From Bacillota bacterium (lineage in GTDB: Bacteria > Bacillota > Clostridia > Peptostreptococcales > Anaerovoracaceae), in assembly GCA_017397825.1 (NCBI GenBank), contig JAFQHT010000041.1, forward strand, positions 1 through 39,518: a DNA stretch of 39,518 nucleotides. The letters are read 5' to 3'. The translations under genes were made by a program, and so were the position numbers. This document shows positions 1 through 39,518 of this stretch, one piece after another. A model generated the notes under the pieces. It had not been told where the DNA came from. It searched no databases and saw only the letters and a list, made by a program, of their open reading frames with translations. Numbering within the stretch: position 1 is the first letter of the stretch; each line of letters starts with the position of its first letter.

Positions 1-395
1 TCGATGGAAAGTGTGCGGCCAACTTCGCCTGCACGGTCATTCCATACTCTTGGTGCTCTGAGACCGAAGCCGGAGTCGGCGATGTTGAACTGATGACGGA
101 AACCCCATGGACCGCCCTGCTCAACTTCTGCACCTTCAAATCGGATATTTCTTGAACGGAGCTGGCTCTTTATGAATTCAGCCACAGGGCTGCCAGCTAC
201 AAATTTAGTAAGTACCAGACATTCTCTGCCCAGGGAGGAAGACACGTTGAGTACGTTGCTTTCTGCACTGGTGCACTGCATATAGAAACAATTGCTGTTG
301 TGTACAGCCATTCTGTTTTCTGGTGTAATTCTTACGCCCATGCTTGTAGGGCAGGCGATTGCATAACGATAATTTTTGCGGAGATTGAGTTCCAT
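1..395 (-). CDS. PfkB-family sugar kinase, N-terminal part (3' end outside window)
   Basis: The reading frame opens at an ATG at 395 and runs off the left edge, so only about 131 N-terminal residues are visible. It reads MELNLRKNYRYAIACPTSMG, followed by motifs typical of ribokinase/PfkB carbohydrate kinases: a sugar-binding stretch TSAESNVLNVSSSLG, then EFIKSQLRSRNIRFEG, and RAGEVGRTL near the break. The family transfers phosphate from ATP to a sugar or sugar acid in the cytoplasm; 2-keto-3-deoxygluconate is a common substrate for this subgroup, but the substrate cannot be read here. An AAGGA ribosome binding site lies 9 bases before the ATG. The C-terminal anion-hole and catalytic Asp are not in the window. 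It is divergent from plsC. Confidence is high for the family and low for the substrate. Confidence 0.82.
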   Translation of the reverse strand, partial: MELNLRKNYRYAIACPTSMGVRITPENRMAVHNSNCFYMQCTSAESNVLNVSSSLGRECLVLTKFVAGSPVAEFIKSQLRSRNIRFEGAEVEQGGPWGFRHQFNIADSGFGLRAPRVWNDRAGEVGRTLSI

Positions 396-447
396 AGGGG
401 TAGTTCCTTTCTTATGTTTAACTAATAATTTATTTACTCATAGATAG

Positions 448-503
448 CATTATTGTACTACAAACTACAATTATATGGAAGTATGATTTTGTCGTAACAG
501 CAC
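448..503 (-). promoter_or_regulatory. Putative promoter of the PfkB kinase gene
   Basis: On the minus strand a TATAAT (plus-strand ATTATA at 470-475) has TTACGA 16 bases upstream. It lies about 75 bases before the kinase ATG. The -10 is perfect and the -35 is weak, so this is plausible but not proven. Confidence 0.4.
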
Positions 504-554
504 TGTTTTCCTCTGTTTTTATATGCATATTCACCCTTTTGACACACAAATAAC

Positions 555-583
555 TTGTTCCTTCCACCCATTTAGGTTAATAT
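555..583 (+). promoter_or_regulatory. Putative sigma-A promoter of plsC
   Basis: TTGTTC (555-560) and TAATAT (578-583) are separated by 17 bases, and the AGGAGG of the acyltransferase follows about 16 bases later. The geometry is right, although both boxes deviate from consensus. Confidence 0.5.
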
Positions 584-611
584 ATAAATTGACAAAACAG
601 GAGGACTTTTA

Positions 612-1322
612 ATGAACAGAATTTTACTTATGGTACTGAGGAATTTTCCAAAAGTGCCTGGAACCTACGCTAAATTATGTAAATACGCAAAAAATCCGGA
701 CCAGTACACCGAAAAAGAAATGTATGAGCACATCCGATACATTCTCAACATGGTGGTAGACTCCGGCAATATAAATCTCAGAATCGTTGGTAAAGAAAAC
801 TTTCCGCAGGAAAACGGTTTTATCATGTACAGCAATCATCAGGGACTTTTTGACGTGGTTGCCATGGTGGCAGCCTGCGAAATGCCCATTGCTACCATTT
901 TCAAGCATGAAATCAAGGATCTGCCTTTTATCAGACACATTGCAGCATGTACCAACTCATTTCCTATGGACAGAAGTGATGACCGGCAGTCACTGAAAGT
1001 AATCCAGAATGTCACCAGTGAAGTTCAGAAAGGCCGGAACTACATTATATATCCTGAAGGGACAAGAAGTAAAAACGGAAATGAAATGCTTGAGTTCCAT
1101 GGCGGAAGTTTCAGAGCCGCCATAAAAGCAAAATGTCCTGTTGTTCCAATTGCTGTTATTGATACTTATAAAGTATTCGACACTAAAAGTTCAGCACCTG
1201 TGGATTGTCAGGTACACATTCTGCCGCCGATTATGCCGGAAGAATATGAAGGCTTGAAAGCAGCAGAACTTGCTGAAATAGTCAGAAATAGAATTCAGGA
1301 AACTATCAGTTCCAATTGTTAA
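612..1322 (+). CDS. plsC: 1-acyl-sn-glycerol-3-phosphate acyltransferase (PlsC family)
   Basis: The 236-residue product belongs to the glycerolipid acyltransferase family, which adds the second acyl chain to lysophosphatidic acid at the membrane. The diagnostic blocks are all present: NHQGLFD at residues 75-81 (catalytic His76 and Asp81 of the HX4D motif), FPMDRSD at 117-123 (glycerophosphate-binding Arg) and YPEGTRS at 147-153. Length matches bacterial PlsC. The start follows AGGAGG (ACAGGAGGACTTTTA) with good spacing. It appears to be monocistronic: its own promoter lies just upstream and a strong terminator just downstream. Acyl preference cannot be deduced; other lysophospholipid acyltransferases share these motifs. 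Confidence 0.9.
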   Translation: MNRILLMVLRNFPKVPGTYAKLCKYAKNPDQYTEKEMYEHIRYILNMVVDSGNINLRIVGKENFPQENGFIMYSNHQGLFDVVAMVAACEMPIATIFKHEIKDLPFIRHIAACTNSFPMDRSDDRQSLKVIQNVTSEVQKGRNYIIYPEGTRSKNGNEMLEFHGGSFRAAIKAKCPVVPIAVIDTYKVFDTKSSAPVDCQVHILPPIMPEEYEGLKAAELAEIVRNRIQETISSNC

Positions 1323-1337
1323 TACAAAGTTAATGAG

Positions 1338-1380
1338 AGGATGTTTTTTATCAATACTTGATAAAAAAACATCCTTTTTT
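1338..1380 (+). terminator. Rho-independent terminator of plsC
   Basis: A long stem pairs AGGATGTTTTTTATCAA (from 1338) with TTGATAAAAAAACATCCT, with a 3-base loop, and is followed by a run of T ending at 1380. It starts 16 bases after the plsC stop codon. Confidence 0.88.
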
Positions 1381-1413
1381 AATCAAGGCTCCGTTAACAA
1401 ACCGTTTAACCTA

Positions 1414-1442
1414 TTGCAATTGCTTATCTGAAATCATATACT
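1414..1442 (+). promoter_or_regulatory. Promoter of first small membrane peptide
   Basis: TTGCAA (1414-1419), a 17-base spacer and TATACT (1437-1442) form a near-consensus sigma-A promoter. Direct CCGTTAAC/CCGTTTAAC elements at 1391-1410 lie just upstream and could be activator or repressor half-sites. Confidence 0.7.
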
Positions 1443-1494
1443 CCAGACAAAAGAAAAACGATACGTTACATTTGTTATTGAAAGGAGATATAAT

Positions 1495-1593
1495 ATGGTA
1501 GCAGGTCTTTGCATGGTATTTCTTGGTTTCGCTGTTCTTATCGGGTATCTTTTCTGCGACACAATTTTAGCTAAGAAAAAAGAAAGCAAATAA
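1495..1593 (+). CDS. Small single-helix membrane peptide (copy 1, 32 aa)
   Basis: This is a 32-codon ORF behind a very strong ribosome binding site (GAAAGGAGATATAAT then ATG). The product starts MVAGLCMVFLGFAVLIGYLF, one hydrophobic helix, then an acidic Asp, a short polar stretch and a lysine-rich tail (KKKESK). It is a close relative of the peptide at 1891. The function is not recognised. The length, single helix, positive tail and duplicated units resemble type I toxin peptides, but small membrane-protein subunits or stress peptides look the same. Support for it being a real gene comes from its promoter, RBS, terminator and conserved paralogue. Confidence 0.72.
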   Translation: MVAGLCMVFLGFAVLIGYLFCDTILAKKKESK

Positions 1594-1635
1594 TATTCAT
1601 CCGCATGATATGGGTACTTTTTTGATGCACTGCAC

Positions 1636-1665
1636 AAGGTATCCATATTATTAATACCTTTTTTA
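1636..1665 (+). terminator. Terminator of first small peptide unit
   Basis: AAGGTAT (1636-1642) pairs with ATACCTT (1654-1660) and is followed by T residues. An alternative pairing of ATGGGTAC (about 1609-1616) with GTATCCAT (1639-1646) would compete with it, so an attenuator-like arrangement is possible. Confidence 0.6.
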
Positions 1666-1787
1666 ATTCGTGTATAATTATACTCTTTCCGCTAAAAATC
1701 CGTTAATAAAAACCATTATTCCTGCAAACGTCTTGTTAACAAATCTCTCGTTTATATTAAGACTCCGTTAACGAAAGCCGTGGCCTA

Positions 1788-1816
1788 TTGATATTCTTTT
1801 TTTAAAAGTATATACT
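1788..1816 (+). promoter_or_regulatory. Promoter of second small membrane peptide
   Basis: TTGATA (1788-1793), 17 bases and TATACT (1811-1816) repeat the geometry of the first unit, with the same CTCCGTTAAC element upstream at 1763-1772. Confidence 0.7.
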
Positions 1817-1860
1817 CCATTTAAATAAAAAACTTGTGGATTTATAAATACGTTTTTAAA

Positions 1861-1874
1861 GTCACATCTGTGAC
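1861..1874. promoter_or_regulatory. Palindrome GTCAC-N4-GTGAC in the leader of the second peptide
   Basis: GTCACATCTGTGAC sits immediately before the AGGAAGGAG ribosome binding site. The same half-sites with the same spacing recur at 4555-4568 beside the tetR gene. It could be a repressor operator or an RNA hairpin that affects ribosome loading. The equivalent place in unit A reads GTTACATTTGTTAT and is not palindromic. Confidence 0.5.
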
Positions 1875-1890
1875 AGGAAGGAGATATGTT

Positions 1891-1983
1891 ATGGCAGCAG
1901 GTCTTGCATTAGTAATAGTTGGTAGTATTGTTCTTATTGGATATCTTTTCAGCGATACAGTATTAGCAAATAAAAAGAAATAG
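1891..1983 (+). CDS. Small single-helix membrane peptide (copy 2, 30 aa)
   Basis: The 30-codon ORF reads MAAGLALVIVGSIVLIGYLF, then SDTVLANKKK and stop. The core IGYLF-x-DT-x-LA and the lysine tail match the copy at 1495. The RBS is AGGAAGGAG with 8 bases to ATG. The predicted product is one membrane-spanning helix with a cationic cytoplasmic end. The function is unknown; a type I toxin-like or stress-related membrane peptide is an inference. The deep similarity at protein level, with different codons and leader, indicates that the peptide itself is under selection. Confidence 0.72.
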   Translation: MAAGLALVIVGSIVLIGYLFSDTVLANKKK

Positions 1984-2011
1984 TTGCAACATATTAATAA
2001 GAATTACCACG

Positions 2012-2054
2012 TGGATGTTTTATGGTATGCAGCCTGAAACATCCATTTTATTTT
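2012..2054 (+). terminator. Terminator of second small peptide unit
   Basis: TGGATGTTT (2012-2020) pairs perfectly with AAACATCCA (2037-2045) and is followed by TTTTATTTT. Confidence 0.85.
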
Positions 2055-2093
2055 GAGAACACCCATTTTCATCAGGGGAAGAGAGTGAATAAT

Positions 2094-2130
2094 GATAGTT
2101 CTATCTGTTTTTATTACTGAACTATCTTTT
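2094..2130 (+). other. Inverted repeat with T tract upstream of the creatininase promoter
   Basis: GATAGTTC (2094-2101) and GAACTATC (2119-2126) form a perfect 8-bp inverted repeat with a 17-base loop, followed by TTTT. It could be a second terminator that blocks read-through from the peptide units, or an operator: it ends 8 bases before the -35 of the next gene. Confidence 0.5.
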
Positions 2131-2133
2131 ATA

Positions 2134-2162
2134 TTGCACTCTTACGAATCCAGGGATATAAT
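2134..2162 (+). promoter_or_regulatory. Sigma-A promoter of the creatininase-family gene
   Basis: TTGCAC (2134-2139), a 17-base spacer and TATAAT (2157-2162) are followed by the AGGAGG of the gene about 27 bases later. Confidence 0.75.
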
Positions 2163-2199
2163 TACATTATTGAATATGATTACTTTCAGGAGGTTATTT

Positions 2200-2943
2200 A
2201 TGGCAAATCATGAATTATTAAAATTAACTGCACACCAAGTACAGGAAAGAGGATATACAAAGGCCATCCTTGCTATTGGTTCCTGTGAAGCTCACGGTGC
2301 ACATATTGCAGAAGGCTGTGATACTTTCGTATCCTATGAAGTATCCAAGCAGGTTGCTGAAAAGATGGGAGACATGCTTGTTCTTCCTCCGATTACTGTA
2401 GGTTACAGTGCTCATTACGATACATTCCCGTTTACAATGACTCTCAGCTACGATACAACCATTGCTGTTATCTATGATATGATTGAATCATGTATCCGTC
2501 AGGGGATCAAAAAGATTTTCCTCATGAACGGTCATGACGGAAACATTGCCCCTATCGAAATCGCTTCAAGAAAGATTAAAGAAGTTTACCCTGATGTTAA
2601 TATTGCTTCCATGACTCAGTGGTGGGTTGCTGCTGCTGAACTTCTTCCAGAAGGAACTTTCGAAGTATGGAATGGTAACGGTCATGCTGGCGAAGGTGAA
2701 ACTTCTATTGCTTACTACTTATTCGGAGAATACTGCGAACCAGAACTTGCTACATGTGTAATTCCTGATTTACCAAAGTATCTTGATGTTAAGTGGGACT
2801 TCTCCGAACTGACAGATACTGCTCAGACTGGTGATGCCACTAAGGCAACTAAGGAAAAAGGCAAGATGATGAACGACGTTCTTGTAAACCACATCGTGGA
2901 AGCACTCCATGATCTTGACGCCAAAGACTGGAAATTCAAATAA
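2200..2943 (+). CDS. Creatininase-family amidohydrolase
   Basis: The 247-residue protein begins at ATG 2200, which follows TCAGGAGG; longer upstream frames lack such a site and would cross the promoter. Creatininase fold enzymes are metal-dependent amidohydrolases that open cyclic amides or act on small amides and peptides in the cytoplasm. The metal ligand pattern is visible: GSCEAHG with Glu30 and His32, Asp41 in GCDT, His112 in MNGHDGN and Glu165/Glu167 in HAGEGETS. The length is typical. The substrate is unknown; the family includes creatininase, FAPy deformylase-like and MftE-like members. It is monocistronic between its own promoter and a terminator. A second family member sits at 26045 with a different sequence around the active site. 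Confidence 0.88.
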   Translation: MANHELLKLTAHQVQERGYTKAILAIGSCEAHGAHIAEGCDTFVSYEVSKQVAEKMGDMLVLPPITVGYSAHYDTFPFTMTLSYDTTIAVIYDMIESCIRQGIKKIFLMNGHDGNIAPIEIASRKIKEVYPDVNIASMTQWWVAAAELLPEGTFEVWNGNGHAGEGETSIAYYLFGEYCEPELATCVIPDLPKYLDVKWDFSELTDTAQTGDATKATKEKGKMMNDVLVNHIVEALHDLDAKDWKFK

Positions 2944-2956
2944 CAGTATACATACA

Positions 2957-2990
2957 AAAACCCCGGATTGATGCTCCGGGGTTTTGAATT
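2957..2990. terminator. Bidirectional terminator between converging genes
   Basis: AAAACCCCGGA (2957-2967) and TCCGGGGTTTT (2975-2985) form an 11-bp stem with a 7-base loop and A/T runs on both sides. It can serve the creatininase gene (plus) and the GPH symporter gene (minus). Confidence 0.9.
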
Positions 2991-3016
2991 TTTTGTTAAA
3001 TTGTCTGGCGTACTGA

Positions 3017-4438
3017 TTAAGCAGCTTCTTCAGCTCTCTTAATTTCAAGTTCAACCTTCATCTGTTCAGTTGTCTTCTTATCAAGGTTGTAGATAAGCGC
3101 AAGACCAATGAACATGAAAAGTGCTGCTACCAGATAAAGAACTGCTACAAGGTAACGCATGTTTTCTGCAACTTCCATTGTCTGGTTACCCTTGTTTTCT
3201 TCAACATAGCCAAGAGCTACCATGATGAACAGTGCAACTGAAGGTCCAAGACCCTGTGCAAGTTTACGGAAGAAGGAGTGAAGTGCATATACAGTACCTT
3301 CTTCTCTTTCGCATGTTTTCCATTCGTTGTAGTCGATAGCATCGCCCATCATAGCCCAGGATACTGTGGAGTAAATACCCATACCTAAAGCGAAGATAAG
3401 CTGGCAGAGGATATAGATTATAACGCCCTTCATATCAGGTGTGATTGGCATTACAACAAGAAGTACGCCTGCTGCCACGCTGGCAATTGAACCTACTCTT
3501 GCAAGTTCTTTCTTACCATACTTGACTACCATCTTACGTGCAAGTGGTGTGAAAAGGATGATAGGAATCATTGCAAATGCGTTTACAATACCGGAGAATT
3601 CAACAGCCTTGAAGTAGGACTGGAAAAGTACTGTTACAGCTGTAGTCGCACCCTGCATACCGATAAACATACCCATAGCAGCTACTGTTGCACCTACTGC
3701 TGGTCTGTTCTTGATGAAGTTGCTCATCGCCTTGATTACGTTAAACTTTACAACTTCTTCGTTAGCCTTTACATCAGTATCAACACGGATTTCAGTGTTC
3801 TTGATCATGAACTGGAATGCGAAGAATCCTAAGATACCCATAATAAAAGCTGCGAGGAATACCTTCTGACCAATGATATTCTGTTCTTCATCATAAATAA
3901 TGAAAGGAAGGATAACCATTGGAACCATGTTGCCCACAAGGGAACCTACTGATCTGAATGCAGAAAGGGAAGCTCTGTCACCAGGGTCATCGGAAATAAG
4001 TCCCAGTAATGAACCATAAGGTACGTTTGCTACTGTGTAGAAAGCGTCCCAGATTACATAACCAGCAATGAAAATGATAATCTTCGCTGCCTTTGGCGCA
4101 TTTGGCATTGGTACGAAGCAGAGAGCTCCGGCAACTACCAGACCAATTGAACCTGCAAATATGTAAGTCAGGAACTTGTTTCTTCTGTACTGATGCTTGT
4201 CAGCGTCGATGATTGAACCAATGAGCGGGTCATTGATAGCGTCCCATACCTGAACTACAATGAGAAGAATACCATAAAGAATGGAATCCATACCCATGAA
4301 CTGAGTCCAGAAAATAGCCAGTGTGCCTTTCAGCGCGAAAGACATGTTACATCCAAAATCCCCTGCAGCATATGCCAAGTTGTCGCGCATGCTGAATTTG
4401 CGGAAGCCCCTTTCATCAAGGGCAACTTTTTTTCCCAT
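3017..4438 (-). CDS. GPH-family (MelB-like) sugar:cation symporter, MFS
   Basis: The 473-residue protein has about 12 hydrophobic segments and the glycoside-pentoside-hexuronide symporter signature. Near the N-terminus, LAYAAGDFGCN and then VWDAINDPLIGSIID carry the Asp residues that coordinate cation and sugar in MelB. NVPYGSL and DDPGDRASLSAFRS follow, and a DAIDYNEW motif lies in the C-terminal half. It imports a glycoside, oligosaccharide or uronide with Na+ or H+ across the cytoplasmic membrane; the exact sugar cannot be told. The start follows AAGGAGGATTTTCCATT. It is divergent from the TetR gene with a palindrome between them, which suggests local control. The neighbouring isomerase/epimerase-like gene fits sugar catabolism. 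Confidence 0.88.
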   Translation of the reverse strand: MGKKVALDERGFRKFSMRDNLAYAAGDFGCNMSFALKGTLAIFWTQFMGMDSILYGILLIVVQVWDAINDPLIGSIIDADKHQYRRNKFLTYIFAGSIGLVVAGALCFVPMPNAPKAAKIIIFIAGYVIWDAFYTVANVPYGSLLGLISDDPGDRASLSAFRSVGSLVGNMVPMVILPFIIYDEEQNIIGQKVFLAAFIMGILGFFAFQFMIKNTEIRVDTDVKANEEVVKFNVIKAMSNFIKNRPAVGATVAAMGMFIGMQGATTAVTVLFQSYFKAVEFSGIVNAFAMIPIILFTPLARKMVVKYGKKELARVGSIASVAAGVLLVVMPITPDMKGVIIYILCQLIFALGMGIYSTVSWAMMGDAIDYNEWKTCEREEGTVYALHSFFRKLAQGLGPSVALFIMVALGYVEENKGNQTMEVAENMRYLVAVLYLVAALFMFIGLALIYNLDKKTTEQMKVELEIKRAEEAA

Positions 4439-4481
4439 AATGGAAAATCCTCCTTAGATCTTTAAATAAAAAAATAATAAT

Positions 4482-4506
4482 TGCGTACGGAGCACGCAAT
4501 GCTCCA
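4482..4506 (-). other. Overlapping alternative hairpins in the symporter leader
   Basis: Between the TATAAT and ATG of the symporter, the leader can form GGAGCA-CGCAA-TGCTCC or, exclusively of it, TTGCGT-ACGGAGC-ACGCAA (plus-strand notation). Either would lie 45-70 bases before the start codon. Whether this is regulatory is unknown. Confidence 0.35.
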
Positions 4507-4514
4507 TTGTAGAT

Positions 4515-4523
4515 ATTATAACA
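4515..4523 (-). promoter_or_regulatory. Extended -10 promoter of the GPH symporter
   Basis: On the minus strand TGTTATAAT forms an extended -10 element (TATAAT at 4520-4515). No good -35 is present, which is usual for TGn promoters. The GTCAC palindrome lies upstream, about 34 bases from the -10. Confidence 0.6.
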
Positions 4524-4553
4524 AACAACCCTCTGACTTGAACAGGGGCAGAT

Positions 4554-4569
4554 TGTCACTTTTGTGACA
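4554..4569. promoter_or_regulatory. Putative TetR operator TGTCAC-N4-GTGACA
   Basis: A perfect 6-bp inverted repeat with a TTTT centre lies between the divergent symporter and tetR promoters, 18 bases upstream of the tetR -35. Position and symmetry suit a TetR-type dimer acting on both genes. The inner 14-mer GTCAC-N4-GTGAC is shared with 1861-1874. Confidence 0.6.
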
Positions 4570-4587
4570 GTTTTCGAGCAAATTCTA

Positions 4588-4616
4588 TTGTTTTGCAGAA
4601 GAGGTTCTGCTACAAT
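4588..4616 (+). promoter_or_regulatory. Promoter of the tetR-like gene
   Basis: TTGTTT (4588-4593), 17 bases and TACAAT (4611-4616) precede the AAAGGAGG of the regulator. Confidence 0.6.
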
Positions 4617-4635
4617 AAGGCAAAGGAGGTACGTC

Positions 4636-5190
4636 ATGTACAAACAATGCAAAACCCAGCCTGCACGTCAGCGTCAGCGGGAACTGGAATACGGACTTCT
4701 TGAAGTCATGCTTCATCATCAATATGAAAATATTACCGTCAGCGATCTTTGTGATTTCATGAAAATACCGCGCAAAGCTTTCTACAGATACTTTTCCAAC
4801 AAAGACGGAGCACTGTATGCTCTCATAGACCATGCATTGCTTGACTTTGTCGATTTGTTTTTCAGTCAGGGCCAGACTCTGAACAGAAACATGGCGGAAG
4901 ATTTTTTCCGGCACTGGTACACTAAAAAAGACCTCCTCCGTGCACTTGAACAAAGCAATCTGAGCGGCCTTCTTGTACAGCGTTCACTGGATCTTATGAA
5001 AACCCGTAGTGAGTATCTTGAGATTTTTTTCCCTTTCATTGCCCCGGAAAGCCGCAGCTATGTGCTGATTTTCCTTGTTTCCGGCCTCATGTCTCAGCTG
5101 GTACAGTGGGAACGTGATCATTTCAGCAAATCTCCAAAAGAAATGGGCCAGATTGCTGTACACATTCTGACCCAGTCATTTTTACCATAA
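4636..5190 (+). CDS. TetR/AcrR-family transcriptional regulator
   Basis: The 184-residue protein starts at ATG 4636 behind AAAGGAGGTACGTC; an upstream in-frame GTG at 4564 lies inside the palindrome and has no RBS. The N-terminal 60 residues contain the TetR helix-turn-helix: LLEVMLHHQYENITVSDLCD, then MKIPRKAFYRYFSNKDGALY, with the usual YRYFxxK recognition-helix end. The remainder is an all-helical ligand-binding and dimerisation domain without recognisable subtype. It probably represses itself and the divergent sugar symporter through the palindrome at 4554. The inducer is unknown. The gene is convergent with the next one with only one base between stop codons, so no terminator is visible. 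Confidence 0.85.
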   Translation: MYKQCKTQPARQRQRELEYGLLEVMLHHQYENITVSDLCDFMKIPRKAFYRYFSNKDGALYALIDHALLDFVDLFFSQGQTLNRNMAEDFFRHWYTKKDLLRALEQSNLSGLLVQRSLDLMKTRSEYLEIFFPFIAPESRSYVLIFLVSGLMSQLVQWERDHFSKSPKEMGQIAVHILTQSFLP

Positions 5191-5191
5191 A

Positions 5192-5986
5192 TTATGCCAT
5201 AGCCTTGCGGAGGGTTTCCACTGCAATTTTAGCATCCTCTTCAAAGTTATCACTGTAACCTTCTACACTGACTCCTCCGTCATAGCCAATAGACTTGAGG
5301 AGATTAAACATTTTTTTATAGTCCACGCCGTCATCAGGCTTAGGATAAATTCTGCCAACAGGGTTTGCCGTATGAACATGCTTCAGGTCCCTGCCCGGCA
5401 TTGTGATTTTTTCAATCGGCTCACCTTCCACATACATGTGGTAAGTGTCAGCCAGCACATCAATATGCTTGGTTCTGCACACTTCATGGACACGGCAGCC
5501 GTCTTCAAGCTTGTTAATAATATTTCCTTCCAGGTTGCAGATATGCTCGATAACGAAATGCAGATTGTCGTCACCATATTCGTCAAGAATATAAATTGTC
5601 TTGAGAATCTGCAGCATCGCCATGTCAAAAGGATAACCTTCCGCCACATTACGGGCACCGGAACTGCCGAAAACAACAACCTCAGCACCAAGTCTTCTCA
5701 TGCGGGCAACTGCCTTGTCAAGATAAGCACGGACTTTGTCATAGTCAGCCTCTTCACCTGTCACACGCACTGACGCAGGGAAAAGATTGCAGCATCTGAG
5801 ACACTTAAGGTCCAGCTCTTCCAGTTTGCCGCAAAGCACATCAAATTCCTCATCGTCAAGGTCCATCACATTGGCAATAGGCAGTTCAACATAATCGAAG
5901 CCTGCTGCTTTTACAGCTTCAAATCTTCCGATTCCTACTTTATCATCACCCTGGGCTACCAGGTTTGTACAACATCCTAATAACAT
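5192..5986 (-). CDS. Sugar phosphate isomerase/epimerase family protein (AP endonuclease 2-like TIM barrel)
   Basis: The 264-residue protein has the xylose isomerase-like TIM-barrel pattern: start MLLGCCTNLVA, FDYVELPIANVMDL near residues 30-45, VVFGSSGARNVAEG, then metal-binding positions in FVIEHICNLEGN (Glu), DVLADTYHMYVEGEP (Asp and His), KHVHTANPVGR (His) and a final GGVSVEGYSD (Glu). Such proteins epimerise or isomerise sugars or inositol derivatives in the cytoplasm, or are lyases; the exact reaction cannot be assigned. Start by GGAGGTGCACA-ATG. Close to a GPH sugar symporter and TetR regulator, which supports a role in catabolism of the imported sugar. Confidence 0.83.
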   Translation of the reverse strand: MLLGCCTNLVAQGDDKVGIGRFEAVKAAGFDYVELPIANVMDLDDEEFDVLCGKLEELDLKCLRCCNLFPASVRVTGEEADYDKVRAYLDKAVARMRRLGAEVVVFGSSGARNVAEGYPFDMAMLQILKTIYILDEYGDDNLHFVIEHICNLEGNIINKLEDGCRVHEVCRTKHIDVLADTYHMYVEGEPIEKITMPGRDLKHVHTANPVGRIYPKPDDGVDYKKMFNLLKSIGYDGGVSVEGYSDNFEEDAKIAVETLRKAMA

Positions 5987-6052
5987 TGTGCACCTCCTGA
6001 ATGTATTTTTATGTTTTCATTATGAAGAAAAACCTGCCGTAAGTCAATAAAT

Positions 6053-6259
6053 TTATGCTTCTGCATGGATGGTTTTCAGTGCAGAAATACCCAGTGCCCC
6101 GAGGACAACCGCAAGTACCAGTACTGCAACTGCGGCAGAGTTGATGCTGACGAGCACATGGCCCAGAGCCGCTGCTCCGAAAACCAGCAGTGCCAGTCCT
6201 GCATTACGTAATACTTCATTTCTTCTTTCGTTATATTCTCTGTTTCTGTACTTCATCAT
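6053..6259 (-). CDS. Small two-helix membrane protein, unknown
   Basis: The 68-residue ORF starts with a double Met after AAAAGGAGGTCAGTAAA. A charged N-terminal stretch (YRNREYNERRNEVLR) is followed by two hydrophobic helices, roughly residues 20-38 and 42-62, and a short polar tail. No family is recognised. It stands alone between the isomerase gene and the WYL-regulator terminator, on the same strand as both. The strong RBS and clear membrane topology argue that it is real. Its role is unknown. Confidence 0.6.
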   Translation of the reverse strand: MMKYRNREYNERRNEVLRNAGLALLVFGAAALGHVLVSINSAAVAVLVLAVVLGALGISALKTIHAEA

Positions 6260-6354
6260 TTTACTGACCTCCTTTTCGGAACATATTTCCTTTTTATGGT
6301 TATATTATTCCACAGGAGGTGTCCAATAAAACGGTCTTTGCTGCGATAAAGCGC

Positions 6355-6381
6355 AAAAATGCTCCGTATTTTTACGAAGCA
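6355..6381 (-). terminator. Terminator after the WYL regulator / pil operon
   Basis: On the minus strand TGCTTCGTA-AAAA-TACGGAGCA (one G-T pair) is followed by TTTTT. It lies 9 bases beyond the WYL stop codon. Confidence 0.8.
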
Positions 6382-6389
6382 CATGCTGA

Positions 6390-7382
6390 TTATTTATATA
6401 AATCCAGTGTTTTATGTGCCAGCTCAATCTGCTGGTCAATTACATGCTGAGGTCCGGTAATTTTCATATCCCCGCCGAAGTTCATCACCCATGTCAGGAA
6501 TACCGGGCTGACAGATACTTTTACGGTTACATCAAAGGCCTCTTCTCCCGGCACAGGCCGCATAAGCACATCCTGGCCAAACCGGTCAATAATTGGGTCT
6601 GCCATGGCGTTCCGGCAGCGCAGCGTTACCTGCTCATCTTTGCCGCTGTACATACCGAAGGTTTTCTTGGAGTACAGGGCCATGTCAAAGTTTTTAAAGT
6701 GTTCCTCTCCCTCACGCTTTTCATCAGTTACAGAAAGCTTCACCATCTTATCTACCCTGTAATGTTTAATGATTCCGGCCTCCGAGTCAAATGCCACAAG
6801 ATAGTAATTTTCGTCATCCCAGGTGAGGGCCCAAGGACTGACTTTATAGACCTTGCCATCACGGCGGAGAGCTTTTTCGCCCTTTTCGTTCCACTTGAAA
6901 TACTGGAAAGAAATTTTCTTTCCCTGATATATAGCGCTGTGAATATAATCAACCGTATAATATATACTTTCATTCATGGTCTTTATACGGTTTGCCACGT
7001 GGACATTACGTGCAAGTTTCTTTGCCTGATGAGTGCTGGCAAGTCCTTCGATTTTGCGGATAAGGGACTCGGATTTTTTGCGGGTGATAAATCTGGATGA
7101 CTGGACGGCATCCACCAGAAGCTTAAGTTCTGCAAGCTCAAAAGTCCTGCTTACCAGTTTATATTCAGTTCTTCCGCCTGCTGTTTCTTTCAGGACGTCC
7201 ATGCCCAGAATATTCAGTGCCTCTACATCATCATAGATACTTTTTCGTTCTGCTTTTACATCATAACGTGCCAACTCATCAATGATTTCCTGCATGGTAA
7301 GGCCATGTTCCTCATCAGTTTTTTCCTGCAGAATACGTGCAAGGTATATTAATTTCAGTTTCTGATTGGATGATTTAGCCAT
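6390..7382 (-). CDS. WYL-domain transcriptional regulator
   Basis: The 330-residue protein has an N-terminal winged HTH of the HTH_11/DeoR-like type (about residues 5-65: LKLIYLARILQEKTDEEHGL, then TMQEIIDELARYDVKAERKS) and a central-to-C-terminal WYL domain containing SPWALTWDDENYYLVAFD and HYRVDKM, followed by a WCX-like end. WYL proteins bind nucleic acid or nucleotide-type ligands and act as regulators in phage defence, DNA damage and other pathways. It starts by GGAGAGATC-ATG only 9 bases after the pilT stop and ends at a terminator, so it is the last gene of the pil-like operon and may sense a ligand for it. The target is unknown. Confidence 0.88.
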   Translation of the reverse strand: MAKSSNQKLKLIYLARILQEKTDEEHGLTMQEIIDELARYDVKAERKSIYDDVEALNILGMDVLKETAGGRTEYKLVSRTFELAELKLLVDAVQSSRFITRKKSESLIRKIEGLASTHQAKKLARNVHVANRIKTMNESIYYTVDYIHSAIYQGKKISFQYFKWNEKGEKALRRDGKVYKVSPWALTWDDENYYLVAFDSEAGIIKHYRVDKMVKLSVTDEKREGEEHFKNFDMALYSKKTFGMYSGKDEQVTLRCRNAMADPIIDRFGQDVLMRPVPGEEAFDVTVKVSVSPVFLTWVMNFGGDMKITGPQHVIDQQIELAHKTLDLYK

Positions 7383-7391
7383 GATCTCTCC

Positions 7392-8450
7392 TTATTTCAG
7401 TCGTCTTTCCATCTGCTCAGGGTTGTCTGCATACTCAAGAGCGGTCTGGCGTGTAATCTTTCCTGCCTCATAAAGGCCTGCTATATACTGGTCCATTGAA
7501 ATCATGCCTTCGTCTCCTCCTGCAGCAATGGCCATATCAATCTGATGGCTCTTATTGTCGCGGATCATGTTTCTGATTGCACTGTTCACATGCATGATTT
7601 CAAATGCCGGAATCATGTTTCCGTCCACATCAGGAATCAGCTGCTGCGATACAACTGTACGGAGAATCATGCTCAGCTGAACACGGATCTGGTCCTGCTG
7701 TCCCGCCGGAAAAGCATCAATTACTCTGTCAATGCTGTTTACAGCACCTCTTGTGTGAAGTGTGGCAAAGAGCAGATGTCCTGTTTCTGCTGCGGTCATG
7801 GCAGTTCTGATTGTTTCCAGATCACGCATTTCACCAAGCTGGATTACATCCGGTGCCTGGCGCAGACATGCTCTCAGTGCGGAAAGATAGTCCGGTGTAT
7901 CCACAGCTATTTCTCTCTGACTCACAATACTCTTATTATTTCTGTGCAGAAACTCGATAGGGTCTTCCAGTGTGATTATATGGCAGCTGCGGTTATGGTT
8001 GATGCGGTCAATAATGCAGGCCTGAGTAGTGGATTTACCGCTGCCAGCAGTACCGGTAAAAAGTATCATTCCATTGGTTTCGCTGGCCAGGTCCATGACT
8101 TCGCCAGGCAGGTTGTACTCTCTCCAGTCAGGTATATCAAAACTTACTACGCGGATTACCGCAGCCATAGAGCCGCGCTGGCGGTAAGCGTTGACACGGA
8201 ATCTGGCCATCCCGGGCACAGCAAATGAAAAGTCATCGTCGCCTGCCTCTTCAAAAATATCTATGGAACGTCCTGCCATCTGATAAATCTGTCCGATAAG
8301 TTCTCTGGTATTATCCGGCATGAGCTTTTCATCTCCCATCGCAACCAGCTGGCCCTCTCTTTTTTCATGGACCGGTCCCCCTGCAACTATAAAAATGTCC
8401 GATGCTTCATGTTCAACTGCCTGCTGCAGGTATTTCATCAGTTCTGCCAT
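7392..8450 (-). CDS. pilT: PilT-type type IV pilus retraction ATPase
   Basis: The 352-residue protein has every box of the PilT/GspE ATPase family: Walker A GTAGSGKST (133-141), Asp box ITLEDPIEF (159-167), atypical Walker B VIQLGEMRD (202-210) and His box AETGHLLFATLHT (221-233). The N-terminus (MAELMKYLQQAVEHEASDIF) resembles the PAS-like N-domain, with ASDIF in place of the usual ASDLH. It forms a cytoplasmic hexamer that powers pilin disassembly. The RBS is AAAAAGGAGAAAAGTT. It lies in one operon with GspF and pilin-like genes; no PilB/GspE assembly ATPase is present, so PilT may have an unusual role or PilB may be elsewhere in the genome. Confidence 0.92.
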   Translation of the reverse strand: MAELMKYLQQAVEHEASDIFIVAGGPVHEKREGQLVAMGDEKLMPDNTRELIGQIYQMAGRSIDIFEEAGDDDFSFAVPGMARFRVNAYRQRGSMAAVIRVVSFDIPDWREYNLPGEVMDLASETNGMILFTGTAGSGKSTTQACIIDRINHNRSCHIITLEDPIEFLHRNNKSIVSQREIAVDTPDYLSALRACLRQAPDVIQLGEMRDLETIRTAMTAAETGHLLFATLHTRGAVNSIDRVIDAFPAGQQDQIRVQLSMILRTVVSQQLIPDVDGNMIPAFEIMHVNSAIRNMIRDNKSHQIDMAIAAGGDEGMISMDQYIAGLYEAGKITRQTALEYADNPEQMERRLK

Positions 8451-8468
8451 AACTTTTCTCCTTTTTCT

Positions 8469-8897
8469 CTATTCTCCGTCCCAGACGTTCAGATCTTCGT
8501 CAGCCTGCCAGTCAGTTGTGGACACAAGCTGCCATCTGAGAATTTTATATTCCTGCCCTCTGACTGCTGCCCTCACCTGAAGGCTCTGGGTGTCTGAAAG
8601 AGGACATGTGTATTCGTATATTTTTCTTCCCTGGTCGTCTGTCCCTGTCAGGCTGACACCTTCAGGAACTTCTCCCTGCCTCAGAGCTGCCAGAATGATT
8701 TCTGCCTGCCCGTCTGCTTCATACCAGGAAATCGTCTGCTGCACTGCCCTGTCTGCCAGACTCTGGTCTGCCTTCACTGTCGATATGGAAAGCACCGCAA
8801 ATACTGTCAGGCACAGTACCGCAAATATTACAAGAAGCGCACTTATGCCGGTCATAGGCATGGAAGCTTCCTGCCGGCTGTTTCTTCTTTTACTCAT
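8469..8897 (-). CDS. Pilus/secretion-operon one-helix protein (pseudopilin-like), unknown
   Basis: The start at ATG 8897 is chosen because GGAGGTGACGGCC precedes it; the frame is open further upstream but without an RBS. The 142-residue product has a polar N-terminus (MSKRRNSRQEASMPMTGISA), one hydrophobic helix at about residues 13-37 (TGISALLVIFAVLCLTVFAV) and a soluble, likely extracytoplasmic domain rich in acidic residues. No prepilin cleavage site is obvious. It overlaps the upstream gene by 8 bases, so the two are translationally coupled. It is most likely a minor pilin-like or assembly component of the adjacent system. The family is not recognised. Confidence 0.65.
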   Translation of the reverse strand: MSKRRNSRQEASMPMTGISALLVIFAVLCLTVFAVLSISTVKADQSLADRAVQQTISWYEADGQAEIILAALRQGEVPEGVSLTGTDDQGRKIYEYTCPLSDTQSLQVRAAVRGQEYKILRWQLVSTTDWQADEDLNVWDGE

Positions 8898-9267
8898 GGC
8901 CGTCACCTCCTTCGTGAGGCTCCTGCCAGAAAACCTGCAGTGCAAATATTTCTTTTCCTTCAGAGGTTGCCGCTGTTATAAGAGCACTTCCAAGGCCCAT
9001 AGTATTCACATCAAGTACCTCTGCCTGCAGAGCAAATCCGTTGGTATCAGGGGTTTTCATGCTTTCAATAACGGTCATATCGCCTTTTGACGATTTAATT
9101 AGTTCTGCTGCATTCTGAACCGTAAGGGCAGCCTCATCTCTTAAAGCAATCTGTTCAGACTGCTGATGCGACCAGATAAAAGCCTTAAGACACAGCCCTG
9201 CCGCCAGTGCAAAAATCAATATCATGATTACAAGTTCAATAAGAGCAAGAGGCGCTTTACTTTTCAT
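8890..9267 (-). CDS. Prepilin-like protein with atypical cleavage region
   Basis: The start at ATG 9267 follows GGAGGCCTCCT. The 125-residue product begins MKSKAPLALIELVIMILIFA. The run LALIELVIMILIF matches the type IV prepilin helix with Glu at +5 (LIEL), but the residue at -1 is Pro instead of Gly, so processing by PilD would be unusual. The hydrophobic N-helix is followed by a small globular part ending in VFWQEPHEGGDGHE. It overlaps both neighbours by a few bases, in the middle of the pil-like operon. It is probably a minor pilin or pseudopilin; the lost glycine may mean it stays membrane-embedded. Confidence 0.7.
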   Translation of the reverse strand: MKSKAPLALIELVIMILIFALAAGLCLKAFIWSHQQSEQIALRDEAALTVQNAAELIKSSKGDMTVIESMKTPDTNGFALQAEVLDVNTMGLGSALITAATSEGKEIFALQVFWQEPHEGGDGHE

Positions 9268-9763
9268 AGGAGGCCTCCTCTCCGCTGCGGACGGCAAGAG
9301 TCAGGGGAACAGGCTTTCCGTCCATGGTCACCTGAGCATAAAGCAGGGCGCCTTCCAGCGATAATTCAAGTTTTTCTGCAGGAAAAAGCCTGCTGCCAAA
9401 CTCCATGTCAGCAGTCATATCTACTGCTTCTGCGTCTGCAAAGTATTCCATAAGCCATCCGTCGTAGCAATATATCAATGTTTTGTATTCTTCTTCATCT
9501 ATGGTTTCTCCGATGACCAGTGCCGTGCTGCCGTCGAAGTTTTCTACGGCAATATTGTCACCTTCAGCTGCCTGACGTACTTTGGCTGCAATGTAGCCGG
9601 TACAGGTCCTGGTTTCGTAGGCCTGCCTGTCCATGGCAGTAAGATTGCTGTAACTTCTGGTTCCTGCAAAAAGGACTGCCAGCACGCAGACCGCAAAAAC
9701 CCCCAGCACCGCCAGTGCCATGAGGCCCGATATGTAGTTTTTGCTTTCTGCTGCTTTTTTCAT
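9257..9763 (-). CDS. Membrane-anchored DUF4860-like protein of the pil-like operon
   Basis: The 168-residue protein has a short polar N-terminus (MKKAAESKNYISGLMAL), one hydrophobic helix at about 12-34 (LAVLGVFAVCVLAVLFAGT) and a 130-residue soluble domain with conserved-looking motifs RTCTGYIAAKVRQA, YCYDGWLMEYF and FGSRLFPAEKLELSL. It resembles the Firmicutes family DUF4860, often found beside pilin-like genes, but that name is from memory and unverified. The ribosome binding site is weak, and the gene starts 6 bases after its upstream neighbour ends, so translation is probably coupled. Likely an extracytoplasmic structural or minor pilin-like part. Confidence 0.68.
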   Translation of the reverse strand: MKKAAESKNYISGLMALAVLGVFAVCVLAVLFAGTRSYSNLTAMDRQAYETRTCTGYIAAKVRQAAEGDNIAVENFDGSTALVIGETIDEEEYKTLIYCYDGWLMEYFADAEAVDMTADMEFGSRLFPAEKLELSLEGALLYAQVTMDGKPVPLTLAVRSGEEASYEK

Positions 9764-9769
9764 CAGAAA

Positions 9770-10096
9770 TTACCAATCTTTCTCAAGTACTGTTATGTCG
9801 GGCATCAGGTTTGAACCCTGAACCTCATAGTGGACGATATATCGTTCTTCGTCGATTATAACGCCGTAATGTTCTTCCAGATAATCAAGGTCCGGCGGAT
9901 ATATTCCTTCTGCTGCATAGCAGGCCGCCGATGCTCTTCTGAGTGCTTCCTCCAGCTGGATAAGCGCCTGCTCCTGCCTGCCTTCATCCAGATTGGATAC
10001 TGCTCCGAGAAAAAACACCAGCACCAATACAATCACTGCCGGCATCATAATTCTGCCTGCACCTTTAAAAAAGTTTCTTTTTCGTCTTATACTCAT
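9770..10096 (-). CDS. Small membrane-anchored pilin-operon protein, unknown
   Basis: The 108-residue protein starts by GGAGGCAGCAC-ATG. A basic N-terminus (SIRRKRNFFKGAGR) precedes one hydrophobic helix (about 16-34) and an exported domain containing ALRRASAACYAAEGIYPPD and a short C-terminal strand region ending LEKDW. The stretch ACYAAEGIYPPDLDYLEEHY resembles the alpha/beta start of type IV pilin headgroups, where small residues and a YP motif follow the N-helix. The class III signal is not canonical. It lies between gspF/pilC and the DUF4860-like gene. A pilin-like component is the best guess. Confidence 0.65.
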   Translation of the reverse strand: MSIRRKRNFFKGAGRIMMPAVIVLVLVFFLGAVSNLDEGRQEQALIQLEEALRRASAACYAAEGIYPPDLDYLEEHYGVIIDEERYIVHYEVQGSNLMPDITVLEKDW

Positions 10097-10106
10097 GTGC
10101 TGCCTC

Positions 10107-11153
10107 CTAGTTTATGGCTGCCATGATGTTAACCAGCGGCAGCATTACAGAAAGGAGAATGAGCCCGATAAGTACAGATGTAACCACCACAAGAGCCGGT
10201 TCCACCCTGCCGATTTTTTCTGCCAGGGAATTTTCACCGGTTTCAAGAAGCCTGCCGGCGATTTCTTCCATTATGGTGTCTCCGCTGCCGCGTCTCATGC
10301 CCACCTCAAGGAGGCGGCATTCTGCCGGCGGCAGTATGTTATATTTTTTAAGGCTGGATACTAAACCTGCTCCTGCCCCTATTTCTCTGCTGCATTCTCT
10401 CAGTGCCTGCGCCATGGACGGAACTTCATCCATCATGTCTGCAGCAAGGCCGAGAGCTTCTTCAGCCTTAAGGCCGCTTCTCAGCCCCATGGCAAGAACC
10501 TGTGCAGCTCTTGCAGTGTTAATCTGAGCTGATACTCCTCTTGTTCCCCTGTGTCTGTTCCACCAGCTGAGAACTTTGCCTCTGAAACCGGAAGACGCTG
10601 CAAATACGCCCAGGCCCGCTAAGGCCACCGCCATAATCACGCAAAGTGCCGGCATAGCCTTTCCCAGAACCTGCCCAAAGGCAAGCAGACCTCCCGCAAT
10701 ACCCGTCAGGCTGCTGCCCATCTGGCCGTAGACCTGATCAAACACCGGCAGAACTTTTACAAGAAGCACTACAATAACCACAAGCATTATAAGGAGCAGT
10801 ACTGCCGGATAAAGGAGCGAAGTCCTGATCTGGCGTTCCATTCTCAGCCTTTCCTCGTAATAATCTGCAAGGGCAGTCAGCGCTTCTTCCATGCGTCCTG
10901 TTCTTTCTCCCACTTCAAGAAGTCCGCTCACATAAGCAGGAAAGGCGCCGCTCTCTCTGAAAACTGCCGGAAGGCCTTTTCCTTCATCAGAACCGGCTGC
11001 CATGGCCATAAGCAGTTCTTTAGTTTCCTTGTCACTTTCTTCCTCTGCCATGAGGGTAAATCCGTCACCGGTTGCCACCCCCGCTTTTAGCAGCATGGCA
11101 AGGCCCAGACAAAGACCGCTTATTTCTTCATTTGTAAACTGTTTTTTTTTCAT
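10107..11153 (-). CDS. Type II secretion / type IV pilus inner-membrane platform protein (GspF/PilC family)
   Basis: The 348-residue protein starts at ATG 11153 (GGTGATTTTT upstream); an in-frame GTG three codons earlier is less likely. Two T2SSF domains are visible: the first (about residues 12-130) with LAMLLKAGVATGDGF and LEVGERTGRMEEAL, the second (about 215-330) with RAAQVLAMGLRSGLKAEEAL and ECRLLEVGMRRGSGDTIMEE. Three hydrophobic segments (about 112-135, 155-185, 325-345) match the family topology. It is the membrane platform that couples the ATPase to pilin assembly. It opens the pil-like operon and lies immediately downstream of a terminator. Confidence 0.9.
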   Translation of the reverse strand: MKKKQFTNEEISGLCLGLAMLLKAGVATGDGFTLMAEEESDKETKELLMAMAAGSDEGKGLPAVFRESGAFPAYVSGLLEVGERTGRMEEALTALADYYEERLRMERQIRTSLLYPAVLLLIMLVVIVVLLVKVLPVFDQVYGQMGSSLTGIAGGLLAFGQVLGKAMPALCVIMAVALAGLGVFAASSGFRGKVLSWWNRHRGTRGVSAQINTARAAQVLAMGLRSGLKAEEALGLAADMMDEVPSMAQALRECSREIGAGAGLVSSLKKYNILPPAECRLLEVGMRRGSGDTIMEEIAGRLLETGENSLAEKIGRVEPALVVVTSVLIGLILLSVMLPLVNIMAAIN

Positions 11154-11172
11154 AAAAATCACCGCTGTATTT

Positions 11173-11204
11173 TAAAAAAACAGCGTCGCCTCCGGGACGC
11201 TGTT
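11173..11204 (-). terminator. Terminator/attenuator between the transglutaminase gene and gspF/pilC
   Basis: On the minus strand AACAGCGTC pairs with GACGCTGTT over an 8-base loop and is followed by TTTTTTT. It lies 18 bases beyond the transglutaminase stop codon. No convincing promoter was found between it and gspF/pilC, so it may act as a partial terminator inside a longer operon. Confidence 0.85.
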
Positions 11205-11221
11205 AAAATGTCATAATAATT

Positions 11222-12223
11222 TTAATAGAAGTATTTTGCAGTATAATTACTTCCATCGCCGATGTACTTCATAATGGATTTGCTCTGCTTGGAAGAAGAC
11301 GCAAATGTAGGGTCCATTCTCTGCCAGTGCTCACCATCAAAGTATACAACGCCTTCAATCCAGCCTTCTCCGTCAACATACACACTGATCCATGCATGAT
11401 AAGCTTCGCCGGCATATCCTACTACCAGCTTGACAGGCACGCCCTGGCTTCTGAGCATTCCGGCCATCACTGCCGCATAGTCGAAACAGATACCTTTTTT
11501 TGCCTTCAGCACCTTATCAAGATCCGGCAGATAACCGGATTTGACATTCTTTGCCTTTTCCTTATCATATTTAAAATTCTTCACTACATAATTATATACC
11601 TTTTCCACCTTGGCAAGCTCAGTCTTTGATTTTTTGCAGAGGCTGGCTGCTTTAGCCACGGTGTTTTCAGCCTTGGAATAATCAACGTACTGATTCGGGC
11701 GAAGGAAAGGTGCGAACTCGTCAGTCAGCTCTGCTCCAAATGATACAGAAACCTTGGCTGCGTACTTATTACCTGATGTATTCAGAAAAACGGTTGCCTG
11801 ATATGCACCATTTCCGTCAGAAAGAGGAAGCACTGTCCATTTTTTTGCTTTCAGATTATATGTGTAAGTAGTTTCAGGCCCTTTTACCTGAACTTTTATT
11901 TTTTTGTCGGTCTTTTTAAGGTACTTCACCATTATATAACCGTCTTCTGTATTGGAATAATCAATGACAGCATCTGCCGTTTCTTTTACTGCTGTTCCAG
12001 AAGCCTTACATTCTGCAACTTCAGGTTCTGCAGCCGGTGACTCGCTGAGAGCCACAGCCTCATCTTCAATTATAATTTCTTCCACAGATACAGCATCAAC
12101 AAACTCTGACTGTCCTGCGTCTGCTCCGGCATCCTGCACCCCGCAGCCTGCAAGAAGCCCTGCGCAAAGCACTGCCGTGAGCAGAATCGCTGTTATTTTA
12201 TTAAAGTGTTCTGTTCTTTTCAT
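11222..12223 (-). CDS. Transglutaminase-like lipoprotein
   Basis: The 333-residue protein has a lipoprotein signal: positive start (MKRTEHFNK), hydrophobic core and lipobox LLAGC with Cys27. A low-complexity acidic linker and a beta-rich segment (about 85-165) precede a transglutaminase-core domain with a complete triad: Cys246 in KGICFDYA, His276 in YHAWISV and Asp304 in MDPTF. Such exported proteases/transglutaminases cleave or cross-link surface proteins or peptidoglycan peptides. It is 20 bases after the sortase gene in the same direction, so the two are co-transcribed and presumably act on the same surface structures. Confidence 0.88.
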   Translation of the reverse strand: MKRTEHFNKITAILLTAVLCAGLLAGCGVQDAGADAGQSEFVDAVSVEEIIIEDEAVALSESPAAEPEVAECKASGTAVKETADAVIDYSNTEDGYIMVKYLKKTDKKIKVQVKGPETTYTYNLKAKKWTVLPLSDGNGAYQATVFLNTSGNKYAAKVSVSFGAELTDEFAPFLRPNQYVDYSKAENTVAKAASLCKKSKTELAKVEKVYNYVVKNFKYDKEKAKNVKSGYLPDLDKVLKAKKGICFDYAAVMAGMLRSQGVPVKLVVGYAGEAYHAWISVYVDGEGWIEGVVYFDGEHWQRMDPTFASSSKQSKSIMKYIGDGSNYTAKYFY

Positions 12224-12243
12224 ACAGGATACCCTCCTTTATA

Positions 12244-13086
12244 TTATTCTTCTGCAGCCAGAACTGCCTGCACTATCATTCGTTTTTCGTGACCATTCCC
12301 CGTACATGTGGAAAGTGTCAGTATATGATCTGAAACGGACGGAACTATATCCGTCTTTATTTCAGACATTTCTATGGACTTGTCGATGAACTTCTGCTTC
12401 AGATCTTCATCTTCAATATCAATCCAGAAAGCATGCCCCTCCACGCTTACTTCATAAGCTGCGAATATGTCATATCTTCTGACGCCCTTTTCTGTAGCTA
12501 TATATACGTAAGGAGCTGACGACCAGAAACTTTTCTTTACATATTTTTTAAGGTTGCTGAACATGGTTGTGTTCTTCATATTGTGACCATATATAATGGT
12601 ATTGAACTCGCTGAGCTTGTTGCTGCATTTAGCTTCAAGGAAAATTGAACCCATGGTGTTCCACTTTTTATCCCAGGTCCGGTTAAGATAATATGAATTG
12701 TCGTCACCGTCAAGAAGCGGATATGAAATATCTGCGCCCGGAATAATTATCCAGCCCATTACATCTTTATTCACTTTTTGTAGAGCATCCAGATTGAGAT
12801 TCTTAAGATTGTCAATGCTCACCTTCGGAAGCGGATTAGTCTTTTTTTCTTCCTTTTTTATGTCTTTATCTTCCGGAACATCTTCATTATCCTCAGGTTC
12901 TTCTTCAGGCAAATCACTCTGTGTATCTGTATTTTCCAACGATTCCAGACCTGCAAGCTTTTCCACATCATCGTAGGTCTGCTCACCTTCTCTGTACTCA
13001 GTCAGTTTTTTTATAACCATCCCGCCGCTTACTAAAAATACTATCAGAAAGACGGCAATGAGGCTTATTCGGATACTCTTTTTCAT
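12244..13086 (-). CDS. Class B-like sortase
   Basis: The start at ATG 13086 (MKKSIRISLIAVFLIVFLVS) follows GGGAGATTATGC; 280 residues. An N-terminal membrane anchor (about 5-26) is followed by a long acidic linker (about 40-85) and the sortase barrel. Catalytic residues: His168 in IYGHNM, Cys261 in LTLSTCTG and Arg269 in GHEKRM. The order DNSYYLNRTWD, MGSIFLE, YGHNMKNTTMFSNL and TLSTC is that of class B sortases. It covalently anchors proteins with an LPXTG-like motif to the cell wall. A likely substrate is the CnaB protein at 13979, which carries APKTG. It is divergent from that transcription unit. Confidence 0.92.
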   Translation of the reverse strand: MKKSIRISLIAVFLIVFLVSGGMVIKKLTEYREGEQTYDDVEKLAGLESLENTDTQSDLPEEEPEDNEDVPEDKDIKKEEKKTNPLPKVSIDNLKNLNLDALQKVNKDVMGWIIIPGADISYPLLDGDDNSYYLNRTWDKKWNTMGSIFLEAKCSNKLSEFNTIIYGHNMKNTTMFSNLKKYVKKSFWSSAPYVYIATEKGVRRYDIFAAYEVSVEGHAFWIDIEDEDLKQKFIDKSIEMSEIKTDIVPSVSDHILTLSTCTGNGHEKRMIVQAVLAAEE

Positions 13087-13123
13087 GCATAATCTCCCTT
13101 CCAAAACAGGGTATAACTACCTC

Positions 13124-13152
13124 ATTGTATTTTCAAACTAGCACAAAAACAA
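13124..13152 (-). promoter_or_regulatory. Promoter of the sortase operon
   Basis: On the minus strand TTGTTT (13152-13147), 17 bases and TACAAT (13129-13124) lie about 38 bases before the sortase start. Confidence 0.6.
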
Positions 13153-13242
13153 GCACATTGCAAGTCATTTTTTGTAAATAAAAAATTTTTTAAAATTTGA
13201 AAGTTTTTGTCCAAAATGTAACGGTTTCTGTAACTGGCAGGA

Positions 13243-13251
13243 TGATATAAT
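13243..13251 (+). promoter_or_regulatory. Extended -10 promoter of the 142-aa gene / riboswitch transcript
   Basis: TGATATAAT (TGn plus TATAAT, -10 at 13246-13251) lies about 57 bases before ATG 13308. No other promoter was found before the riboswitch, so this may drive both the 142-aa protein and the adhesin. Confidence 0.55.
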
Positions 13252-13307
13252 GAGCCTACAAACGAACCAAACACGCTGAAAAGCGAAACCGAAAGGAGGT
13301 GCCCGAG

Positions 13308-13736
13308 ATGAAAGACACAAAGTGGGGCAACGAGTACAGACTAACCACTGTCTGCATTGACTCATATAAAAATGGAGAACTTACAGGCCGTTTTTATAAC
13401 CCACACCTTGGCGAAGGTAAATCTTTCAGAAGTCTTATTCAGTTTCTGAAAGGAATGGAAGACCTTCTGGATGATATGAACTTCCCGCAGTCTTTCACCG
13501 CTAAAAGGTCCTTTGCCTCACTTCCTGAGCACAGACAGGGAAGCCCTCCCGAAAGTCACTTGCGACACGGGACACTGGCAACCTTCGCGGTACGAGTTAT
13601 TTTCCGTCAGAACGCCAGCTGGCAGGGATCAGTCACCTGGCTTGGTGAAGGAAAAGAGCAAAGTTTCCGCAGTGTTCTGGAGTTGGTTTTGCTGATGGAC
13701 AGCGCCCTGTCTGAAGGCGCACCTGAAGCAGTGTAA
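13308..13736 (+). CDS. Unknown 142-aa protein with internal duplication, upstream of the riboswitch
   Basis: It starts at ATG 13308 behind AAAGGAGGTGCCCGAG. Two halves look like repeats: GEGKSFRSLIQFLKGMEDLL (about residues 39-58) and GEGKEQSFRSVLELVLLMDS (about 116-135), each after a strand-rich segment (GELTGRFYNPHL; ASWQGSVTWL). No signal peptide or membrane segment is present, so it is probably cytoplasmic. The family is not recognised. It precedes the c-di-GMP riboswitch and adhesin on the same strand with no terminator between them, so it is probably co-transcribed, and it may be a small regulator or assembly factor for the surface system. The repeat suggests a pseudo-symmetric fold. 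Confidence 0.72.
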   Translation: MKDTKWGNEYRLTTVCIDSYKNGELTGRFYNPHLGEGKSFRSLIQFLKGMEDLLDDMNFPQSFTAKRSFASLPEHRQGSPPESHLRHGTLATFAVRVIFRQNASWQGSVTWLGEGKEQSFRSVLELVLLMDSALSEGAPEAV

Positions 13737-13742
13737 AAATTC

Positions 13743-13805
13743 AGGGATAAAAAAGGACCAGACAAGTTGTGACTGGCAACCACAATCCCTAGTGTGAAAC
13801 CACAC
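13743..13805 (+). other. Structured spacer RNA between the 142-aa gene and the riboswitch
   Basis: AGGGAT (13743-13748) can pair with ATCCCT (13785-13790), enclosing a possible TTGTG/CACAA stem; a GTGTG-AAAC-CACAC hairpin follows at 13792-13805. There is no T tract, so this is not a terminator. It may separate the two cistrons, be a processing site, or be chance. Confidence 0.35.
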
Positions 13806-13822
13806 ACAAATCAAATAATCTG

Positions 13823-13941
13823 AAATATTTGAAAAAGGCAAACCTGCCGAAAGGCAGGGACGCAAAGCCAGGGAGCTAAATCCTCATGACAATAAAGTAA
13901 GACACCATGGCGAGGACATGCCCGCCCGGCAGCCAGTATTT
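13823..13941 (+). promoter_or_regulatory. Cyclic-di-GMP-I (GEMM-I) riboswitch aptamer
   Basis: The conserved GEMM core is present: GGCAAACC (from 13837), a CCTGCC-GAAA-GGCAGG hairpin with the GNRA tetraloop, then GGGACGCAAAGCC. A second helix (TCCTC/GAGGA) carries a UAAA/CAU tetraloop-receptor-like bulge after GGGAGC. P1 forms from AAATATT (13823-13829) and AGTATTT (13935-13941). The G at the start of GGCAAACC, aligned with Vc2 G20, suits c-di-GMP more than cGAMP, but this alignment was made by eye. The RNA senses c-di-GMP and controls the adhesin that begins 38 bases downstream. Confidence 0.93.
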
Positions 13942-13977
13942 CGATTCCCAATCCACAAAACGAAAGGAGATCGAAAT
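13938..13977 (+). promoter_or_regulatory. Riboswitch expression platform: Shine-Dalgarno-sequestering hairpin
   Basis: ATTTCGAT (13938-13945) is perfectly complementary to ATCGAAAT (13970-13977), which lies between the AAAGGAG ribosome binding site (13963-13969) and ATG 13979. The first arm overlaps the 3' strand of aptamer P1 by four bases (13938-13941), so P1 and this hairpin exclude each other. Ligand-stabilised P1 should free the ribosome binding site: a translational ON switch. Confidence 0.75.
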
Positions 13978-13978
13978 C

Positions 13979-16741
13979 ATGACTAAAAAATCAAGAAAAG
14001 GAAGAAAAGGGTTCATCATCCTTTTAGCGATGATGCTTATCCTCACAATGATCCCAACAACAGCTCTCGCAATGGACGAGCTGCCAATCGGAGATGTTCC
14101 TCCGGTTGAACAGCCGGTTGAAGACGAACCACCGGTTGAAGGTGAACCGCCGGTTGAAGGTGAACCGCCGGTTGAAGGCGAACCGCCGGTTGAAGGTGAA
14201 CCACCGGTTGAAGGTGAACCACCGGTTGAAGGTGAACCACCGGTTGAAGGTGAACCGCCGGTTGAAGATGAACCAGCAGTTGAAGGTGAAGAACCTGTTG
14301 AAGATGAACCAGCAGTTGACAACGAACCGCCTGTTGAAGAAAAGCCGATGATGATGGCAAAGAAGCCTGGTCAGCAGCAGTGGCCTCAGAAGCCGGAAAA
14401 AACACCTCTGGTATCCTGGTTCGTAAGATTTGACGGTGCCATCGTTGATACTTCCGGTAATGTAAGTTCACATGACACAAGCCTTTACACACCGGCACTG
14501 AGAACATCCGAAATCGTTGAAGAAGACGGTTATGACATTGAAGACGAAATCTACAGAACCGGCGGCGGATGGGGCGGCTACGGTCACGTTGGTGCTCTCA
14601 CTGACAACGCTTCCATCGAAGCTCTGGCAACTCAGAATGCAGCAAGAGGCTACTACATTGATGATTTCCTCGGCGAATATGATGATATCGATGCACTGGT
14701 AGACTGGCTTGAAGACAACCCAAGACAGAGAATTTACTTCAACGACCACAACATCACAGCAGATCTCAAGGCAAATCCTGACAAATACGACATCGAATGG
14801 TACGTTTTCAAAAGTGAACACACAAAGGGTTCAGACTACGATGAAAACAACTGCTACCACATCGATGGTGTAGTAGTAATGAGACCTGAAACTACAGAAG
14901 ACTTAATAATCTCCAAGACTTTCATCGGTGCTGATGCAGCAGCAATTGCAAAAGCAGAAAGAGTATTCTCTATCGACGTTACTGATGAAGCCGGCGAACC
15001 AGTAATCACACTGCAGACTACTTCAACAGTGGGCGGTGACTACAACTATCTGGTAAGCAAAATCACAGGTGCAAACGTTGTCGGAGAAGACACAGTATCC
15101 AAAACATACACATGGGTGCTTACACTTCCTAAGGGTGAATACACTGCATCTGAAAGCACAGCAGCTCCTGACGGCTACACAATGGTCGCTGAAATCCTTT
15201 CCGATACAGCAGACATCACAAGTGGCGCAGGTGAAATTGTATTCACAAACATTTATACAGCTATACCTCCTAAGGTAGGTAACCTTGAAATCACTAAGAC
15301 AGTAGCTGAAGGTTACACAGTTCCTGCAGCAGCAACTTTCGCAGTAAAGGATGCTGATGGCAGAACAGTAAGAACTTTCACTTACGCAGACTTCGTTGAC
15401 GGAGTTTACACAGTAAGAGACCTGGGTATCGGTTACTACACAATCGAAGAAACAGGCGCTGAAATCGAAGGTACAATCTGGAACTACAGTGTGGAATACG
15501 CAGACGGCGAAGTAGCTGAAGTAGTTAACAAAGGAACAGCAAAGGTTGAAGTTTACAACGGATATGAACTTTTACCTCCTCCACCTCCTCCAGCACCTGA
15601 ACTCGGTGACGCAGCAGTAAGAGTATATCTGGACGGTCAGTTAGTTCAGAGAGACTTAACATCCTACGTTGGACTTGAAGCAGGCACAGCAATCCTTCTC
15701 GGTGAAGCTGAAATCGCTGCTTACCAGCCTGCAGCTCCTGAAAACAAGACTGTAAGCTACGACGAAGCAGCAGCTAACGTAACTTCCGGCGTTATCGAAG
15801 CATACAAGGTAATTCTCCTTGACCTCTACTTCGTAACAGAAGATATCGAGCTTCCACCTCCACCAGTTGAATACACAAGCCTGGCAGTTCAGAAGGTATG
15901 GAACCTTGAAGCAGGCGGCGAACCAACAGATTATGTAAAGGTGCAGCTTTACAAAGACGGTGAACCTCAGGGTGCAGTTAAATTAGACGCAGCTAACAAC
16001 TGGTCCTACACATGGGAAGAACTCGAAGTTGGCTACACATACACTGTAGTTGAAGTAGCAGTTCCTGATGGCTTCACAGCAACTCAGGAAACAGTAAACG
16101 GCGTAGTTGTTATCACTAACACTTACGTTCCGCCTACTCCACCTCAGCCACCGGTTGAACCTGAATACACAAGCATCACAGTTCGTAAGGCATGGGTTCT
16201 CGACAATGGAGGCGAAGCAGTTCCTGTACAGGTTCAGCTTTACAGAGATGATGTTCCATACGGCCAGCCGATTGAACTCAGCGAAGCTAACCAGTGGACA
16301 TGCACTTGGGACGGACTTCTTCTGGATGGTTCCTCCTACGGAATCAAGGAAATCGAAGTTGAAGGATTCACAGTAACATACGGAGAAGATGAAACAGGCA
16401 CAATCGTTATCACAAACGACGATATCGCCAAGGAAGAACCTCCGGTTACTCCTCCACCAGTTGATCCGCCAGTTAATCCACCAGTAGATCCACCTTATTA
16501 CCCACCTTACTATCCGCCATATGAACCACCGGTTGAACCACCAGTAGTAATCGAAGAACCTGAAGTTCCGTTAGTGGACGAACCAGTAATCGATGAACCG
16601 GTTGAAATCGAAGAACCTGAAGTTCCTCTGGCAGAAGCTCCAAAGACAGGCGACAACATGATGACATGGGCAATGATCGCATTACTCTCATTAGTTGGAC
16701 TCTTAGCATTAGGAAGAAGAAAAAATGAAACAAATAACTAA
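13979..16741 (+). CDS. Sortase-anchored CnaB-domain adhesin with hexapeptide repeats
   Basis: The start is ATG 13979, behind AAAGGAGATCGAAATC; an upstream in-frame ATG lies inside the riboswitch. The 920-residue protein has a signal peptide (residues 1-31, ending TTALA), 12 tandem hexapeptides of the EPPVEG type (50-121), a unique N-terminal domain rich in Asp and aromatic residues (about 135-300), CnaB-like beta domains (about 305-530 and 630-810, with Lys in VQKVW, Glu in TVVEV and Asn in ITNTY as for isopeptide bonds), a Pro-rich wall spacer and a C-terminal APKTG (887-891) with a hydrophobic helix and RRK tail. It is a cell-wall-anchored stalked adhesin or pilin-like protein, probably displayed by the nearby sortase. 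Codons are strongly biased to GAA and ACA, which suggests high expression. It is controlled by the c-di-GMP riboswitch. Confidence 0.92.
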   Translation: MTKKSRKGRKGFIILLAMMLILTMIPTTALAMDELPIGDVPPVEQPVEDEPPVEGEPPVEGEPPVEGEPPVEGEPPVEGEPPVEGEPPVEGEPPVEDEPAVEGEEPVEDEPAVDNEPPVEEKPMMMAKKPGQQQWPQKPEKTPLVSWFVRFDGAIVDTSGNVSSHDTSLYTPALRTSEIVEEDGYDIEDEIYRTGGGWGGYGHVGALTDNASIEALATQNAARGYYIDDFLGEYDDIDALVDWLEDNPRQRIYFNDHNITADLKANPDKYDIEWYVFKSEHTKGSDYDENNCYHIDGVVVMRPETTEDLIISKTFIGADAAAIAKAERVFSIDVTDEAGEPVITLQTTSTVGGDYNYLVSKITGANVVGEDTVSKTYTWVLTLPKGEYTASESTAAPDGYTMVAEILSDTADITSGAGEIVFTNIYTAIPPKVGNLEITKTVAEGYTVPAAATFAVKDADGRTVRTFTYADFVDGVYTVRDLGIGYYTIEETGAEIEGTIWNYSVEYADGEVAEVVNKGTAKVEVYNGYELLPPPPPPAPELGDAAVRVYLDGQLVQRDLTSYVGLEAGTAILLGEAEIAAYQPAAPENKTVSYDEAAANVTSGVIEAYKVILLDLYFVTEDIELPPPPVEYTSLAVQKVWNLEAGGEPTDYVKVQLYKDGEPQGAVKLDAANNWSYTWEELEVGYTYTVVEVAVPDGFTATQETVNGVVVITNTYVPPTPPQPPVEPEYTSITVRKAWVLDNGGEAVPVQVQLYRDDVPYGQPIELSEANQWTCTWDGLLLDGSSYGIKEIEVEGFTVTYGEDETGTIVITNDDIAKEEPPVTPPPVDPPVNPPVDPPYYPPYYPPYEPPVEPPVVIEEPEVPLVDEPVIDEPVEIEEPEVPLAEAPKTGDNMMTWAMIALLSLVGLLALGRRKNETNN
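14126..14341 (+). repeat. In-frame 18-bp tandem repeat (12 units)
   Basis: Eight near-perfect copies of an 18-bp unit of the form GAACCGCCGGTTGAAGGT (14126-14269) are followed by four degenerate ones up to 14341. Copies differ by a few silent bases. The multiple-of-three unit allows stalk length to vary without breaking the frame. Confidence 0.92.
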
Positions 16742-16779
16742 TTTTTCGTAACAGGGATTAGTGGTAAAAATAAAAAAAG

Positions 16780-16814
16780 AGAAGGTATCCTGAAACATGG
16801 ATACCTTCTTTATT
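16780..16814. terminator. Bidirectional terminator after the adhesin gene
   Basis: AGAAGGTATCC (16780-16790) pairs with GGATACCTTCT (16799-16809) over an 8-base loop, with A-rich and T-rich flanks. It serves the adhesin (plus) and the convergent SARP gene (minus). Confidence 0.9.
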
Positions 16815-16843
16815 TGCTTATATGTTCCGGTTGCTGGCTGCGC

Positions 16844-18043
16844 TTATGCACCCGGTTCCAGAGGTTTTACTGTATATGTAAGCTCTGCAGGTGAATGAGG
16901 ATACTGGCGTTTGAATGACTTGATTATACGGTCACATACCATGCAGCTGTTTTCGTAGTTGGCCAGATGAAGCATGATGATAAACTGTGATGAACTGCAC
17001 TGGCTTACCACATCTCCACGCCGCAGGTTGATGCGGATCTGTTCCTGCAGATTTTCCATTACAGTATTGTGGCTGCGCTTTGAAAGGGCTTTGCCGTGTT
17101 CCCCTGCCACATTTATCATGCAGATATGCACTGCCGCTCCGGTTCTTTCAATGAGACGGGCTGTTGAATAATGGAGCACTTTGAAAAAATCATACTCGCA
17201 TACCAGTGCGCCGCTCAGTGCTTCCGTCTCTTTCAGCTGTTCCTGCACCACTTCCATAGGCACTGCCTTTTCGTTGGAAGTCTTGATTGCTTCATAATAT
17301 ATATTGCGGATTTCTTCTGACGGAAGTACGCCGAAGTCAGCAAGAAATATTTTACTTATCTTTTCATAGGTAGAAATAACTTCTCTGCGTTCGCCCATTG
17401 CCAGCAGGTTTGTCATCAGATGAAGATAAACTTCTTCGCTGTATGGCTCAATCTTCAGAGCTTTATTGCAGATATCAACTGCCTCCTGCCTGCGCTGGCG
17501 TTCTTCAAGCATGGCCAGAGTGTCTTTTACTATATTAATGTAGATTTCGTGGTAGTGAAGTGCCACTGATCTTGACCAGCTTTCGGCAGAAAGTTTTACG
17601 AGAAAATCATCATTATATAATGATATTGCTTCAAGCCAGCATTCCAGTTTCTTTTCGTCAGTATCCGCGGCATCCCCTTCTTTGCAGAATTTGTCAAACT
17701 CTCTTACATCGATGGAAACTTCAATTTCCGGACTTACAATGTAACCGCCGCCCTGATGAAGAATCAGGTTGTGGCCTGCATTCTCGTCAAGCTTATTAAG
17801 CAGCGTACGCACTCTGTGGAAAGTTGTTCTGAGTGCATTCTGCGGATTATCCTTTTCTTCATCGTCTTCCCAGAGCAGGTCGATGAGTTCTTTCTGAGAA
17901 ATGGTACGTCCCTTGTGGTAAAGAAGGTACGCTAAAAGCAGCCATACCTTACGTGTACGGCTTGTACTGTCGTCGATTTTCTTTTCACCAAGCTGAACTG
18001 AAAAACTGCCCAGCATCTGTACTTTGAATTCTTCTTTTTTCAT
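16844..18043 (-). CDS. SARP/BTAD-type transcriptional activator with degenerate GGDEF-like C-terminus
   Basis: The 399-residue protein has an OmpR-type winged HTH (about residues 5-100: LLAYLLYHKGRTISQKELID, NALRTTFHRVRTLLNKL), a bacterial transcriptional activation (BTAD) domain of helical repeats (about 105-255) and a C-terminal domain (about 280-395) that looks like a GGDEF fold. LRRGDVVSQCSSSQFIIMLH aligns with the usual RxGDxxxRxGGDEFxxLL pattern, but the catalytic motif is replaced by SSSQF (350-354). It cannot be an active diguanylate cyclase; the domain may bind nucleotide or mediate dimerisation. It is divergent from the HD-GYP/GGDEF gene and next to the riboswitch-controlled adhesin, so it may regulate either of them. 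Confidence 0.85.
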   Translation of the reverse strand: MKKEEFKVQMLGSFSVQLGEKKIDDSTSRTRKVWLLLAYLLYHKGRTISQKELIDLLWEDDEEKDNPQNALRTTFHRVRTLLNKLDENAGHNLILHQGGGYIVSPEIEVSIDVREFDKFCKEGDAADTDEKKLECWLEAISLYNDDFLVKLSAESWSRSVALHYHEIYINIVKDTLAMLEERQRRQEAVDICNKALKIEPYSEEVYLHLMTNLLAMGERREVISTYEKISKIFLADFGVLPSEEIRNIYYEAIKTSNEKAVPMEVVQEQLKETEALSGALVCEYDFFKVLHYSTARLIERTGAAVHICMINVAGEHGKALSKRSHNTVMENLQEQIRINLRRGDVVSQCSSSQFIIMLHLANYENSCMVCDRIIKSFKRQYPHSPAELTYTVKPLEPGA

Positions 18044-18080
18044 TTCGCTGAACTCTCTTTTTCATTTTATTGCACATTAC

Positions 18081-18109
18081 ATTTTAGCACACAAAAAAAC
18101 ATAAAACAA
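18081..18109 (-). promoter_or_regulatory. Promoter of the SARP-like gene
   Basis: On the minus strand TTGTTT (18109-18104), 17 bases and TAAAAT (18086-18081) precede the ATG by about 38 bases. The -10 deviates from consensus at one position. Confidence 0.45.
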
Positions 18110-18127
18110 TAAACAGTCAAAAAAAAC

Positions 18128-18157
18128 TTGCTCATAATATGCAGCGGTTGTTATAAT
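18128..18157 (+). promoter_or_regulatory. Promoter of the c-di-GMP turnover gene
   Basis: TTGCTC (18128-18133), 18 bases and TATAAT (18152-18157), with a TGn extension (TGTTATAAT), lie about 40 bases before ATG 18198. It overlaps no SARP coding sequence and is divergent from the SARP promoter. Confidence 0.65.
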
Positions 18158-18197
18158 TGTGGTAATAATTACAGCATTCACAGGAAGGAGCACCGCC

Positions 18198-21100
18198 ATG
18201 AAACTCAAGGACACTCTTTTAATAGTAGGAAAAAGCAAAGAAACACGCAGCACCCTGCACAGGATTTTTTCTGATTCCTACAATATTATTGAATCCACCA
18301 CACATGAACAGGGATTATTCTTGTTTAAAGAAAATATGAACTGCATTGCCGCTGTGTTGCTTGATATCAAGCCACCTAAATCACGGCGTGAATCTCTTAC
18401 AGCCAGAATGCGCAGTATCCCGGGCAGCGAAAATGTTCCGATTATAATTCTTTCAGATCCCGGTGATACTCAGCAGGAAATAAGAGGATATGAATACGGT
18501 GCTTCCGATGTGATTTTCAAGCCTCTGAATGAGACTACAATTTATCACCGTGTCAAGATACTTACCGAGCTTGCGGTTCACAGAAATCATCTGGAAGTAC
18601 TGGTACAGGAGCAGGCTGATATAATGCGTTCTTCCAACGAATCCATGGTGGACGTGCTTTTCACCATCATCGAATACAGAAGTATTGAAACGGGTAACCA
18701 TGTAATGAGAATCCGTGAGTACACACGTATACTTCTGGAAAAAGTAATGGAAACATATTCTGAATATGGTCTGACCCCTGAAGATGTTGCTTCTATAGTC
18801 AGTGCTTCTTCACTTCACGACATCGGCAAGATTTCCATTCCGGACAGTATCCTCAACAAGCCGGGCAGACTTACCGATGAAGAGTTTGAAATTATGAAAA
18901 GTCACACAACCAGCGGCGCCCGTATTCTGGAAAACCTCAATGAAGTAGGAGACCGTAAGTACCTGCGTTATGCATATAATATATGCCTTTACCATCACGA
19001 ACGCTGGGACGGAGGCGGCTATCCTGAAGGGCTGGTTGGCGATGAAATACCTATCTGCGCTCAGGTAGTGGGCATTGCAGATGTTTATGATGCCCTGACT
19101 TCAGACAGAGTCTATAAAAAAGCTTATCCTCATACGAAAGCAATAAATATGATACTTAACGGTGAATGCGGTGAATTTTCACACAAAGTACTGGAGTGTC
19201 TGAAAAAAGTCCGTGATGAGTTCGAAAAGATACACCTGGCACTCAATGATACTCCTTCAGATATAAAAAATACACCTGAGGATCTGACTACACCACTGCC
19301 TGCACCATCCTATCAGCTTCAGAAAGTAGATGCTCTACAGTCAGTACAGGTAAAATACCAGACTCTCCTTCACTATGCCGGTGCAACCGTAATTGAAACT
19401 GACCTTATCAGCGGTGTGTACCATGTGGTTTATAACCCTAATCCGGACTTTTATTTTTCCGGGCAGAAAGGATCAATTGCTGAAGCACTTCAGGATATGA
19501 TGAATACATCTGTTCACCCTGAAGACCGTGTGGATGCAGCTGCTGTCATAAGTGAAATCAAGGAAAAAATCACAGGTCACGGAACCCGTAAGGTAATAAC
19601 TTCCCTCCGCGTGTATATTCCTTCTTCACGCAGTTATATTACATACAAGGTAACTTACCTTCACATCAAGGACAACATTCCGGGCACTGCTGCAGTAATG
19701 ATAGTTTTTGAGCCGGAGGCTTATGCACCGTCTCTGCCTAATGATATAGAACGCTCTTTTGAATATGATGACGGCGGATTATACTTTTACAACCTTATCG
19801 GAAGTACAATCGTCTGCGAAAACAACAGTGACTTCAGAATTGTTTATGGTTTTGATAATCTCTTTACTCTTCTTGGCTATACTTCAGACGAAATTGAAAA
19901 GAATTTCGGAAACAATCTGATGGAAATGGTCCTTCCTGAAGACCGTCCTTATCTTCTGAAACAGATTGACGAGCAGCTGGCTGAAGGTAATCTTCTGGAG
20001 CTGGAATACCGGATGATGACAAAAAACGGTTCTTCCGTCTGGGTAATCAACAAAACCCGTATGCTTGAAGATTCCAGCGGAAAAAGTTATTTTTACAGTT
20101 CTCTTTCGGATAATACAAGAAGCAAGAAGATTCAGCACCAGCTCCAGCAAGAACTTGAAAGAAGCCGCCTGATTATCAACCAGTCAAATGACATAATCTT
20201 CGAACTGGACATTGAAACAGACCACCTGTGGTGTTCTGACCAGTGGGAGGAACGCTTCGGCCACAAGGCGCTTACAGACAATTATACTGAAAAAGTATAT
20301 AATTTATCCCACATTCATCCTGATGACATGCCGAAGATGAAAGAAGGAATCAGCAGACTTGTCAGCGGAGAAGCGCACATTGAAGTTAATGTGCGTATAG
20401 TGAATTCTGACGGCATTTATACGTGGAATCAGATACGTGCAACTTCCAAAAAAGATGAAACTGGCAAAGTCCGCAAGGCCATCGGCGTAATCGTGGATAT
20501 TGACAGAGAAATCCAGTCCATACAGCAGCTTCAGAAAAAATCTGAAATGGATTCCCTTACAGGACTTTATAATAAAGAGGCAACTCAGAAGCGTATAACA
20601 GATCTGCTCGCTGACAGGAGCCCGGATAAAAAATCTGCTCTTCTCATTCTGGACCTGGATAATTTCAAATCCGTAAACGATACTTACGGCCACCTTTTCG
20701 GTGATAACGTGCTTATGAAAACTGCGATGGAAATACGTAAATATTTCAGAAGCAGTGATATTACCGGCCGTATAGGCGGCGATGAATTTGCTGTATATAT
20801 GAACGGATTTGAAGGAGATAACATCATCCATACCCGCTGTCAGTTCCTTGTGGACAGCCTCAGTGAACTGTACAAAGAGATGCTTCCTGATATCAATGTG
20901 TCCTGTTCCATTGGTATTGCAATGATACCTGAGCACGGAGACAGTTTCGTAGAAGTGTACAACAAAGCAGACCAGGCACTCTATCAGGCTAAAAGAAACG
21001 GCAAAAACTGTTACTTTATATATGATGGCAAAGTATCTGTTACTGCTCAGAACCTTGTTACAAGCATAAGTGATACTATCGACTCCAATGAGCAGCCAGG

Positions 21101-21944
21101 CTTTGCAAGCAACAGTATTCTTTATTACCTGTTCCAGACGCTGTACGAATCTACTGATAAGTATGAAACTATCCGTATTATTCTGGCTGAAGTAGGACGC
21201 CGCATGAATGTGAGCCGCGTATATATTTTTGAAAGTAATGACGAGCGTACAGAGCTTTCCAACACATTTGAATGGTGTAATGATGGTGTTGAACCGGAAA
21301 TTGACAATCTTCAGAACCTTAACTATATTGACGGAGAAATCGCCGGATACAATGAAGTATATAACGAAAGAGGAATTCTCTACTGCACAGACATATCCAC
21401 TCTGGAGCCCCGCTTCCGTGCTGTACTTGAGCCGCAGGGAATCAAATCACTGCTGCAGTGTGCGATTTATGACAAAGGTGAATTCTGCGGCATGATTGGT
21501 TTTGATGAGTGCCATCTCAACCGCAACTGGACCCAGGAACAGATTGACATGCTAACCCTTCTTGCTCGTGCAGTTGCCCTGTTCCTGCTTAAAGAACGTG
21601 AGCACGAAAAGATTCAGCTCATGAGTGAAAATCTTTCCACAGTGCTCAACAATCAGGATGCATGGGTTTATGTAATCGACCCTGAAACTTTCCAGCTCAG
21701 ATATATCAATCAGCGTACCCTTGATATTGCCGGAGACATAAAAGAAGGTGATTACTGTTACAAAACTATGATGAACAGAGATACTCCATGTCCTGACTGT
21801 CCTTCACTCAGACTGGACAAAGAAAAACATGCAGATGCTGTAATCAACAACCTGTATTTTAACCTCAATGTACGCTGCCGTGCTGCAGAAATTACATGGA
21901 ACGGTGAAAAAGCATGTCTGATTACATGCCACGAACTTAAGTAA
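18198..21944 (+). CDS. REC/HD-GYP/PAS/GGDEF/GAF bifunctional c-di-GMP turnover protein
   Basis: It starts at ATG 18198 behind GGAAGGAGCACCGCC; 1248 residues. A receiver-like domain (1-125) keeps Asp56, Ser86 and Lys108 but lacks the acidic pair at the end of strand 1 (VGKSKE), so metal-dependent phosphorylation is doubtful. The HD-GYP domain (about 145-345) is intact: HDIGK (207-211) and HHERWDGGGYP (266-276). PAS-like regions follow (about 370-500, 530-650, 660-775). The GGDEF domain (about 775-940) has an intact GGDEF at 860-864 and an inhibitory-site RxxD (Arg851-Asp854) at the right distance. A GAF domain (about 975-1130) and a terminal PAS-like domain with the Cys-rich motif DTPCPDCPS complete it. 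It has no membrane segment. It should both make and hydrolyse c-di-GMP, with sensing by PAS, GAF and REC. Confidence 0.93.
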   Translation: MKLKDTLLIVGKSKETRSTLHRIFSDSYNIIESTTHEQGLFLFKENMNCIAAVLLDIKPPKSRRESLTARMRSIPGSENVPIIILSDPGDTQQEIRGYEYGASDVIFKPLNETTIYHRVKILTELAVHRNHLEVLVQEQADIMRSSNESMVDVLFTIIEYRSIETGNHVMRIREYTRILLEKVMETYSEYGLTPEDVASIVSASSLHDIGKISIPDSILNKPGRLTDEEFEIMKSHTTSGARILENLNEVGDRKYLRYAYNICLYHHERWDGGGYPEGLVGDEIPICAQVVGIADVYDALTSDRVYKKAYPHTKAINMILNGECGEFSHKVLECLKKVRDEFEKIHLALNDTPSDIKNTPEDLTTPLPAPSYQLQKVDALQSVQVKYQTLLHYAGATVIETDLISGVYHVVYNPNPDFYFSGQKGSIAEALQDMMNTSVHPEDRVDAAAVISEIKEKITGHGTRKVITSLRVYIPSSRSYITYKVTYLHIKDNIPGTAAVMIVFEPEAYAPSLPNDIERSFEYDDGGLYFYNLIGSTIVCENNSDFRIVYGFDNLFTLLGYTSDEIEKNFGNNLMEMVLPEDRPYLLKQIDEQLAEGNLLELEYRMMTKNGSSVWVINKTRMLEDSSGKSYFYSSLSDNTRSKKIQHQLQQELERSRLIINQSNDIIFELDIETDHLWCSDQWEERFGHKALTDNYTEKVYNLSHIHPDDMPKMKEGISRLVSGEAHIEVNVRIVNSDGIYTWNQIRATSKKDETGKVRKAIGVIVDIDREIQSIQQLQKKSEMDSLTGLYNKEATQKRITDLLADRSPDKKSALLILDLDNFKSVNDTYGHLFGDNVLMKTAMEIRKYFRSSDITGRIGGDEFAVYMNGFEGDNIIHTRCQFLVDSLSELYKEMLPDINVSCSIGIAMIPEHGDSFVEVYNKADQALYQAKRNGKNCYFIYDGKVSVTAQNLVTSISDTIDSNEQPGFASNSILYYLFQTLYESTDKYETIRIILAEVGRRMNVSRVYIFESNDERTELSNTFEWCNDGVEPEIDNLQNLNYIDGEIAGYNEVYNERGILYCTDISTLEPRFRAVLEPQGIKSLLQCAIYDKGEFCGMIGFDECHLNRNWTQEQIDMLTLLARAVALFLLKEREHEKIQLMSENLSTVLNNQDAWVYVIDPETFQLRYINQRTLDIAGDIKEGDYCYKTMMNRDTPCPDCPSLRLDKEKHADAVINNLYFNLNVRCRAAEITWNGEKACLITCHELK

Positions 21945-21956
21945 GAGCAAAAAAAA

Positions 21957-21994
21957 ACCGGATGGCCCCAACTGGGACTATCCGGTATTTTTTT
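21957..21994. terminator. Bidirectional terminator between the c-di-GMP gene and the AGCS symporter
   Basis: ACCGGAT (21957-21963) and ATCCGGT (21980-21986) form the base of a hairpin with A-rich and T-rich flanks, between convergent genes. Confidence 0.85.
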
Positions 21995-22002
21995 AAGACA
22001 TA

Positions 22003-23415
22003 TTATTTCCAGTAGTCAAGTTCGTCCTTGATACCAGCTTTTGCTGCAACGAACTGAGGATCCTTGCCAGCCTTCTTCTGTGCTACGTAGTCTTCAAGAC
22101 AATTCATAGCAGGCTTCATAAGAATCAGGATTACAGGCACGTTGATTACTACCATCATACCCTGAAGCATGTCAGCAGTATTCCATACAAGACCTGCACT
22201 TGCAACTGCACCTACGAATACCAGAACAGTTGCGATAATTCTGAATACAAGAAGTCCTGTCTTGCTTACTTCTCTGTTAAGGATGAATCTTAAGCATCCT
22301 TCGCAGTAGGAGTAGTTACCAATCAGTGTTGTGAATGCGAATAAGGACATTGCGATGCAGAGGAAGATTGGTCCGAAACCACCGAGGTTTTCAGCCATAG
22401 CTGTCTGAACATACTTTGCACCACCCATATCAGCGTCAAATGCTACTCCGGAGGACAGGCACATAAATGCTGTTGCAGTACAGATGAGGAGTGTATCGAT
22501 GAATACGGAAAGCATCTGTACAAGACCCTGCTTAGCTGGGTGGGAAACGTCTGCAGTAGCAGCTGCGTTAGGAGCAGAACCCATACCAGCTTCGTTGGAG
22601 TAAAGGCCTCTCTTGATACCGTTCATAACGCAGGAACCTGCGAAACCGCCGAAGATAGCCTTGAAATCAAATGCGCTTTCAAAAATCATACCGAACATTG
22701 CAGGAATCTGCTTTGCATTGATAATGAGTACGATAATAGCTACTACTACGTAGATAACACCCATTACTGGAACCATAACGCCTGTAACCTTAACCAGTCT
22801 CTTAGCACCGCCGATAACGATGATACCGAATAATACAGCAAGGATTACACCAATAATCGCTGCAGTGGAATCACCATAGAAGCTGAATGTGGAGAAAGTG
22901 TCCTGAAGGTTGTAAGCTGCAAGCATGTTGTAACCTACAGCATATGTAAGGATGATGATTGCTGAGAAGATAACACCCAGCCATCTCTGTCCGAGAGCAT
23001 CCTGCATGTAGAAAGCAGGACCGCCGTAGCTTGTGCCATCCGGATTCTTTTTCTTATAAATCTGAGCAAGTGTGGATTCAACGAATGCAGAAGCACCACC
23101 GATAATAGCAGTAATCCACATCCAGAAAACAGCACCTGCACCACCGGAGCAGATAGCAGTTGCAACGCCGATGATGTTACCAGTACCTACACGGGAAGCT
23201 GTGGAAACCATAAGAGCTCCGAATGAAGAAATACCATTCTTATTCTTTGGTTTTTCCATAATAACTCTGAAAGATTCTGTGAACAGACGTGCCTGGATGA
23301 ATTTGGAACGCACTGTCAGGATAATTCCGCCTAAAAGCAGAATTAAAGGAACGCACCATGGCTGATATAATACGCCACTGACTGCGTTGATAATGTTGTT
23401 ATAAAGGTCAAGCAT
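22003..23415 (-). CDS. Alanine/glycine:cation symporter (AGCS family)
   Basis: The 470-residue membrane protein has about 11 hydrophobic segments. Its signature is that of the sodium:alanine symporter family: TVRSKFIQARLF near residue 35, GALMVSTASRVGTGNIIGVA, TSYGGPAFYMQ and RGLYSNEAGMGSAPNAAATA. It imports alanine or glycine with Na+ or H+. Start by ACAGGAGAAATATAAA-ATG. It is the only gene between its promoter (with a palindrome inside) and the terminator at 21957. Substrate preference between alanine and glycine cannot be read. No glycine riboswitch was seen in the 100-base leader. Confidence 0.92.
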   Translation of the reverse strand: MLDLYNNIINAVSGVLYQPWCVPLILLLGGIILTVRSKFIQARLFTESFRVIMEKPKNKNGISSFGALMVSTASRVGTGNIIGVATAICSGGAGAVFWMWITAIIGGASAFVESTLAQIYKKKNPDGTSYGGPAFYMQDALGQRWLGVIFSAIIILTYAVGYNMLAAYNLQDTFSTFSFYGDSTAAIIGVILAVLFGIIVIGGAKRLVKVTGVMVPVMGVIYVVVAIIVLIINAKQIPAMFGMIFESAFDFKAIFGGFAGSCVMNGIKRGLYSNEAGMGSAPNAAATADVSHPAKQGLVQMLSVFIDTLLICTATAFMCLSSGVAFDADMGGAKYVQTAMAENLGGFGPIFLCIAMSLFAFTTLIGNYSYCEGCLRFILNREVSKTGLLVFRIIATVLVFVGAVASAGLVWNTADMLQGMMVVINVPVILILMKPAMNCLEDYVAQKKAGKDPQFVAAKAGIKDELDYWK

Positions 23416-23474
23416 TTTATATTTCTCCTGTTTAATGTGTTAAAGTATTAAAAAAACATTTTTCGAACATTTCT

Positions 23475-23503
23475 ATATTAACAAAAATGTTAATAAAGTG
23501 CAA
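23475..23503 (-). promoter_or_regulatory. Promoter of the AGCS symporter with operator-like palindrome
   Basis: On the minus strand TTGCAC (23503-23498), 17 bases and TAATAT (23480-23475). The 16-bp palindrome TTAACA-N4-TGTTAA (23478-23493) occupies the spacer and touches the -10, the typical position for a repressor site. Confidence 0.65.
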
Positions 23504-23511
23504 GGAAAATT

Positions 23512-23715
23512 TTATCTGTTTATCACAACTTTTGCAAAGTTTTCATAGAAATATCCTTCACGCTTTCCTTCAGGGTCTACATCGTTGAAGAAGCATGATG
23601 GAATTTCTTTTTCATTGAGGTTCTTCAGGATGCAAGGTGTGCAGCCCTGATCGTGGTTGTTTGGATGGTTTGGGCAGTCGTAACTGTCACATGTGCAGAA
23701 TTCTACTTTTGACAT
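23512..23715 (-). CDS. Small cysteine-rich protein (DUF6485-like)
   Basis: The 67-residue protein starts by ACAGGAGGAAAAATT-ATG. It has a Cys pattern CTC-x4-C, then GCTPC and later SCFF, as in a small clostridial family (DUF6485-like: CTC, CxxC, PxCFF) whose function is unknown; the name is from memory. The cysteines suggest zinc or Fe-S binding. It follows the QueG-like Fe-S gene by 35 bases, so it is the last gene of that operon. A link to redox or metal handling is an inference. Confidence 0.62.
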   Translation of the reverse strand: MSKVEFCTCDSYDCPNHPNNHDQGCTPCILKNLNEKEIPSCFFNDVDPEGKREGYFYENFAKVVINR

Positions 23716-23750
23716 AATTTTTCCTCCTGTGTTTTTTATTTTATTAAATA

Positions 23751-24566
23751 TTATCTGTTTATTTTAGGCGGTATCCTGCTTTCGCAAGGCACTCTGGTCT
23801 GGCAAAGTCCACATCCGTACCGCGGATAATATTTATCATAAACCTTGTCATTATGTTCAGAGCATTTTTTCTTGCCATTGCCGCCTTCTCTGGTAATTGA
23901 ACCTGCCGGACATCTTCTGATGCAGGCACCGCAGCCATTGCAATATTCGAAAATCTCTGTATATGGTCTTGTGTCCGCCGGTATATCACCATCAGTAATG
24001 ACACTGATAAATCTTCCGGCGATGCCTTTTTCAGTAATCAGGCCATTGGACATGCCGAATGTTCCCAAACCGCAGATATATGCTGTATGCCTTTCGGACC
24101 AGTTGCTTCCGGACCTGACACCGTCCATCACCGCCCTGAGCCTGTTATCAGTAGTCGGCAGGCATGTTCTGAGACCAAGCTCATTAAGCTTTCTGCAGAA
24201 TTCCTCAAGCAGTTCTTCAAGATAGTTCTGGCCTTCAATTCTTCCGTGGAGCCATGCATGAGCCGGCATTTCCCTGCACTGTCCGTTGGCTTTTCTTACT
24301 TCTTCTGTAAAAGGGAAAAACATTGAAATTACAGATTTTGCGCCACAAAGCCATTCCTCCGGCATCATATACCAGGAAACGACTACTTCTTCGGACCTGA
24401 GTTTTTCAAACAAAGGGTCGTCAGCTGCTCCGATGCCTACAAGGGGTTTTTCAAAAAACCTTATGCCTGCTGCTTCAGGGCTCAGAGCCAGCTCTTCTTC
24501 AACCCGGTTTCCCGGAAAACTCTCATATAAATCGTATATTATCTTTTCAATTAAATTCTTTTCCAT
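23751..24566 (-). CDS. QueG-like 4Fe-4S double-cluster protein
   Basis: The start at ATG 24566 (MEKNLIEKII) follows TAAAGGCAAGAGC, so it begins 10 bases after the AAA gene's stop; 271 residues. The C-terminal part has two 4Fe-4S motifs: CNGCGACIRRCP (about 209-220) and CGLCQTRVPC (about 252-261). Upstream are blocks seen in epoxyqueuosine reductase-like proteins (SWYMMPEEWLCGAKSVIS, AHAWLHGRIEG, SERHTAYICGLGTFGMS). QueG uses cobalamin to reduce epoxyqueuosine in tRNA, but this protein is shorter and lacks the C-terminal HEAT-like part, so another reductase reaction is possible. It is in one operon with AAA and small genes. Confidence 0.78.
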   Translation of the reverse strand: MEKNLIEKIIYDLYESFPGNRVEEELALSPEAAGIRFFEKPLVGIGAADDPLFEKLRSEEVVVSWYMMPEEWLCGAKSVISMFFPFTEEVRKANGQCREMPAHAWLHGRIEGQNYLEELLEEFCRKLNELGLRTCLPTTDNRLRAVMDGVRSGSNWSERHTAYICGLGTFGMSNGLITEKGIAGRFISVITDGDIPADTRPYTEIFEYCNGCGACIRRCPAGSITREGGNGKKKCSEHNDKVYDKYYPRYGCGLCQTRVPCESRIPPKINR

Positions 24567-24576
24567 GCTCTTGCCT

Positions 24577-25794
24577 TTACACATTCATTTCAAGCCCTGC
24601 CCGTACATCAGCCACTGTCAGCTTCATCAGCTCATCATCGGTAAGGCCTTCACCTCTGGCCGCTGCAAGGCGGGTAGCCTGGCAGTTGATAATCTTCTCA
24701 AATGTGTTGCGGACAGTACGGCCGTTACCGAAGTTTTCATCGCGCATTTCGTACATACGGTCAAAAACTTCACGCAAAAGTTTCTGCCCTGCCTCTTCCA
24801 GCTGATATCCGTTGGATTTACACTGAAGCAGGAAAATCTTTTCCATCTCTTCGCCGGTATAATCAGGGAAGTGAATATATTTATTGAATCTGGACCTGAG
24901 ACCCGGATTGGATTCGATGAACTTGTGCATAAGGTCATCATATCCTGCCACAATTACAACCAGCTTGTCGCGGTTATCTTCCATAGCTTTGAGAACTGTG
25001 GCAATGCACTCCTTACCATAGGAATCGTTATCCCCCTGAACCAGTGAGTACGCTTCATCGATAAAAAGCACTCCGCCCAGTGCAGACTGAACCACTTCTG
25101 CCGTTTTAATTGCAGTCTGGCCCTGATATCCTGCGATAAGGCCTGCGCGGTCAACTTCCACCAGCTGGCCCTTTTCCAGAAGGCCGATTGCCTTGTATAA
25201 TTTAGAAAGAAGTCTTGCGATGGTGGTCTTGCCTGTTCCCGGATTTCCGGAGAAAACCATGTGATGTGAAAGTTCAGGGGCTTTGAGGCCGCGTTCTGTT
25301 CTCAGCTTGCAGACCCTGATAAAGTTCATCATGGTACGGATATCTTCTTTTACAGTGTCAAGTCCCACCAGATTGTCCAGCTCTTCCATTAACTCTTCGT
25401 AAGTAGGCTCCGGTTCTGCTTCTTCGGACTGAGAAGCAACAGCACTCTGGTCATCCCTTTTTACAGCGGCTTCTGCCTCTTTCTGAAGTTTCACTGGCTC
25501 TGTCACAGGTTTGTCACTATCAAACTTCGGAATTTCAATATCCGAAAAATCCCCCATGTTGCTCTGCACCATCTTTTCAATTGCATCCATTGTCTTATCC
25601 AGCATTTCAGCTGAAGAAAGACTTTTGCTGCGCAGATCCAGTCTGTCTGCCAGGTCAAATACTGACATATCAATGCTGCTTTCCACTTCCGGCATCTTCG
25701 GAATATCATCCTTGCTTATTTTTTTACCCAGATCCTCAGCATATTTTTTATAGAAGTCCATATATATTTCTTTCAATAAATCCAGATTATCCAT
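24577..25794 (-). CDS. CbbX/SpoVK-type AAA+ ATPase
   Basis: The 405-residue protein has a charged, helical N-terminal region (1-130) and one AAA+ domain: LVGLDTVKEDI (about 142-152), Walker A GNPGTGKTT (183-191), AGYQGQT (221-227), Walker B GVLFIDEA (241-248), sensor-1 region VVIVAGYDDLM and arginine-finger-like GLRSRFN, then a lid with FGNGRTVRNTFE. This is the CbbX/SpoVK/EccA group, hexameric remodelers of enzymes or secretion partners. Start by GGAGGTTATT-ATG, 9 bases after the small acidic gene. The target is unknown; the neighbouring OCD-like or creatininase-like enzyme, or the acidic protein, are candidates. Confidence 0.9.
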   Translation of the reverse strand: MDNLDLLKEIYMDFYKKYAEDLGKKISKDDIPKMPEVESSIDMSVFDLADRLDLRSKSLSSAEMLDKTMDAIEKMVQSNMGDFSDIEIPKFDSDKPVTEPVKLQKEAEAAVKRDDQSAVASQSEEAEPEPTYEELMEELDNLVGLDTVKEDIRTMMNFIRVCKLRTERGLKAPELSHHMVFSGNPGTGKTTIARLLSKLYKAIGLLEKGQLVEVDRAGLIAGYQGQTAIKTAEVVQSALGGVLFIDEAYSLVQGDNDSYGKECIATVLKAMEDNRDKLVVIVAGYDDLMHKFIESNPGLRSRFNKYIHFPDYTGEEMEKIFLLQCKSNGYQLEEAGQKLLREVFDRMYEMRDENFGNGRTVRNTFEKIINCQATRLAAARGEGLTDDELMKLTVADVRAGLEMNV

Positions 25795-25803
25795 AATAAC
25801 CTC

Positions 25804-26052
25804 CTATTCCAGTACTCCTCTGAGAATATCCATGTCCCACTCATCAAAATCCTCCGGACTGATGTTGCACATATAGCATGCGTTCTGAAAAGCAGTTTCA
25901 AAATCGTCGGCAGCAAACAGGCCCAGCGCGCTGGAAACTTTGAGCATCTTTTCTTCATGCTCGTCCATTGCAGCATCTGCCTGCGCATTCATATATTCGT
26001 CTTCCAGAAATCCTCCGTCATAATTGTCTGATACAAAAAATCCGCTACTCAT
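25804..26052 (-). CDS. Small acidic protein, unknown
   Basis: The 82-residue protein is strongly acidic (DEYMNAQADAAMDEHEEKML; EDFDEWDMDILRGVLE) and mostly helical. The start (ATG 26052 by GGAGAAAAAACA) overlaps the end of the creatininase gene by 8 bases, and its stop lies 9 bases before the AAA gene, so the three are translationally coupled. No family is recognised. As it always appears to be made with the AAA protein here, an adaptor or substrate role is possible but unproven. Confidence 0.65.
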   Translation of the reverse strand: MSSGFFVSDNYDGGFLEDEYMNAQADAAMDEHEEKMLKVSSALGLFAADDFETAFQNACYMCNISPEDFDEWDMDILRGVLE

Positions 26053-26821
26053 TGTTTTTTCTCCATTCTTCCAGATTCTTTCTCATTGCCCGTTCCTGAA
26101 GAGCCTGATACATTTCAAAATATCTTCTGCCGCGTTCTGCATCGGCGCCAGTCGGGTCACCCATGACACCGTTTTCACTTATAGACTTTACTCCTTCATT
26201 AAAGAAGCGGTCTGCCACTTCAGGGGTGAACTGGCCTATGTAACCTGCAGCCAGTTTTTCTTTACGGACATAGTTTTCGTCAATCATCATCATTACAGAG
26301 GTTTCCCAGTCACATGCATGGCCGCCGCATGTTCCCGGAAACAGTCCCTCAGTACGGTCCATTTCCACCAGAAGCTCATCCACCTCTTCCAGCATGCAGC
26401 CACTTACGATGCATATATCCGGATACTCTGCCGCCAGATCTTCAGTTATTCTAGTCAGTTCACCGAAATTGCCCCCGTGGGATGATGTAATTATAATCTT
26501 TTTAAAACCATGGTGCACATATGCCGCCACATAATCTTCCAATATGCCCCTGAACACTTCAGGGCGAAGAGTTATTGTCCCCGGCATACCCATATGGTGT
26601 CTTGAAAGGCCAGGTCTGATTACAGGAGCAACCAGAGTGTTTCCAAGGCGTTTCGCCAGGTCCACTGCCTCAGCATATCCGATTGCCGTGTCAGTAATTT
26701 CAGGCAGAGCCGGTCCGTGCTGCTCTACTGATGCAGCAAATATCAGAACAGTATCCATACCCTTTTCCATTGCTTCTTCAATTTCCGGCCAGGTCATCTG
26801 TTCAAGTAATAAAGTTTTCAT
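26045..26821 (-). CDS. Creatininase-family protein (second copy)
   Basis: The start at ATG 26821 follows AGGAGGAGTGCT; 258 residues. Metal ligand pattern: Glu33 and His35 in SVEQHGPALP, Asp44 in EITDT, His115 in TSSHGGN and Glu173 in GGHACDWETS. The family hydrolyses cyclic amides or small amides and includes MftE-like maturation peptidases. It differs clearly from the copy at 2200 (DWETS rather than EGETS), so the two are not recent duplicates. It lies 22 bases after the OCD-like gene in the same operon, which suggests that a pyrroline, lactam or similar cyclic intermediate could be involved; this is an inference. Confidence 0.87.
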   Translation of the reverse strand: MKTLLLEQMTWPEIEEAMEKGMDTVLIFAASVEQHGPALPEITDTAIGYAEAVDLAKRLGNTLVAPVIRPGLSRHHMGMPGTITLRPEVFRGILEDYVAAYVHHGFKKIIITSSHGGNFGELTRITEDLAAEYPDICIVSGCMLEEVDELLVEMDRTEGLFPGTCGGHACDWETSVMMMIDENYVRKEKLAAGYIGQFTPEVADRFFNEGVKSISENGVMGDPTGADAERGRRYFEMYQALQERAMRKNLEEWRKNNE

Positions 26822-26843
26822 AGCACTCCTCCTCTGCTGCACA

Positions 26844-27836
26844 CTAGAGTTCCATTTTAACGCCAAAACCCTGGTTTTCCGCCATATCGGTTATCTGCGA
26901 TGCGACCATCAGGTCCTGAAGACCGATTCCTGTGCTGTCAAAAATTGTGATTTCTTCAGCGTCTCTGCGGCCTTGCGCCCTGCCAAGTATCACATCGCCC
27001 ATTTCAGTTATATCACCAGGACTTACAAGACCCTGTTTTACCGCCTTTTCGCATTCACCTACATTGATTACCTGAGTCAGGTCATCGCAGAAAAGCTTTG
27101 CAGCGGCCACCAGATCCACGTCAAGTTCCTGCTTACCCTCCATATCAGAGCCGATGCAGGAAAGATGAGTTCCAGGTTTCACCCATTCCTTTTTGATTAT
27201 ACCGTCCCGGGCAGGTGTCGCTGTAAGAATGATATCAGCTTCTCTTACTGCAGTTTCCAGATCAGACGCCGGCAGTACAGGAATATTGATTCCCAGCTTT
27301 TCGCAGGTTTCATTGATGAACGCCTCTACCTTGTGCGGCGAGCGTAAATTTGCCACATATATTTTTTTAATATTTTTCATAACATTGAGCGTAGCTTCCA
27401 GAAGGACCGGTCCCTGTGCTCCTGTTCCCACAAGAAGAAGCACTTCAGATTCAGGACGGGCCAGATATTTGCATCCAACGCCACCGGCAGCACCTGTACG
27501 CATGTTAGTAATCAGACCTCCGTCCATCATGCTCCTGAGCATACCTGTTTCCCTGTCAAAAACCAGAATTGTGCCGGTCAGACGAGGCAGATTGTACTTG
27601 TCGTTTCCTTCAAAGGCGCTCACAAGCTTCATGCCGAAAATCCCTGCCCCATCCATGCTTCCGCTCTTTATATCAAACTCCGAAACACCATCCTCGAAAG
27701 AATGGCATACAATAGGAAAAAGTTCCGCCTGATTGTCACATTTGAGAGAGTAGGCCTTTTCCACAGCCTCAATTACAGTGTCCATATCAAGAACACTGCT
27801 GATTTCTTTTTTACTGATGATTGTGAACTGATGCAT
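26844..27836 (-). CDS. Ornithine cyclodeaminase / mu-crystallin family dehydrogenase
   Basis: The 330-residue protein has the family features: Lys70 in GMKLVSAF, Arg113 in TNMRTGAAGGV, an NAD(P)-binding GTGAQ (137-141) in LLLVGTGAQGP, and a C-terminal IFDSTGIGLQDLM. Members convert ornithine to proline, or act as ketimine reductases or imino-acid/N-alkyl amino acid dehydrogenases. Exact substrate unclear. Start by GGAGTAGACT-ATG, 3 bases after the small membrane gene. It leads the creatininase/AAA/QueG-like operon. Confidence 0.88.
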   Translation of the reverse strand: MHQFTIISKKEISSVLDMDTVIEAVEKAYSLKCDNQAELFPIVCHSFEDGVSEFDIKSGSMDGAGIFGMKLVSAFEGNDKYNLPRLTGTILVFDRETGMLRSMMDGGLITNMRTGAAGGVGCKYLARPESEVLLLVGTGAQGPVLLEATLNVMKNIKKIYVANLRSPHKVEAFINETCEKLGINIPVLPASDLETAVREADIILTATPARDGIIKKEWVKPGTHLSCIGSDMEGKQELDVDLVAAAKLFCDDLTQVINVGECEKAVKQGLVSPGDITEMGDVILGRAQGRRDAEEITIFDSTGIGLQDLMVASQITDMAENQGFGVKMEL

Positions 27837-27839
27837 AGT

Positions 27840-27983
27840 CTACTCCGTTTCTTTCTTGTTAAAAGCCTTTTTAAGAATAAAATACGATACTGTCATATCG
27901 AAAGCATAAAGTCCCAGATAAACACATGTTACGAATTTAGCATGTTTTTTGTAATTCCAGTTTTCAAAGTAATCCTTTTTCAT
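27840..27983 (-). CDS. Small membrane protein (47 aa), unknown
   Basis: The 47-codon ORF runs from ATG 27983 to TAG 27840. It reads MKKDYFENWNYKKHAKFVTC, then a hydrophobic stretch VYLGLYAFDMTVSYFIL and a lysine-rich tail. The ribosome binding site AAAGGAGAG lies inside the end of the CCA-adding gene, whose stop is only 2 bases upstream, and the OCD gene starts 3 bases after it. This tight packing argues for a real, translationally coupled gene that bridges two operon parts. Function is unknown. Confidence 0.62.
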   Translation of the reverse strand: MKKDYFENWNYKKHAKFVTCVYLGLYAFDMTVSYFILKKAFNKKETE

Positions 27984-27985
27984 GA

Positions 27986-29845
27986 TTATACTCTCCTTTC
28001 AAGAATCCAGCTGAGTAATATCTCTTTTTCATTTGCTAATCTGCCATCAATTACTTCCTCCAGTGCTTCTTTCAGCGTCTGTCCGATGGTTCTTCCATCA
28101 GTAATACCGGCTACAATAAGGTCATTGCCGTTGACTGCAAGATCTTTAAGGCTGAAACACTGTTTTTCCTCTGAAATAAGTGTCAGCAAATCTTCCAGCT
28201 GATTATAATACTGCTGTCTGCCTGCAAACTCAGGGCTCTGGGACAGATTGTCAGCCCTTTTGAGAAGTATCAGGTCACGTAAAGTTTCCTCGCCCAGTTT
28301 ATTCAGTGCCCTCTTTACAGCTTTAGGTGTCAGCTCAATCTGAAGGTCGTGGTATTTTACAAGGTCAGTAACGCGATTCAGAGTTTCATTGTCAAAACGA
28401 AGCCTGTGCATCACTGCCCGCGTTATTTCTTCACTTCTGGCAGCGTGACCATAAAAATGTCCTGTTCCGCTGTCATCAGTGGTAAAAGTCTCTGGTTTGC
28501 CTGCATCATGGAGCAGGGCCGCCCACCTGAGATGAGGCTCCGGCCTGATACAGTCTACACAGACTGCCGAATGTTCAAGTACATCATATATATGATGAGG
28601 ATTCCTTTGGTCAAAGCCCTTTATTGTCATCAGCTCCGGAATTGCCTGCCCGATAATATCTGCGTATTTGAGGATTATACAGCCTGCACCAGAACCGGTC
28701 AGAAGCTTTGTCAGTTCTTCACGGATACGTTCCGCACTGATTTTTTCAAGCAGATGTTTGTTGGCTGTCATTGCACGGCCAGTTTCCGGTCCGATTTCAA
28801 AGCCCAGAACTGAAGCAAATCTTATTGCCCTCAGAATTCTGAGAGCATCTTCTTTAAAACGCTGATCAGGATTTCCGACAGCCCTGATAATACCCGATGA
28901 TATATCCTCACTGCCGCCGAAATAGTCTTTGAGGCCGCCTGCCGGACTCCATGCAATTGCGTTCATAGTAAAATCGCGCCGCGCCAGATCCTCCTGAAGA
29001 CTGCCCGTAAACTCAACGGAATCCGGATGGCGTCCGTCGCTGTAAGTTCCTTCAACGCGGAAAGTAGTCACTTCCACAGGCTCTCCGCCGGTCAGCACTG
29101 TAACGGTTCCATGCTTAATTCCGGTATCGAATACCTTTGCACTCCGGCCATCTGCAAGTAACAGACCTTCAAAAACTGCCCTCACCTGTTCAGGCCGAGC
29201 CGATGTGGTCACATCAAAATCATGAGGTTTTCTGCCCATAATCATGTCACGGACACAGCCCCCTACAATATATGCTTCAAACCCTGCAGCTTCCAGCGCA
29301 TTAAGCACTGTGCCGACTTCCGGCGGAATAAAGTCCCAGACAAACATTTCCGAAACAGAGTCTGCACCGGTAAAGGTACTTATTTTGTTGCTGCGGTGCT
29401 CACCGCCTCTGTGCAGATAAAAATTGTGAGCATTGTCATTACCCTGCACTACCTGAAGAGCCATGTGAGAAAAACCCTGAATGAAACCGCAGGCCTTTAC
29501 TGCTTCCAGCAGCGCAGTTCCCACACCTTGCTTCCTGGCACTTCCGTCTACATGAAGGGAATCAATGTATATGGTGTTTTCCATACGCTCAAAAGGTCTG
29601 AATGCAGCAAACCCAAGAACACGACCTTCGCTGGCAGCAACATATATTCCATGATCCGGCTGTTTCATGTAGCCGCTCCAATTTTGCTCCTGCTCCCGGA
29701 CATTCAGGCTGTCAAGGTAGCTCTGAATCAGAAGGCCCTCGTATGTTGATTTCCAGCTTCGTACATAGAGCTCTGCAATCTGCCGGACATGCTCCTGCTG
29801 CGCCGGCTGCACATCATATTCATTTTTATTATGCGCAAAACCCAT
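27986..29845 (-). CDS. GNAT acetyltransferase fused to CCA-adding tRNA nucleotidyltransferase
   Basis: The 619-residue protein begins with a GNAT domain (about 1-170; acetyl-CoA loop RKQGVGTALLEA at 104-115, NFYLHRGG near 141-148) and continues into a complete CCA-adding enzyme. Nucleotidyltransferase motifs are GGCVRD (195-200) and DFD (209-211, catalytic Asp), followed by RRDFTMNA, the fingers helix RILRAIRFASVLGF and an HD-like region LLHDAGKPETF. The CCA part repairs tRNA 3' ends; the GNAT part could acetylate a protein, tRNA or small molecule. The frame is continuous with no internal RBS at the junction. I do not know this fusion as common. It has its own promoter, and is followed at 2 bases by the small membrane gene. 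Confidence 0.9.
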   Translation of the reverse strand: MGFAHNKNEYDVQPAQQEHVRQIAELYVRSWKSTYEGLLIQSYLDSLNVREQEQNWSGYMKQPDHGIYVAASEGRVLGFAAFRPFERMENTIYIDSLHVDGSARKQGVGTALLEAVKACGFIQGFSHMALQVVQGNDNAHNFYLHRGGEHRSNKISTFTGADSVSEMFVWDFIPPEVGTVLNALEAAGFEAYIVGGCVRDMIMGRKPHDFDVTTSARPEQVRAVFEGLLLADGRSAKVFDTGIKHGTVTVLTGGEPVEVTTFRVEGTYSDGRHPDSVEFTGSLQEDLARRDFTMNAIAWSPAGGLKDYFGGSEDISSGIIRAVGNPDQRFKEDALRILRAIRFASVLGFEIGPETGRAMTANKHLLEKISAERIREELTKLLTGSGAGCIILKYADIIGQAIPELMTIKGFDQRNPHHIYDVLEHSAVCVDCIRPEPHLRWAALLHDAGKPETFTTDDSGTGHFYGHAARSEEITRAVMHRLRFDNETLNRVTDLVKYHDLQIELTPKAVKRALNKLGEETLRDLILLKRADNLSQSPEFAGRQQYYNQLEDLLTLISEEKQCFSLKDLAVNGNDLIVAGITDGRTIGQTLKEALEEVIDGRLANEKEILLSWILERRV

Positions 29846-29898
29846 TTCTGCCTCTCCTGCACCTTCTGCCTTATATTTCTGACTTATATTATAGAATT

Positions 29899-29927
29899 AT
29901 TATACAAAAAAACATGTTCTTTTACAA
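29899..29927 (-). promoter_or_regulatory. Promoter of the GNAT-CCA gene and downstream operon
   Basis: On the minus strand TTGTAA (29927-29922), 17 bases and TATAAT (29904-29899) precede the start by about 54 bases. No other good promoter was seen before 23512, so a transcript of over 6 kb is possible. Confidence 0.6.
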
Positions 29928-29933
29928 GGCTGG

Positions 29934-29942
29934 TGTTATAAT
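29934..29942 (+). promoter_or_regulatory. Extended -10 promoter of the YdcF gene
   Basis: TGTTATAAT (-10 at 29937-29942) lies about 30 bases before the start, next to the divergent GNAT-CCA promoter. Confidence 0.6.
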
Positions 29943-29971
29943 GTAAGCAACAACTGTATTAAGGAGATACT

Positions 29972-30709
29972 ATGAAAAAAAATAATAAAATTTTACTTAT
30001 TCTCAGCCTGCTTGTATGCATAAACGCTCTGGCAGCAAGCATCCTTTCAAATATAACTCTGGGAACCATCCTGACATGGGTCCTTGCATTTATACTGCTT
30101 CTGTGCAGCTTCCGCACCGGTATAGCAGCAAGCAAACCTTTAAAGATTATAAAATATACATTGCTGGGGCTTTTCTGCCTGCTTCTTGCCGGCAGCTCAG
30201 TGCTTTATATCAGTGGCAGCCAGAACAATGTAACCTATGAGGAAGACGCAGTAATCGTTCTTGGCACCGGAGTCCGCGGCGAAGAACCTACCGAAAGCCT
30301 GAAACGCAGACTTGACGCTGCTGCTGCTTATCACGAAAAAAATCCTGATGCCCTCATTGTGGTTACCGGCGGCAAAGGTGATGACGAAAATCTTTCAGAA
30401 GCGGAAGTTATGGAGCGCTACCTTCTGAAATCCGGCATACCGCAGGAAATCATCATAAAAGAAGACCAGGCAACCAGCACTGAAGAAAACTTTATGTTTT
30501 CCGGCGGAATTCTGGGCAAGCGGCTCCCTTCCGGCTACAAAACCTGCTACATCAGTAACGACTTCCACATCTACCGCGCCGGACTTTATGCCCGCTACTT
30601 CGGTTTTCCTGACGCAACCCATGCCAGCGGCACTACGCCGTGGTACATGATAGTGCCAAACGGCCTGCGGGAAACTGTGGTGATTATAAAGACATTTATT
30701 ATTGGATAA
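29972..30709 (+). CDS. YdcF/SanA-like (DUF218) membrane protein
   Basis: The 245-residue protein starts by TTAAGGAGATACT-ATG. Three hydrophobic helices (about 7-28, 30-48, 57-80) precede a DUF218 domain with the family blocks AVIVLGTGVRGEEPTE (about 92-107), RRLDAAAAYHEKNPDALIVV, TGGKGDDENLSEAEVMERYL, EDQATSTEENF and VSNDFH-like SNDFHIYRAGLYA. Relatives are linked to cell envelope and peptidoglycan integrity (ElyC, SanA), but their enzymatic activity is not settled. Likely monocistronic, followed by a terminator. Confidence 0.85.
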   Translation: MKKNNKILLILSLLVCINALAASILSNITLGTILTWVLAFILLLCSFRTGIAASKPLKIIKYTLLGLFCLLLAGSSVLYISGSQNNVTYEEDAVIVLGTGVRGEEPTESLKRRLDAAAAYHEKNPDALIVVTGGKGDDENLSEAEVMERYLLKSGIPQEIIIKEDQATSTEENFMFSGGILGKRLPSGYKTCYISNDFHIYRAGLYARYFGFPDATHASGTTPWYMIVPNGLRETVVIIKTFIIG

Positions 30710-30712
30710 AAT

Positions 30713-30751
30713 AAAACCTCTTGAAGCTTCAAAGGCTCCAAGAGGTTTTTT
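30713..30751. terminator. Bidirectional terminator between ydcF-like and yfcE-like genes
   Basis: AAAACCTCTTG (30713-30723) pairs with CAAGAGGTTTT (30739-30749) over a 15-base loop, with a T run after it. Confidence 0.88.
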
Positions 30752-30769
30752 GCTATCTGAATTATTTTT

Positions 30770-31327
30770 CTACCCGGCATTCCACTCCATCTTCACTGCT
30801 CCATCCAGGTCTTTCCACAGGAAAGTTGCCTTTTCAGCAGCCATTTCCAATGTCATGTATCCGTGCCAGCTGTTCTCTTTAGGAATGGCAACAGAACCCG
30901 GGTTAATATAAACATAGTCTCCGTGGTCCACGCATTTTGGTACATGGGTGTGGCCATTGAGCAGAATATCGCCACCCTTCATCGGCGGCAGATTCTTTTC
31001 GTTGTAAATGTGGCCGTGGGTCACGTACATAAGTACATTTCCAACGGGCACCAGTGCATAATCCGCCAGAACAGGGAACTCCAGCACCATCTGGTCAACT
31101 TCTGCCTCGCAGTTTCCGCGGACGCAGAGAATCTGGTCTTTTATCTCGTTAAGCATTGCAATAACTGTCTTTGGGGCATAACCTTCCGGCAGGTCGTTGC
31201 GCGGTCCATGGTAGAGCACATCACCGAGGAGCAGCATCCTGTCAGCCCCTTCAGCGGCGTAAGCCTCAAGAAGCTTTCTGCAGTAATATTCCGAACCATG
31301 TATGTCAGATGCAATCATCCATTTCAT
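30770..31327 (-). CDS. Metallophosphoesterase, YfcE-type phosphodiesterase
   Basis: The start at ATG 31327 (MKWMIASDIHGS) follows GGAGGAAAATAAT, 1 base after the upstream stop; 185 residues, the family's usual size. Metal-binding blocks are complete: SDIHGS, LLGDVLYHGPRND, VRGNCE, THGH and LNGHTH. YfcE-like enzymes hydrolyse phosphodiesters such as bis-pNPP in vitro; a physiological substrate is not established. It is the last gene of an operon with the 198-residue protein and CoA-disulfide reductase. Confidence 0.9.
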   Translation of the reverse strand: MKWMIASDIHGSEYYCRKLLEAYAAEGADRMLLLGDVLYHGPRNDLPEGYAPKTVIAMLNEIKDQILCVRGNCEAEVDQMVLEFPVLADYALVPVGNVLMYVTHGHIYNEKNLPPMKGGDILLNGHTHVPKCVDHGDYVYINPGSVAIPKENSWHGYMTLEMAAEKATFLWKDLDGAVKMEWNAG

Positions 31328-31328
31328 A

Positions 31329-31925
31329 TTATTTTCCTCCATTTCCCATGCCCACAAAATCCAGCACCGGTGTGTTGAACAGGCTGAAATCTTTTTCCTC
31401 GCTTGCCGCCTCGTAATATTCACGGGCCGCACGGCACATGCGCAGGCAGAACTGCTCGATGTCGATCCGGATATCCAGACTTTCCTTACCTGAACTGCTC
31501 TCCATATTCTGACACACAGATGTCCCGCAGTTTACTCCCAGATGAAAGCGGACTGCCGTATCATCGTCTTCTTCGTTGATAAACCCTTTGTTCTGGTGCA
31601 GGTATTCGCACCTGAGCTGCCAGCAGCGCTGGCCACAGATGTATGGGTCCTCATCCTCTTCGCTGAGTTTGAAAAAAGGTGCGGCAAAATCATCAAACCA
31701 CTGGCGGTACTGAGCACCCACGTCACGCATAGGTCTTTTCTGCAGATCCATCATTACGCGGCCGTCTCTGTAGCGACGCACCGCATCGGGAAATTCAATG
31801 CCGCCGCAGATATCCGGCAAAGTCAGTGCCAGAGCTAGAGCTGACTGCCAGCGTCCATCCTCAATATTCAGTTCGACTTCCTCTACTCTGCTCATGAATG
31901 TGAAATTTATATTTCTTCTGTCCAT
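31329..31925 (-). CDS. Conserved hypothetical protein, 198 aa
   Basis: The 198-residue protein has no signal peptide or membrane segment. Features: SALALALTLPDICGGIEFPD (about residues 28-47), CGQRCWQLRCEYLHQN (mid) and a final IDIEQFCLRMCRAAREYYEA. The cysteine pairs and the YLHQN-like end could bind metal or nucleic acid, but I do not recognise a characterised family. The GGAGG site lies 13 bases before the start, which is long. It is 21 bases after CoA-disulfide reductase and 1 base before yfcE, clearly in an operon. Confidence 0.68.
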   Translation of the reverse strand: MDRRNINFTFMSRVEEVELNIEDGRWQSALALALTLPDICGGIEFPDAVRRYRDGRVMMDLQKRPMRDVGAQYRQWFDDFAAPFFKLSEEDEDPYICGQRCWQLRCEYLHQNKGFINEEDDDTAVRFHLGVNCGTSVCQNMESSSGKESLDIRIDIEQFCLRMCRAAREYYEAASEEKDFSLFNTPVLDFVGMGNGGK

Positions 31926-31946
31926 TTTTACTTCTTTACCTCCGGA

Positions 31947-33614
31947 TTATATCGAAAGCATTTTTCTGTCAGCAGAAACTACAGCATAGTACCTGTAGCC
32001 TCCGGTGAAGTTATATGTTTCAAAGCCTTTTTCTGCAAGGATTCTGCTTGCTACGTAGCTTCTCACTCCGCTTTCGCAGATTACATAAACCGGCTTGCCC
32101 GGATCAATTTCATCAATACGCTCACGAAGCTCGTCAACCGGTATATTTTTAAAACCGCTGATGTGACCCATCTGATATTCTTCTCCTGTTCTCGCATCCA
32201 GCAAAGTCACACTGCCGTCTCTTGGAAGCTGGCTTTCTTCTTCCAGATACCACTGCTTAAGCAGGCCCTTTTCAATATTTTCTGCCATGAAACCTGCCAT
32301 GTTGACAGGGTCCTTTGCAGATGAAAACGGTGGTGCATAAGCAAGTTCCAGGTCTTTCAGCTGTGTTGCCTTAAGCCCTGCATGAATGGCAACAGAAAGC
32401 ACATCAATCCTCTTGTCAACTCCCCCGTAACCCACAATCTGAGCTCCCAGAATACGGAAAGTTTCCTTTTCGAAGACAACTTTCATCATCATCGGACTGC
32501 CGCCCGGATAATATCCCGCATGGTTCATCGGTGAAAGAATAACCTTATCCACATCCAGTCCTGCTTTTTTTGCGTTGGCCTCATTAAGCCCCGTGGATGC
32601 AGCCGTCATGCTGAAAATCTTTATAATTGAACTTCCCTGAGACCCCTTGTAGATGCTGCTTCCGCCGCAGATATTGTCCGCAGCAACTCTTCCCTGCTTG
32701 TTTGCAGGTCCTGCCAAAGCAATAAGTGCATCATCGCCTGTAACATAGTGTTTTACCTGTACAGCATCACCGACAGCATAGATATCAGCAACTGAAGTTT
32801 CCATGCGCTCATTGACTGCAATACTGCCTTTGATTCCCCTTGCGAGTCCGGCAGATTCAGCAAGTGCAGAATCCGGCACAACCCCTATGGCCAGAATCAC
32901 CATGTCTGCCTGAAGCTTTTCGCCGCCGTCAAGAAGTACACTGATTTCTTCACCATTTTCCTCAAATCCTTCCACGTTGCGCCCGAGGGCAAGCTTTACA
33001 CCATTTCTCCTTACTTCCCCATGTATAAATGCTGCCATGTCATAATCAAATGGATTCATGAGCTGCTTCGGCCGCTGAACTATGGTAACATCCATGCCGC
33101 GGTCTCTCAGGTTTTCGGCCACTTCAAGACCGATGAACCCGCCGCCTGCGATAACTGCCTTCGCAGGCTTTTTCATTTCTATGTAGCTGTAAATGCGCAA
33201 AGTATCTTCTACTGTGCGCAGAGTAAAAATCTTCTTCGAATCAACTCCCGGAAGATCCGGAATTACCGGCTTTGCACCAGGAGAAAGCAGGAGCTTGTCG
33301 TAGCTTTCTTCAAAATTTTCCCCTGTCATCAGATTCTTTACTGAAACTGTTTTCCTTTCAGGATTGACAGCAGTCACCTCATGGCGCACTCTCATATCAA
33401 TACGGAAGCGTGCATACATGCTTTCAGGAGACTGAAGGCTCAGCTCTTCCTCATCTTCAATGACCCCGCCCAGATAATATGGTAAACCGCAGTTTGCATA
33501 GGAAACATATCCGGAACGCTCAAAAACAATGATTTCCGCATTTTCATCAAGTCTTCTGATTCTTGCCGCAGCAGTTGCACCGCCTGCCACTCCTCCTACA
33601 ATAACAACTTTCAT
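31947..33614 (-). CDS. CoA-disulfide reductase fused to rhodanese domain
   Basis: The 555-residue flavoprotein has an N-terminal FAD motif (VVIVGGVAGGATAAARIRRL), an active-site Cys42 in SYANCGLPYYLG (single Cys, as in CoA-disulfide reductases and NADH oxidase/persulfide reductases), a NAD(P) motif VIAGGGFIGLEVAENL and a second FAD motif DIYAVGDAVQV. The C-terminal 110 residues form a rhodanese domain with catalytic Cys513 in VICESGVRS. This is the CoADR-RHD architecture that reduces CoA disulfide/persulfide or polysulfide. Start by AGGTGCTTTT-ATG. It belongs to redox or sulfur homeostasis of an anaerobe. It lies downstream of the radical SAM gene by 66 bases. Confidence 0.92.
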   Translation of the reverse strand: MKVVIVGGVAGGATAAARIRRLDENAEIIVFERSGYVSYANCGLPYYLGGVIEDEEELSLQSPESMYARFRIDMRVRHEVTAVNPERKTVSVKNLMTGENFEESYDKLLLSPGAKPVIPDLPGVDSKKIFTLRTVEDTLRIYSYIEMKKPAKAVIAGGGFIGLEVAENLRDRGMDVTIVQRPKQLMNPFDYDMAAFIHGEVRRNGVKLALGRNVEGFEENGEEISVLLDGGEKLQADMVILAIGVVPDSALAESAGLARGIKGSIAVNERMETSVADIYAVGDAVQVKHYVTGDDALIALAGPANKQGRVAADNICGGSSIYKGSQGSSIIKIFSMTAASTGLNEANAKKAGLDVDKVILSPMNHAGYYPGGSPMMMKVVFEKETFRILGAQIVGYGGVDKRIDVLSVAIHAGLKATQLKDLELAYAPPFSSAKDPVNMAGFMAENIEKGLLKQWYLEEESQLPRDGSVTLLDARTGEEYQMGHISGFKNIPVDELRERIDEIDPGKPVYVICESGVRSYVASRILAEKGFETYNFTGGYRYYAVVSADRKMLSI

Positions 33615-33680
33615 AAAAGCACCTGCCCTTTCAATTTAATTCTGTCTTTATTTTACCAAATCTGAAAATATGCTCCGTAA

Positions 33681-34511
33681 CTAAGTTACAAACCGCTGTG
33701 CGTATCCGCACCGCCGGCAAAGCTCTTCTGCAGCATGGCGTCCTTCAAAACCTTCTCTGATTGCACAGCCGCGAGGTGCATTTACAATCTCATCAATGCT
33801 GTTTTCAAAAATATTTCCAAGTTCAAGCAGGCCATCGCTGTCCAGGCAACATGGCACCACCCTTCCGTCACAGAGAATTCCGAAATGGTCACGAAGCCCG
33901 TAGCAGTACACTTCTTCGCCATACAAAGGAGCCTCCATGTCCGGCCACTCGAAACGGTCACCCCACTCAAGGTGGAGTTTATGATGAATCCTCAGACCTC
34001 TGGTGTTTTCTTCCCACTCGCCGCTGATGTGGTTTCGCAGGAACTCCAGCGCCAGGTCTGCCCGGCCATCATCAAAGCCTTTGTTCCAGAGCCTCATGAC
34101 CACGATAATGCCCGCCTGAGAGGCTTTTTCTGCAAAATCAGCCACTTGCCCCATATACTTGAGAAAACCCGTCTCATCATCATTTTCGAAGCTGTGGAGG
34201 GAAATATTCACCTTATATACCCCTGATTCAATCAGTTCTTCGCCACGTTCCACCAGTAACGTACCGTTGGTGGTTATTACAGAAAGGAAACCCTTTCCGG
34301 ATGCAATTCTTATGAACTCCTGCAGCAGCGGGTGCATCAGCGGCTCACCCATCAGATGATAGTATATGTACTTTGTATGGCCCTCCAGCTTATCAAGAAC
34401 AGCACAAAACTGCTCTCTGGTCATAGCTCCGGCCTCCCGCCCGTGCCCATGACAAAAAGAGCAATTCATATTGCATATATTTGTTATTTCAACGTAAACT
34501 TTTGAGTACAT
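33681..34511 (-). CDS. Radical SAM/SPASM domain protein
   Basis: The 276-residue enzyme has the radical SAM CX3CX2C motif at Cys13, Cys17 and Cys20 (CNMNCSFC), GEPLMHP, TTNGTLL and a C-terminal SPASM-like auxiliary cluster region (YCYGLRDHFGILCDG, VVPCCLD, ELCRRCGY). Such enzymes modify peptides or proteins, mature cofactors or anchor to sulfatase-type substrates. No precursor peptide was found next to it. Its ATG overlaps the stop codon of the LURP-like gene by one base (TAATG), so the two are coupled. Substrate unknown. Confidence 0.88.
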   Translation of the reverse strand: MYSKVYVEITNICNMNCSFCHGHGREAGAMTREQFCAVLDKLEGHTKYIYYHLMGEPLMHPLLQEFIRIASGKGFLSVITTNGTLLVERGEELIESGVYKVNISLHSFENDDETGFLKYMGQVADFAEKASQAGIIVVMRLWNKGFDDGRADLALEFLRNHISGEWEENTRGLRIHHKLHLEWGDRFEWPDMEAPLYGEEVYCYGLRDHFGILCDGRVVPCCLDSDGLLELGNIFENSIDEIVNAPRGCAIREGFEGRHAAEELCRRCGYAQRFVT

Positions 34512-34996
34512 TAATCGTCCTTCTTGTCCACATGTATTTCTTCGAGACCGTACTCGATGGCCACCACCAGACCCACAACCTGAAGCTGATCCCTTATGTC
34601 GTCCACGGCGATCTCATAAAATTCCTTTGAAGACCTCTGTTTAGGCTTCACTTCAGCAACCGTACGGCCGCCATCCTTTATCTCGTAACCGTCACCGATG
34701 AGGCGTGTTCTAACCTCCCAGCCGGTGCCTTCTATCTTATACTTATCCCTCACCGGATTGAGCCCCTTTTTAACCTCCAGAACTTTACAGCCGTCCACAT
34801 ATACACCGTATTTTGTGACAAGACCGTGTTCTTCTCTCACCTCTGCGGCCAGGTTGTTTTTTCTGTCACGGATTCTGATTTTCTGAGAAATAAAATCAGA
34901 AGCGTCAAGGTCATAGATTTCCTTGCCCCGGTCGTCTTCAATATGGTAATCCTGACTTCCCATCAGGCTTTTTTTCTTTCTTAAATAAAGCTTCAT
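34511..34996 (-). CDS. LURP-one-related / tubby C2-fold protein
   Basis: The 161-residue protein starts by GAGGAGACAATTT-ATG. MKLYLRKKKSLMGSQDYHIE, IYDLDASDFISQKI, LAAEVREEHGLVTKYGVYVD and GWEVRTRLIGDGYEIKDGGR are typical of the LURP-one/YxjI family, a beta-barrel with a buried helix. Function is not established; a phospholipid scramblase-like fold is often noted. It is coupled to the radical SAM gene. Confidence 0.72.
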   Translation of the reverse strand: MKLYLRKKKSLMGSQDYHIEDDRGKEIYDLDASDFISQKIRIRDRKNNLAAEVREEHGLVTKYGVYVDGCKVLEVKKGLNPVRDKYKIEGTGWEVRTRLIGDGYEIKDGGRTVAEVKPKQRSSKEFYEIAVDDIRDQLQVVGLVVAIEYGLEEIHVDKKDD

Positions 34997-35008
34997 AAAT
35001 TGTCTCCT

Positions 35009-35841
35009 CTATTCTTCAGCACCAGCCGGCATTCCAATTCTGTAAGATGCTACGTACTCCATGCCTTCCTCCGTCTCAATTGCCGGATTTTCGCGGACAA
35101 ATGCCGCCTCAATGCCCTTTTCCTCCGCACCGAGAGCAAAATGACAAAGGGCAATGCCCATATCAACCTTCTGCATATCCAGCCTGCCGCCGCTGAAGCC
35201 TTTGCCACGCTTCAGGTAAAAATGTACCATAGGCCGGCTTTCACCACTCTCCACGGCTGCTTGTTCAAAGCAGAAGGAGCCAGCCGTACCATTTCCAGAG
35301 GAAAAGCCAGATTTCCTGCATTTTCAGCTGTCAGCGGCACGGTGAAATCACCATCAAAGAAAAGCTCCCCGAAAGGCAGACGCTCGTCAGCCTTGATAGC
35401 CTTACGCATTACAGTTTCCTTTACGGACATTTTTTTAGCCGGATAACCCAGCGGACTTGCACAAGGCATCATTTCGTCATCGCCAAGCTCCATTGCAGCC
35501 TCATAGGCCGGTCTGTTCATGGTTCCTCCCAGCCACACTGTGCCAAGGCCAAGGGACCAGGCATACAGCACGAAAGTCTCAAAAGTATACCCGAAGGCCA
35601 CGCAGGCATCACCGCCGGCCTTGATTTTTCCGGCCACATAAAGGTCTGTGCCGCTTACCACCGGGCAGCTGAGCCCGTGCTCACCTGCTTCCATGAACCG
35701 GAACTCAACAGGCAGGTTGTAAGGATTCTTTATGGTCTGTCCGAAAGCAAGCAGCTGTTCCCGCAACGCCTCATCAACAATGCGCTTTTCGTAGGTGCGC
35801 ACACTTCTTCTTGCTTTAATACATTCTGAATAATTTGTCAT
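35009..35841 (-). pseudogene. Nitroreductase-family protein, frameshifted near 35215-35235
   Basis: Two overlapping frames together make one nitroreductase. The first (from ATG 35841 to a stop at 35212) has RRSVRTYEKR, YAWSLGLGTVWLGG, SPLGYPAKKMS and ends at LNKQPWRVVKAG. The second resumes at MVHFYLKRGKGFSGGR, then DMQKVDMGIALCHFALG, which in homologues follows directly. About one base seems to be missing close to GCCGGCCTATGG or the following run of five T. Family members reduce nitro or quinone groups with FMN and NAD(P)H. A sequencing or assembly error, a real mutation or a -1 frameshift at TTTTT are all possible. Neighbours are intact. Confidence 0.8.
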
Positions 35842-35845
35842 ATTA

Positions 35846-36391
35846 TTATCTCCCCGATATTCTGTCAGTTATTTCCCTAAAAAGTTCAATGTACGCTGCC
35901 TCTGATTTTTCAAAAGGCTCGTACTCATATCCGGGTCTGATGCAGGTTTCAGGAAGCTCCACATCCATATCAAGTAAAAATTTAAGATCGTACATCAGCA
36001 GCGCATCGTCGATTGCCTTTACGGCAGCTGCCTCCTCTGCAGTAAGCCTGCGCCCGATGAACTTCTCATAAATACAGTCCAGGAGCCTGTTTTCATACTC
36101 CCTGTACTGAGGAAAAAGATTGTCTTTTATAGGCTTCGGCAGGTCCAGCATATATGCCTCCGACGCATCGTGAAGCAGGCAGGCTAAAGCTATAATGTCC
36201 GAGTATCCCCGCGCCCGTGCCTCCTGCGCGCAGTACACGCAGTGCCTTGCTACCGGAAAGAAAACCTTTGCATGGCCTCCGCCGCGGCAGATAAAAGAAA
36301 GGGCATGAGCAACGTCACCGATATGGATGGTCTCTGCCTGAGGGTTTTCAATATTCACCTGCCTGCCGCCGTAGGTGTTTATAATGGTCAT
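35846..36391 (-). CDS. HD-domain phosphohydrolase (YfbR-like)
   Basis: The 181-residue protein starts by GGAGACGGAT-ATG. HD motifs: His50 in FPVARHCVYCAQEA, His74-Asp75 in LLHDASEAYMLDLPKPIK, and Asp in KAIDDALL. This pattern is close to YfbR-type 5'-deoxynucleotidases, suggesting nucleotide dephosphorylation; other HD hydrolases cannot be excluded. It ends 4 bases before the nitroreductase start. The operon seems to run from the exonuclease gene downwards. Confidence 0.83.
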   Translation of the reverse strand: MTIINTYGGRQVNIENPQAETIHIGDVAHALSFICRGGGHAKVFFPVARHCVYCAQEARARGYSDIIALACLLHDASEAYMLDLPKPIKDNLFPQYREYENRLLDCIYEKFIGRRLTAEEAAAVKAIDDALLMYDLKFLLDMDVELPETCIRPGYEYEPFEKSEAAYIELFREITDRISGR

Positions 36392-36422
36392 ATCCGTCTC
36401 CTTTTCCTCGCCTTTCCGCCGC

Positions 36423-37004
36423 CTAAAACATACTTATCTGAGGCGGATTGTTTCTTTCCTCCAGGTCCCTTGCCAGAAGCTCAAAAACCTGCTGATTCAT
36501 GCGACAATCCTTAAGAGCCCTGTGGGCGCCGCTTGTATCGATACCGTAATATGCCGCCAGATCCACCAGCCTGTGGTGCCTCAGCTTTGGCAGCACCTGC
36601 CTTGCAAAATGCAGCGTATCTATGTAATCATTGCCAGGAATCTTATTCCAGAACCTGCGCGCGTCCCTGTACAGAAACTTCATGTCGAAAGCCTGTATGT
36701 TATGTCCTACCAGCACCATGTCCCCTGCAAAAGCAAGAAACTCCGCCAGCGCCTGGCGGAAAACCGGACTGCCCGCCACCATATCATCAGTTATGCCATT
36801 GACCTGACTTGCCCCGTAAGGAATGGGCACCTGAGGGTTCACCAGAGTGCTGAATTCACCGGTTACAAGGCCGCCTTCGACTTTGACTGCCGAAATCTCC
36901 ACAACCTGATCCCGCGCCGCCGAAATCCCCGTGGTTTCCAGGTCAAAGACCACATAGTCAGGTACATATATTGTTTTGTGCTCGCCCAGTTTGCTGCCCA
37001 GCAT
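36423..37004 (-). CDS. DEDDh 3'-5' exonuclease (DNA polymerase III epsilon-like)
   Basis: The 193-residue protein has the DEDDh residues: Asp21 and Glu23 in VFDLETTG, a middle Asp in VGHNIQAFDMKFL, and His/Asp in AHRALKDCRMN. The motif order and length match the stand-alone epsilon/PolC-type exonuclease family, which removes nucleotides during proofreading or RNA/DNA turnover. The GGAGG site lies 13 bases before ATG. It appears to be the first gene of the downstream operon (HD, nitroreductase, LURP, radical SAM). Confidence 0.9.
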   Translation of the reverse strand: MLGSKLGEHKTIYVPDYVVFDLETTGISAARDQVVEISAVKVEGGLVTGEFSTLVNPQVPIPYGASQVNGITDDMVAGSPVFRQALAEFLAFAGDMVLVGHNIQAFDMKFLYRDARRFWNKIPGNDYIDTLHFARQVLPKLRHHRLVDLAAYYGIDTSGAHRALKDCRMNQQVFELLARDLEERNNPPQISMF

Positions 37005-37042
37005 GATGTGCTTCTTTCCTCCTGTGATTGGTATTTTCTGTT

Positions 37043-37051
37043 ATTATACCA
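37043..37051 (-). promoter_or_regulatory. Extended -10 promoter of the exonuclease operon
   Basis: On the minus strand TGGTATAAT (-10 at 37048-37043) lies about 40 bases before the start codon. No good -35 was seen. Confidence 0.5.
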
Positions 37052-37099
37052 CAAAGGCTGATGCATTACACTAAACTTTTGCTCCGGCAAGACCAATAA

Positions 37100-37369
37100 T
37101 CAGCTGATTCCTTTTTTCAGCCGTTCCTGGGCATATTGCAGCGCCAGCTTAACATCATGAATGCTTTCAAAATCCTCCGGCAGGCAATGCTCCAGCTCCC
37201 CGCGGGAAAAGCTGCTGTATGTGCAGTGAGCTGCTGCGCAGGCCTGAAGTTCAGCCCATCTGAGCTGAAGCTCCCTGATTCTGCTTTTTAACAGCTGTGC
37301 TTCATCCGGATAACCATAATCACGTTCATAAGGTCTTAAATTCATCACTTGTTCCATACAGTACTGCAT
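37100..37369 (-). CDS. Small coiled-coil-like protein, unknown (89 aa)
   Basis: The start at ATG 37369 (MQYCMEQVMNLRPYERDYGY) follows AAAAAAGGAGGTAGGCAC; the open frame further upstream crosses the promoter region. The middle is a likely amphipathic helix or coiled coil (DEAQLLKSRIRELQLRWAEL), followed by cysteines and a C-terminal helix VKLALQYAQERLKKG. No membrane segment or known family. A TATAAT (minus strand, 37423-37418) precedes it. Likely a small cytoplasmic protein of its own transcription unit. Confidence 0.6.
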   Translation of the reverse strand: MQYCMEQVMNLRPYERDYGYPDEAQLLKSRIRELQLRWAELQACAAAHCTYSSFSRGELEHCLPEDFESIHDVKLALQYAQERLKKGIS

Positions 37370-37483
37370 GTGCCTACCTCCTTTTTTAATTAAAAGTCCG
37401 ATTCTACCCCTTCTGTGATTATAGTGTAACAAAGGAGATGTACCATAAAACGGACTGATTTCCGGATGCCACCAAAAAACCAC

Positions 37484-37506
37484 AAAACCCGCTATATGCG
37501 GGTTTT
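37484..37506 (-). terminator. Terminator of the toxin-antitoxin locus
   Basis: AAAACCCGC (37484-37492) and GCGGGTTTT (37498-37506) form a 9-bp stem with a 5-base loop 46 bases after the antitoxin stop codon; T-rich sequence follows on the minus strand. Confidence 0.82.
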
Positions 37507-37551
37507 ACGATTCTTTTGGAAAAGTTAATGATATTTAGCTTTATAAACCTG

Positions 37552-38556
37552 CTAACAACCTTTAATTTGTTTTACTATATACTTCTTTATTTCTTCGACA
37601 TCATTTAAACTAAATTTTTCATTCACCTTATCAAAATATTGTTTTATTTCATCTTTAGAAATCACGTTATTGGACGATTCATCCGGCAGAAGCCCTTCTC
37701 TTTCATTAAACCAAGGTTCCTCTTTATGAGTAATTATTTCAAGAGTTTTTCCACTATACAGCCCGAATGAATTCAGAACCAAATCAATTGTGGTTATTTC
37801 ATCTTCGGTAAGTTCTTTAAAACGATCTCTTAAAATTACAAAACGTTTATCTTCAATAGGGCTATATTTAAATGTTTTAAACAATTCGTATACTTCCTTA
37901 TATGCCGGTCCATGTGTCCAGGCCTGGCAGTCTTCAACAAATAAAGGCCGACCAAAATTGACCATATGGATTCCCTGAATAAAATAAAGCATTTTTTGTA
38001 ACGCAAGAGGTGTTATCTCTTCAGTTTTTTCAAAAATGTAGGATATTGATGAAAGCAGTTTGCCAGATAAACTGAATAGATCTTCCAATTCTTCTGCACA
38101 TTTCAGTGCTTTTTTATAAGCAGTTTCTCCTATTTTTTCCTTTGCCTTATTTAAGCATTTAATCATATACCCAGGTTCCCTGAGTGCTTTTTTAATAATA
38201 TCAGAGTATTCTTTTGACGGCACCTGCCCCTGTAAATAACGGGTAACTGTTATTTCCCCGAAGCCAAGCGCAAGAGATACCGGTGCTTTCCCTATGTTGT
38301 ATATTTCCATAAGGGTTTCAACATCTGAAATGCTAACAATATCCTCCTTTTCGCGGAACTGACGATCCATCTCCTCAGTTCTTAAATCAATAATTCCCGG
38401 AACATTAATCTCCATGCCGCAGTCATCACAAAATGCACGTGTCAATTCAATATCATATTCTTTTTCTTTGATAATGCATTTTTTCATTACTTTTTTAAAC
38501 GAGTACGAGCATTCTTTACGACATTCCGGACAAAATGTGTGTTTCTCCTTTCCCAT
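37552..38556 (-). CDS. Antitoxin: MqsA-like zinc-finger/HTH fused to SocA (Panacea, DUF4065) domain
   Basis: The 334-residue protein starts by AGGGAGGAAATAGAA-ATG. The N-terminus has two Cys pairs (CPECRKEC near residue 9-16 and CDDCG near 43-47), as in MqsA/YgiT zinc domains. An HTH of MqsA/Xre type follows (about 70-135: EIYNIGKAPVSLALGFGEIT, VTRYLQGQVPSKEY). The C-terminal 170 residues form a SocA/GepA-like domain (LALQKMLYFIQGIHMVNFGR, DCQAWTHGPAYKEVYELF), the toxin-neutralising Panacea fold. It should bind DNA through the HTH and the toxin through SocA. It is 40 bases after the toxin gene; toxin first, as in mqsRA. Confidence 0.85.
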   Translation of the reverse strand: MGKEKHTFCPECRKECSYSFKKVMKKCIIKEKEYDIELTRAFCDDCGMEINVPGIIDLRTEEMDRQFREKEDIVSISDVETLMEIYNIGKAPVSLALGFGEITVTRYLQGQVPSKEYSDIIKKALREPGYMIKCLNKAKEKIGETAYKKALKCAEELEDLFSLSGKLLSSISYIFEKTEEITPLALQKMLYFIQGIHMVNFGRPLFVEDCQAWTHGPAYKEVYELFKTFKYSPIEDKRFVILRDRFKELTEDEITTIDLVLNSFGLYSGKTLEIITHKEEPWFNEREGLLPDESSNNVISKDEIKQYFDKVNEKFSLNDVEEIKKYIVKQIKGC

Positions 38557-38596
38557 TTCTATTTCCTCCCTAAAAATCTATATATAAAGTAATTTT

Positions 38597-38974
38597 TTAC
38601 TTGAACTTATACTTAAGTGGGTATTTCTGTTTATGAAAGGATACTACAATTGTATAGTGATTATCCATCTTGTTAAATTTTATATATAATGATACCGTGG
38701 TTTCTTTTCCCCCAAAGCGTGGAATAAGGCTTACATCCTTACCAAATATGTACAAGATTTCATGCGGATATCTTGGATCTTCATTGGGCGCGGTTTTACA
38801 AAAGTCCTCAACACACAAACTGAGTATTATAACTCCTGCACCATCCTCGTCAATTAAATACTCTTCGAAAAGCTGATTATTAACTTCTCTTGCTGAAATT
38901 TTGTATCTTTTATCTTTAACAGCAGCCTTAACATCGTCAAGATAAATCTGAACTTCTTCTTTTGTTATGGACAT
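38597..38974 (-). CDS. MqsR-like toxin of the RelE superfamily
   Basis: The start at ATG 38974 (MSITKEEVQIYLDDVKAAVK) follows AAAGGGGGAACACTACAT; a TTG 27 bases upstream is in frame but lacks an RBS. The 125-residue product shows an MqsR-type order: N-terminal helix (KAAVKDKRYKIS), then VIILSLCVEDFCKTAP and the C-terminal strands TTVSLYIKFNKM and YTIVVSFHKQKYPLKYKF. MqsR is a GCU-specific mRNA interferase; similarity was judged by eye against E. coli MqsR and is moderate, but the MqsA-like partner supports it. It is transcribed with the antitoxin from the consensus promoter. Confidence 0.66.
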   Translation of the reverse strand: MSITKEEVQIYLDDVKAAVKDKRYKISAREVNNQLFEEYLIDEDGAGVIILSLCVEDFCKTAPNEDPRYPHEILYIFGKDVSLIPRFGGKETTVSLYIKFNKMDNHYTIVVSFHKQKYPLKYKFK

Positions 38975-39026
38975 ATGTAGTGTTCCCCCTTTCAAATCCA
39001 ATGATACCCTTTTTATTTTTTTCTAT

Positions 39027-39070
39027 CATCATTATATAAAAATGATGGTATTTTGTCAATATGCCATCAT
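39027..39070 (-). promoter_or_regulatory. Consensus promoter and operator of the toxin-antitoxin locus
   Basis: On the minus strand TTGACA (39059-39054), exactly 17 bases and TATAAT (39036-39031) match the sigma-A consensus perfectly. Three ATGATG-type half-sites surround it: CATCAT 39027-39032, ATGATGG 39042-39048 and CCATCAT 39064-39070 (plus-strand reading). ATGATGG and CCATCAT form a perfect 7-bp inverted repeat around the -35. An autoregulator's operator is expected here. Confidence 0.82.
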
Positions 39071-39078
39071 CATAAATT

Positions 39079-39518
39079 TTACTTCCGCTTCTCATAATCC
39101 GCCTCAACCCTGCTCTTCCAGCTGGCTGCAAGGCGCTTGCCGCCGCGCACGCTGCGCATCGCCTCGTCCAGCACCTCATAATTTAGGGCAGTCCCCGCCG
39201 CATCGCAGCAGTAATTCACCGCGTGGTCCGCATCAATGCCGAAACGCCCCGCCTCGCAGACCGCGTCAATGTTGGCACCGAGGAAAAGAAACTCCCAGCC
39301 ATACTTTTCCTTCTGGCGCTGAATCATGGCCTTCACCTTTTCGGCGCGATACCTTCTGCTGGCGTTTTCCATGCCGTCGGTGGTGATGATGAAAAGAGTC
39401 TTTTCCGGGCGATCCTCCTCCCGGGCGTACTTGTGCACATTGCCGATGTGGTCAATGGCGCCGCCCACCGCATCCAGCAGAGCCGTGCAGCCGCGGACGT
39501 AATACTCTTCTTCAGTCA
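39079..39518 (-). CDS. VWA-domain protein, C-terminal part (5' end outside window)
   Basis: The frame is open to the right edge; about 146 residues are visible. Motifs include TEEEYYVRGCTALLDAVGGA at the edge, KTLFIITTDGMENASRRY with the acidic/Thr residues of the last strand of a von Willebrand A domain, and a C-terminal helix-rich end. An in-frame GTG at 39468 is not a convincing start. The visible end GKRLAASWKSRVEADYEKRK is charged. The N-terminal metal-ion-dependent adhesion site (DxSxS) would lie outside the window, so binding cannot be judged. Confidence 0.78.
   Translation of the reverse strand, partial: TEEEYYVRGCTALLDAVGGAIDHIGNVHKYAREEDRPEKTLFIITTDGMENASRRYRAEKVKAMIQRQKEKYGWEFLFLGANIDAVCEAGRFGIDADHAVNYCCDAAGTALNYEVLDEAMRSVRGGKRLAASWKSRVEADYEKRK

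What the first reader, a model, noticed from the sequence alone, without database searches (positions are those of the whole stretch)
13823..13981. c-di-GMP-I riboswitch with a translational ON design in front of a surface adhesin
A complete GEMM-I aptamer is followed by a hairpin that covers the ribosome binding site, and its 5' arm overlaps the 3' strand of aptamer P1 by four bases. The two structures cannot coexist, so ligand should open the ribosome binding site. Most GEMM riboswitches described in clostridia act by terminator control. A translational ON switch that drives a CnaB, sortase-anchored adhesin gives a direct molecular route from c-di-GMP to attachment.
Basis: partly seen in the sequence, partly recalled or inferred. 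Interest (0 to 1): 0.85.

Follow-up and report, generated by a model that had tools for sequence, protein, structure and literature searches.

The report
Second-messenger RNA switch for an adhesin
A gene for a bacterial surface adhesin is preceded by a real c-di-GMP-sensing RNA built so that the signal should uncover the ribosome-binding site; the design recurs in many related gut bacteria, in some of them beside the enzyme predicted to make the signal, so a small attachment circuit can be tested.

Summary
Window 13827-13937 is a c-di-GMP-I (RF01051) aptamer (68.5 bits, cut-off 35). The strand just 3' of it can close aptamer P1 or pair between Shine-Dalgarno and start codon of a signal-peptide, CnaB, LPXTG-type adhesin (13979-16741). 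No + strand terminator was found. Without ligand the RBS hairpin wins by about 8 kcal/mol; forcing P1 lowers the RBS-opening cost from 10.7 to 3.0.

A scan with the small gene just upstream (13299-13736), blind to the riboswitch, gave 80 loci; 45 carry a c-di-GMP-I-type aptamer directly after that gene, 44 with a start codon 31-52 nt later. P1 and RBS helix both pair better within than between sequences (0 of 20,000 permutations each); controls are negative.

New here: the switch sits between two genes of a probable operon. In 9 of the 45 loci a GGDEF enzyme adjoins, in 7 the genome's only detected one. A c-di-GMP-I ON switch before a CnaB/LPXTG adhesin is already known (Bacillus Bc2), but works by antitermination. 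Verdict: new variant of a known kind. Ligand binding and direction are inferred, not measured.

The parts
13299..13736 (+). small uncharacterised protein gene (P0002, 145 aa; GTG start assumed, ATG possible at 13308), probable first cistron of the operon
   Evidence: Homologues 80% and 57% identical lie in the same place in G001 and G018; 45 of 80 homologous loci have a c-di-GMP-I-type aptamer right downstream. No NCBIfam match, only sub-cut-off Pfam matches, no PDB-sequence match up to E 1.
13792..13805 (+). small hairpin GUGUG/CACAC upstream of P1 (possible insulator)
   Evidence: MFE fold. The stretch upstream of P1 folds at -4 kcal/mol or better in 27 of the 43 leaders with room for it (3 of 46 had too short a gap); sequences differ.
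13818..13829 (+). P1 5' strand
   Evidence: Pairs 13935-13945; within-sequence pairing beats cross-pairing, 0 of 20,000 permutations.
13827..13937 (+). c-di-GMP-I (GEMM-I) aptamer RF01051
   Evidence: 68.5 bits, gathering 35.
13935..13945 (+). switch strand: 3' strand of P1 and 5' arm of the RBS hairpin
   Evidence: At least 4 nt shared by both helices in 44 of 45 distinct leaders.
13938..13977 (+). RBS-occluding hairpin (13938-13945 with 13970-13977, plus 13948-13949 with 13966-13967)
   Evidence: covariation (28 double-change cells vs 12.5 shuffled, 0/500).
13963..13969 (+). Shine-Dalgarno AAAGGAG
   Evidence: Sequence.
13979..16741 (+). secreted, sortase-anchored CnaB/SpaA adhesin (P0001, 920 aa; PPVEGE repeats about 14107-14340)
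12244..13104 (-). sortase, divergent neighbour
   Evidence: PF04203 53.0 bits; divergent from the small gene also in G001 and G021.
16844..18043 (-). SARP/BTAD regulator with GGDEF-like degenerate C-terminus and a kept RxxD
   Evidence: PF03704, PF00486; RxxD in 17 of 17 aligned.
18159..21944 (+). REC-HD-GYP-PAS-GGDEF-GAF protein, the only GGDEF match found in this (82% complete) genome
   Evidence: GGDEF, RSSD and HD-GYP motifs intact.

Best explanation
A c-di-GMP-I riboswitch with a translational ON platform, lying between two cistrons. With little c-di-GMP, strand 13938-13945 pairs with 13970-13977, so the ribosome-binding region of the adhesin is closed. When c-di-GMP binds, P1 closes and takes the same strand (13935-13945); the RBS opens and the adhesin is translated, exported and anchored, perhaps by the neighbouring sortase. 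The upstream small gene is probably on the same mRNA and made regardless of ligand. The c-di-GMP probably comes from the HD-GYP/GGDEF protein encoded 4 kb away. Shown by computation: aptamer, both helices, their mutual exclusion and conservation, downstream surface proteins, gene neighbourhood. Inferred: ligand binding, ON direction, co-transcription, source of the ligand.
For: RF01051 hit, full model. A second copy in the genome (C42) with the same platform before another secreted protein. RBS hairpin is the ligand-free MFE; forcing P1 costs 7.8-8.3 kcal/mol, within what tight aptamer binding can supply (that size is recalled), and lowers the RBS-opening cost from 10.7 to 3.0; opening gets easier with P1 in 45 of 46 leaders. 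44 of 45 aptamers behind the small gene have a start codon 31-52 nt downstream. Own vs cross pairing: P1 -6.27 vs -5.09, RBS -10.65 vs -8.53, 0 of 20,000 each. Controls negative: the strand 22 nt further upstream, the coding start, and pre-start regions of 55 far-start GEMM-I hits, which do keep P1 as any aptamer should. RBS helix covariation 0/500 on three of five measures. Signal-peptide-like N-terminus in 46 of 46 downstream ORFs by a simple rule. GEMM-I in 31 of 53 relatives with GGDEF and 0 of 8 without (Fisher p 0.002).
Against: No experiment. On MAFFT columns P1 is not above shuffles (56.8% vs 56.2% paired, 191/500), probably from register shifts; the register-free test passes. Two of five measures for the RBS helix are not clearly above shuffles (29/500 and 415/500). 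RNAalifold's single consensus contains neither outer P1 nor the RBS helix. With P1 formed, a weak GAUUCCC/GGAGAUC hairpin (-4.6 kcal/mol) can still hold the SD's GG, so ON may be partial. In 15 of 45 leaders fewer than two of the four SD core bases are paired. L201 shows no easing with P1. G127 and G173 carry the cassette but no detected GGDEF. No good promoter was found, so co-transcription rests on absence of evidence.
Confidence: 0.85

Rival explanations
1. ON switch, but acting mainly on mRNA survival or Rho-type polarity: opening the RBS recruits ribosomes that protect the message, so the main change is in transcript level.
For: No + strand terminator-like site; the switch lies behind a translated gene with no terminator between in 43 of 43 examined loci, where untranslated RNA could be exposed to Rho or RNases.
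Against: It still needs the same RBS switch; nothing in the sequence calls for it separately. It is an extension rather than a true alternative, and may hold together with the best explanation.
Confidence: 0.25
2. The hairpin before the start codon is a constitutive or temperature-dependent translation brake, not coupled to ligand; the aptamer acts otherwise or is decaying.
For: The hairpin is strong by itself (-10.7 kcal/mol) and the RBS duplex is stronger than P1 in 42 of 45 leaders; P1 covariation by columns was not seen.
Against: The same strand is kept complementary to the far-upstream P1 strand in each sequence (0 of 20,000), the neighbouring 22 nt are not, and the aptamer core is kept.
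Confidence: 0.06
3. Translational OFF switch: ligand favours the closed RBS.
For: Class I switches can be OFF (C. difficile; the two of V. cholerae respond in opposite directions; PMC6366702, part 1 of 3 read).
Against: P1, which the aptamer needs, takes away the very strand that closes the RBS; forcing P1 lowers the RBS-opening cost in 45 of 46 leaders.
Confidence: 0.05
4. The ligand is another cyclic dinucleotide such as 3',3'-cGAMP.
For: Some cassette aptamers differ at the core (AGC in L137; 4 of 45 match the variant family RF03167).
Against: The window aptamer has the GGC core of RF01051 (that the first G sets c-di-GMP specificity is recalled); a GGDEF protein is encoded nearby.
Confidence: 0.05

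Closest known systems
Bc2 RNA - cap/cbpA of the Bacillus cereus group (PMC4933901, PMC7423583; passages read)
   Same: c-di-GMP-I aptamer, ON switch, in front of a signal-peptide, Cna_B-repeat, LPXTG adhesin.
   Different: Bc2 works by terminator/antiterminator; here no terminator was found and the RBS region is paired. Bc2 is described as the 5' UTR of cap; here the switch lies close behind another gene.
Vc1 - gbpA of Vibrio cholerae (PMC4744006; passages read)
   Same: c-di-GMP-I, reporter expression falls when c-di-GMP is lowered, downstream product is a colonisation factor, no terminator.
   Different: That paper sees no anti-Shine-Dalgarno sequence and leaves the mechanism open; here the RBS-occluding strand is plain.
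Class I switches of C. difficile (PMC6366702 part 1 of 3, PMC11477304 passages)
   Same: Same aptamer class, Clostridia.
   Different: Described as OFF through transcription termination.
C. difficile class II switches before CD2831/CD3246 (PMC11477304 passages)
   Same: c-di-GMP turns on surface adhesins.
   Different: A different aptamer class; described as transcriptional ON.
Bc1 - mcpE of B. thuringiensis (PMC11218506; passages read)
   Same: Class I switch reported to affect RBS exposure.
   Different: Dual terminators; with c-di-GMP the RBS is trapped, not freed.

Membership tests
c-di-GMP-I riboswitch (RF01051) | Covariance-model score over the curated cut-off, full length | tested here: met
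   68.5 vs 35 bits, positions 1-87.
c-di-GMP-I riboswitch (RF01051) | GAAA tetraloop and conserved core (GGCAAACC ... GGGACGCAAAGC) | tested here: met
   Alignment; conserved columns.
c-di-GMP-I riboswitch (RF01051) | Binds c-di-GMP | not testable with these tools
   Indirect only: GEMM-I in 31 of 53 relatives with GGDEF and 0 of 8 without; two cassette genomes outside that set, G127 and G173, show none.
Translational ON expression platform | RBS-occluding hairpin with no terminator before the start codon | tested here: met
   SD only partly paired.
Translational ON expression platform | RBS hairpin and P1 mutually exclusive, both conserved | tested here: met
   RBS covariation. The P1 column count did not support it.
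Translational ON expression platform | Ligand raises translation | not testable with these tools
   Needs probing and reporters.
Sortase-anchored CnaB adhesin (MSCRAMM / pilin-like) | Signal peptide, Cna_B domains, LPXTG-type anchor | tested here: met
   Cna_B 76.1 bits, LPXTG_anchor 19.2 vs 15.9 (LPXTG_double just under its cut-off, 45.4 vs 48); motif is APKTG. Signal peptide by a simple rule only.
Sortase-anchored CnaB adhesin (MSCRAMM / pilin-like) | Collagen or other ligand-binding A domain | tested here: inconclusive
   No A-domain Pfam hit in P0001; binding partner unknown.
Transcription-terminating c-di-GMP-I switch (Bc2, C. difficile type) | Intrinsic terminator between aptamer and gene | tested here: not met
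   None on the + strand; only 41 nt between aptamer and ATG.

The most novel reading that the evidence does not exclude
A self-contained, near-minimal c-di-GMP circuit: one HD-GYP/GGDEF hybrid (in some genomes the only GGDEF match), an intercistronic translational ON GEMM-I switch, an uncharacterised co-transcribed small protein, a sortase and one large adhesin, plus a SARP-type regulator with a degenerate GGDEF domain that may itself read c-di-GMP. The messenger would then serve mainly to license one surface protein rather than to coordinate a lifestyle.
Probability: 0.35. Interest if true: 0.75.

Novelty: new variant of a known kind. Interest (0 to 1): 0.6.

Why it matters
Clear anatomy for a translational ON c-di-GMP-I platform is scarce in what I read: C. 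difficile class I switches and Bacillus Bc2 act through terminators, Bc1 combines terminators with RBS trapping, and the V. cholerae mechanism is left open. Here 46 natural leaders show one switch strand that can pair with either P1 or the RBS region, which makes the mechanism directly testable. Seven examined genomes with one GGDEF match, one GEMM-I aptamer and no EAL, all at one locus, give an unusually simple setting for asking whether a cyclase can act on one local target.

Tried and rejected
Rejected: terminator control (none on the + strand); OFF direction (P1 removes the RBS-closing strand); chance hairpin (swap tests and controls).

Led nowhere: P1 covariation on MAFFT columns (not above shuffles); RNAalifold on the whole leader (neither outer P1 nor RBS helix); promoter search before the aptamer (window best score 7 of 12; 2 of 43 loci vs 1.95 expected); Pfam and PDB-sequence searches with the small protein; internal repeat of the small protein (only 25 residues align); the AU-rich hairpin just upstream in the window's MFE is not seen by eye in the second genomic copy. 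One search was a script that failed; it was redone. Passages of PMC3649979 were read and not used.

Rows dropped before counts: about 150 RF01051 hits were printed (more were not listed); I entered 124, and 123 had fetched DNA. Of the 80 named loci, L163 has no start because its contig ends and is left out of the leader tests. For L137 my script read only 2 codons before a stop, so its 515-nt gap is an artefact; L137 and L151 (209 nt) are among the 45 loci. One identical leader pair (L131/L132) was counted once. One search's 43 loci leave out L137, L163 and the window's two copies. Two leaders with starts 11-12 nt after the aptamer were left out. After checking, I lowered the probability of the novel case from 0.4 to 0.35, because the enzyme adjoins in 9 of 45 loci, not most.
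Full report
WHAT IS THERE. Rfam finds one RNA family match in the window at gathering threshold: c-di-GMP-I (RF01051) at 13827-13937 (+), 68.5 bits against a cut-off of 35, whole model aligned. The ORF behind it starts at ATG 13979, after the Shine-Dalgarno AAAGGAG at 13963-13969. Its 920-aa product has a signal-peptide-like start, PPVEGE repeats, Cna_B and SpaA domains and an LPXTG-type anchor reading APKTG. A divergent sortase gene lies at 12244-13104. No terminator-like site was found on the + strand.

THE SWITCH. Strand 13935-13945 can pair in two ways. With 13818-13829 it forms aptamer P1 (duplex -7.1 kcal/mol). Its part 13938-13945 can pair instead with 13970-13977, between SD and ATG (duplex with flanks -12.1). 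The free fold chooses the RBS hairpin; forcing P1 costs about 8 kcal/mol and lowers the cost of opening SD to ATG from 10.7 to 3.0 kcal/mol. Two caveats: the SD itself is mostly looped rather than paired, and a weak residual hairpin (13943 onward, -4.6 kcal/mol) remains possible in the P1 state.

RELATIVES, FIRST SET. Of 247 genomes of the same family, own included, 74 carry RF01051. I examined 123 of the printed hits with a rule of my own: 45 have a terminator-like hairpin before any start, 26 (in 21 genomes) have a start codon 26-60 nt after the aptamer with no such hairpin, and 52 fall in other or unresolved classes. The own genome's second aptamer (C42:691-802) has the same platform in front of another secreted protein, with a terminator and an extended -10-like TGCTATAAT upstream (by eye). 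Over 24 leaders with a nearby start, the window's two included, both helices pair better within than between sequences (P1: 2 of 20,000 permutations reach it; RBS: 0).

RELATIVES, SECOND SET. The gene just upstream, 13299-13736, encodes a 145-aa protein whose homologues sit in the same place in G001 and G018. A scan of named genomes with an alignment of this protein, which knows nothing of the riboswitch, kept the best 80 of 169 loci; by their titles they are mostly Oscillospiraceae and other Clostridia, many from ruminant gut metagenomes. Of the 80, 45 have a c-di-GMP-I-type aptamer directly downstream, 41 RF01051 and 4 RF03167 (79 scanned; L208 and 8 of the negatives searched at a looser threshold without one). 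About 0.01 would be expected by position alone if a genome holds three such aptamers. Of the 45, 44 have a start codon 31-52 nt after the aptamer; the other contig ends. With the window's two copies there are 46 leaders, 45 distinct. P1: own -6.27, cross -5.09 kcal/mol. RBS helix: own -10.65, cross -8.53. Neither is reached in 20,000 permutations. Thinned to 39 dissimilar leaders the result stands (1 and 0 of 10,000), while the 22 nt further upstream and the first 27 nt of coding sequence show nothing; in 55 GEMM-I hits with distant starts P1 is kept (1 of 10,000) but the pairing with the pre-start region is absent (8,096 of 10,000). The RBS helix covaries: 80.9% of cells paired against 75.5% shuffled and at most 54.6% when slid, 28 double changes against 12.5 (0/500), although two of the five measures are not clearly above shuffles. 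P1 counted on the same MAFFT columns is not above shuffles; P1 strands differ in register there, so I rely on the register-free test. RNAalifold's consensus shows neither outer P1 nor the RBS helix. In 45 of 46 leaders P1 makes the RBS easier to open, by 3 kcal/mol or more in 42. All 46 downstream ORFs have a signal-peptide-like N-terminus by a simple rule. Of nine downstream proteins, chosen from the 44 and scanned with Pfam, eight show domains usual in surface proteins (VWA, Cna_B, MucBP, SpaA) and the ninth (L179) only DUF5979. The two sets share eight places and the window's two copies, so they are not independent.

BETWEEN TWO GENES. In 43 loci examined there is no terminator between the small gene and the aptamer and no excess of promoter-like sites (2 against 1.95 expected). 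The gap from stop codon to aptamer core is 36-109 nt in 39 of 44. The likeliest reading is one mRNA in which the small protein is always made and the adhesin is licensed by ligand. This is inferred; the C42 copy suggests that the switch can also stand alone.

WHERE THE LIGAND COMES FROM. The window also encodes a REC-HD-GYP-PAS-GGDEF-GAF protein at 18159-21944 with intact GGDEF, RxxD and HD-GYP motifs. It is the only GGDEF match in this genome, which also shows no EAL and no PilZ match; the assembly is 82% complete. In G018 the only GGDEF lies 5.7 kb from the only GEMM-I. Within the 4-kb flanks of the 80 loci, a full-length homologue of this enzyme adjoins the cassette in nine, all nine with an aptamer (8 divergent, 1 co-directional). 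Those nine genomes each have one GEMM-I and no EAL; seven have exactly one GGDEF match (the others 3 and 2), and its coordinates, compared by hand, fall in the adjoining enzyme. These nine were chosen for that neighbour. Against: over the 22 genomes, 8 have one GGDEF match, 12 have two or more (Oscillibacter valericigenes, G280, has 16) and 2 (G127, G173, which carry the cassette) have none. Across 61 relatives GEMM-I is found in 31 of 53 with GGDEF and 0 of 8 without.

KNOWN OR NEW. A class I ON switch before a Cna_B/LPXTG adhesin is known: Bc2-cap/cbpA, by antitermination (PMC4933901, PMC7423583; passages). Vc1-gbpA is a class I switch before a colonisation factor whose reporter falls when c-di-GMP is lowered, with no terminator or anti-SD seen and the mechanism left open (PMC4744006; passages). 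C. difficile class I switches are transcriptional OFF (PMC6366702, part 1 of 3; PMC11477304, passages). Judged by titles, abstract openings and the passages read, searches for the translational version or for Oscillospirales listed no paper describing this arrangement; the library lacks most subscription journals, and the founding GEMM papers were not read (one was not held). So: new variant of a known kind.

Noticed in passing
16844-18043 (-): SARP/BTAD regulator whose C-terminus resembles a degenerate GGDEF domain (SSSQF at the active-site place) with an RxxD exactly five residues upstream, kept in 17 of 17 aligned homologues: candidate c-di-GMP-binding transcription factor. One literature search (8 of 89 papers listed) listed none that holds the word BTAD.
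   Followed up: partly
13299-13736 (+): Uncharacterised 145-aa protein family (motif FRQNASWQG) found beside c-di-GMP-I aptamers and, in part of the loci, sortase, BTAD-regulator, transglutaminase and T2SSE/T2SSF genes; no Pfam match over cut-off and no PDB-sequence relative.
   Followed up: partly
7392-13104 (-): T2SSE ATPase, T2SSF, DUF4860 protein, transglutaminase and sortase genes form a neighbourhood that recurs in part around the small gene: T2SSF in 21, T2SSE in 18 of 85 loci compared, a few of them the same place twice.
   Followed up: partly
L123, L125: The small protein also precedes a transglutaminase gene (L123) or a large signal-peptide ORF (L125, in a shorter single-domain form) at places where one search lists no RF01051 hit, so its link to surface proteins may not depend on the switch.
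   Followed up: no
L156, L176, L199, L204: Four cassettes match the variant aptamer family RF03167 (c-di-GMP-I-GGC) best, with the same kind of RBS platform: natural aptamer variation on one expression platform.
   Followed up: no
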